Source of the DNA: Rhodospirillales bacterium | Lineage (GTDB): Bacteria > Pseudomonadota > Alphaproteobacteria > Kiloniellales > JAKSDN01 | Assembly: GCA_029859805.1 (NCBI GenBank) | Contig: JAOUCL010000005.1 | Span: forward strand, 1-48,593 | Direction: 5' to 3' | DNA: 48,593 bases | Part shown: positions 1 through 48,593 of the stretch, in pieces | How the letters are laid out: every line of letters starts with the position of its first letter | Position numbering within the stretch: the stretch's first letter is position 1 | The notes under the pieces: model-generated | What the model was told of the DNA's origin: nothing | The model's input: only the letters and a program-made list of their open reading frames with translations | Database searches by the model: none | Position numbers and translations under genes: made by a program

Positions 1-138
1 GAGTGCGCCGACACGATCTTCCGTCCGGTCCTCGGTGTTCAGGTGGACCTGGCGGCTCGAAAGCTCGAGCGGCTCGGCCGCGCTCGCGGCGCCCGGCGCC
101 AGAAGAGCCAGGACAAGGATGCAGTACCTCAAGGTCAT
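1..138 (-). CDS. Exported protein, N-terminal fragment truncated by window edge (possibly esterase-like/phytase-like family)
   Basis: Reverse strand from ATG at 138 reads MTLRYCILVLALLAPGAASAAEPLELSSRQVHLNTEDRTEDRVGAL with no stop to the edge; classic signal peptide. Family guess from N-terminal resemblance only. Confidence 0.55.
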   Translation of the reverse strand, partial: MTLRYCILVLALLAPGAASAAEPLELSSRQVHLNTEDRTEDRVGAL

Positions 139-272
139 GGCCTCTCTTTAGCCGATTCGCGGCGCGTCCGCAGGCACTTCCTCACGATTGCGTGAGACCC
201 CGTGCCCGGAACGTGCCTTTCCGCGGCATTTGCGGCATAGAAGACCAAAGGTTGAACCGAGGGAGGAAAGCC

Positions 273-1037
273 ATGTCGTCGCTTGCCCGCCGCCAGGTCC
301 TGACCGGACTGGCCCAATTGCCCCTGGCCGCCGTGCTCGCCGATCCGCGCCTGGCGCGCGCCGCCGCCGCCGGGCTGGAGAGCGTGTCGATCACCACCAA
401 GGGCGGCCGGAAGGTCGCCGCGGCGCTCGCCCTGCCCAAGGCCGTGCCCGCCCCCGCCGTGCTGCTGGTCCACGAGTGGTGGGGCCTGAACGATCAGATC
501 AAGGCCGTGGCCGCCCAGCTCGCCAAGGAAGGCTACGTGGCGCTGGCGGTCGACCTGTACGACGGCGGGGTGGCCGACACGCCCGACGGCGCGCGCGCCC
601 TGATGCAGCAGGTCGACGGCGACGCGGCGACTGACACCCTGGTCTCGTGGACCGGCTGGCTGCGTGCTCATGATCGGGTCGGCGAGCGGATCGCCACGAT
701 CGGCTGGTGCTTCGGCGGCGGCTGGTCGCTGAACGCCTCGATCGCCGCGCCGGTCGAGGCCACGGTGGTCTACTACGGCCGGGTCAACCGCACGGCCGAA
801 GACCTGAAGAACCTAAAGGGTCCCGTGCTCGGTCACTTCGCGACGCGGGACGGGTGGATCAACCAGGAGATGGTCGGTGGCTTCGAGACGGCCATGAAGA
901 AGGCAGGCAAAAGCGTCAAGAACCACTGGTACGAGGCCGACCACGCCTTCGCCAACCCGACCAGCGCGCGTTACGACGAGGCCGACGCCAAGCTGGCCTG
1001 GCAGCGCACGCTCGCGTTCTTCAAAGCAAACCTGTAG
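273..1037 (+). CDS. Dienelactone hydrolase family protein with twin-arginine-like signal
   Basis: Start ATG at 273 preceded by GGGAGG; SLARRQVLTGLAQLPLAA leader; LVHEWWGLN, catalytic Cys in GWCFGGG, Asp in ATRDGW and His in EADHAF. Confidence 0.9.
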   Translation: MSSLARRQVLTGLAQLPLAAVLADPRLARAAAAGLESVSITTKGGRKVAAALALPKAVPAPAVLLVHEWWGLNDQIKAVAAQLAKEGYVALAVDLYDGGVADTPDGARALMQQVDGDAATDTLVSWTGWLRAHDRVGERIATIGWCFGGGWSLNASIAAPVEATVVYYGRVNRTAEDLKNLKGPVLGHFATRDGWINQEMVGGFETAMKKAGKSVKNHWYEADHAFANPTSARYDEADAKLAWQRTLAFFKANL

Positions 1038-1067
1038 CCCGCCCGGCGCGCAACCGCCCGGTCATTC

Positions 1068-1184
1068 CTAAAGGCCACCGAAGAAGGGCGTGAGCAGCAC
1101 CAGGAAGAAGGGGGCCGAGATCGCGAGGCCCGCCAGGATCGCGAGACCGTCTATTGCGATGACGCCGACTTTTCGCCAGAACAC
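1068..1184 (-). CDS. 38-aa single-span membrane microprotein (GTG start), not in ORF track
   Basis: Reverse strand GTG(1184)...TAG(1068): MFWRKVGVIAIDGLAILAGLAISAPFFLVLLTPFFGGL; GGGAG about 10 nt upstream; basic N-terminus followed by hydrophobic span. Confidence 0.55.
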   Translation of the reverse strand: MFWRKVGVIAIDGLAILAGLAISAPFFLVLLTPFFGGL

Positions 1185-1254
1185 GAGCCTATCTCCCTTC
1201 GGCGGCTTCCCTAGCAGCCGCTATCTGCACCTGGGGCGGGTTTCCAGGGGGTCA

Positions 1255-1270
1255 AGTGACGAGCGTCACA
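1255..1270. promoter_or_regulatory. CRP-like palindrome AGTGA-CGAGCG-TCACA
   Basis: Matches TGTGA-N6-TCACA at 9 of 10 half-site bases; upstream of the 38-aa ORF and adjacent to a Crp/Fnr gene. Confidence 0.5.
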
Positions 1271-1320
1271 CTTGGTGCAGATTTTCTGGATTTCTCTAGG
1301 GAAGCTTGTAGCGCCGGCCG

Positions 1321-2025
1321 TTAAGGCGCCTCGGTCCGCCGGGCGTCGACGTAGGCTTCAAGCTTGTCGCGATCGGATAGATAGAGCACCCGGCCGCGGC
1401 GCCGGACCAGGCCGCCGCGGTAGAGCTGGCCGAGCGCGCGGGCGACCGTCTCGCGGGTCGTGCTGACGCGGCTGGCGATCTCGCGCAGCGGCGGCAGCTG
1501 GCGCACCACCCAGCGCCCCGGCACCGCCGCGTCGGGTTCGGCCATGCGCAGCAGTTCCGCAAAGACCCGGTGACTCGCCGCCAGCGTGCTGAGCTCCATG
1601 ATACGCAGGTCGCCCGCGCGCACCATCTGCGTGAGCCGCTGGAGCAGCCTGTACGTGACCCCCGCCCGGTTCTGCAGCAGCTCGACGAAGGCCTCCGAGG
1701 GCAGGATCGCCAGAAGCGTGTCTTCGCTGGCGACGACGCCCGCCGAGCGCGGCTTGCTATCGATCGCGGAGAGCTCGCCGAAGCAATCCCCGGGCCCGAT
1801 GGTCGCGAAGGCGACCTCGCGGCCCGAGAGCGAGACGTTGACGACATTGACGGCGCCCTGGGCGACAAAGAAGACCTCCCGGCTGTCGCTGCCATGGGCG
1901 AGAATATGTTCGCCGCTCTTGTACCGCTGCCAGCGGCAGCGCGCTTCGAGACGTCGGCGCTCCGCGTCCTCGAGGTCCTCGAAGATCTCGATGTGCGCTA
2001 GGTTTCTGGCGTCGTCAGGCTCCAC
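1321..2025 (-). CDS. Crp/Fnr family transcriptional regulator
   Basis: cNMP-binding fold (GEHILAHGSDSREVFFVAQGAVNVV...GPGDCFGELSAID) and HTH REIASRVSTTRETVARALGQL. GTG start at 2025 with GGGGAAGG upstream; the longer ORF to 2850 overlaps the next gene and is not needed. Confidence 0.85.
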   Translation of the reverse strand: MEPDDARNLAHIEIFEDLEDAERRRLEARCRWQRYKSGEHILAHGSDSREVFFVAQGAVNVVNVSLSGREVAFATIGPGDCFGELSAIDSKPRSAGVVASEDTLLAILPSEAFVELLQNRAGVTYRLLQRLTQMVRAGDLRIMELSTLAASHRVFAELLRMAEPDAAVPGRWVVRQLPPLREIASRVSTTRETVARALGQLYRGGLVRRRGRVLYLSDRDKLEAYVDARRTEAP

Positions 2026-2096
2026 GACAGCGCCTTCCCCAAGATCAGGGCCGCTGGACTCTGAGCATACCCTAGCGAAACGGCCCGGATCGGGAC

Positions 2097-2978
2097 TCAG
2101 CCGATCCTCCGCAGCCACGCGGAGACGGCCCGGCCGATGTCGTCCGGGCTGTCTTCCTGGATGAAGTGGCTGCCCTTGACCGTGACCTCCTCCTGATTCG
2201 GCCAGCCGCGGCAGAAGTCGCGCTGCGAGCCGCGCAGAATGGCGCCCGGCTCGGCATTGACGAAGAGCTTCGGCAGGTCGCTCTCGCGGAGCCATTCGCC
2301 GTAGCCGCGGACGATCTCGACCACGTCGGCGGGCTCGCCCTCCAGGGGGATCTCGCGCGGCCAGGTCAGGGTCGGCCGCCGGCTCTCGCCGGGCTCGCGG
2401 TAGGGCCGCCGGTAGACCGCCATCTCTTCGTCGCTCAAGTCCCGCAACACCGCGCCAGGCAGGATCTGCTCGACGAAGACGTTCTGCTCCAGCACCATAT
2501 TCTCGCCGGCCGGCGAACGGAAGGCCTGGAACACCTGGCGCACCGGCGGCGGCCAGTCGTCCCAGGTCACGGGCTGGACGATGGCCTCCATGTAGGCGAT
2601 GCCCTTGACCGCGTCGCGGTGCCGCGCGGCCCAGTCGAAACCCAGCGCCGAGCCCCAGTCGTGGACCACGAAGGTGACGTTCGAGGCCACGCCGAGTTCC
2701 GCCAGCAGCCCGTCGAGGTGGGCGCGGTGTTCGACAAAGCGGTAGCGGCCGGGGCCGCTGTCTTCCAGCTTGTCGCTGTCGCCCATGCCGATCAAATCGG
2801 GCGCGATCAGCCGGCCCTGCCCCTCGAGATGCGGCATCACGTTGCGCCACAGATAGGACGAGGTCGGGTTGCCGTGGAGGAAGACGATCGGGTCGCCGTT
2901 GCCGGCCTCGACATAGGCCATCGACCTGCCCTTCACCGTCACCCGCTGCTTTTCGTATCGTTCCGCCGCTGGAATCAT
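2097..2978 (-). CDS. dhaA: Haloalkane dehalogenase, HLD-II / Renilla-luciferase-like alpha/beta hydrolase
   Basis: [26 protein letters not shown] nucleophile, GIAYMEAI catalytic acid, GSHFIQED histidine. Confidence 0.88.
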
Positions 2979-3007
2979 GGCCTGTCCGCTCCCTGCTTTT
3001 CCGCTCC

Positions 3008-4879
3008 CTAGCGCCTCCCGCCGGCCCGACGACGGACGGGGAATTCGTGCGCCGGCTCCTCGTCGAACAGCTCGGTCAGCTTTTCCATCATGGTGCCGCC
3101 CAGCTGCTCGGCGTCGATGATGGTGACCGCCCGGCGGTAGTAGCGGGTCACGTCATGGCCGATGCCGATCGCAACCAGCTCGACCGGCGAGCGGGTCTCG
3201 ATCCAGTCGATCGCCTCGCGCAAATGGCGCTCAAGGTAGTTGCCGGGATTGACCGAGAGCGTCGAGTCGTCGACCGGCGCGCCGTCGGAGATCACCATCA
3301 GGATGCGGCGCTGCTCCGGCCGGCCGAGCAGCCGCTGGTGCGCCCACAGCAGCGCCTCGCCGTCGATGTTCTCCTTGAGGATGCCCTCGCGCAGCATCAG
3401 GCCCAGGTTCTTGCGCGTGCGCCGCCAGGGCGCGTCGGCCGGCTTGTAGACGATGTGGCGCAGGTCGTTGAGCCGGCCCGGGCCCGCCGGCTTGCCGGCC
3501 GCGATCCAGCGCTCGCGCGACTGGCCGCCTTTCCACATGCGCGTCGTGAAGCCCAGGATCTCGACCTTGACGCCGCAGCGTTCCAGCGTGTGGGCCAGGA
3601 TGTCCGCGCTCATCGCCGCGACGGTGATCGGCCGGCCGCGCATCGAGCCGGAGTTGTCGATCAGCAGCGAGACCACGGTATCGCGGAACTCGGTCTCCTT
3701 CTCCTGCTTGAAGGACAGCGAGTGCGCCGGATTGACCACGACCCGGGCGAGGCGGGCGGTGTCCAGCAGGCCTTCCTCCAGGTTGAAGTTCCAGGCCCGG
3801 GTCTGCTTGGCCAGCAGGCGGCGCTGCAGACGGTTGGCGAGGCGGGCGATCACCCCGTGCAGATGCGCCAGCTGCTGATCGAGCAACTGGCGCAGACGGC
3901 CGAGCTCGTCGGCGTCGCAGAGCTGGTCGGCCTCGACCACCTCGTCGAACTCGGTGCAGAAGGTGCGGTAGGCGTTCTCGCGCTCCGCGTTGCGGCGGTC
4001 GTCGAAGTCCGGCGGCCGGCCGGGCTGGCCGGGCTCCTCGTCGCCGGCGCCCGACATCATCTCGCCGTCGACCTCGGCCGCCTGCTCGTCGCTGCCCTCG
4101 GCGTCGCCGGCCTCGGCCAGCTCGCCTTCCAGGCTGCTCGGGCTGTCGGAATCGCTCTCGCCGCCCTCGCCCTGGGCTTCGTTCGGATCGGTCTCGGCGT
4201 CTTCGCCCTGGCTCTCGCTGTCCTCGTCGCCGAGCGGCTCGTCCTCGGTGCTGCTGTCCATGTCCAGGTGGTCGAGCATCTCGCGGACCGTTTCGGCATA
4301 GGCGGCCTGGTCCGCCGCCCGCTCGTTCAGCCGGCCGAGATCCTGCAGCACCCGCGGGTCGAGCGCCGGCCGCCACAGATCGACCATGGCCCTGGCCGCC
4401 GCCGGCGGCGCCTGACCGGTCATGGCCTCGCGGGCCAGCACCCTGAGCACTTCGGTGAGCGGCGCCTCCTCGCGGCTGGTGGCCCGGTTGTAACCGCGGC
4501 TGCGGTAGCGCTCGTCCCAGGCCGCGTCCAGGTTGGCCGCGACCCCCGCCATGTGTCGCATGCCGAGCGACTCGCAGCGGGCCTGCTCGACCGCGTCGAA
4601 GATCTCAGCCGCCGTGGACTCGGCCGGCCGCTGGCGGGCGTGCAAGGTCCCGTCGTGATGGCGCAGCTTCAGCGCCAGAGTGTCGGCCTCGCCGCGCACT
4701 TGGGCGATCTCGTCGATCGGAAGGTCGCGCGACGGCAGCGGCAAGCGCGCCTCGGTGCCGACCAGCCCTTGCGGATTGGGCACGAAGGCGGCGGTGACGT
4801 CGTCACGCTCGGCGATCGCGCGGATTGCCGCGCCCGTCGCGCGCCTGAATCGCTCCAGCGGCTGTTCGGACTGCGTCAC
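3008..4879 (-). CDS. cobT: Cobaltochelatase subunit CobT
   Basis: [21 protein letters not shown], acidic central region, adjacent to cobS. Confidence 0.95.
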
Positions 4880-4897
4880 GACCGCCCCCGGGCCCGG

Positions 4898-5899
4898 TCA
4901 GACCAGGGTCGCTTTGACGCCGCTCTCGACCAGCTCCGTACCGAAGCAGCGCTGGTAGTACTCGGCCACCGTGGCGCGCTCCATCTCGTCGCACTTGTTC
5001 ACGAAGGTGACCCGAAAGGCGAAGGCGATGTCGTCGAAAATCTTCGCGTTCTCGGCCCAGGTGATCACCGTGCGCGGGCTCATGACGGTCGAGATGTCGC
5101 CGTTGATGAAGCCGCTGCGTGTCAGGTCGGCGAGCGAGACCATCGCGGCCACCTTGTCGCGCCCTTCCTTGGTGTCGTAGTCCGGGCACTTCGCCAGCAC
5201 GATGTTGACCTCCTCGCCGTGCGGCAGGTAGTTGAGCGTGGCGACGATGTTCCAGCGGTCCATCTGGCCCTGGTTGATCTGCTGGGTGCCGTGATAGAGG
5301 CCCGTGGTATCGCCCAGGCCCACGGTGTTGGCGGTCGCGAAGAGGCGGAAGGCCGGATGCGGCCGGATCACCGTGTTCTGGTCGAGCAGGGTCAGCTTGC
5401 CCTCGACCTCGAGCACTCGCTGGATCACGAACATCACATCCGGGCGACCGACATCGTACTCGTCGAACACCAGGGCGGTCGGCCGCCGCAGCGCCCAGGG
5501 CAGCAGGCCCTCGCGGAACTCGGTCACCTGCTTGCCGTCCTTGAGAACGATGGCGTCCTTGCCGATCAGGTCGATCCGGCTGATATGGCTGTCCAGGTTG
5601 ATGCGGATGCAGGGCCAGTTCAGGCGCGCGGCGACCTGCTCGATGTGGGTCGACTTGCCGGTCCCGTGATAGCCCTGAACGATGACACGCCGGTTGTGCG
5701 CGAAACCGGCCAGGATTGCGAGCGTCGTGTCGTGGTCGAAGCGATAGGCCTCGTCCAGGTCCGGCACGTAATCGCCCGCGTGGCTGAAGGCCGGGGCCTG
5801 CATGTCGCAGTCGATCCCGAAGGACTGCCGCACCGAGACCGTGATGTCGGGCACGTCGTTGTGCGGCTCGGTGCCGCCGTTCGTGTTTGCTGAGACCAT
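4898..5899 (-). CDS. cobS: Cobaltochelatase subunit CobS (AAA+)
   Basis: Walker [30 protein letters not shown], CobS N-terminal signature. Confidence 0.95.
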
Positions 5900-5954
5900 C
5901 GGGGTTTTCGTTCCTGCTAGGGGTGGTCGAGAGTCCGAAACCCGGACCGTTCGG

Positions 5955-6515
5955 TCACTGCACGAAGCTGTGCTTCAGGGTCGAATAGGCTTCGTTGACC
6001 AGCTTCAGCTGCTCCTCGGCCGCCTTGTCGTTGCCGTTTGCATCCGGATGCAAACGCTTCACCAGTTCTATATAGCGCGCTTTTATCTCAGGAAAAGTGA
6101 TCGGACGCTTCAATTCGAGCACGGCGAGCGCCCGCTCGTCCCTGCTGTGCTGCCGGGCGGACTTGTGTCCGGCCTTGGCGGAGCCGTTGCCGAATTCCCG
6201 CTCCAGGTTCTCTCTGGCCTGCTCCTCGGCCTTGCTGTAGTCGGCGCCCAGCGGCCAGGACGGCCGCTCCCAGACCGTGTCGACGCGCCGCTGCGCTTCG
6301 ATCTCGTCCTCGCTCATGCCGACGAAATAGTCCCAGGCCTTGTTGTAGTCCCTAACGTGCTCTAGGCAGAACCAGTAGTAGTCGGTCAACTGGTCACGGG
6401 ATTTGGGTGCCCGGTAGCCCCCCGGCTCGACGCAGTCCGAGTGCTGACAAGGCCGGTGGGACTCGTCGGGGCTGCGGAAGGGCTCGAAAATCGCTTCTGG
6501 TGTCGGGCGTGCCAT
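5955..6515 (-). CDS. J-domain (DnaJ-like) protein
   Basis: C-terminal J domain with HPD ([10 protein letters not shown]), N-terminal Cys/His-rich segment; follows the usual cobS neighbourhood. Confidence 0.88.
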
Positions 6516-6705
6516 GGCATGAGTATGGTCGTGGCTCCCGGCCCTGGCAAGGCGGGCCGGAGGCCTATTTGACTGCGCAATCGCGCGGCGAACGGCCCAA
6601 TATATGGGCCCAAAGCTTAATTTTCCGGACCCGTTGATGGTAAACGGGCGAGGTCTTGCCGGGTCCCGAAGGCCGGGGTGGCCGCCTCCGCCCGGGATGC
6701 CGCCG

Positions 6706-7284
6706 TCAATCCCCCGTGTAATGCTCCGGCCACAGGGTCTTGACGGTCTCGCCGTCGCTCTTGAAGGCGTGGCAGGAATCTATCAGGGGAGGTTTGCCGG
6801 GGCGCGGGTTTTCCTGGGCCTTCTTGGCCAGCACCGGATAGAGGCTCTGGTAGGCCACGGTCGCCATGGCCAGGAGCATCTCCATCAAGTGTGTGCAGCC
6901 TTCGACTCCGCCGAGCTTTTCGCGCACGGTCTGACGCCAGCCGCGGCCGAGCCGCACGCCGATCATGCGCTTGAAATTGGGCGTGATCGCCGGACAGATC
7001 GCAAAGGGCCCGGCCGCCGTCGCGGCCTCGATGTCGCGGACCACCAGCTCCTCGTCGATGGTGAGGCGGATCCACATGTCGTGCAGCGCCTCGCCGGGCT
7101 GGACCTCGCCGCGGTGCCGGTTCGTGAAGGCGTAGGTCTTGGTGTCCGTCATGTGGCCTTCGATGTCCCAAAGGCCATCGCTGCGTCGGTAGCCGCCGAA
7201 TTCGTAACGGCGGGTGTGAAGCCGCTCACGCTCGGCGGGCGGAGTGAGCGGCGTGGCGGTGTCGGTGGGTGCGTTGTCGAGCAT
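6706..7284 (-). CDS. DUF2889 domain-containing protein
   Basis: Protein MLDNAPTDTATPLTPPAERERLHTRRYEFGGYRRSDGLWDIEGHMTDTKTYAF... resembles DUF2889 family. Confidence 0.8.
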   Translation of the reverse strand: MLDNAPTDTATPLTPPAERERLHTRRYEFGGYRRSDGLWDIEGHMTDTKTYAFTNRHRGEVQPGEALHDMWIRLTIDEELVVRDIEAATAAGPFAICPAITPNFKRMIGVRLGRGWRQTVREKLGGVEGCTHLMEMLLAMATVAYQSLYPVLAKKAQENPRPGKPPLIDSCHAFKSDGETVKTLWPEHYTGD

Positions 7285-7361
7285 TGAGTCGATATAGTGC
7301 GGCGCGGCAGGCGGTCAACCGATAGCCGGTCTGTCTCCGCCGGATGGTTAGGACGCCGCCT

Positions 7362-8666
7362 TCAGCCGTCCGAGGCAACCTCGGGCTCGGCGGACTCGGT
7401 CGCGGCGTGCGGGGTCACTTTGATCGAGGTGATTTGGTTGCGCTGGCGGCCGAGAATCTCGAAGCGGAAACCGTGAAAGGCGAAGACCTGCCCGACTTCG
7501 GGAATCCGCCTAGCCTCGTGCAGCACCAGGCCGGCCACGGTCGAGGCCTCGTCGTCGGGCAGGCGCCATTCGAACATGCGGTTCAGATCGCGGATCGTGA
7601 CCCGGCCCTCGACCACGCAGGAGCCGTCCGTCAGCTGACCGACGCCCTCCACCTCGACGTCGTGCTCGTCGGCGATCTCGCCGACTATTTCCTCCAGAAT
7701 ATCTTCGAGGGTGACGATGCCGAGCAGCTCGCCGTACTCATCGACAACGATGGCAAAATGCTCATGCCTGTGGCGGAAGGCTCCGAGCTGCGACAACAGG
7801 TCGGTCGTCTCCGGTATGAACCAGGGTTCGTTGGCGATCGCGGTCACGTCCAGATCGCCCAGCTCGCCGCCGGCCGTCTGGACGGCACGCAACAGGGCCT
7901 TGGCATGCAGCACGCCGACGATGTTGTCCTTGGTGTCGCGCCAAAGGGGCAGGCGGGTGTAGGGGCTATCCAGGACCTCCGTCAAGATCTGGGCCGGTGG
8001 CAGCCCGGCGTCGATCGTCACCATGTTGCGCCGGTGGATCATGATTTCCTCGACCGCCACGTCGGCCAGATCGAGGATCGAGCGCAGCATTTGGCGTTCG
8101 TGGCGCTCCTCCTCGCCCTCGCCGGCGTGCAGGTCGATGGCCCCGCGCAACTCCTCTTCGCTGTGGCCCGGGCTCAGGCCGGTGCCGCCGCGCACGCCTA
8201 ACAGCCAGAGCGTGCCACGGGCGACGGCTTGCACGGCCAAGGTCACCGGTCCGAGAACCACGACGATCGGCCGCACGACCGGCGCCACGGCGAGGGCCAG
8301 GCGGTCGGCGTTGTGGATCGCGAAGGTCTTGGGCAGCACCTCGGCGAAGATCAACACCAACAGAGTCATCACCAGGGTCGCGTAGGCGACGCCGGCCTCG
8401 CCGAACCAGCCGATCAGCAAGCTGGTCGCGAGCGCCGAGGCCAGGATGTTGACCAGGTTGTTACCCAGCAGGATGACACCGATCAGGCGCTCCTTGGTGG
8501 CGAAGAGACGGTTGACCAACTGGGCGCGGTGGTCGCCCTGCTGTTCCAGCATGTGCATCCGGTGCCTGGAGGCCGCGGTCAGCGATGTCTCCGAGCCGGA
8601 GAAGAAGGCCGAGAGCAGCAGCAGCACCAGGATGGCGCCGACCGAGACGAATATCTCCATTTCCAT
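7362..8666 (-). CDS. HlyC/CorC family transporter (CNNM plus CBS domains)
   Basis: N-terminal TM DUF21 (AFFSGSETSLTAASRHR), CBS pair, C-terminal CorC/HlyC domain; start placed at MEMEIFVSVGAIL. Confidence 0.92.
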   Translation of the reverse strand: MEMEIFVSVGAILVLLLLSAFFSGSETSLTAASRHRMHMLEQQGDHRAQLVNRLFATKERLIGVILLGNNLVNILASALATSLLIGWFGEAGVAYATLVMTLLVLIFAEVLPKTFAIHNADRLALAVAPVVRPIVVVLGPVTLAVQAVARGTLWLLGVRGGTGLSPGHSEEELRGAIDLHAGEGEEERHERQMLRSILDLADVAVEEIMIHRRNMVTIDAGLPPAQILTEVLDSPYTRLPLWRDTKDNIVGVLHAKALLRAVQTAGGELGDLDVTAIANEPWFIPETTDLLSQLGAFRHRHEHFAIVVDEYGELLGIVTLEDILEEIVGEIADEHDVEVEGVGQLTDGSCVVEGRVTIRDLNRMFEWRLPDDEASTVAGLVLHEARRIPEVGQVFAFHGFRFEILGRQRNQITSIKVTPHAATESAEPEVASDG

Positions 8667-8747
8667 CTTCGATTTCTTGTCAGGTTGCTGTGATGGACAT
8701 GTTGCCAGTGCCGGTGGCCGCCGGCCCAAGGTCTCCCGAGCCCGGGC

Positions 8748-9863
8748 TCACGCGGCAAGGGTGTTGTTGAGCAGCGCTTCCACGTCGGCCAGGTTCACCT
8801 CCTGGCTAAGGAAGGCTTGGCCGATGCCGCGGGCCAGTACGAAGGTGATCTTGCCGTCGCGCACCTTCTTGTCGCGGCCCATGTGGTCGAGCAGAGCCTC
8901 GGCGCTCAGGACTTGCCCGTCCAGCGCTTCGAGGCCGGTCGGCAGGCCGATCGCGGCCAGGTGGCGCCTGACCCTGGCCGTTTCCTCCGGCGGGCAAAGG
9001 CCCAGTCGGGTCGAAAGATCGAAGGCGAGAGACAGTCCGATCGCAACGGCCTCGCCGTGCAGCAGATAGCCGCCATAGCCGAATTCCGCCTCGAGCGCGT
9101 GACCGAAGGTGTGACCGAGATTGAGCAGGGCGCGATGACCCGCCTCCCGTTCGTCGTCGGCGACGATGGCGGCCTTGTTGGCGCAACTGGTGAGCACGGC
9201 TTGGCGCCGCGCCATCGGGTCACCGTCGATCACGGCCGCGCCGTGGCTCTCCAGCCAGCCGAAGAAGTCCGGATCGTTGATCAGGCCGTACTTCACCACT
9301 TCGGCATAACCGGCGAGCAGGTCGCGGGGTGGCAGGGTGGAGAGCGCCTCGGTATCGGCCAGCACCAGACGGGGCTGGTGGAAGCTGCCGACCAGGTTCT
9401 TGCCCCGCGCGGTGTTGATCCCGGTCTTGCCGCCGACCGAGCTGTCGACCTGGGCCAGCAGCGTGGTCGGGATCTGGATGAAATTCAGGCCCCTGAGCAC
9501 GATACTCGCGGCAAAGCCGGTCAGGTCCCCGATGACCCCGCCGCCCAGGGCGACGAGTTGGGTGCCGCGCTCGACCTTGGCTTCCAGTAGGCGGTCCACC
9601 AGGTTTTCCAGGTGGGCGAAGTCCTTGGTCTTCTCGCCCGGCGGCAGAACGAGGGCCTCGTACGCGATGCCCGAATTGTCCAGGGAGCGTTCGACGGCCG
9701 CCAGGTGGAGCCTCGCGACGTTCTCGTCGGTAACGATCACCACCCGCTTCTGTTCCAGAAGCGGCGCCATCAGCCGCCCGGCCGAGGCAAGCAGCCCCTC
9801 GCCGACCAGAATGTCGTAGCTGCGCTCGGCGAGCGCGACGCGCAGGGAGGCGTGGCCGCTCAC
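8748..9863 (-). CDS. aroB: 3-dehydroquinate synthase
   Basis: ALGGGVIGDLTGFAAS, IPTTLLAQVDSSVGGKTGIN, NLGHTFGHALE motifs; ATGA overlap with aroK. Confidence 0.97.
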   Translation of the reverse strand: MSGHASLRVALAERSYDILVGEGLLASAGRLMAPLLEQKRVVIVTDENVARLHLAAVERSLDNSGIAYEALVLPPGEKTKDFAHLENLVDRLLEAKVERGTQLVALGGGVIGDLTGFAASIVLRGLNFIQIPTTLLAQVDSSVGGKTGINTARGKNLVGSFHQPRLVLADTEALSTLPPRDLLAGYAEVVKYGLINDPDFFGWLESHGAAVIDGDPMARRQAVLTSCANKAAIVADDEREAGHRALLNLGHTFGHALEAEFGYGGYLLHGEAVAIGLSLAFDLSTRLGLCPPEETARVRRHLAAIGLPTGLEALDGQVLSAEALLDHMGRDKKVRDGKITFVLARGIGQAFLSQEVNLADVEALLNNTLAA

Positions 9864-10444
9864 CGGCCGGGCCCCGCCGCTTGGCTCCGCGGGGCGGCCT
9901 GGGGGTCACCCAGGAAGCCGGCGACCGCCCGGTAGACCCGTTCGACGGTCAGCTCGGGTGGTCCGTCCTCGCTGTCCACGACGACATCCGCCTCGGCGTA
10001 GACCGGGTAGCGTTCGTCCATCAGTCCGTCGAGTATCTCCCGCGGGTCGCCCCGTTTTAGCAGCGGGCGGTTGTTGCGCCGCGCCGTGCGTTTCAGCAGC
10101 AGGTCGAGGTCCGCGCGCAGCCAGACCGAGACGGCCCGCTCGCGAATTGCCGCACGGCTTCTGGGGTCCATGAAAGCGCCGCCGCCGGTTGCCAGGACCT
10201 GAGGCGGTTGCGCGAGCAGGCGCTCGATGACACGCCGTTCCCCGTCGCGGAAGGCCGCCTCGCCGTGGCGTGCGAAGATTTCCTCGATGGTGCAGCCGGC
10301 GGCGGCCTCGATCTCGGCATCTCCATCGATGAACGGCAGGTTCAACCGAGACGCGAGACGCCGGCCGATGCAGGTCTTACCCGCACCCATGAGTCCGATG
10401 AGGACGATCGATCTTGATAACCACTCTGGCCCGGAAGGGGGCAT
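9860..10444 (-). CDS. aroK: Shikimate kinase
   Basis: Walker A IGLMGAGKTCIGRRLA, DGDAEIE, TGGGAF; start at MPPSGPEWLSRS. Confidence 0.95.
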   Translation of the reverse strand: MPPSGPEWLSRSIVLIGLMGAGKTCIGRRLASRLNLPFIDGDAEIEAAAGCTIEEIFARHGEAAFRDGERRVIERLLAQPPQVLATGGGAFMDPRSRAAIRERAVSVWLRADLDLLLKRTARRNNRPLLKRGDPREILDGLMDERYPVYAEADVVVDSEDGPPELTVERVYRAVAGFLGDPQAAPRSQAAGPGR

Positions 10445-10668
10445 GGATTTCCACTGTCGTCTTGGCTGTATCGGAGCCTGGCCGATCATTGCCAGAGGAT
10501 CGGCCGGCCGATAGACTGCCGCAAAATCGCCATAGTCGAATCCTACCATAATCGAGGCGGCTTGATGCAAGCATGCGTCCAAAACAGACCCTCGTGCAAG
10601 CCGGATGGTCGGACCCCACAAGGGACTGATTCCTCGACCGATACCCGGACCGTAGATGAAAAGCGCCC

Positions 10669-10815
10669 ATGAGCAAAAGAAACATTCTCTTTGTCTTGGC
10701 GGTCGCGGGTGGACTGGTCGTGATGGTGGGCGCCGTCTTCGTTACGACCTGGGAGGTCCCTCGGCCCACGGCGCAGATCGAAAAGGTCATTCCCAATGAG
10801 CGCTTCGCGCGCTAG
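10669..10815 (+). CDS. 48-aa single-TM small protein (not in ORF track)
   Basis: MSKRNILFVLAVAGGLVVMVGAVFVTTWEVPRPTAQIEKVIPNERFAR; overlaps the next CDS start by 20 nt. Confidence 0.75.
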   Translation: MSKRNILFVLAVAGGLVVMVGAVFVTTWEVPRPTAQIEKVIPNERFAR

Positions 10816-12667
10816 CGTCCGCTGGATCTGCCGGCTCTCGAGCGCCGTGGCGGTCCTGGGCTTGGCGGGTGCTCCGCCGATTCCGGCGGTCGCGCAAGAG
10901 TCCGGTGATCCGGCCCCGGCGGTGGTCGAGCCCATGCGCCTGGGCCCGCCGACTCTCTTGGCCCCGCGCGGCCGGCCCGCCCCCGGCGAGCCCGGGGTGA
11001 CAACGGTCCGTCGACGCACGAGTGAAGCTCCATCCCGGTCGGTTCAAGGCATCGAGATCAATCCGCTGGCCGAGATCGACCCGGAATCGATCGGCATCCT
11101 CGATTCCCAGAGCGGCGGATTTGGCCGCAATATGTGGCGCGGCAGCAAGCGAGCGGCGATCGAACGGCTGCTGCCGCGGCTGCCGGGAGCGATGACCTCC
11201 GCTACCATGCGCTCTCTGGCCCGGCGCCTGCTGCTGACCAACGCACCGCCGCCGCGGCAACGTGCGACCGGCGGTCAGAGAGGCTCGATCAACCTGCTGT
11301 CCGTGCGCGTGGATCGCTTGGCGGTGTTGGGTGACATCGAGGGATTGAACGATCTCCTCCGGGTCGTGCCCCAGCGTCACGACGACGAAGCGATCGCCCG
11401 CGCCCGGGTCGAGGGCCAGTTGCTCGGCGGCGATCCGTCCGGGGCCTGCCGGAACGTGCGCAGCGAGATCGCCGAGCGCCACGGCACGCCGTATTGGCGA
11501 AAGGCGCTGGTTTTCTGTCAGATCCTGTCCGGCGAGGTCGACCAGGCCATGCTTGGGGTCGGCCTGATGCGCGAACAGGGCATCTCGGACGACCCGGCGT
11601 TCTTCTCTCTGGTCGATGCTTTTTCCGGAGGCGACGTGGACCAGGTGCCGGTGGCATCGGCGCTTCACTTCGCGATGCTAGACGCGGTCGGCCGTCCCTT
11701 CCCTCAGGACCTGCTCGAGGACGCCAGCCCGGGTCTGCTGGTCGCGCTCGCACGGTGGCCGGGCGCGGACCTCGCGCAACGGGCCGCGGCGGGCGAGCGC
11801 GCCGTCGCGCTCGGCGTGCTGGAGCCCGAGATGCTGGCCGGCCTTTACGCGGAGCTGGCCTTCACGCCGGAAGAGCTCGGAAACGCCGTCTCGGTGGCCG
11901 GCGAGCGGCAGGGGCCGGCAGGTCGGGCGCTGCTCTACCAGGCGGCGGGGCGACAGGAGCTGCACTCGTCGCGGGCGGAGATCCTGCGCGCCGCGCTGGA
12001 CAGTGCCAGGGGCGACGGCCTCTACCAGATGGCGGCGCGCGTGTTTCTGCCGCTTCTCTCCGCCGTGCCGCCACGCCCGGAGTTGGTCTGGTTCGCGGAA
12101 ACCGCCGGTCGCGCGCTCTACGCGACCGGCCACTACGAGCAGGCGGGCGAGTGGTTCACCTTGGCGCGTCAGGAGACGATCCTCAATCCGCAGGCCGCCG
12201 CCGCGGTCGCCGTGCTGTGGCCCTTCTCACGGCTGGCCGACGTTCCGGCGCTTGCCTGGGAGAGCGACCTGTCGGCGTGGCGCACGGCGCGGCAGGACGA
12301 CTCGGCCGCCGAACACGACCGTCAGGCGTTGCTGCGAGGCGCGTTCATGGCACTCGGCGAACAGGACTCGCTGAGCTGGATCGACTTGGCCACCGAACCG
12401 GCGGGCGCGGCCGATTTCACGGCCGAGCCGGGCATCTCCGCACAACCACTGCCCAATGCCGCGCTGCTCTACGCCCTGAAGGAGGCCAGCGAGATGCGCC
12501 GGCTCGGCGAAACCGTGCTGTTGGTGCTGCTGGTCCTGGGCGAGGAGGGGCCGGCGCAAAGCCATCCGATGGCGCTGAACGCGGCGCTCTCGGGACTGAT
12601 GCAGGCGGGCCTCGAGCGCGAGGCCCGGGCGCTCGCCATCGAGGCGGCGATCGCCAAGGGAATCTGA
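10796..12667 (+). CDS. Conserved hypothetical exported protein, Pro-rich N-terminus and helical-repeat body
   Basis: Long ORF with signal-like N-terminus, co-directional between the 48-aa ORF and xerD; Ala-rich TPR-like C-terminus. Confidence 0.75.
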   Translation: MSASRASVRWICRLSSAVAVLGLAGAPPIPAVAQESGDPAPAVVEPMRLGPPTLLAPRGRPAPGEPGVTTVRRRTSEAPSRSVQGIEINPLAEIDPESIGILDSQSGGFGRNMWRGSKRAAIERLLPRLPGAMTSATMRSLARRLLLTNAPPPRQRATGGQRGSINLLSVRVDRLAVLGDIEGLNDLLRVVPQRHDDEAIARARVEGQLLGGDPSGACRNVRSEIAERHGTPYWRKALVFCQILSGEVDQAMLGVGLMREQGISDDPAFFSLVDAFSGGDVDQVPVASALHFAMLDAVGRPFPQDLLEDASPGLLVALARWPGADLAQRAAAGERAVALGVLEPEMLAGLYAELAFTPEELGNAVSVAGERQGPAGRALLYQAAGRQELHSSRAEILRAALDSARGDGLYQMAARVFLPLLSAVPPRPELVWFAETAGRALYATGHYEQAGEWFTLARQETILNPQAAAAVAVLWPFSRLADVPALAWESDLSAWRTARQDDSAAEHDRQALLRGAFMALGEQDSLSWIDLATEPAGAADFTAEPGISAQPLPNAALLYALKEASEMRRLGETVLLVLLVLGEEGPAQSHPMALNAALSGLMQAGLEREARALAIEAAIAKGI

Positions 12668-12674
12668 ACGCGCC

Positions 12675-13643
12675 ATGAGTGCCCGGCGGGAACCCCCTGT
12701 CCCGCACTGTTCGTCCCGCCATGTCGAGGCCTTTCTCGAGATGCTGGCGGCCGAGCGCGGCGCCTCGGCCAACACCCTGGCGGCCTACCGTCGTGACCTG
12801 GACCTCTTCGCGGCCTTCCTGGCCACGCGGGAACGTGGCGTTGAGGCGGCCGGGACGACGGACCTGAGAGGTTTTCTGGCGGCCGAGCACAAGGCCGGCC
12901 GGTCGCCGCGCACAGCGGCACGACGGCTTTCGGTCTTGCGCCAGTTCCACCGTTTCCTGTTCCGCGAGGGCCTGCGCGAGGACGACCCGGCGACCGTCAT
13001 CGAGAGCCCGCGCCAGGGGCGCAGCCTGCCGAAGGTCCTGAGCGAGGCGGAGGTCGAGCGGCTGCTCGCCTTGGCACAGGCCGCGGAGGGTCCCGAGGGG
13101 CTGCGGCTCGCCGCGCTGGTCGAGCTGCTCTACGCCACGGGGCTGCGCGTCTCCGAGCTGGTCGGCCTGCCGCTCGCCGCGGTCGCGCGCGACCCCAGGG
13201 TTCTGGTCGTGCGCGGCAAGGGCGACAAGGAGCGCATGGTGCCCTTGAGCGAAGCCGCGCGCCAGGCCCTCCGGGACTACCTGGCGGCGCGCCGGGGCTT
13301 CGTCCCCGGCCGCGGTGAGTCGAAATGGCTCTTCCCGTCGCGCGGCCAAAGCGGGCATCTGACCCGGCGCCGCATGGGACAGCTGTTGAAGCGGCTGGCC
13401 CTGGACGCCGGCCTGGCCCCGGAGAAGGTCTCGCCGCACGTGCTGCGCCACGCCTTCGCCAGCCACCTGCTGGACCACGGCGCCGACCTCAGATCCGTCC
13501 AGCAGATGCTCGGCCATGCCGACATTTCGACGACCCAGATCTACACCCACGTGCTGAACGAACGCCTCAAGTCCCTGGTACGCGATCATCACCCGCTGGC
13601 GGGTGCGGGGACGGCCGGAAACCCCGGCGCCGGGCGCGGTTGA
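12675..13643 (+). CDS. xerD: Tyrosine recombinase XerD
   Basis: YATGLRVSELVGL, HVLRHAFASHLLDHGADLRSVQQMLGHADISTTQIYTHV catalytic RHRH/Y motifs. Confidence 0.95.
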   Translation: MSARREPPVPHCSSRHVEAFLEMLAAERGASANTLAAYRRDLDLFAAFLATRERGVEAAGTTDLRGFLAAEHKAGRSPRTAARRLSVLRQFHRFLFREGLREDDPATVIESPRQGRSLPKVLSEAEVERLLALAQAAEGPEGLRLAALVELLYATGLRVSELVGLPLAAVARDPRVLVVRGKGDKERMVPLSEAARQALRDYLAARRGFVPGRGESKWLFPSRGQSGHLTRRRMGQLLKRLALDAGLAPEKVSPHVLRHAFASHLLDHGADLRSVQQMLGHADISTTQIYTHVLNERLKSLVRDHHPLAGAGTAGNPGAGRG

Positions 13644-13711
13644 CTCCGCCCGGCCGACCTGTCACTTAGCCGCGTCACGATCCGAAAAGACCAAGACCAG
13701 GGGGAGAAGCC

Positions 13712-14692
13712 ATGAGCTTTACCATCGTCGAGCAGGCGCCGGCGCGCCTGAACCGGAGCGAACTCGCGGTGCCGGGCAGCAATCCAAAACTGTTCGAAAA
13801 AGCCGCGGCCTCGGACGCGGACGTGGTGTTCCTCGACCTCGAGGACGCGGTCGCGCCCGACGACAAGGAACAGGCGCGCAAGAACGTCATCGAGGCGATC
13901 AACGACGTCGACTGGGGCAGCAAGACCCTGTCGTTACGGATCAACGGCCTCGACACGCACTACATGTACCGCGACGTGGTCGACGTGCTCGAGCAGACCA
14001 AGGGGCGCCTCGACCTGATCATGGTCCCCAAGGTTGGCACCGCCGCCGACGTCTACGCGGTCGACATGCTGGTGACCCAGATCGAGGACGCCAAGGGCCG
14101 CAAGAAGCGCATCGGCTTCGAGCATATCATCGAGACCGCGCTCGGCATGGCCAACGTCGACGAGATCGCCCGGGCCTCGAAGCGCAACGAGAGCCTGCAC
14201 TTCGGCGTCGCCGACTACGCCGCCTCGACCAAGGCGCGGACCACGGTGATCGGCGGTCCGAACGCCCTTTACGGCGTGCTGACCGACAAGGACGGCGACA
14301 AGCCGCGCGACTACCACTGGGGCGACATGTGGCACTATGCCGTGGCGCGCATGGTGGTGGCCTGCCGGGCCACCGGGCTCCGGCCGATCGACGGCCCCTT
14401 CGGCGATTTCTCCGACCCCGACGGCTTCGTCGCCCAGGCCAACCGCGCCGCGGTGCTGGGCTGCGAGGGCAAGTGGGCGATCCATCCGAGCCAGATCGCC
14501 CTCGCCAACCAGGTCAACAGCCCCTCGGAGGCCGAGGTGACCAAGGCCAAGCGCATCCTCGAGGCCATGGAGCAGGCCCAGAAGGAGGGCAAGGGCGCGG
14601 TCGCGCTGGACGGCCGCCTGATCGACATCGCCTCGATCAAGCAAGCCGAAGTGCTGGTCAAGAAGGCCGAGCAGGTCGCTGCGGCGGGCTGA
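13712..14692 (+). CDS. HpcH/HpaI aldolase/citrate lyase family, probably L-malyl-CoA/beta-methylmalyl-CoA lyase
   Basis: RSELAVPGSNPKLFEKAAASDADVVFLDLEDAVAPDDK, LIMVPKVG, GCEGKWAIHPSQI. Confidence 0.85.
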   Translation: MSFTIVEQAPARLNRSELAVPGSNPKLFEKAAASDADVVFLDLEDAVAPDDKEQARKNVIEAINDVDWGSKTLSLRINGLDTHYMYRDVVDVLEQTKGRLDLIMVPKVGTAADVYAVDMLVTQIEDAKGRKKRIGFEHIIETALGMANVDEIARASKRNESLHFGVADYAASTKARTTVIGGPNALYGVLTDKDGDKPRDYHWGDMWHYAVARMVVACRATGLRPIDGPFGDFSDPDGFVAQANRAAVLGCEGKWAIHPSQIALANQVNSPSEAEVTKAKRILEAMEQAQKEGKGAVALDGRLIDIASIKQAEVLVKKAEQVAAAG

Positions 14693-14719
14693 CGGCCGCC
14701 CTTACGAAGTTGCTGACAA

Positions 14720-14843
14720 CGTGCGAAGGCTCACCCTCGCACCTCGTCCCTCGACAGGCTCGGGATGAGGAAGCTCAGTGTGAGGGCGAGCTTATTCAAG
14801 GAGTTGCCCTCATCCTGAGCTTGTCGAAGGACGAGGGCAACGG
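14720..14843. repeat. REP-like double/triple-hairpin intergenic element, copy 1
   Basis: Contains GTTGCCCTCATCCTGAGCTTGTCGAAGGACGAGGGCAAC (14803-14841) and a second stem GGCTCACCCTCGCA...TGTGAGGGCGAGC; same family, inverted, as 20031-20130. Confidence 0.8.
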
Positions 14844-14870
14844 GCCACGGCGGGCGTTTTCGGCAGCCTG

Positions 14871-15830
14871 TTACGGCAGTTCCACCGCGTAGCTCTCGAC
14901 CGGCGGGGTCTTGTCGATCACGCCCTGTTTCAGCAGGAAGCCGGCGAAGGCCTCGTAGCGGCCGCGGTCGAGCGCCGCGGGCCGGAGCGCGAAGCGCGGC
15001 AGGGTGTCGCGCCAGGCGCGCCGGTTGAGTTCGTCGTCCAGGCCCTTCTTGTGCCCGGCGAAGAGCCGCCAGGCCTCCTCCGGATGGTTGACCAGGAACT
15101 GCACGCCGCGCTCGAGGCCCCTCAGGAAGGGCTTGAGGCGCGGGTCGTCGAGCCGCGCGGAGTTGGCGACGATGATTAGCTCGTCGTAGGGCGGCACGCC
15201 GTGCTCCTCGACATAGAAGGCCCGGCCCTTGTGCCCCTCGATGGCCAGCTGGTTGAGCTCGAAGTTGCGGAAGGCGCCGATCACCGCGTCGACTTGGCCC
15301 GCGAGCAGCGAGGGGCTCAGCGAGAAGTTGACGTTGACCAGTGTGATGTCGTCGAGCCCGAGCCCGGCCGGGGCCAGCATGGCCTTCAGGGCCGCGTCCT
15401 CGAAGCCGCCGACCGAGAAGCCGACCTTGCGGCCCTTGAGGTCGGCGATCTTCTCGATCGGGCCGCCCTCCAGAACCAGCAAGGTGTTGAGCGGCGTGGC
15501 GACCAGCGTGCCGATGCGGGTGAGCGGCAGGCCGGCGGCCGCCTGCATGTGCAGCTGCGGCTGGTAGGAGACGGCGAGCGCCGCCTGGCCCGCGGCGACC
15601 AGCTTGGGCGGGTCGTTGGGATCCGCCGGCTCGATCAGCTCGACCTCCAGGCCGGCCTCGGCGAAGAAGCCCTTCTCCAGGGCGACCACCAGGGGGCCGT
15701 GGTCCGGGTTGATGAACCAGTCGAGCATGACGGTAAGCTTTTCGGCCTTGGCCGGCAGCGGCGCGGCCATCAGGGCGAAGCCGAGCGCCAAGGCGGCGGC
15801 TGTGGCTGTGAAGAACGGGAATCGGAGCAT
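14871..15830 (-). CDS. ABC transporter substrate-binding protein, ThiY/NMT1 type (thiamine-precursor uptake)
   Basis: Signal peptide, KLTVMLDWFINPDHGPLVVALEKGFFAEAGLEVELIEPADPNDPPKLVAAG; preceded by TPP riboswitch. Confidence 0.9.
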   Translation of the reverse strand: MLRFPFFTATAAALALGFALMAAPLPAKAEKLTVMLDWFINPDHGPLVVALEKGFFAEAGLEVELIEPADPNDPPKLVAAGQAALAVSYQPQLHMQAAAGLPLTRIGTLVATPLNTLLVLEGGPIEKIADLKGRKVGFSVGGFEDAALKAMLAPAGLGLDDITLVNVNFSLSPSLLAGQVDAVIGAFRNFELNQLAIEGHKGRAFYVEEHGVPPYDELIIVANSARLDDPRLKPFLRGLERGVQFLVNHPEEAWRLFAGHKKGLDDELNRRAWRDTLPRFALRPAALDRGRYEAFAGFLLKQGVIDKTPPVESYAVELP

Positions 15831-15903
15831 GGCGCGGGCATCCTCCTGGCCAAGGGATCCAAACGATCCGGGGCAGGAGGCTCTGGGCGGGGGGACCAAG
15901 GAA

Positions 15904-15994
15904 GGTTCCGTTCCCTGCGCCGGCATGACCCGGATCAGGTTCGAAGGGTCACCGCCGTTGACCGGCGGTCTCTCAGCCCGCGAGGGCTCCCCTA
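15904..15994 (-). promoter_or_regulatory. TPP (THI element) riboswitch
   Basis: Reverse strand TAGGGGAGCCCTCGCGGGCTGAGAGACCGCCGGTCAACGGCGGTGACCCTTCGAACCTGATCCGGGTCATGCCGGCGCAGGGAACGG; conserved CTGAGA and CCTGATCCGGGTCATGCCGGCGCAGGGA. Confidence 0.97.
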
Positions 15995-16072
15995 GGAACG
16001 TGGCCGACCATGGGCGAGGCCGGGGACCCTGTCAAGCCGGTGAGCGGAAAACCCCGGGTTTTTGCGGCGGAC

Positions 16073-16091
16073 TTTACGCTTCCTTAACCAT
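16073..16091 (+). promoter_or_regulatory. CtrA-like box TTTA-N7-TTAACCAT upstream of accA
   Basis: TTTA CGCTTCC TTAACCAT vs consensus TTAA-N7-TTAA(C); one mismatch. Confidence 0.4.
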
Positions 16092-16135
16092 GAATCGGTT
16101 CGCCTAGGCGGCGCCCCTGTGTTAGAGAACCCGCC

Positions 16136-17089
16136 ATGCAGAACTACCTGGATTTCGAAAAGCCGATCGCCGATCTGGAAGGCAAGATCGAGGAGCTGCG
16201 CCACCTGTCCGACGACGGCGACATCAACATCGCCGAGGAGGTCGGTCGGCTGCAGTCCAAGGCCGAGCGGCTGTTGCGGCAGACCTATGCCAAGCTGAGC
16301 GCCTGGCAGAAGACCCAGGTGGCGCGCCACGCCGACCGGCCGCACTTCAGCGACTACGCGAGCGCGCTGATCGAGGATTTCACGCCGCTTGCCGGCGACC
16401 GCAGCTTCGCCGAGGACCGGGCGATCATCGGCGGGATCGGGCGTTTCCGGGGATATACCGCCATGGTACTCGGCCACGAGAAGGGCGGCGACACCTCGGG
16501 CCGTGTAGCGCACAACTTCGGCATGGCCCGGCCCGAGGGCTACCGCAAGGCCCAGCGCCTGATGAAGATGGCCGACCGCTTCCGCCTGCCGGTGATCACG
16601 CTGGTCGACACGCCGGGCGCCTACCCGGGCATCGGCGCCGAGGAGCGCGGCCAGGCCGAGGCCATCGCGTCCTGCATCGAGACCTGCCTCAGGATCGAGG
16701 TGCCGCTGATCTCGGCGATTATCGGCGAGGGCGGCTCGGGCGGAGCGATCGCGCTGGCGGCCGGCGACCGGGTCGTGATGCTCGAGCATTCGGTCTACTC
16801 GGTGATCTCGCCCGAGGGCTGCGCCTCGATCCTGTGGCGCAGCCGGGACTATAGCGAGCAGGCGGCCGAGGCGCTCAAGCTGACCGCGCAGGACCTGGTC
16901 AAGCTGGGCGTCGTCGACGATGTCGTGGACGAGCCTCTGGGCGGCGCCCATCGCGACAGCAAGGTCACGATAGAGGCCGTGGGCGACAAGCTGGAGCAGG
17001 CGCTGCTCGAGCTGCTACCGGCCGGCCCCCACCTGCGCACCAAGCGCCGCGAGAAGTTCCTGGCCATGGGCCAGCAGGGCCTCGCCTGA
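16136..17089 (+). CDS. accA: Acetyl-CoA carboxylase carboxyltransferase subunit alpha
   Basis: [22 protein letters not shown]..., [30 protein letters not shown]. Confidence 0.97.
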
Positions 17090-17180
17090 CAGCCTCCGCT
17101 CGGCACTTTTCTGCACTGCAATAGCTGCTAAAGTCTCCCCTGCGCCGGACGCTCGTTCGGCCGTGACGGAGGGGAAGGGC

Positions 17181-18389
17181 ATGAGCTTTGAACTGACCGA
17201 GGCGCAACGCGATCTGCAGGCGCGCGCGCGGCGGCTCGCCGAGGACGTGATCGCGCCGCGCGCCGCCGGAATCGACCGATCGGAAGAGTACCCCTGGGAC
17301 AACGTCGCGGCGCTCAAGGACGCCGGCTTCCTCGGCATGGCGATCCCCCGGGCCTACGGCGGCCAGGGCCTCGGCTACCTGGAGGCGGTCCTGGTGATCG
17401 AGGAGCTGGCCAAGGCCTGCGGCGTCACCGCCCGGATCGTGGTGGAAACGAACATGGGCGCGCTGGGGGCGATCCTGGCCTACGGCACCGAGGCTCAGAA
17501 GCGCCTGGCCGCCGGGCTAGTGCTGGACGGCGACAAGCCGGCGATCTGCATCACCGAGCCGGGGGCCGGCAGCGCCGCCACCGAGATGACGACACGGGCC
17601 GACCGCGGGGCGGACGGCGGCTATTTCCTGAACGGCCGCAAGCACTGGATCACCGGCGGCGGGGTGTCGAAGCTGCACCTGATCTTCGCCCGGGTCTTCC
17701 ACGACGGTGTCGAGCAGGGCATCGGCGGGTTCATCGCGCTGAAGGACGAGGCCCCGGGCCTCGCGATCGGCCGGCGCGAGCCGACCATGGGCCTGCGCGG
17801 CATTCCCGAAACGGAGATCCTGATCGAGAACCTGGAGTTGCCCGAGGACCGGCTGCTGATGCCACCCGAGGGCCTCAGGCGCGGCTTTGCCCGCCTGATG
17901 ACCGCCTACAACGGCCAGCGGATCGGCGCCGCCACGGTGGCGCTCGGCTTGGCGGCGGGCGCCTACGAGCTGGCGCTGGCCTACAGCGGGCGGCGCGAGC
18001 AGTTCGGCCGGCCGATCTGCGAGTTCCAGGGCCTGCAGTGGATGCTCGCCGACATGTCGACCCAGCTGGCCGCCGCCCGGGCGCTGGTCCACAAGGCCGC
18101 CGCCGTGTCCGGTGCGGACGGCTTTCCCGACGTCACCGAGGCCGCCCAGGCCAAGATCTTCGCCTCCGAGGCGGCGATCAAGGTGACCAACGACGCGCTG
18201 CAGGTCTTCGGCGCCGCCGGCTACTCGCGCAACAATCCGCTGGAGCGCATGGCGCGCGACGCGCGCATGTTCACGATCGGCGGCGGCACGGCGCAGATCC
18301 TGCGCACCGTGGTCGCCTCGCGGCTCCTCGGGCGCAAGCTGCCGCAGACCCGCGACGGCTACCTCAACCTCACCCGGACGGGCGGATAG
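17181..18389 (+). CDS. Acyl-CoA dehydrogenase family protein
   Basis: FELTEAQRDLQARARRLAEDVIAPRAA, ICITEPGAGSAATEMTTRA, AYSGRREQFGRPICEFQGLQWMLADM, GAAGYSRNNPLERMARDARMFTIGGGTAQI; start at MSFELTEAQ. Confidence 0.93.
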   Translation: MSFELTEAQRDLQARARRLAEDVIAPRAAGIDRSEEYPWDNVAALKDAGFLGMAIPRAYGGQGLGYLEAVLVIEELAKACGVTARIVVETNMGALGAILAYGTEAQKRLAAGLVLDGDKPAICITEPGAGSAATEMTTRADRGADGGYFLNGRKHWITGGGVSKLHLIFARVFHDGVEQGIGGFIALKDEAPGLAIGRREPTMGLRGIPETEILIENLELPEDRLLMPPEGLRRGFARLMTAYNGQRIGAATVALGLAAGAYELALAYSGRREQFGRPICEFQGLQWMLADMSTQLAAARALVHKAAAVSGADGFPDVTEAAQAKIFASEAAIKVTNDALQVFGAAGYSRNNPLERMARDARMFTIGGGTAQILRTVVASRLLGRKLPQTRDGYLNLTRTGG

Positions 18390-18393
18390 AACG

Positions 18394-20004
18394 ATGGCGA
18401 ACGCCGCCCAGATCGTCGCTCGCCGGCTGTTCCAGGCCGGTTGCCGCCACGCCTTCGGCATCCCCGGCGGCGAGGTGCTGACGGTGATGGACGCGCTGGT
18501 CGAGGCCGGCATCCGCTTCGAGCTCTGCAAGCAGGAGAACGCCGGCGGCTTCATGGCCGAGGGGACCTACCACGTCACCGGCGCGCCGGGCATTCTGCTC
18601 GCCACCCTCGGGCCGGGCGCGGCCAACGCGGTCAACGTCGTCGCCAACGCCGAGCAGGACCGAGTGCCGCTGGTCTTCATCACCGGCTGCGTCGATCCGG
18701 CGAAGGCCGCGGGATACACCCATCAGGTCTTCGACCACGGCGCGGTCCTGAAGCCGATCACCAAGGCGAGCTATATGCTGAGCGACGGTGCCGTGGCGCG
18801 CCAGGTCGACAAGGCCCTGGCGATCGCCATGGAGGGCCGGCCCGGGCCCGTCCATCTCGACCTGCCGATCGGCCTCGCCGGCCGGGAGCAGCCCGAGCCG
18901 CCGCCCCCCGGGGCGCGGCGCGGCGCGGCCGCGGCCCCGGCCCCCGGCGCGGACCTGGAGGCCGCGCGCCGGGCGCTCGCCGAGTCCGGCCGGCCGCTGC
19001 TGATCGCCGGTCTCGAGGTCTTGGCGCAGGGGGCCGATGCGGCCGTCGCCAAGCTGGCGCGGGGCTTCTCGATACCCGTGATCACCACCTATAAGGCGAA
19101 AGGGGTCCTGCCCGAAACGGATCCGCTGGCGCTGGGCGGCGCGGGCCTCTCGCCGCTCGCCGATCGGCACCTGATGCCGCTGATCGGGACCGCGGACCTG
19201 ATCCTGCTGGCGGGCTACGACCCGGTGGAGATGCGCGACGGCTGGTGCGAGCCCTGGGACCCGGAGACGGTGCCCGTCATCGAGTTCTCGGCCGCGCCGA
19301 ACCACCACGGGGTGCACCGCACCCGCCTGGGCTTTTTCGGCGACATCGCTGCCGGTCTCGAGGTGCTGGCCGCAGACCTCGCGCCCGTCGACACCTGGTC
19401 GAACGGCGCGCCGGTCGAGACCCGGAGAGCGCTCGCCGAAGCGTTTCCGGCCGACGAGGCCTGGGGGCCGGCGGCCGTCGTCGACGAGGTGCAGCGGCTC
19501 TTGCCGGAGGACGCCATCGCCACGGTGGACACCGGCGCCCACCGGATCCTCCTGAGCCAGGTCTGGCGCTGCCGGCGGCCGCGCAGCCTGTTGCAGTCGA
19601 CCAGCTTCGGCACCATGGGCTGCGGACTGCCGCTCGGGATCGGCGCCAAGCTCGCGGCGCCCGAGCGGCCCGTCGTCGTCTTCACCGGGGACGCCGGCCT
19701 CGAGATGGTGCTGGGCGAGCTGGCCACGCTACGCGATCTGAAATTGCCGCTGGTCATCGTTGTCTTCGTCGACTCGTCGCTGGCGCTGATCGAGCTGAAG
19801 CAGCGCGACCGCGGCCTGCCTAACCGGGGAGTGGACTTCGGCGCCACGGATTTTCCCGCGGTCGCCCGGGCGCTCGGCGGCAAGGGTGTCGCCGTGCGCG
19901 ACCGCGCCGCCCTGGCCGAAGCGCTGCAGGCGGGCCTCGCCGACGAGCGCTTCACCCTGATCGCGGCGGAGATCGGCCCTCGCGCCTACGACGGGCGGTT
20001 CTAG
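18394..20004 (+). CDS. Thiamine diphosphate-dependent enzyme (acetolactate synthase large-subunit-like)
   Basis: Three-domain ThDP enzyme: CKQENAGGFMAEGTYHVTGAPG..., central domain, C-terminal GDAGLEMVLGELATLRDLKLPLVIVVFVDSS. Confidence 0.88.
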   Translation: MANAAQIVARRLFQAGCRHAFGIPGGEVLTVMDALVEAGIRFELCKQENAGGFMAEGTYHVTGAPGILLATLGPGAANAVNVVANAEQDRVPLVFITGCVDPAKAAGYTHQVFDHGAVLKPITKASYMLSDGAVARQVDKALAIAMEGRPGPVHLDLPIGLAGREQPEPPPPGARRGAAAAPAPGADLEAARRALAESGRPLLIAGLEVLAQGADAAVAKLARGFSIPVITTYKAKGVLPETDPLALGGAGLSPLADRHLMPLIGTADLILLAGYDPVEMRDGWCEPWDPETVPVIEFSAAPNHHGVHRTRLGFFGDIAAGLEVLAADLAPVDTWSNGAPVETRRALAEAFPADEAWGPAAVVDEVQRLLPEDAIATVDTGAHRILLSQVWRCRRPRSLLQSTSFGTMGCGLPLGIGAKLAAPERPVVVFTGDAGLEMVLGELATLRDLKLPLVIVVFVDSSLALIELKQRDRGLPNRGVDFGATDFPAVARALGGKGVAVRDRAALAEALQAGLADERFTLIAAEIGPRAYDGRF

Positions 20005-20030
20005 CGGGCGGCTGAAAAAGTGCGCGGCGA

Positions 20031-20130
20031 CCCGTTGCCCTCGTCCTTCGACAAGCTCAGGATGAGGGTAACTCCTTGAAAAAGCTCACCCTCACACTGA
20101 GCTTGTCGAAGTGCGAGGGTGAGCCTTCGC
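20031..20130. repeat. REP-like double-hairpin intergenic element, copy 2
   Basis: Stem A 20034-20072 GTTGCCCTCGTCCTTCGACAAGCTCAGGATGAGGGTAAC; stem B 20084-20124 GCTCACCCTCACACTGAGCTTGTCGAAGTGCGAGGGTGAGC. Confidence 0.8.
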
Positions 20131-20175
20131 GCGTTTTCATCAACCTGCCAGGGTCGAGCGACGCCGGCCCGTCGC

Positions 20176-22923
20176 TCACGCCATCTTGCCGTGGCAGTGC
20201 TTGTACTTGCGCCCGGAGGCGCAGGGGCAGGGGGCGTTGCGCGGCACCTTGCCCCAAGTCAAGGCGTCGTTCGGGTCGATCTGGGCCGCGGCACGGCGCA
20301 CGAAAGGTGCTGCTTTCGGCGGCGGCATCGGGGTCTCGTCGGCGCCGTTGCCCTTGGCCGGCGCGCCGTTGCCGCCCAAGGCAGGGTCCTGACGGGTTTC
20401 GCGCAGGTTCTCGGGCAGGCCCCGGGGGACAATCTCCTCCGGCTGGACGGCGCGGATCTCCATATGGGACAGCAGCGCCGTCGTTTCGGCGCGCATCTGG
20501 GCCAGCATGGCCTCGAACAGCTCGAAGGCCTCGCGCTTGTACTCGATCAGCGGGTCGCGCTGGGCCAGGCCGCGCCAGATGATGCCCTGGCGCAAGTGGT
20601 CGAGCGACAGCAGATGATCCTTCCACTGCTTGTCGAGCACCATGAGCAGAAGCTGCTTTTCCGCCATGCGCATGACCTCGGGGCCGTAGTTGGCCACCTT
20701 GGTCGCCATCTTCTTGTCCGAGGCGCTCGCGATCCGCTCGCGGATCTCCTGGTCGGCGATGCCTTCCTCCTTGGCCCAGTCGGCGACCGGCAGGTCGAGC
20801 GCGAGCAGGCGCAGGCATTCCTCGTGCAGGCCGGTGACGTCCCACTGCTCGGCATAGGCCTTCTCGGGGATGCAGCGGTCCACCGTGTCATCGATGGTCT
20901 GCTGGCGCATCTCGACCACGGTATCGTGCACGTCCTCGCCGCGCATCAGGTCCTTGCGCTGCTCGTAGACCACCTTGCGCTGGTCGTTCATCACGTCGTC
21001 GTACTTGAGCACGTACTTGCGCTGCTCGAAGTTCCGCGCCTCCACCTTCTGCTGGGCCTTCTCCAGGGCCTTGTTGATCCACGGGTGGATAATCGCCTCG
21101 CCCTCCTGCAGGCCCAGCTTCTGGAGCATACCGTCCATCCGCTCGGAGCCGAAGATGCGCATCAGATCGTCTTCGAGCGACAGATAGAACTTTGACGCGC
21201 CGGGGTCGCCCTGGCGTCCGGAGCGGCCGCGCAGCTGGTTGTCGATGCGCCGGCTCTCGTGGCGCTCGGAGGCGACGACGTAGAGCCCGCCAGCCTTCAG
21301 GACGACCTCCTTGGCGGCGGCGACCTCCGCGGTGATCTTCTCGATCTTCCTGGCGCGCGCGGCCTCGTCCTCGATGTCCGCGGCCTCCTGGGCGATGCGC
21401 ATATCGATGTTGCCGCCCAACTGGATGTCCGTGCCGCGCCCAGCCATGTTGGTCGCGATGGTTACGCCCCCAGGCGCCCCGGCCTGGGCGATGATGAGGG
21501 CCTCCTGCTCGTGGTAGCGCGCGTTCAGCACGTGGTGCGGCAGCTTGCGCTTCTTGAGCAGGGCCGAGAGGTGCTCGGACTTCTCGATCGAGACCGTGCC
21601 CACCAGCATCGGCTGCTGGCGCTCTCGGCACTCTTCGATCAGCTCGATGATGGCGTCGAACTTCTCGGCCGCCGTCCGGTAGACCTCGTCGTCGTTGTCG
21701 ACCCGCACGAACGGCACGTTGGTCGGGATGTCGATCACTTCCAGCCCGTAGATGTCGAGGAATTCCTCGGCCTCGGTCATGGCCGTACCGGTCATGCCGG
21801 CCAGCTTGGGGTACAGCCGGAAGTAGTTCTGGAACGTGATCGAGGCGAGGGTCTGGTTCTCCTGCTGGATGGACACTCTTTCCTTGGCCTCGATCGCCTG
21901 GTGCAGGCCCTCGGACAGGCGCCGCCCGTCCATCATGCGGCCGGTGAACTCGTCGATCAGGACGACCTTGTCGTCCTTGACGATGTAGTCGGTGTCGCTC
22001 TGGTACAGCTTGTGCGCGCGCAGCCCCTGGTTGACGTGATGCACGAAGTTGACGTTCTGCAGATCGTAAAGCGAGCCCTCGGTGATCAGCCCGTTTTCCT
22101 GCAACAGCGCCTCGATTCGCTCGGCGCCCAGCTCGGTCAGGGTGACGGCGCGCTGCTTTTCGTCCTTCTCGTAGTGCTCCTCGTCGAGCAGCGGAATCAA
22201 CCGGTCGACCTTCGTGTAGAGCTCGGAGGAGTCCTCGGTCGGCCCCGAGATGATCAAGGGGGTGCGCGCCTCGTCGATCAGGATCGAGTCCACCTCGTCG
22301 ACGATGGCGTAGTTGAATTCGCGCTGGACCATGTCCTCCAGCCGCGACTTCATGTTGTCGCGCAGATAGTCGAAGCCGAATTCGTTGTTGGTCCCGTAGG
22401 TGACGTCGCAGCCGTAGGCCCGGCGGCGCTCGTCCTCGGTCAGGCCGTGGACGATGCATCCCGTGGTCAGGCCCAGGAAGCTGTAGATCTCACCCATCCA
22501 GGCGGCGTCGCGCTGGGCCAGATAGTCGTTGACCGTCACGACGTGGACGCCCTTGCCGGTCAGGGCGTTCAGGTACACGGCGAGCGTCGCGACCAGGGTC
22601 TTGCCCTCGCCGGTCTTCATCTCCGAGATCTGGCCGCGATGCAGAACGATCCCGCCGATCAGCTGGACGTCGAAGTGGCGCTGGCCCAGGGTCCGTTTGG
22701 CCGCCTCGCGCACCGTGGCAAAGGCCTCGACCAACAGGTCCTCGACGGTCTCGCCCGCTGCCAGTCGTTGCTTGAACCGTTCCGTGCGGGCCCGCAGCTC
22801 CTCGTCGCTCAACGCCTCCAGGTCCGGTTCCAGGGCGTTGATGGAGTCGACGGTGGGGCCAAGGCCGGTGATGTAACGATCGTTGGCGGATCCAAAAACC
22901 CGCTTGGCGAGGGCGCCTAACAT
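20176..22923 (-). CDS. secA: Preprotein translocase subunit SecA
   Basis: [20 protein letters not shown]..., [21 protein letters not shown]-terminal zinc motif [14 protein letters not shown]. In-frame upstream ATG at 22983 also exists. Confidence 0.98.
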
Positions 22924-23244
22924 GAACACCTCACGGATGGCACTAAAGAGCCGCTTGGCAAGCGCTTTGAGCGCTACAAGCATGTAAGCCTCGAAGACGG
23001 AGCAAGGCGGCGAAAAACCATAACTTCGGTCTGGTGACAGATAGGGGGCCGGGGGGAGACTGTCAACGATGGCGGCGACACCAGCCGGGGCTCGCCGTGG
23101 CGGCGCCTGGCCGTCCTATCCCGTGCCGATGGTAAGGCTTTTGCGCCGGGGACCGAGGTGCTACAACCCCGCGCAAAGTGTCTCCGCATCGCGCACGTGA
23201 GCGGATGATCTGCCATGGCAAACGAAACCCAGAGGATTCCGCTC

Positions 23245-24123
23245 ATGACTTTCGCTCCCATCAAGACAGGTGCCTTGATCCTGGCGCTGGCATCGCTGCC
23301 GGTGGCCGCCTCGGCACAAGCCGACGACCCGTTGGTCGCCACGGTGAACGGCAAGGAGATCCATCGTTCCGAGGTTCTCGAGGCGGCGCGCAGCCTGCCG
23401 CCGCAGTATCAATCCCAGCTCCAGCAGCTCTTCCCGATGCTGGTCGAGCGCGTGGTCGACTTCCACCTGCTTTCCGAGGCCGCCGGGAAGGCCGGCTTCG
23501 CGAAGGACAAGGAGGTCAAGCGCCGCCTCGCCAAGCTCCAGGAGGATGTCATACGCGAGGTCTATATCCAGCGCCAGATCGACGAGCGGGTCGACGACGC
23601 GGCTGTGCGCAAGCGCTACGACGAATTCTTGGCTACCAATCCGGCGAAGCCCGAATTACATGCCCGCCACATCCTGGTCGAGGACGAGGCCGCGGCCAAG
23701 GAGCTGATCAAGAAGCTGGACGGCGGCGCGGATTTCGCCGAGCTGGCGAAGGAGAGCTCGACCGGGCCCTCGGCCTCCCGGGGCGGCGACCTCGGATACT
23801 TCACCGCGGATCAGATGGTGCCGGAATTCTCCGAGCAGGCCTTCAAGCTGGAGGACGGCCAGTACAGCAAGGCGCCGGTCAAGACCCAGTTCGGCTGGCA
23901 CGTCATCAAGGTGGAAGGCCGGCGCGAAAGCGCGCCGCCGGCTTTCGAAGGCATGCAGCAAAAGCTGCGCGAGGAGCTGTCGCGCGAGGCGGTCGGCACC
24001 GTGCTGAGCGACCTGCGGGAGGGGGCCAAGGTCGAGATCGTGTCGCCGCTGCCGGCCGCCTTCCCCGAGGGCCAAGTCCCGATGATGCCACCGGGTGGTC
24101 TCCCCCAGGGCCACCCCCAGTAG
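23245..24123 (+). CDS. Parvulin-type peptidylprolyl isomerase, exported
   Basis: Signal peptide [26 protein letters not shown]; PpiC domain [48 protein letters not shown]. Confidence 0.93.
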
Positions 24124-24151
24124 CGCTGCGACGCCTCGGCACGGGGGCGAG

Positions 24152-25384
24152 ATGTCGGGCAAGCGGTCGCCTCTGGCCCCCGAGGCCTTTCCCGACCTTC
24201 CGGCCCTCGCGGGGGTCAGGCTGTCGGCCATGGCCTGCGGACTGCGCTATCAGGGCCGCACGGACGCCTGTCTCGTAGAATTGGCCAAGGGCACCAGCGT
24301 GGCCGGCGTCTTCACCCGGTCCAAGACCGCCTCGGCACCGGTCGAATGGTGCCGCCGGGCGTTGTCCGGCGGTTCGGCGCGGGCGATCCTGGTCAATTCC
24401 GGAAACGCCAACGCCTTCACCGGTGCCGCTGGAATCGCCGCGGTGGAGCGGACGGCCAAGGCCCTGGCCGGGATCATCGGGTGCCCGCGCAGAGAGGTCT
24501 TTCTCTCCTCGACCGGCGTCATCGGCGAGCCCCTGCCCGACGAGCGCCTGACCGGCGCGCTGGGTGAGCTCGAGCGGCGGCTTTCGGCCACCGCCTGGCG
24601 GGACGCGGCCGAGGCCATCATGACCACCGACACCTTTCCCAAGGGCGCCACCCGCCGGGTCGAAATCGGCGGCACTGCGGTGACCCTGAACGGCATCGCC
24701 AAGGGCTCGGGCATGATCGCGCCGGACATGGCGACCATGCTCGCGTTCGTCTTCACCGATGCCCGGATTCCGGCCGATATCCTGCAGAGACTCCTGGTCC
24801 GGGCGGCCGAAGATTCATTTAACGCGATTACCGTCGACGGCGACACCTCGACCAGCGACACGCTGCTGCTCTGCGCCACCGGGGCGGCCCGGCATCCCAG
24901 GGTCGTCGCCCCGGACGACTCCCTGCTGAAGGGTTTCCGTGCCGCCCTGGGCGAGCTGATGGCCGATCTGGCGCAGCAGGTGGCGCGCGACGGAGAGGGG
25001 GCCGAGAAGTTCATCACGATCCGGGTCTCGGGCGCCGCCTCGAAGCGGGCGGCGCGCCGCATCGGCCTGTCGATCGGCAACTCCCCGCTGGTCAAGACCG
25101 CGATCGCCGGCGAGGACGCGAACTGGGGCCGCATCGTCATGGCGGTCGGCAAGGCGGGCGAGAAGGCCGACCGGGACCGGCTGTCGATCCGCATCGGCGG
25201 GATCGAGGTGGCGCACGACGGCGCGGTCGTGCCCGGATACGAGGAGGCGCTCGTGGCCCGCCACATGAAAGGCCGCGAGATCGAGATCGAGGTCGACATC
25301 GGGGTCGGGCGGGGCCGGGCCACCGTCTGGACCTGCGACCTGACCCACGGCTATATCGACATCAACGCCGACTACCGCACCTGA
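24152..25384 (+). CDS. argJ: Bifunctional glutamate N-acetyltransferase/amino-acid acetyltransferase ArgJ
   Basis: [37 protein letters not shown] autocleavage region, [14 protein letters not shown]. Confidence 0.96.
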
Positions 25385-25407
25385 CCGGGACGCCGTTCGA
25401 TAGCGCC

Positions 25408-25872
25408 ATGACCGAGGATCGCAACGACGACGGCTGCTGGGGGAAGGGCGGGACCGGAGACGCCGTCCCGGCCAAGCCGGTCGTGCTGGTTGCGGCCGTG
25501 GCGCTGGTCGACACCGACGGGCGGGTGCTGATCGCCCGCCGGCCCGAGGGCAAGCCGATGGCCGGCCTGTGGGAGTTTCCCGGCGGCAAGGTGCGGGACG
25601 GCGAAGTGCCGGAGCAGGCCCTCGTCCGCGAACTGCGGGAGGAGCTGGGCATCGATACCAGGGACAGCTGCCTGGCGCCGCTCGCCTTCGCCTCCCACGC
25701 CTACGCGGACTTTCACCTGCTGATGCCGCTTTACGTCTGCCGGGTGTGGCGCGGCACGGTATCGCCTCTCGAGGGCCAGGAGCTCGCCTGGGTCCGGCCG
25801 CCGCGCCTGGCGGATTATCCCATGCCGCCCGCCGACGTGCCGCTGGTCGCCCTGCTGCGCGATTTTCTTTGA
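25408..25872 (+). CDS. mutT: NUDIX hydrolase, MutT-like 8-oxo-dGTP diphosphatase
   Basis: Nudix box GGKVRDGEVPEQALVRELREELGI. Confidence 0.92.
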   Translation: MTEDRNDDGCWGKGGTGDAVPAKPVVLVAAVALVDTDGRVLIARRPEGKPMAGLWEFPGGKVRDGEVPEQALVRELREELGIDTRDSCLAPLAFASHAYADFHLLMPLYVCRVWRGTVSPLEGQELAWVRPPRLADYPMPPADVPLVALLRDFL

Positions 25873-25891
25873 GGGACAGCCGGGCAGTGCG

Positions 25892-26737
25892 TCACTGCGC
25901 GGGCAGCGGGGTCGCCGGCCGGCCCGGCTGATCGAGCTCGACCGAGAAGAGTGAAAGTACGGTGCCGGTCGCGATGATCAGCAGCAGAACGCCGCAAGAG
26001 GCGGCGAGCGCCAGCGGATAGTAGAGGGCCGTGCCGAGAACCGCGCGCGTGGCGATTCCTATGGCGAAGCTGACGAGCTCGACCGGCAGCATCACGAGCA
26101 GTGCGGCAAGGACAAGGCGCCAGCCGTTGCCCGCGCTCAGGCTCCAAGCACGCCCCAGCGAGCGCCGACGGTCCGTCGCCATTGCCGGCAGGACGAGGGA
26201 GAGGCGGGTCGCGAAATAGGACGCCGGCAGGAAGGCGGGCAAGACGGCCATATAAGATAGGGCAAAGAACTGGTCGGTGTTGCCGAGCGCCAAGCTGCTT
26301 CCGGCGCCCGCCAGGAGCAACACGAGCTTCAGCACCACCAAGAGCGCGAAGCCGGCGGCGATCACCAAGGCCCAGGCAATCATGAAAAGCACAAGAAAAG
26401 CGACACTGAGCCCAAGCCAGGATAGCAGGTAACGCAGCTCTCGCGGCCCGAGATTCACGGCGACGTGACGCCGGCCGCCCTCGTCCAGCAGCACGACCCG
26501 GTGCCAGGCGACCAGGATAATGGCCGCGATCAGCGACAGGATCAAAAGATTGATGGCCGCCTCGCCGAGCGCCGGCCCAAGGGCCGCCGGGTCAATGCCA
26601 TCGAAGTGCAAGTTCAGCGCGAACAAGGCAATCAGCGGCAGCCATCCGACCCGCACCAGGTCGCGCGGATGGGACAGCACGAAACGGTAGCTCTCGGCCA
26701 CCATCTCCCAGACCCGGATTCTTCCGGCGCCGTCCAT
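25892..26737 (-). CDS. Polytopic membrane protein of unknown function
   Basis: Multiple hydrophobic segments, N-terminal IRVWEMVAESYRFVLSHPRDLVRVGWLPLIALF. Confidence 0.75.
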   Translation of the reverse strand: MDGAGRIRVWEMVAESYRFVLSHPRDLVRVGWLPLIALFALNLHFDGIDPAALGPALGEAAINLLILSLIAAIILVAWHRVVLLDEGGRRHVAVNLGPRELRYLLSWLGLSVAFLVLFMIAWALVIAAGFALLVVLKLVLLLAGAGSSLALGNTDQFFALSYMAVLPAFLPASYFATRLSLVLPAMATDRRRSLGRAWSLSAGNGWRLVLAALLVMLPVELVSFAIGIATRAVLGTALYYPLALAASCGVLLLIIATGTVLSLFSVELDQPGRPATPLPAQ

Positions 26738-26849
26738 ATGAACCCCTTGAAATTGCGCGGTTGTCTCGCTCCGAACATTGTCATGCGCAGGTCATAAATA
26801 ATCGCTAAACGTTTATTGCAGGCGCCGACCACCCAACGCCGCGTTCTAA

Positions 26850-26870
26850 AACCATAAGAAAATTATGGTT
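26850..26870. promoter_or_regulatory. Perfect inverted repeat AACCATAA-GAAAA-TTATGGTT in AT-rich intergenic region
   Basis: 8-nt arms, 5-nt spacer; overlaps a CtrA-like box 26865-26883. Confidence 0.45.
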
Positions 26871-27040
26871 AATCGACGCTTGATTTATGGCACCGCTACT
26901 TTAGGTTGCTTGAACGCGAAGTTTGCCGAGCTTACCGAGAAATGCCGATGTTTCGGCCCGCAGGGCGGCTTGAGCTTTAGGTGTTATTTACGAGCGCCGT
27001 GCAATCCTGACTCGCATTGCTTCAATAGTGGCTGTGCGAA

Positions 27041-27334
27041 ATGACCACGCTGCACAACCGTAATATCTACCTGAACGGCCAGCGCACCAGCTTGCGCCTA
27101 GAACCGGCCATGTGGGAGGCGCTGGAGGAGATCTGCTGCCGCGAAGGGCGGTCCCTCAACGATATCTGCACCTTCATAGAAGCACAGCGCGGCCGCTCGT
27201 CCCGGACGGCCGCCGTCCGCGTCTTCATACTGCGGTATTTCCGCGCCGCGGCGACCGAAAGCGGACACAGTGCGGCCGGCCATGGTCATCCCCGCCGGCC
27301 CGGGGCGCGCGGCGACATGGGGGAGCTGGATTAG
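27041..27334 (+). CDS. Ribbon-helix-helix domain protein
   Basis: IYLNGQRTSLRLEPAMWEALEEICCREGRSLNDICTFIEAQRG matches RHH_4-type fold. Confidence 0.85.
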   Translation: MTTLHNRNIYLNGQRTSLRLEPAMWEALEEICCREGRSLNDICTFIEAQRGRSSRTAAVRVFILRYFRAAATESGHSAAGHGHPRRPGARGDMGELD

Positions 27335-27352
27335 ACGTGCTCCTCCGGCGGC

Positions 27353-28270
27353 CTACTCGGGCCGCGCCTTTTCGCCGGCCGGTATCTCCTCGGTATCCAG
27401 GGCCTCGGCCAGGCGGCTGTGGGCGCTGCCGGGTCTGAGCGCCCGCGGCTGTGACGTGTCGGGTGCCCAGGCGGTCAGGTAGATGATCTCGAACGTGGCC
27501 GGCACGTCGCCCCGGTCCCGGGCGAAGGTCTCCTGGTAGATCTCGGCGGCGCGCAGCATCGTGGCCCGTCGGCTCGCCGTGCGCCGGCGCGCGTGTACGG
27601 CGTTGCTTTCGCCCATGCCGCGTAACGCGGCCATGAGCGCAAAGGCGTTTGGGTAGGTCGCCGTTATGACGTCCCTGTCGACGACCGGCAGGCCGAAGCC
27701 CGCGCGCTGAAGCAGGGCGCCGGCGTCGCGCAGGTCGGCAAAGGGCGAAACCCGGGGACTTGCGCCATGCTCCTCGGCGATCTCCGCCTGCATCAGGGCC
27801 GTTCGCAGTTCGTGCAGGGTCTCGCCGCCCAGCATGGCGCCGAGGAAGAGCCCGTCGTCCTTCAGCGCCCGGCGGATCTGAATGAGCGCCCCGGGCAGGT
27901 CGTTCACCCAATGCAGGCTGAGCACGCTCATGATCAGATCGAAGCTGCCGGGAGCGAAGGGCAGCCACTCCTCGTCGGCGGCCAGAACGGGCCGTCCGCC
28001 GGCCGCGGCCGCCCCGGCCATGGCCGGCGACAGGTCGCACTGCACGAGGAGGTCTATGCCGCCGCGCCGACCGACGATCCTCGCCAGGGCACCGTCGTGG
28101 CAGCCCAGGTCGAGCGCCCTGGGGAAGCTGCGCTTGACGTCGTCCAGCCGGTCGGCGACCCGCTCGCCCACCTCCCGGTACAGGAAGTCGTGCCGGGCCA
28201 AGCCGCCGGCCGCCCGGTCCCGGTGCCGCCGCACCAGCCGCCGGTCGAAGACGTTGATCGCCTCGCTCAT
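27353..28270 (-). CDS. SAM-dependent methyltransferase (BioC/NDUFAF5-like)
   Basis: MSEAINVFDRRLVRRHRDRAA, ALDLGCHDGALAR, FDLIMSVLSLHWVNDLPGALIQIRRALKDDGLFLGAMLGGETLHELR. Confidence 0.88.
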   Translation of the reverse strand: MSEAINVFDRRLVRRHRDRAAGGLARHDFLYREVGERVADRLDDVKRSFPRALDLGCHDGALARIVGRRGGIDLLVQCDLSPAMAGAAAAGGRPVLAADEEWLPFAPGSFDLIMSVLSLHWVNDLPGALIQIRRALKDDGLFLGAMLGGETLHELRTALMQAEIAEEHGASPRVSPFADLRDAGALLQRAGFGLPVVDRDVITATYPNAFALMAALRGMGESNAVHARRRTASRRATMLRAAEIYQETFARDRGDVPATFEIIYLTAWAPDTSQPRALRPGSAHSRLAEALDTEEIPAGEKARPE

Positions 28271-28378
28271 GACCGTACTATGGCTTGGCGGCCCCTGCCG
28301 TCAAAGCTTCCTTTACCCCGGTGGCGGCGACCGGAGAACAGGTTGACTTGCGAGGAGCCGGCGCCGAGACTTTACGCC

Positions 28379-29143
28379 ATGGCGCGCCCCGGCACCCTCG
28401 CCCGCGGGTTCGGCGGGCTGTCGAAGCTGGCCCTCGATGCCCTGCTTCCGCCGCGCTGCCTGGCCTGCGGCGGTCCGGTCGATCGATCGGGCGCGCTCTG
28501 CGCCGGCTGCTGGGAGCGCATCGACTTCGTCGCGCCGCCCTACTGCGCCTGCTGCGGTTTTCCCTTCGCCTTCGACCTCGGGCCCGGGACGCTGTGCGGG
28601 GCTTGCACCCGCGATCCGCCGGCCTTCGAGCGCGCGCGCTTCGTCATGCGCTATGACGAGGCGAGCAAGGGCCTCGTGCTCGGGTTCAAGCACGGCGACC
28701 GGACCGAGGGCGCGCCGACCTTCGCCGCCTGGCTGGCACGGGCCGGTAGGGATCTCCTTGCCGAGGCCGATCTGCTGATCCCCGTCCCCCTGCACCGGTT
28801 CCGCCTGTTTGCCCGGCGTTACAACCAAGCGGCCCTGCTGTGCCGGGCGCTCGGCCGCTCGACGGGGCTGCAGGTCGTGCCGGACCTCTTGACGCGCCGC
28901 CGCAATACGCCGCCGCAGGGGCGGCTCAGCCCCGCCGCCCGGCGCCGCAACGTCGCCGGCGCCTTCGCGGTCGCCCCGGCCCGGCGCGGCGCGCTCCAGG
29001 GCCGTCGGGTGCTGCTGGTCGACGACGTGATGACGACCGGCGCGACGATTTCCGCCTGTGCCCGTGTGCTGCTGCGCGCAGGGGCCGCGGCGGTCGACGT
29101 GCTGGTGCTGACCCGCGTTGTGCGGGCCGGCTATGGGAATTGA
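28379..29143 (+). CDS. comF: ComF family phosphoribosyltransferase-like protein
   Basis: Zinc-type CxxC pairs (CLACGG, CAGC, CACCG, CGAC) and PRPP motif VLLVDDVMTTGATI. Confidence 0.92.
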   Translation: MARPGTLARGFGGLSKLALDALLPPRCLACGGPVDRSGALCAGCWERIDFVAPPYCACCGFPFAFDLGPGTLCGACTRDPPAFERARFVMRYDEASKGLVLGFKHGDRTEGAPTFAAWLARAGRDLLAEADLLIPVPLHRFRLFARRYNQAALLCRALGRSTGLQVVPDLLTRRRNTPPQGRLSPAARRRNVAGAFAVAPARRGALQGRRVLLVDDVMTTGATISACARVLLRAGAAAVDVLVLTRVVRAGYGN

Positions 29144-29234
29144 CGGCGTGAGCGGACTGGACCCTGTAAATACCGGCGCGATCTCCTACATGTTCGGGGT
29201 CGGCCGGCGATCGGCGTGGCGCGAGGAAACGGAT

Positions 29235-29494
29235 ATGGCCCGGGTCGAGATCTACTCCGCCATGTTTTGCCCGTTCTGCTCCCGGGCGAAGCAACTGCTT
29301 CAGGCCAAGGGTGCCGACGTCGACGAGATCGATGTCACCATGAGCCCCGGGCGCCGGCGCGAGATGATGGAGCGGGCCGCCGGCCAATACAGCGTGCCGC
29401 AAATCTTCATCGACGATGCCCATATCGGCGGCTGCGACGACCTTTACGCCCTGGAGGCCGCGGGTAAGCTCGACCGGCTGCTGAACGGCGCGAC

Positions 29495-29498
<4 letters not shown>
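29235..29498 (+). CDS. grxC: Glutaredoxin 3
   Basis: MARVEIYSAMFCPFCSRAKQLL...SVPQIFIDDAHIGGCDDLYALE. Confidence 0.96.
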
Positions 29499-30352
<854 letters not shown>

Positions 30353-30928
30353 TCAGGACCGCCCGGGGTCTTCCCGCAGAGCGCAGATGCGCTGGACGGC
30401 GGCCGGTTTTGGCCGCTCGACGTCGAGGTCCTCGTAGGCGAGAATCCGCAAGGATCCCCGCACCGCCTCGAGCAGTTCGCCCGCCTCCAGCAGATGGTCC
30501 GGGTTCGACGGCCGGCCGAAGCGCTCGTTGCCGCGGGCAAAGGTTTCGTAAATCAAGACCCCGTCCGGCGCCACGGACTCGATCAGGGCCGGGAGATGCG
30601 GCCGATACAGGTAGTTGGTGACCACCACGCCGGCGAAGCGCTGTCCGGCGAGTGGGAAGGGCCGGCCGTCCTCCAGGTCCACCTCCAGGGATTCCAGATC
30701 GGGGCGGCCGGCGAGATCGGCGATCCACGCGATATCCCGGTCCATGGCCAGGACCGGGTGGCCGAGCTCCAGGAACAGGCGGGTATGACGCCCGCCGCCG
30801 CAGGCGAGGTCGAGGACCCGGCCGCCGGCCGGCACCCGCCCGGCAAAGCGGCGCACCCAGGGCGACGGGTCGCGAAGCCCCAGGTGCCGGGTCCGGGACC
30901 GCTTCTTTTCCGCCCGATCGTTCGACAT
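30353..30928 (-). CDS. Class I SAM-dependent methyltransferase (TehB-like)
   Basis: VLDLACGGGRHTRLFLELGHPVLAMDRD; start placed at MSNDRAEKK. Confidence 0.85.
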   Translation of the reverse strand: MSNDRAEKKRSRTRHLGLRDPSPWVRRFAGRVPAGGRVLDLACGGGRHTRLFLELGHPVLAMDRDIAWIADLAGRPDLESLEVDLEDGRPFPLAGQRFAGVVVTNYLYRPHLPALIESVAPDGVLIYETFARGNERFGRPSNPDHLLEAGELLEAVRGSLRILAYEDLDVERPKPAAVQRICALREDPGRS

Positions 30929-31022
30929 AAGCCTCTTGCGAAGTGTTCCGCGAAACGTCACTTTTTATGGTAGCGTCATCGTATCATAACGCTTTGGAGG
31001 ATCGCCGCCAGGCGACAGTCGG

Positions 31023-31445
31023 ATGATCGTCTACGACCTGAAATGCCGCGACGGGCACCAGTTCGAGGCCTGGTTCCGCGACAGCGGCGCCTACGACGCC
31101 CAGGTCGAGGCGGGCGAGGTGCGGTGCCCGGTGTGCGGCTGCACCAACGTGCAGAAGGCCCTGATGGCGCCCAACCTGTCCCGCGGCGAGGCCAGCGCCC
31201 CGGCCGCTCAGGAAGACCAGGGGGCGGCTGAGGCGCGCCGGGCACTGCTCGAGCTGCGCCGCCAGGTCGAGTCGAACTGCGATTACGTCGGCGCGCGCTT
31301 TCCCGAGGAGGCACGGCGGATTCATTACGGCGAGAGCGACCGGCGCGGCATCTACGGCGAGACCACGTCGGAGGAGGCCGAGGCGCTCAAGGAGGAGGGC
31401 GTCGAGGTCCAGCGCATTCCCTGGCTGCCGCCCGAGAACGCCTGA
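31023..31445 (+). CDS. DUF1178 family protein
   Basis: MIVYDLKCRDGHQFEAWFRDSGAYDAQ...CPVCGC, HYGESDRRGIYGETT. Confidence 0.92.
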   Translation: MIVYDLKCRDGHQFEAWFRDSGAYDAQVEAGEVRCPVCGCTNVQKALMAPNLSRGEASAPAAQEDQGAAEARRALLELRRQVESNCDYVGARFPEEARRIHYGESDRRGIYGETTSEEAEALKEEGVEVQRIPWLPPENA

Positions 31446-31457
31446 GCGCGACCCGGC

Positions 31458-32222
31458 TCACCCCTTGACCGCGAAGACCATGTAGTTGACGGCGGTGTCG
31501 CGCGCCAGGCGCCAGCCGTCGGTCAGCGGGTTGTAGGCCATGCCGGCGATCTCCGTGACCGTCAGGCCGCCGGCGGCGAGCTCCCGGGCCAGCTCCGACG
31601 GCCGCACGAAACGGCGCCAGTCGTGGGTCCCGGGCGGCAGCCAGCGCAGCAGGTATTCGGCGCCCACTATGCCCAACAGGAAGGCCTTCGGCGTCCGGTT
31701 GAGGGTTGCCACGACCATGGCGCCGCCGGGTTTCACCAGGGTCCCGGAGGCCGCCAGGAAGGCGCCCAGGTCCGCGACGTGCTCGACCACCTCCATGTTG
31801 AGCACCGCGTCGAAGCGTGCTCCCGCGCCGGCCAGGTCTTCGGCCGCGGCGTGCCGGTAGTCGATGGCCAGGCCGCTTTCGGCGGCGTGCAGTGCGGCCA
31901 CCTTGATGTTGCGCTCGGCGGCGTCGATGCCGGTGACCTCGGCGCCCAGCCGGCAGAGCGGCTCCGCCAGCAGGCCGCCGCCACAGCCGATATCCAGCAG
32001 CGACAGGCCGGCCAGGGGCCGGTCAGCCAGGGGATCACGTTCGAAATGGCCCGCAATCCGGTCGCGCACGAAGGCCAGACGCGTCGGGTTAAGCTTGTGC
32101 AGCGGCCGGAACTTGCCGGCCGGGTCCCACCATTCCTCCGCCATGGCCGAGAACTTGGCGATTTCCGCCGGGTCGACGCTGCCTCCGGCGTCGGGCCCGG
32201 GTCCGGCTTTGGCCTCGGTCAT
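31458..32222 (-). CDS. ubiG: Bifunctional ubiquinone biosynthesis O-methyltransferase
   Basis: [61 protein letters not shown]. Confidence 0.95.
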
Positions 32223-32356
32223 GGTCGGGGGGACTCCCTTCGGTTCTCGGGCCGGCGCTTGTTCGGGCGGCCCGTAGAGAGTATGGATAGCCCCCGCCGT
32301 CCGGGCAATGGGGGATCCGGGCGGATGGATGGCACACCCGCAGACCGGGGACCGCG

Positions 32357-33583
32357 ATGGCCCGAATCGTCATGAAATTCGGCGGCACTTCGGTGGCCGA
32401 CATCGAGCGCATCCGCAAGGTCGCCGAGCGGGTCAAGGCCCAGGCCGACAAGGGTGACGAGGTGGCCGTGGCCGTCTCGGCCATGGCCGGCGAGACCGAT
32501 CGGCTGGTCGCCAAGGTGGACCAGGTCGGCCAGCTCTATGATCTGCGCGAATACGACGTCGTGGTCTCCTCGGGCGAGCAGGTGACCGTCGGGCTCCTGG
32601 CCATAGCCTTGCAGGACCTCGGCGTGGCGGCCCGGTCCTGGCTCGGCTGGCAGATCCCGATCCGCACCGATTCCGCCCATGGCAGCGCGCGCATCGAGCG
32701 GATCGAGATCGACGAGATCGTCCGCCGCTTCGCGGAGGGGCAGGTGGCGGTGGTCGCCGGCTTCCAGGGGCTCGACCCACAGGAACGCATCACGACGCTG
32801 GGCCGTGGCGGCTCGGACACCTCCGCCGTGGCCCTTGCGGCGGCCTTGGGTGCCGACCGCTGCGACATCTACACCGATGTCGACGGGGTCTATACCTCCG
32901 ACCCCAGAATCGTCGCCCGGGCCCGCAAGCTGGAGCGGGTGACCTACGAGGAAATGCTCGAGATGGCCTCGCAGGGGGCCAAGGTATTGCAGACCCGTTC
33001 GGTCGAGATGGCCATGAAGCATCGCGTGCGCGTCCAGGTGCGGTCCAGTTTCCAGGACGGCCCGGGCACGCTCGTCGTGGACGAGGACGAAATCGTGGAA
33101 CAGGCAGTCGTCAGTGGAATCGCCTACAGCCGGGACGAGGCGAAGATCACCCTACTCAAGGTCCCGGACCGCCCCGGCGTGGCAGCCAAGATATTCGGCC
33201 CTCTGGCCGACGCGGCGATCAACGTCGATATGATCGTCCAGAACGTGTCCCCCGAGGGCGACCAGACGGACCTGACCTTTACCGTGGGCAAGGCCGACCT
33301 GGACCGGGCCGTGCAGGTCATTAAGGAAAAATGCACGGATCTGGGGTATGCCGACATCCTGGCCGATGCCAACGTGGTCAAGGTCTCGGTCATCGGCGTT
33401 GGGATGCGCAGCCATGCAGGGGTCGCTCAGCAGATGTTCAACGCGCTCGCGGACAAAGGCATCAATATCCAGGTCATATCGACCTCGGAGATCAAGGTGA
33501 GCGTGCTGATCGCGGAGGACTACACCGAGTTGGCCTTGCGCAGCCTTCACACGGCCTACGGACTCGATGCGGCCGAGGCCTAG
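32357..33583 (+). CDS. lysC: Aspartate kinase
   Basis: [53 protein letters not shown], tandem ACT domains. Confidence 0.96.
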
Positions 33584-33770
33584 GCGGATGTTGCCGATTG
33601 CCGGGTCGGGGGTGAATCTGGTAAAAGGCCGATGTTTGGGGATCTAGGGGTCGGGCGTAGGTGCGGGGCGATTCCACGCAGGTCCCCGCGGGAGGATTCG
33701 CAAACGGACGGCGGTCTTCCGATAGCGCCTGCGTTGAACTGCTGGTGAAGCGAAGGCACTAGAACCCGCC

Positions 33771-35075
33771 ATGGCGGAACAGATACCACACCCAGATCCC
33801 GACGCACCCCGGCTCGAGGCCGACGAATTCCAGCCGGCCGCGAAGGCGCAGGCGGAAACGATGCCTCATGGCGTTGCCGCGACGTTGAAGGAAGCGCGCG
33901 AGCGGCACGACCGCAGTCTTCGCGACGTCGCGGCCGTGTTAAAGATCCGCTATGTCTACCTGCAGGCGATCGAGGACGGCGAGTTCAACAAGCTGCCGGG
34001 CAACGCCTATGCCATTGGGTTCCTGCGCAGCTATGCCGAATACCTCGGGCTCGACAGCGATGACCTGGTCACCCGCTTCAAGGCCGAGGCTGCCCTGCTC
34101 GGCAGTCAGACGCAGCTCGTGTTCCCCGCCCCGGTGCCCGAAGGAAAGGTGCCGGGCGCGGCATTGATTCTCGTCTCGGTACTGTTCTTCGGCCTCGCCT
34201 ACGGCGCCTGGTCGTTCTTCTCGAAGGAGGAAGGGCAGGTCGCCGATCTCGTTCCCACGGTACCGGAGCGCCTGCAGGATTTGCTTGCCGACGAGCAGGC
34301 GGGGGCGAGCGTTGCGCCCGCGGAGTCCGTGTCGGACGCCGAGGCCGGTGCCGCCGCTGAGCTCGAACCCGGCGGCGGGGTGGATCCGGCGGCGCCGGAG
34401 GAAATCGCGCGCACCGGGGTCCCGTCGGGCGGAACGAAAGCGGCCGCGCCGTCGTCGTTGGCGACGACCCCATTCGAGACGGCCCCGATCGAATCGGATG
34501 CCGTGCCCGCCGGTTCGAACGGCACGGAGCCCGCGGCCACCGGCGGCGCGACGGCTTCGGGCGAGCCCGCGCAGCCGGCCGAGGCGACCGCTTCCACGGT
34601 GTCTTCGGGCGATATCCCGGTTGCCGCCTCTACACCGGAGGCCGGCCCGGCGCAGCCGGTTCCGGCCACGCCCCCGCTGGAAACGTCGCCTACGACGATC
34701 GCGACGGCGCCGGAGCCCCAGGCCATCCCGGCCGCGCCCTCCACCGGCGAAACGGCCGCAGCAGGGCCCTTGGTGGCTCAAGTCTACGGCCGAGGGAACA
34801 TCGGTACCCGTGTCGTCCTGCGCGCCACGCAGGACAGCTGGGTGCAGGTGCGCGACCGCAACGAAGATCTGCTGTTTACACGGGTTCTGCGTGCCGGCGA
34901 CAGCTATCAGGTACCGAACCAGTCCGGCCTGACCCTGCTGACCGGCAACGCCGGTGGCCTCGAAATCGAAGTGGACGGGACCGTCCTGGGGGCACTTGGG
35001 CCGGTCGGAACGGTGCGCCGCAACGTGGCCCTGGAGCCCGCGGGCCTGCTGGACGGCTCCACCCTCGCGCAGTGA
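33771..35075 (+). CDS. RodZ-like HTH plus DUF4115 protein with long Ala/Pro/Thr-rich linker
   Basis: [64 protein letters not shown], one TM segment, C-terminal DUF4115-like domain. Confidence 0.9.
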
Positions 35076-35190
35076 GGCGCTCCCGGCTCGGGCCTGCGGG
35101 CTTGAAGTTGCTCCGGTCTCGGCGCATGTTGTGGCCGGTCGGGGCCAATCCGGGTCCCGAAGCATTAGGTCACGACTTGAGAGCCTGTCC

Positions 35191-36342
35191 ATGAGCGTCC
35201 GTCCCTATCGCGACATAAACCGCCGCCGGTCGCGGCGGATCCAGGTCGGCGCGGTGGCGGTGGGCGGCGATGCGCCGATCAGCGTTCAGTCGATGACCAA
35301 CACGCTGACCACGGACGTCGAGGCTACCATCGGCCAGATCCGCCAGCTCGAGCTGGCCGGCGCGGACATTGTCCGGGTCTCCTGTCCGGACCGGGACTCG
35401 ACCGAGGCCCTGTCGAAGATCGTGCCGGAAGTGACCGTCCCGATCGTGGCGGACATCCACTTCCATTACAAAAGGGCGATCGAGGCGGCCGAAGCGGGGG
35501 CCGCCTGCCTGCGCATCAATCCGGGCAATATCGGTGCCCGCGAGCGGGTCCGCGAGGTCGTCCGGGCCGCGCGCGATCACGGCTGCTCCATGCGAATCGG
35601 GGTCAACGCGGGCTCGCTGGAGCGCGACCTTCTGGAGAAGTACGGCGAGCCCTGTCCGGAAGCGATGGTCGAAAGTGCGCTCAACCACGCCAGAATGCTC
35701 GAGGACGAGGGCTTTTTCGAGTTCAAGATTTCGTGCAAGGCCTCGGACGTCTTCCTTGCCGTGGCCGCCTATGTGGGGTTGGCCGAGGCCTGCGACTATC
35801 CGCTGCACATCGGGGTCACCGAGGCCGGCGGCCTGCGCAGCGGCACGATCAAGTCGTCGATCGGCCTCGGCAACCTGTTGTGGTCCGGGATCGGCGACAC
35901 GCTGCGCGTATCGCTCTCGGCCGATCCCGTCGAGGAGGTCAAGGTCGGCTTCGACATGCTGAAGGCCTTGGGCCTGCGTCACCGCGGCGTGAACGTCGTC
36001 TCCTGCCCCTCCTGCGCCCGCCAGCAGTTCGAGGTGATCAAGACGGTGGAGCTGCTCGAGCCGCGTTTGGCGCACATAACGACGCCGTTGACGGTTTCGG
36101 TCATCGGCTGCGTGGTCAACGGACCCGGGGAGGCGCGCGAGACCGATATCGGCTTCACCGGCGGCGGTAACGGGACCCATCAGGTCTATATTGCCGGTTT
36201 GCCGAACCATCGCCTCAAGGACCGGGACATCGTCGATCACTTGGTCACGCTGATCGAGAAGAAGGCGGCCGAGGTCGACGCGGCCCGCACGACCGAGGCG
36301 CCCGGCGACGAATTGCCGCTCGTTGCCCCCGCCGCGTCTTAG
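35191..36342 (+). CDS. ispG: 4-hydroxy-3-methylbut-2-enyl-diphosphate synthase
   Basis: [56 protein letters not shown]. Confidence 0.97.
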
Positions 36343-36360
36343 ACCGGTCGGAGACGCGCC

Positions 36361-37605
36361 TTGTCCACGCTGCAGCCGGTTCGCGGCACCCGCGACATTC
36401 TGCCCGACGAGATGCGCCGCCACCGCGTCGTCATCGACACCGCCCGGGCCCTGGCCGAGCAATACGGCTATCTGGAGATGTCGACCCCGGTGTTCGAGTT
36501 CACCGAGGTCTTCAAGCGAAGCCTCGGCGACACCTCGGACGTGGTCACCAAGGAGATGTACACCTTCTCCATGAAGGAGAGCGAAGAGCTCACGCTTCGG
36601 CCCGAGGCCACCGCCGGGATCGCGCGAGCCTTCATCTCCGGAGGCCTGGCCCAGCAATTGCCCCTCAAGTACTTCTACTGCGGGCCGATGTTTCGTCACG
36701 AGCGTCCGCAGAAAGGCCGTCAGCGCCAGTTCCATCAGATCGACGTGGAGCTGCTCGGCGTGGCGGAACCCCTCGGGGATGTCGAGGTCATTGCGATCGG
36801 CGCCCATGTGCTGGACGCGCTGGGTGTCCTCGAGAAGACGGCATTGGAGCTCAACACCTTGGGCGATCCGGAGAGCCGTAGAGCCTATCGCGCCGCGCTG
36901 GTCGAGTACTTTCAAGATCACCGGGCGCAGCTCTCCGCGGACAGCCTCGATCGCTTGGATCGGAACCCCTTGAGGATCCTGGATTCAAAGAACGAAGGTG
37001 ATCGCCGGGTGATCGCCGATGCACCGTTGTTCGGCGACTACCTGAACCAGGAGAGCCGCGACTTCTTCGACACCGTCAAGGCCGGCCTCGAAGTGCTCGA
37101 CATTCCCTATCAGCTGAATCCCCGGCTGGTTCGCGGGCTTGATTACTACACGCACACGGCCTTCGAGTTCACGACCCGCGAGCTGGGCGCACAGGGCGCC
37201 GTCCTGGCCGGCGGCCGTTACGACGGCTTGATCGAGACGATCGGCGGGCCGTCGACCCCGGGAATCGGCTGGGCGGCCGGGGTCGAGCGCCTCTCCATGC
37301 TGCTCGGACGGGCGCCGGTGGCGCCGCGCCCGGTCGTCGTCGTGCCGGTGGGCGGCGGCGCGGAGGAGGCGGCGCTCACGCTGACCCAGCGTCTGCGCCA
37401 GGCCGGCCTCTCCATAGAGCTCGGTTTCAGCGGCAACCTCAAGAAACGGATGAAGCGGGCGGATCGGCTGAATGCGCGGGCCGCCGTCATTCTGGGCGAG
37501 GACGAGCTGGCCCGGAACAGCGCGACGGTCCGCGACCTCGATACCGGCGAGCAGGAGCTCGTGTCTCTCGACGTATTGAGCGACCGGCTCGCCCGCTTCG
37601 GATAG
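36361..37605 (+). CDS. hisS: Histidyl-tRNA synthetase
   Basis: LRPEATAGIARAFI, FRHERPQKGRQRQFHQ, LVRGLDYYTHTAFEF. Confidence 0.97.
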   Translation: MSTLQPVRGTRDILPDEMRRHRVVIDTARALAEQYGYLEMSTPVFEFTEVFKRSLGDTSDVVTKEMYTFSMKESEELTLRPEATAGIARAFISGGLAQQLPLKYFYCGPMFRHERPQKGRQRQFHQIDVELLGVAEPLGDVEVIAIGAHVLDALGVLEKTALELNTLGDPESRRAYRAALVEYFQDHRAQLSADSLDRLDRNPLRILDSKNEGDRRVIADAPLFGDYLNQESRDFFDTVKAGLEVLDIPYQLNPRLVRGLDYYTHTAFEFTTRELGAQGAVLAGGRYDGLIETIGGPSTPGIGWAAGVERLSMLLGRAPVAPRPVVVVPVGGGAEEAALTLTQRLRQAGLSIELGFSGNLKKRMKRADRLNARAAVILGEDELARNSATVRDLDTGEQELVSLDVLSDRLARFG

Positions 37606-37615
37606 CGGAGGCACC

Positions 37616-38914
37616 ATGGCCGTGAACGGCGATCCGGCCCGTCGACTCCTCGTGTTCGGTGTCAACCACCGCTCGGCGACCGCCGCGCTGCGCGACCGCC
37701 TTATGGTAGAGGAATTCAATCAACCGGCTCTGCTCGCGGAGGTCGGCGCGGCCGGCCTGGACCAAGCCCTGTTGTTGGCCACCTGCGATCGACTCGAGGT
37801 GGTGACTCTGCACGAGGACCCGGAGGCGGCGATCGCGCCGCTGCTTGAGATCTTCGCCGAGTGGGCACAGGTCTCGAAGGACGAGTTGCAGGGCCAAAGC
37901 TATCGCCATCTGGACGAAGCGGCCTTGCGGCATGTCTTCGCCGTCGCCGCATCGCTGGACAGCCAGGTGGTCGGCGAGCCGCAGGTGCTCGGCCAAGTGA
38001 AGGAGAGTCACCGGCTGGCGACCGCCGCGGGCATCCTGGGACCGGGGCTCGAGGCAATCTTGCAGGCCGCTTACGTCGCGGCCAAGCGGGTGCGCAACGA
38101 AACTCCGGTGGCCGAGCGGCCGGTTTCGATGACCGCGTCCGCGTTGATGGTCGCGCGAAACCTCCACGGCGATGTGGCGCAGTGCAGCGCGCTGGTGATC
38201 GGCCTTGGCGAGATGGGCGAGATGATGGCCCTCGAGCTCAAGGACGCGGGCATCGGCGAGCTGACCCTCACACATGGATCCGCGGCCAGGGCCGAAGCCG
38301 CGGCGCATCGCCTGCGCTGTCACTTCCGGCTTTGGGAAGAACTTGCGGAGGCGTTGGCCAGCGCCGATATAGTGATAACCGCCTTGGGTTCGGGGCGTTA
38401 CACGGTGACCGCGCCCCTGGCCGAGGCGGCGCTCAAGCAACGCCGGCGGCGGCCGATCCTGTTCATCGATTCCGCCGTGCCGGGCGACGTCGAGCCGGCG
38501 GTCCAGGATCTGGACGGCGCCTTCGTCTATGACCTCGACGACCTTGAGAACGTCGCACGCGATGGCAAGGAGACCCGCGAGGCTACGGCACTGGCGGCCT
38601 GGCGGGTGATCGAGGAAGAGCTGGCGGTTTTCCGGCGCAGGCGCGCGGAACGGGCGGCCGTGCCGGCGGTAGCGGCGCTCCGGCAGCACTTCGAGGCGGT
38701 ACGCAAAGAGGTGCTGAGCCAGAGCGGACTCGATGCCGAAGTGGCGACCCGCCTGCTGGTCAAGCGGTTGCTGCACACGCCCAGTGCAGCCCTGCGCGCT
38801 GCCGCGGCGGGCGATCCGGAGGCGGGGCGCGAACTGGAACGAGCCGCCGAACGCCTGTTCCGGATGGACGAGTCGACGCCGGAGTCCGACGTGGACACCG
38901 GCGGGGAGAAGTAA
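37616..38914 (+). CDS. hemA: Glutamyl-tRNA reductase
   Basis: GVNHRSATAALRDRL, LLATCDRLEVV, VVGEPQVLGQVKESHR, VIGLGEMGEMMA. Confidence 0.95.
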   Translation: MAVNGDPARRLLVFGVNHRSATAALRDRLMVEEFNQPALLAEVGAAGLDQALLLATCDRLEVVTLHEDPEAAIAPLLEIFAEWAQVSKDELQGQSYRHLDEAALRHVFAVAASLDSQVVGEPQVLGQVKESHRLATAAGILGPGLEAILQAAYVAAKRVRNETPVAERPVSMTASALMVARNLHGDVAQCSALVIGLGEMGEMMALELKDAGIGELTLTHGSAARAEAAAHRLRCHFRLWEELAEALASADIVITALGSGRYTVTAPLAEAALKQRRRRPILFIDSAVPGDVEPAVQDLDGAFVYDLDDLENVARDGKETREATALAAWRVIEEELAVFRRRRAERAAVPAVAALRQHFEAVRKEVLSQSGLDAEVATRLLVKRLLHTPSAALRAAAAGDPEAGRELERAAERLFRMDESTPESDVDTGGEK

Positions 38915-38917
38915 GGA

Positions 38918-39994
38918 GTGAACCTGGAGGAAAAGCTGGAACGGGTCGCGGCGCGGCTCGCGGAACTGAGCAGCCTGGTCGCTGAGCACCCAGACCCGGC
39001 ATCGAGCGGCTATAGCGATATGCTCAAGGAGCTCGCGGAGCTCACGCCCGTGGTCGAGCGCATCGAGGACCTGCGCCGCGTTCGCGGCGAGCTGAGCGAC
39101 GTGGAGAGCCTGCTCGGAGATCCCGAGTCGGATACGGAGATGCGCGCCCTCGCCACATCAGAGCGGCGGAGCCTGGAAGCGCGGATTCCCGAGTTGGAGC
39201 AGGAGCTGAAACTGCTCCTGCTGCCGAAGGATGAGGCCGACGAACGCAACGCCATCCTCGAGGTTCGGGCCGGCACCGGTGGCGAGGAAGCCGCGCTCTT
39301 CGCGGCCGAGCTGTTCCGCATGTATCAGCGCTACGCCGAGCAGCATGGCTGGCGCTTCGAGCCGCTCAATATCTCGGAGACCGGTATCGGCGGTTACAAG
39401 GAAGCGAGCGCGACGATCGCCGGCAAGGAGGTTTTCGCACGGCTCAAGTTCGAATCCGGGCCGCATCGCGTGCAACGGGTGCCTGCCACCGAGTCGGGCG
39501 GTCGTATCCACACCTCCGCGGCGACCGTTGCCGTGCTGCCCGAAGCCGAGGAGGTCGACGTGCAGATCGACGAGAAGGATCTGCGCATCGACACGTTTCG
39601 TGCCCAAGGCGCCGGCGGGCAGCACGTCAACAAGACCGACAGCGCGGTGCGCATAACCCATCTGCCCAGCGGTATCGTGGTCGGTTGCCAGGACGAGAAA
39701 TCCCAGCACAAGAACCGGGCCAAGGCGATGAAGGTTCTGCGCGCCCGGCTCTACGAACAGCAGCGTGAGGAGATGGACGCGGCGCGCGCCGCGACGCGCC
39801 GCTCCCAGGTCGGCAGCGGGGACCGGTCCGAAAAGATCCGCACCTACAACTTTCCGCAGGGCCGCGTCACCGACCACCGCATCAATCTCACGCTCTACAA
39901 GCTGGACAGGGTTCTGGCGGGCGAGGCCTTGGACGAGCTGATCGAGACCTTGATTGCCGAGGACCAGGCGGCGCGCCTGGCGGCCCTTCAATGA
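38918..39994 (+). CDS. prfA: Peptide chain release factor 1 (GTG start)
   Basis: [52 protein letters not shown] (GGQ). Confidence 0.97.
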
Positions 39995-40890
39995 ACGCGC
40001 CGATACGTGGCTGTCAGACCACTATCGGCACGGCCCTGGACCGGGCCGCCGAAAGCCTCGGGGCCGCCGGGGTCGAGCAGCCGCGCCGCGACGCGCGCTT
40101 GCTGTTGGCCGAGGCGCTGGGCGGCGGCGCGGCACTGATCACCGGCTATCCCGAGCGGCAGCTCGACGCCGCCGAAGTCGATCGTTTCGCGGCCCTGATC
40201 CGGCGCCGTTCGGCCCGCGAACCGGTCTCGCGAATCCTCGGCCGCCGGGATTTCTGGAGCTTGACCCTGCGCGTGACCCCCCACGTGCTGGACCCGCGGC
40301 CGGACAGCGAGACCCTCGTCGAAGCGGTCTTGGCGCGGATCGGAGATCGTGATGCCGCGTTGCAGGTGCTCGATCTCGGCACGGGCAGCGGCTGCCTGTT
40401 GCTGGCGCTCCTGTCCGAGTTGCCGCGGGCGCGGGGGCTCGGCGTCGATATCAGTCCTTCGGCCCTCTCCACCGCGCGGGAAAACGCCCGCGTCCTCGAC
40501 CTTTCGTCGCGCGCCGAATTCCGCCGGGGCGACTGGGCGCGGGAGCTTGTCGGATCCTGGCAAGTTATTGTTAGTAATCCGCCCTATATAATAGAGAGTG
40601 CTATTGCCGACTTGGCGCCCGAGGTCGCTCGCTACGATCCGAACATGGCGTTGTCGGGTGGCGCCGACGGGCTGGTGGCGTACCGAAGCTTGGTGCCTCA
40701 GGCAGCTCGGCTTCTGGCCCCGGGAGGAATCCTGGCCCTCGAAGTTGGCGCCGGACAAGCGGACGAGGTCGAACAACTGCTCGGCGGGGCTGGCTTGCTA
40801 GGCCTTTGCCGCGCACGCGATCTCACGGGAACAGACCGCTGCGTGCTGGCGACGAACAAGGCGGGAATAAGCGAAAATACGATCGGTTGA
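39991..40890 (+). CDS. prmC: Peptide chain release factor N5-glutamine methyltransferase
   Basis: [27 protein letters not shown] (NPPY). Confidence 0.96.
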
Positions 40891-40913
40891 TTGAAAAAAA
40901 CAGTTGGAAAGTG

Positions 40914-40997
40914 GCGCATTCAGGACTAGGTTTGAGGGGTGAGCCCAAGGCTCCTGCGTCCCAGAGGGACGTCCCACGACCCCCAAATTGAGTGCGT
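40914..40997 (+). ncRNA. Candidate structured RNA (three-way junction) in prmC-DUF4167 intergenic leader
   Basis: Hand folding: 40914-40922 with 40989-40997; 40931-40940 with 40979-40987 (one bulged A); hairpins 40941-40953 (GAGCC-CAA-GGCTC) and 40957-40971 (CGTCCC-AGA-GGGACG). Strand assumed from flanking genes. Confidence 0.4.
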
Positions 40998-41093
40998 GGA
41001 AGAATAGCTCGCAAGATCGCCCAAAGGCGGTGCACGAGGAGATGCGAGTGAATGACGTCCGTTTAGGACTAACAGATCTAAAGTAACGGAGCT

Positions 41094-41735
41094 ATGAGAC
41101 CAGGAAACAACACACGGCGACCTCGCGGTCGGCCGAACCGTAAGCAGCATGGGACGCCTCGGGCGCACTCCTATGACAGTCACGGTCCCGATGTCCGAAT
41201 CCGCGGTAACGCGCCGCAGGTTTACGACAAATACATAACGCTTGCGCGGGACGCCACGGCCTCCGGCGACCGGATCGCGGCCGAGAGCTATTATCAGTTC
41301 GCGGAGCACTATTTCCGGATCATGAACGATTCGACCGATCCGCGGCGACCCTCGCAGCAACCTCCGCGAAACGCTCAGGAACAGCCGATACTGGACCAGG
41401 AGCAGCCGCTACTGGACCAGGAGCAGCCGCAGGTCGATTGGCCCGTTCAGTCGGATGGCGCCATTGGCGACGCGGGCAAGGTGCCCGAGCAGACTGAAGA
41501 GAAGGCGGCTGAAGACAAGGCCGCCGAAGAGCCCGCGCCGCCTGAGGAAGAGGCGCCGCGCCGGGCGGCCAAGGGCCGGCCACGCGGCCGGCGTCGGACC
41601 ACCAACGGCGCAAAGGATCCTTCGGAAAAACCTGCCGCCGAGGTCAAGCGATCAACTAAAGGGGCAACCGTCGACGCGAGCGAATCGGCTGAGCCGGACC
41701 AGGGTCCCGACGACAGCGAAAGCGCCACTCCGTAA
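41094..41735 (+). CDS. DUF4167 domain-containing protein
   Basis: DSHGPDVRIRGNAPQVYDKYITLARDATASGDRIAAESYYQFAEHYFRIMND; acidic/basic low-complexity tail. Confidence 0.93.
   Translation: MRPGNNTRRPRGRPNRKQHGTPRAHSYDSHGPDVRIRGNAPQVYDKYITLARDATASGDRIAAESYYQFAEHYFRIMNDSTDPRRPSQQPPRNAQEQPILDQEQPLLDQEQPQVDWPVQSDGAIGDAGKVPEQTEEKAAEDKAAEEPAPPEEEAPRRAAKGRPRGRRRTTNGAKDPSEKPAAEVKRSTKGATVDASESAEPDQGPDDSESATP
41389..41430 (+). repeat. 21-bp exact tandem duplication inside DUF4167 CDS
   Basis: TACTGGACCAGGAGCAGCCGC twice in tandem, encoding QPxLDQE repeats. Confidence 0.9.
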
Positions 41736-41802
41736 TAGGAAGGCCGCGTTGCGCCGGATTTAGCGGCCGCCGACGGCAAGACGGGCTATCATACCAAAGG
41801 TA

Positions 41803-42969
41803 TCAGATTTGCCCTTCGGCCAAGCGTGCCGCGTGACTTCGCGGGAACAGGCTCGATTCCAGGGTGGCGGCTGAACCGGTGCCGATCCTGCCGGAGTTCT
41901 CCAGGAGCCAGTCTTCCGCGGTGGATCGCCCGATGTCGCGCAAACGGGCGAGGAAGGACCAGTCGACGTTCAGCTTGCTGGACGTTTCGAACTGCGTCAT
42001 GTCCTCGGGCGGCAGGATGTGGTGCAGCGCGAGGCCGCGAAGCCGACGGCCGAACTTCGAGTCGGGGTCGGCCAGGGTCCTGAGATCGGCGATCGTCTGT
42101 ATCTCCCGGAGCAGCGGCGCGTTGGTCATGATCCGCTCGAGCCGGTTGGAGATCTCGTGCCCCGTGACCGGCAGCCCGGGGTGGCCCTGCGTGTCGATGT
42201 GGACGGTTACGATGTCCGCGCAATCTGCATGCCGAATCAGGGGAAAGATCGCCGGGTTGGCGGTGAATCCTCCGTCCCAGTAATACGCGCCGTCGATCTC
42301 CACGGCGCGGTGCATGCTGGGCAGGCAGGACGAAGCCAGCAGCACGTCGCTCGACAGCTCGCGGTTGGCGAATAGCCGGGGGCTGCCGGTGTGGACATTA
42401 GTCGCGGAGACGAAGAGCCGGATCCTGCGATTGCGGCGAAGCCGGTCGAAGTCCACCAGCTCCTCCATGAGACCGCGCAGCGGATTGAGGTCGAGCGGGT
42501 TGAGCTGATAAGGCGAAGCCAGGCGCGTCAAGAACTGGAGACCGCTGCCCGATAGCCAGTCGCCGATCTCGCCGCCGAGCAGATGGGCGAGGGGGTTGCT
42601 GCCGTGGGGCGCGAGGCGCCCGATCTCGGCGACGCTCTGCCAGAGCTTGGCCAGGGCCGCTTTCGCTGCCTCCGGGCCGCCTTCCAGGTAGCCGCTGGCC
42701 AGCACCACGGCGTTCATGGCGCCGGCGCTGGCGCCGCTGATCGCCTCGATTTTCAAGCCGTCTTCCTCGAGCAGACGATCGAGCACGCCCCAGGTGAAGG
42801 CGCCGTGTGACCCTCCGCCCTGCAGGGCCAGGGCGATCGTCTTCGACTCGGCGCCGGTCCGGGAGCTGCGCCGTTGCCCGGAGGGGGCCGTGGCCCGGTT
42901 CAGAAAGGCGAGGAGAGATCCGGCCAAGCTCCGAAATCGCCCGACCTTGCCTGGCCGCCGTCCCTGCAT
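41803..42969 (-). CDS. Patatin-like phospholipase
   Basis: LQGGGSHGAFTWG, GASAG serine motif, DGG; start at MQGRRPGK with GGGAGGAG upstream. Confidence 0.93.
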   Translation of the reverse strand: MQGRRPGKVGRFRSLAGSLLAFLNRATAPSGQRRSSRTGAESKTIALALQGGGSHGAFTWGVLDRLLEEDGLKIEAISGASAGAMNAVVLASGYLEGGPEAAKAALAKLWQSVAEIGRLAPHGSNPLAHLLGGEIGDWLSGSGLQFLTRLASPYQLNPLDLNPLRGLMEELVDFDRLRRNRRIRLFVSATNVHTGSPRLFANRELSSDVLLASSCLPSMHRAVEIDGAYYWDGGFTANPAIFPLIRHADCADIVTVHIDTQGHPGLPVTGHEISNRLERIMTNAPLLREIQTIADLRTLADPDSKFGRRLRGLALHHILPPEDMTQFETSSKLNVDWSFLARLRDIGRSTAEDWLLENSGRIGTGSAATLESSLFPRSHAARLAEGQI

Positions 42970-43071
42970 TCGTAACTCCTCCCACCCCTTTGCGCCGGTC
43001 TCCGGCGCTATATTGCACCGCAGCATGATCGCGGCGTTGTGTTAAGGAAGTACGAAGAGTGACCTTCGGTA

Positions 43072-43833
43072 TCAGTCCGGCAGGGTCAGGTCGTCGCCCT
43101 TGGCGATCTCGCCGGCGGCTCGGACCGTGGCATAGACGCCCATGTTGACGTGATTGAAGCCGCGCTGCAGGGCGAGCGGAATGTTGAGATCGCGCTGCGC
43201 CGTATCGGGGTTAACGTTGGTGGCGGCACAGCGGTCGATTGGTCCGACGATCTCCAGCTCCGCGCCGCCGAGACGAAGCCCTTTTCCGGTCCAGTCGAAC
43301 TCACTCCAGGCCGGCGCGCCGTCGATATAGACGTTGGCCCGGAACCGCTGCGGATGCACCGTCTGGCGCACCACGCGCTCGAGGTCCCGGACGCTCGACA
43401 GGTTGACGATCGAGACGAACTTTCCACGCGCGTCCCAGAAGCTATGCCCAGGGGCCTCGAGCAGCCGGGGCGCACCCGGCCTCGAACCGGCCATGAAGCC
43501 GGCGAAGAACTGGCCGATCACGGTGCGGCCCAGGGCTTCGGTCGCCCGGGCGTGCACCACCGGCCGGCCGTCGCGCTCGATCGTCAGCTCCCCGCTGTCC
43601 GGCTCGAAACGGGCCTTGAGCTGCGCCAGCTTCTCGTCGCGCATCAGCATCAGGAAGTTGGTCTTGGGCAGCCACTTCGGGCTCCGCGAATCGAACTTCG
43701 TGGCGCCGTGGGCGAGGGCGAAGCGCCGGTCGTGCGGCAGGCCCTGGCCGGGCTCGAGCGCAACCTGGTCGAGGTGCTCGGCCGACAGCCCCTTGACCGG
43801 ATAGCGGCAGATGTCGACGACCGTGATCGCCAT
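43072..43833 (-). CDS. MOSC domain-containing protein
   Basis: MAITVVDICRYPVKGLSAEHLDQVALEPGQGLPHDRRFAL; C-terminal RCAATNVNPDTAQRDLNIPLAL. Confidence 0.92.
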   Translation of the reverse strand: MAITVVDICRYPVKGLSAEHLDQVALEPGQGLPHDRRFALAHGATKFDSRSPKWLPKTNFLMLMRDEKLAQLKARFEPDSGELTIERDGRPVVHARATEALGRTVIGQFFAGFMAGSRPGAPRLLEAPGHSFWDARGKFVSIVNLSSVRDLERVVRQTVHPQRFRANVYIDGAPAWSEFDWTGKGLRLGGAELEIVGPIDRCAATNVNPDTAQRDLNIPLALQRGFNHVNMGVYATVRAAGEIAKGDDLTLPD

Positions 43834-43936
43834 GGGATCCTCGAAAGTTGCGGGCTGAGGCGAGCTAAGCGCGCCCCGCTCTATCCTGTCAATGTGGCGG
43901 AGGCGGCCGGCGTCGCTCGCGAAATCTGCACCCCCT

Positions 43937-43965
43937 CTTGTGTCATTTATGCCACAGGCCCATAT
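43937..43965 (+). promoter_or_regulatory. RpoH (sigma-32)-type promoter candidate for clpB
   Basis: CTTGTGT-N15-CCCATAT, close to CTTGAAA-N13..17-CCCATnT; 134 nt upstream of clpB ATG. Confidence 0.6.
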
Positions 43966-44099
43966 GCAGATTGCGGGTGACCGAGGTCAACGCGACCTTC
44001 GCTGCGGGCCGCTAGTCCGGACGCGGGGGAGACGTGAGCAATAGGGCATCATCGATCGCATGCCGCGCGAGAGCGGGTGTGGACGAAGAGGGCTAGAAC

Positions 44100-46697
<2,598 letters not shown>

Positions 46698-46737
46698 CCG
46701 ACCGACCGCCGCCTAGCGGCTAAAGCCGAAGGATGTT

Positions 46738-46766
46738 GATCCGGACCCATTTGATGGGGCCGGATC
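46738..46766. terminator. Strong hairpin between convergent clpB and M23 peptidase genes
   Basis: GATCCGG-A-CCCA-TTTGA-TGGG-G-CCGGATC, 11 pairs with one mismatch; lacks a clear T tract. Confidence 0.5.
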
Positions 46767-46769
46767 GTA

Positions 46770-48233
46770 TCAGCAGGTGGCGTCCGCCGCCGGGCTTGCG
46801 TCCGACCCGGCCGCGGAGAGGTCCGCCCCGGTGCCGGGAGATGTCTCGACGCAGGCCGCACGCGCGATCTGGCCCACCGGCAGGACCTCCAGGCGGAGCC
46901 GGTCGATCTCGGCCCGTGCGGCCTGGAACGCGCCCAGGTCCTCGCCCTTGAGCTTTTCTCCGCTCGGCAGCCTGATCTTGAGCGGGTTGGCCTGCCGGCC
47001 GTTCACCATGACCTCGTAGTGCAGGTGCGGCCCGGTCACGCGGCCGGTCGAGCCGACGTAGCCGATCACCTGCCCCTGCTTGACGCGCCGGCCCCGCTTG
47101 GTCTTCTTGGCGTAGCCGTTCAGGTGCGCGTAGGCCGTCTTGTAGGTGCTGTTGTGGCGGATGCGAATGTACTTTCCATAGCCGTTCTTGCGCCCGGCCA
47201 GCTCGATCACGCCGTCGCCGGCGGCAAAGACCGGCGTTCCCCTGGGTGCGGCGAAATCGGTGCCGCGATGCATCTTGGTGTAGCCCAGTATCGGGTGCTT
47301 GCGCCGGCCGTAGCCCGAGGTGATCCGTGCCCCGTCGATCGGGGTGCGCATCAGGGTCTTGCGCGCCGACTGGCCTGAGGCGTCGAAGTAGTCGGTGCGG
47401 CCGCTCTTCGGGGTGAATCGGTAGAGCTCGAGGCGCGTGCCGCGCAGAACGAGCGCGGCATAGATGATATCGCCCGTCTTGGCCAGGGCGCCGGCGCGAT
47501 CGTAGTAGGTCTCGTAGACGAGTTCGAAGCCGTCTCCGGGCCGGATCTCACGCTGGAAGTCGACGTCGAAGCTGTAGGCGCGGATCAGGTCGATCATGAT
47601 CGGGACCGGGATATCGGCCTCCTGCCCGGCGACGAACAGGCTGCTCTCGATTCCCCCGCGGCGGCCCGTCACGTTGCGGGTCAGCGGCCGCTCGACGGCC
47701 ATGGCCACGAAGCCGTCCTCGGCGGAGGCCCGCACGACCTGTATGTCCTGCTCCGGACTGGCTTGCAGGCGCAGGGACACCAGCTCCTGGGGCGGCCGGT
47801 CTTCGCCGCCGGTCTGAATTGCGGCCCCGTCCCGGGTGCTGAAGGAGAGATGGACCGACTGGCCCGGCTTCAGTTTGCGGGGGCTGTAGAGCTTCTGCAT
47901 CGCGGTGATGGCCCGGTGCGCATCCCGCCGGTCGGCGCCGGCGTCGACCAGGAGCGCCATCAGCGTGTCGCCCCGGCGCACCTCGACCGTCCGGCCGATG
48001 GCCGCCGGCGCGGCTTCCGCCTCGAGCGCCGCAAAGGACGCCGCGCTGGCGCTCGCCGGACCGCGCTGCCGCGAGTCGGCCTCGAGGTCGATCAGCGCCG
48101 GTGCCTTGGGGCCCGCCGCGGCCCACCACGAGAGGCCGAGCACGGCCAGGACGGGGATCGACAGAACGGGGGCGGTCAGAAGCGACCTGTAGGACCTTGC
48201 GGATGTGTGTTCGATGGGACGGCGAGACGTCAA
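46770..48233 (-). CDS. M23 family metallopeptidase (exported murein hydrolase)
   Basis: N-terminal TM, LysM/OapA-like region, C-terminal M23: GRRKHPILGYTKMHRGTDFAAPRGTPVFAAGDG ... GPHLHYEVMVNGRQANPL. Confidence 0.95.
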   Translation of the reverse strand: MTSRRPIEHTSARSYRSLLTAPVLSIPVLAVLGLSWWAAAGPKAPALIDLEADSRQRGPASASAASFAALEAEAAPAAIGRTVEVRRGDTLMALLVDAGADRRDAHRAITAMQKLYSPRKLKPGQSVHLSFSTRDGAAIQTGGEDRPPQELVSLRLQASPEQDIQVVRASAEDGFVAMAVERPLTRNVTGRRGGIESSLFVAGQEADIPVPIMIDLIRAYSFDVDFQREIRPGDGFELVYETYYDRAGALAKTGDIIYAALVLRGTRLELYRFTPKSGRTDYFDASGQSARKTLMRTPIDGARITSGYGRRKHPILGYTKMHRGTDFAAPRGTPVFAAGDGVIELAGRKNGYGKYIRIRHNSTYKTAYAHLNGYAKKTKRGRRVKQGQVIGYVGSTGRVTGPHLHYEVMVNGRQANPLKIRLPSGEKLKGEDLGAFQAARAEIDRLRLEVLPVGQIARAACVETSPGTGADLSAAGSDASPAADATC

Positions 48234-48427
48234 CGGACCGTGTACTCCCTCTTGGCCAACAATCAGAACGGCGCCTCGGAAGAGGCCGCGCCGCCCAGGC
48301 CCATGAATCCGTTGCCCCCCGCAACAGCAAAATGCTTACCATACAATGGTTTGTCAACTCTTAACCCCACCCCGGCGCAAGGCGGATATGGCGGAGGGCG
48401 GGGCCTGAGTCCGGCCCAACAAAGGGT

Positions 48428-48456
48428 TTGACAGAAGCGGCGGGGCGGCGTACAAC
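48428..48456 (+). promoter_or_regulatory. Strong sigma-70-type promoter, probable rRNA operon promoter
   Basis: TTGACA - 17 nt - TACAAC. Confidence 0.65.
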
Positions 48457-48593
48457 CCCGCTCCGCAGCACGGCAGGGGACGGCTGTCCCGCCGTGCTGT
48501 GTCTTTGTTGAGCGTTTTTTGACATTGTAGTTTTGAATGGAAGGGATACGCGGGCGGCTGTTTGCCTGGTTGGTAAGACTTGGCCTTGGGCGC
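48457..48593 (+). other. Probable leader (pre-16S region) of an rRNA operon, truncated by window edge
   Basis: TTTTTTGACATTGTAGTTTTGAATGGAAGGGATACGCGGGCGGC resembles the conserved alphaproteobacterial pre-16S leader (TTTGACATTGT...GAAGGGA..CG.GGGCGGC); hairpin at 48466-48499. Confidence 0.6.

Follow-up and report, generated by a model that had tools for sequence, protein, structure and literature searches.

A conserved candidate leader RNA and promoter upstream of the alphaproteobacterial DUF4167 gene

Introduction

DUF4167 is a widespread alphaproteobacterial gene whose function is uncharacterised; a literature search found it mentioned in 4 papers, in no case in the title or abstract. The window analysed here is a stretch of 48,593 nucleotides, an alphaproteobacterial contig; its relatives within the order that carry names are Pelagibius, Kiloniella and Kiloniellaceae. 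Within the window, prmC and the DUF4167 gene have a gap at 40891-41093 between them. What does this gap contain, and does it belong to DUF4167? A preliminary description had drawn a three-way-junction RNA there, two small hairpins closed by an inner and an outer stem, and had suggested a cis-regulatory leader or an sRNA. A binding partner of such a leader would offer a route into the function of the gene downstream of it.

41094-41735, + strand: DUF4167 gene, downstream of the leader (Pfam PF13763, E=8e-29), encoding a protein with Arg-rich AT-hook-like tails

Results

The gap holds an undescribed RNA

The strings quoted in the preliminary description are all present where it placed them. It had recognised no known RNA family, and the database agrees: Rfam 15 covariance models gave no match to 40880-41110 up to E=10, and none at the gathering threshold in 20 homologous loci. 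The sole Rfam match in the window lies elsewhere, a TPP riboswitch at 15894-16003 on the - strand (70 bits). A repeat or MITE is excluded, as the segment occurs only once in the genome. Leader identity within the genus is 98.1%, compared with 95.3% in prmC and 87-88% over the C-terminal portion of DUF4167. The gap holds a real structured RNA that is undescribed and absent from Rfam.

A conserved promoter precedes DUF4167

A DUF4167 gene was identified in 93 of 100 related genomes, and 90 upstream regions were extracted. Aligned, they show the following elements.

40894-40900, + strand: A-tract, UP-element-like, just 5' of the -35; at each of the four positions from -7 to -4, counted from TTGGAA, 78-100% of the aligned promoters have A
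40904-40909, + strand: -35 element TTGGAA, from conservation of the strict motif
40927-40932, + strand: -10 element TAGGTT (TANNTT) after a 17-bp spacer; T24 and A25 invariant and T29 at 97% among 60 strict matches
40938, + strand: predicted transcription start, give or take about 3 nt, placed 6-7 nt 3' of the -10

The strict motif TTGGAA-N16-nTAnnT, at this single exact spacing, stands upstream of DUF4167 at 57 of the 61 loci from the same order. The same motif gave 0 matches in reverse-complement and reversed controls, and the exact site occurs only once in the 5.36-Mb genome. Across the 60 aligned strict matches the spacer sequence is not conserved. The element also recurs in genera further away, as far as Maricaulis, Terasakiella, Magnetospira and Azospirillum. 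The -35 and -10 fall below the E. coli sigma-70 threshold. Because this is not a textbook sigma-70 site, the assignment is based on conservation, which supports 40894-40932 as a dedicated promoter of DUF4167. Transcription would then start near 40938.

The closing stems of the three-way junction are not conserved

The three-way junction has an attractive basis in the single sequence. Folded alone with RNAfold, 40914-40997 gives essentially the drawn structure (MFE -39.1 kcal/mol, z = -3.1). In a shuffle control 2 of 200 shuffles folded as well, a p-value that is biased because the region had been picked for its folding. With modest flanks, z drops to -2.1.

40914-40922, + strand: 5' arm of the outer stem, in the promoter spacer between the -35 and -10 and outside the conserved RNA, judged by conservation and tree-aware tests

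Among 27 relatives, pairing amounts to 57% in the outer stem (40914-40922 with 40989-40997) and to 59% in the inner stem (40931-40940 with 40979-40987). Neither shows covariation in excess of shuffles, which reached the observed score in 64 of 500 cases for the outer stem and 149 of 500 for the inner. The tree-aware null used here keeps the number of substitutions in each column and moves their positions over the tree. Against it, paired cells gave p=0.32 for the outer and p=0.41 for the inner stem once the two sequences of the discovery genus were left out; with the discovery sequences kept in, double changes in the outer stem were borderline (p=0.028). The sister species carries a single difference inside the drawn fold, G to T at 40936, which breaks an inner-stem pair and is uncompensated. 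The outer 5' arm lies between the promoter elements, and the inner 5' arm (40931-40940) shares positions with both the -10 and the predicted start. A three-way-junction RNA closed by these stems is thus largely refuted, and we give it almost no chance of being correct. Its two small hairpins, P1 and P2 below, are conserved or covary among relatives. The proposed switch did not hold beyond the genus: the palindrome GGGACGTCCC is present only in the window genus's two sequences among 27 leaders. An attractive single-sequence fold can mislead, and here its arms sit in promoter DNA.

A row of hairpins is supported at the helix level

Downstream of the predicted start, the alignment supports five helices.

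40941-40953, + strand: hairpin P1, GAGCC-CAA-GGCTC; all 4 core pairs (GAGC/GCTC) intact in every one of the 26 relatives that have letters there; tree-aware p=0.001 for paired cells
40956-40972, + strand: hairpin P2, GCGTCCC-AGA-GGGACGT; 97.5% of cells paired, double changes at 5 of 6 pairs; tree-aware p=0.002 for paired cells and 0.006 for double changes
40974-40999, + strand: hairpin P3, CCACG...CGTGG with the C-rich loop ACCCCCAAATTGAGTG; 90.8% of cells paired; tree-aware p=0.054 alone
41007-41049, + strand: closing stem P4, GCTCGCA...TGCGAGT; 89.7% of cells paired and double changes at 3 pairs; tree-aware p=0.004
41016-41031, + strand: hairpin P5, ATCGCC-CAAA-GGCGGT, inside P4; 89.8% of cells paired and double changes at 3 pairs; p=0.15 alone

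P3 had been missed in the preliminary description and competes with both of its closing stems. Covariation in P1-P5 exceeds shuffles, slid controls and the tree-aware null. Taken as groups of helices, P1-P3 reach p=0.001 and P4-P5 p=0.003 in the tree-aware test; P3 and P5 are weak individually and below significance alone. An all-pairs R-scape-like test returned 0 significant single pairs, at low power given some 27 sequences with near-invariant stems, so the support for structure applies at the level of helices. P4 and P5 were scored on a trimmed alignment (A9), because MAFFT misaligned P5 at full length. Conserved structure with compensatory changes is seen for the helix groups P1-P3 and P4-P5; single pairs fall short of significance, and the outer and inner stems show no excess of covariation.

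Folding agrees in part. An RNA begun at 40938 has P1, P2 and P3 as its MFE structure (z=-2.95); when all 186 nt of leader plus start region are folded, the MFE opens P1 and P2 for long-range pairs. In the stems there are 48 G.U cells against 14 A.C cells, an excess that is consistent with an RNA made from the + strand. The segments GAGC and CCACGA with the C-rich loop are invariant, and P1 is lost in one relative (L013). From the alignments, then, the structure appears to be a row of hairpins and not a three-way junction. A pseudoknot between a 5' G-run and the C-rich loop of P3 was also considered. It is plausible in some species (e.g. L014) and pairs poorly in others, and its G-run is located near or ahead of the predicted start. 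We do not claim it.

The RNA is found with DUF4167

A covariance model built from 10 sequences found the RNA in 29 of 63 genomes of the order. With E below 0.01, the P1-P3 RNA stands upstream of DUF4167 in about 30 of the 63, with one clear copy each. The culturable relative Pelagibius litoralis has the same leader (L132). With a refined model and an E limit of 0.1, the number rose to 34 of the 63, the last few being marginal. In a blind search of 385 genomes of the class, the best matches outside the order were G409 (8e-6), G238 (9e-4) and G333 (1.6e-3). All three belong to one other genus, where the RNA lies immediately upstream of DUF4167 and behind the same promoter. The remaining class matches (E from 0.003) have no DUF4167 nearby and were treated as chance. 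Every confident match, the blind ones in the class included, is upstream of DUF4167 and co-oriented with it.

Several families of the order, Kiloniella among them, keep the promoter and carry a leader that the model does not recognise. Kiloniella-type leaders are of similar length and have different hairpins. L039, L054, L055, L058-L062, L064 and L067, from Kiloniella-type genomes (L060 excepted), share the promoter and a different leader in which a GGGGC/GCCCC hairpin is followed by a long stem, GGGTAT..GCCGACAA/TTGTCGATACCC, around a hairpin. The Kiloniella-type leader is possibly analogous or rearranged.

In genus g10 (L026, L027, L031, L032) a T-rich run of up to eight T lies 3' of P4, a lineage-specific feature. 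One relative has a second DUF4167 fragment, 70% identical, at a contig end (G004:C116:2-313), which is a duplicate or an assembly artefact.

Discussion

A probable cis-acting leader and its alternatives

The promoter, the RNA structure, its strand and its exclusive linkage to DUF4167 are each supported by comparison of sequences. Together they lead us to read 40938-41093 as a cis-acting 5' leader of the DUF4167 mRNA, to which we give a probability of about 0.72. That the leader acts in cis and forms the 5' part of the message is what we infer from this arrangement. Of the two roles first suggested, the exclusive linkage favours the cis leader. The sRNA fares worse, as no terminator was found in the window.

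An independent small RNA would end at P4, with DUF4167 reached by read-through. Genus g10 offers a terminator-like arrangement of just this kind, in which P4 is followed by a U-run (TTTTTTTT in L027, TTTTTT in L032). The U-run is missing in the window and in most relatives, however, and the conserved hairpins continue towards the DUF4167 start codon. Unlinked copies in the searched genomes of the order and class amount to marginal matches only, and we regard this reading as improbable. We see a similarly small chance of a metabolite or ion riboswitch controlling DUF4167. The cis position, the conserved structure with its invariant segments (GAGC and the CCACGA-C-rich loop) and the negative Rfam search would suit one. 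Yet the leader accompanies just one gene, itself of unknown function, and has no metabolic neighbours, and its conservation lies mainly in short stems. Of a conserved expression platform, neither a terminator in the window nor conserved pairing to the start region was seen.

The hairpins might instead make up a constitutive 5' UTR that guards the mRNA from decay or keeps the start region open, unregulated. A hairpin a few nucleotides from the 5' end of an mRNA is a known stabilising feature, and the near-invariant P1 lies close to the predicted 5' end. The absence of a conserved alternative structure also fits. A pure stabiliser would have no need of several specific conserved helices and a conserved C-rich loop in P3, and we hold this explanation to be unlikely, though one to keep in mind. 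Attenuation by a leader peptide draws on an ATG in the P1 loop of some relatives, which opens a short MAPAS-like frame. There is no such ATG in the window or in most others, and loop indels break the frame; with neither start nor frame conserved across leaders, the uORF was rejected. An element acting as DNA rather than RNA is disfavoured by the bias of stem G.U over A.C. These last two readings we consider very improbable.

Comparison with known leaders

Two kinds of RNA come nearest. One is the orphan ybhL RNA motif of Rhizobiales (RF00520), which is also a 5' leader from Alphaproteobacteria and goes with a single gene of unknown function. The ybhL RNA is supported by covariation and has a transcription start close to its first hairpin (PMC1273637). 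It differs in being a single doubly bulged hairpin, some 60 nt long and verified by in-line probing, whereas the DUF4167 leader comprises four to five distinct hairpins that span roughly 155 nt. It also precedes a different gene, and the DUF4167 leader has no Rfam match. The other is the autogenous leader of alphaproteobacterial S15 (rpsO), which is likewise structured, lies 5' of its gene and has the encoded protein as its proposed reader. In that case, too, sequence-based prediction had included an outer helix (H0), which was abandoned when mapping put the transcription start downstream of it (PMC4137082). S15 binding has been shown in vitro and in vivo, while DUF4167 binding is proposed, and structure and gene are unrelated. 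The suhB RNA (RF00519) is similar as an alphaproteobacterial RNA with its own promoter. It is multicopy, unlinked to a gene and terminator-ended (PMC1273637), unlike the DUF4167 leader, which is single copy, linked to DUF4167 and without a general terminator. The DUF4167 leader belongs to neither the ybhL nor the S15 class and is a new candidate within a familiar type of leader RNA. What is new here is an undescribed conserved leader RNA together with a highly conserved dedicated promoter for DUF4167.

A possible autogenous mechanism

How might the leader work? Transcription from the promoter at 40894-40932, beginning near 40938, would produce a leader that, 5' of the start codon, folds into P1, P2, P3 and P4 (around P5) and influences DUF4167 expression in cis. 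DUF4167 protein, which has Arg-rich AT-hook-like tails, could then bind the leader hairpins when in excess, and the bound protein would lower the translation or stability of its own mRNA. Such autogenous control, with the protein as ligand, is our leading mechanism; it is speculative, and we propose it tentatively. We bet on it first because of the Arg-rich AT-hook-like tails and a proteome listing from Paracoccus, where PHA granule preparations contained a DUF4167 protein among ribosomal and H-NS proteins (PMC11150862). Since no terminator was found in the window, control at translation or stability is likelier than attenuation. The U-run after P4 in one genus leaves room for termination that may be lineage-specific.

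DUF4167 proteins carry two Arg/Gly/Pro-rich AT-hook-like stretches, RRPRGRPNRK and, at the C-terminus, KGRPRGRRR or KRRGRPRK. A broader and more doubtful proposal is that DUF4167 is an alphaproteobacterial protein that binds nucleic acids and adjusts its own level by binding the leader, its AT-hook-like tails possibly also acting at the A-tract of its own unusual promoter. If this is true, the leader would reveal the RNA recognised by an uncharacterised protein that is widespread in the class.

A PDB structure search with the DUF4167 core (a beta hairpin and a helical hairpin, mean pLDDT 77) returned no significant relative. AT-hook-like motifs lie near both ends of the protein (RRPRGRPNRK and the K-R-GRP-R type), and an A-tract lies in the gene's own promoter. 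Within the genus, the DUF4167 linker (window 41350-41449) is about 75% identical to L010 and L011, far more variable than the leader or the N-terminal domain.
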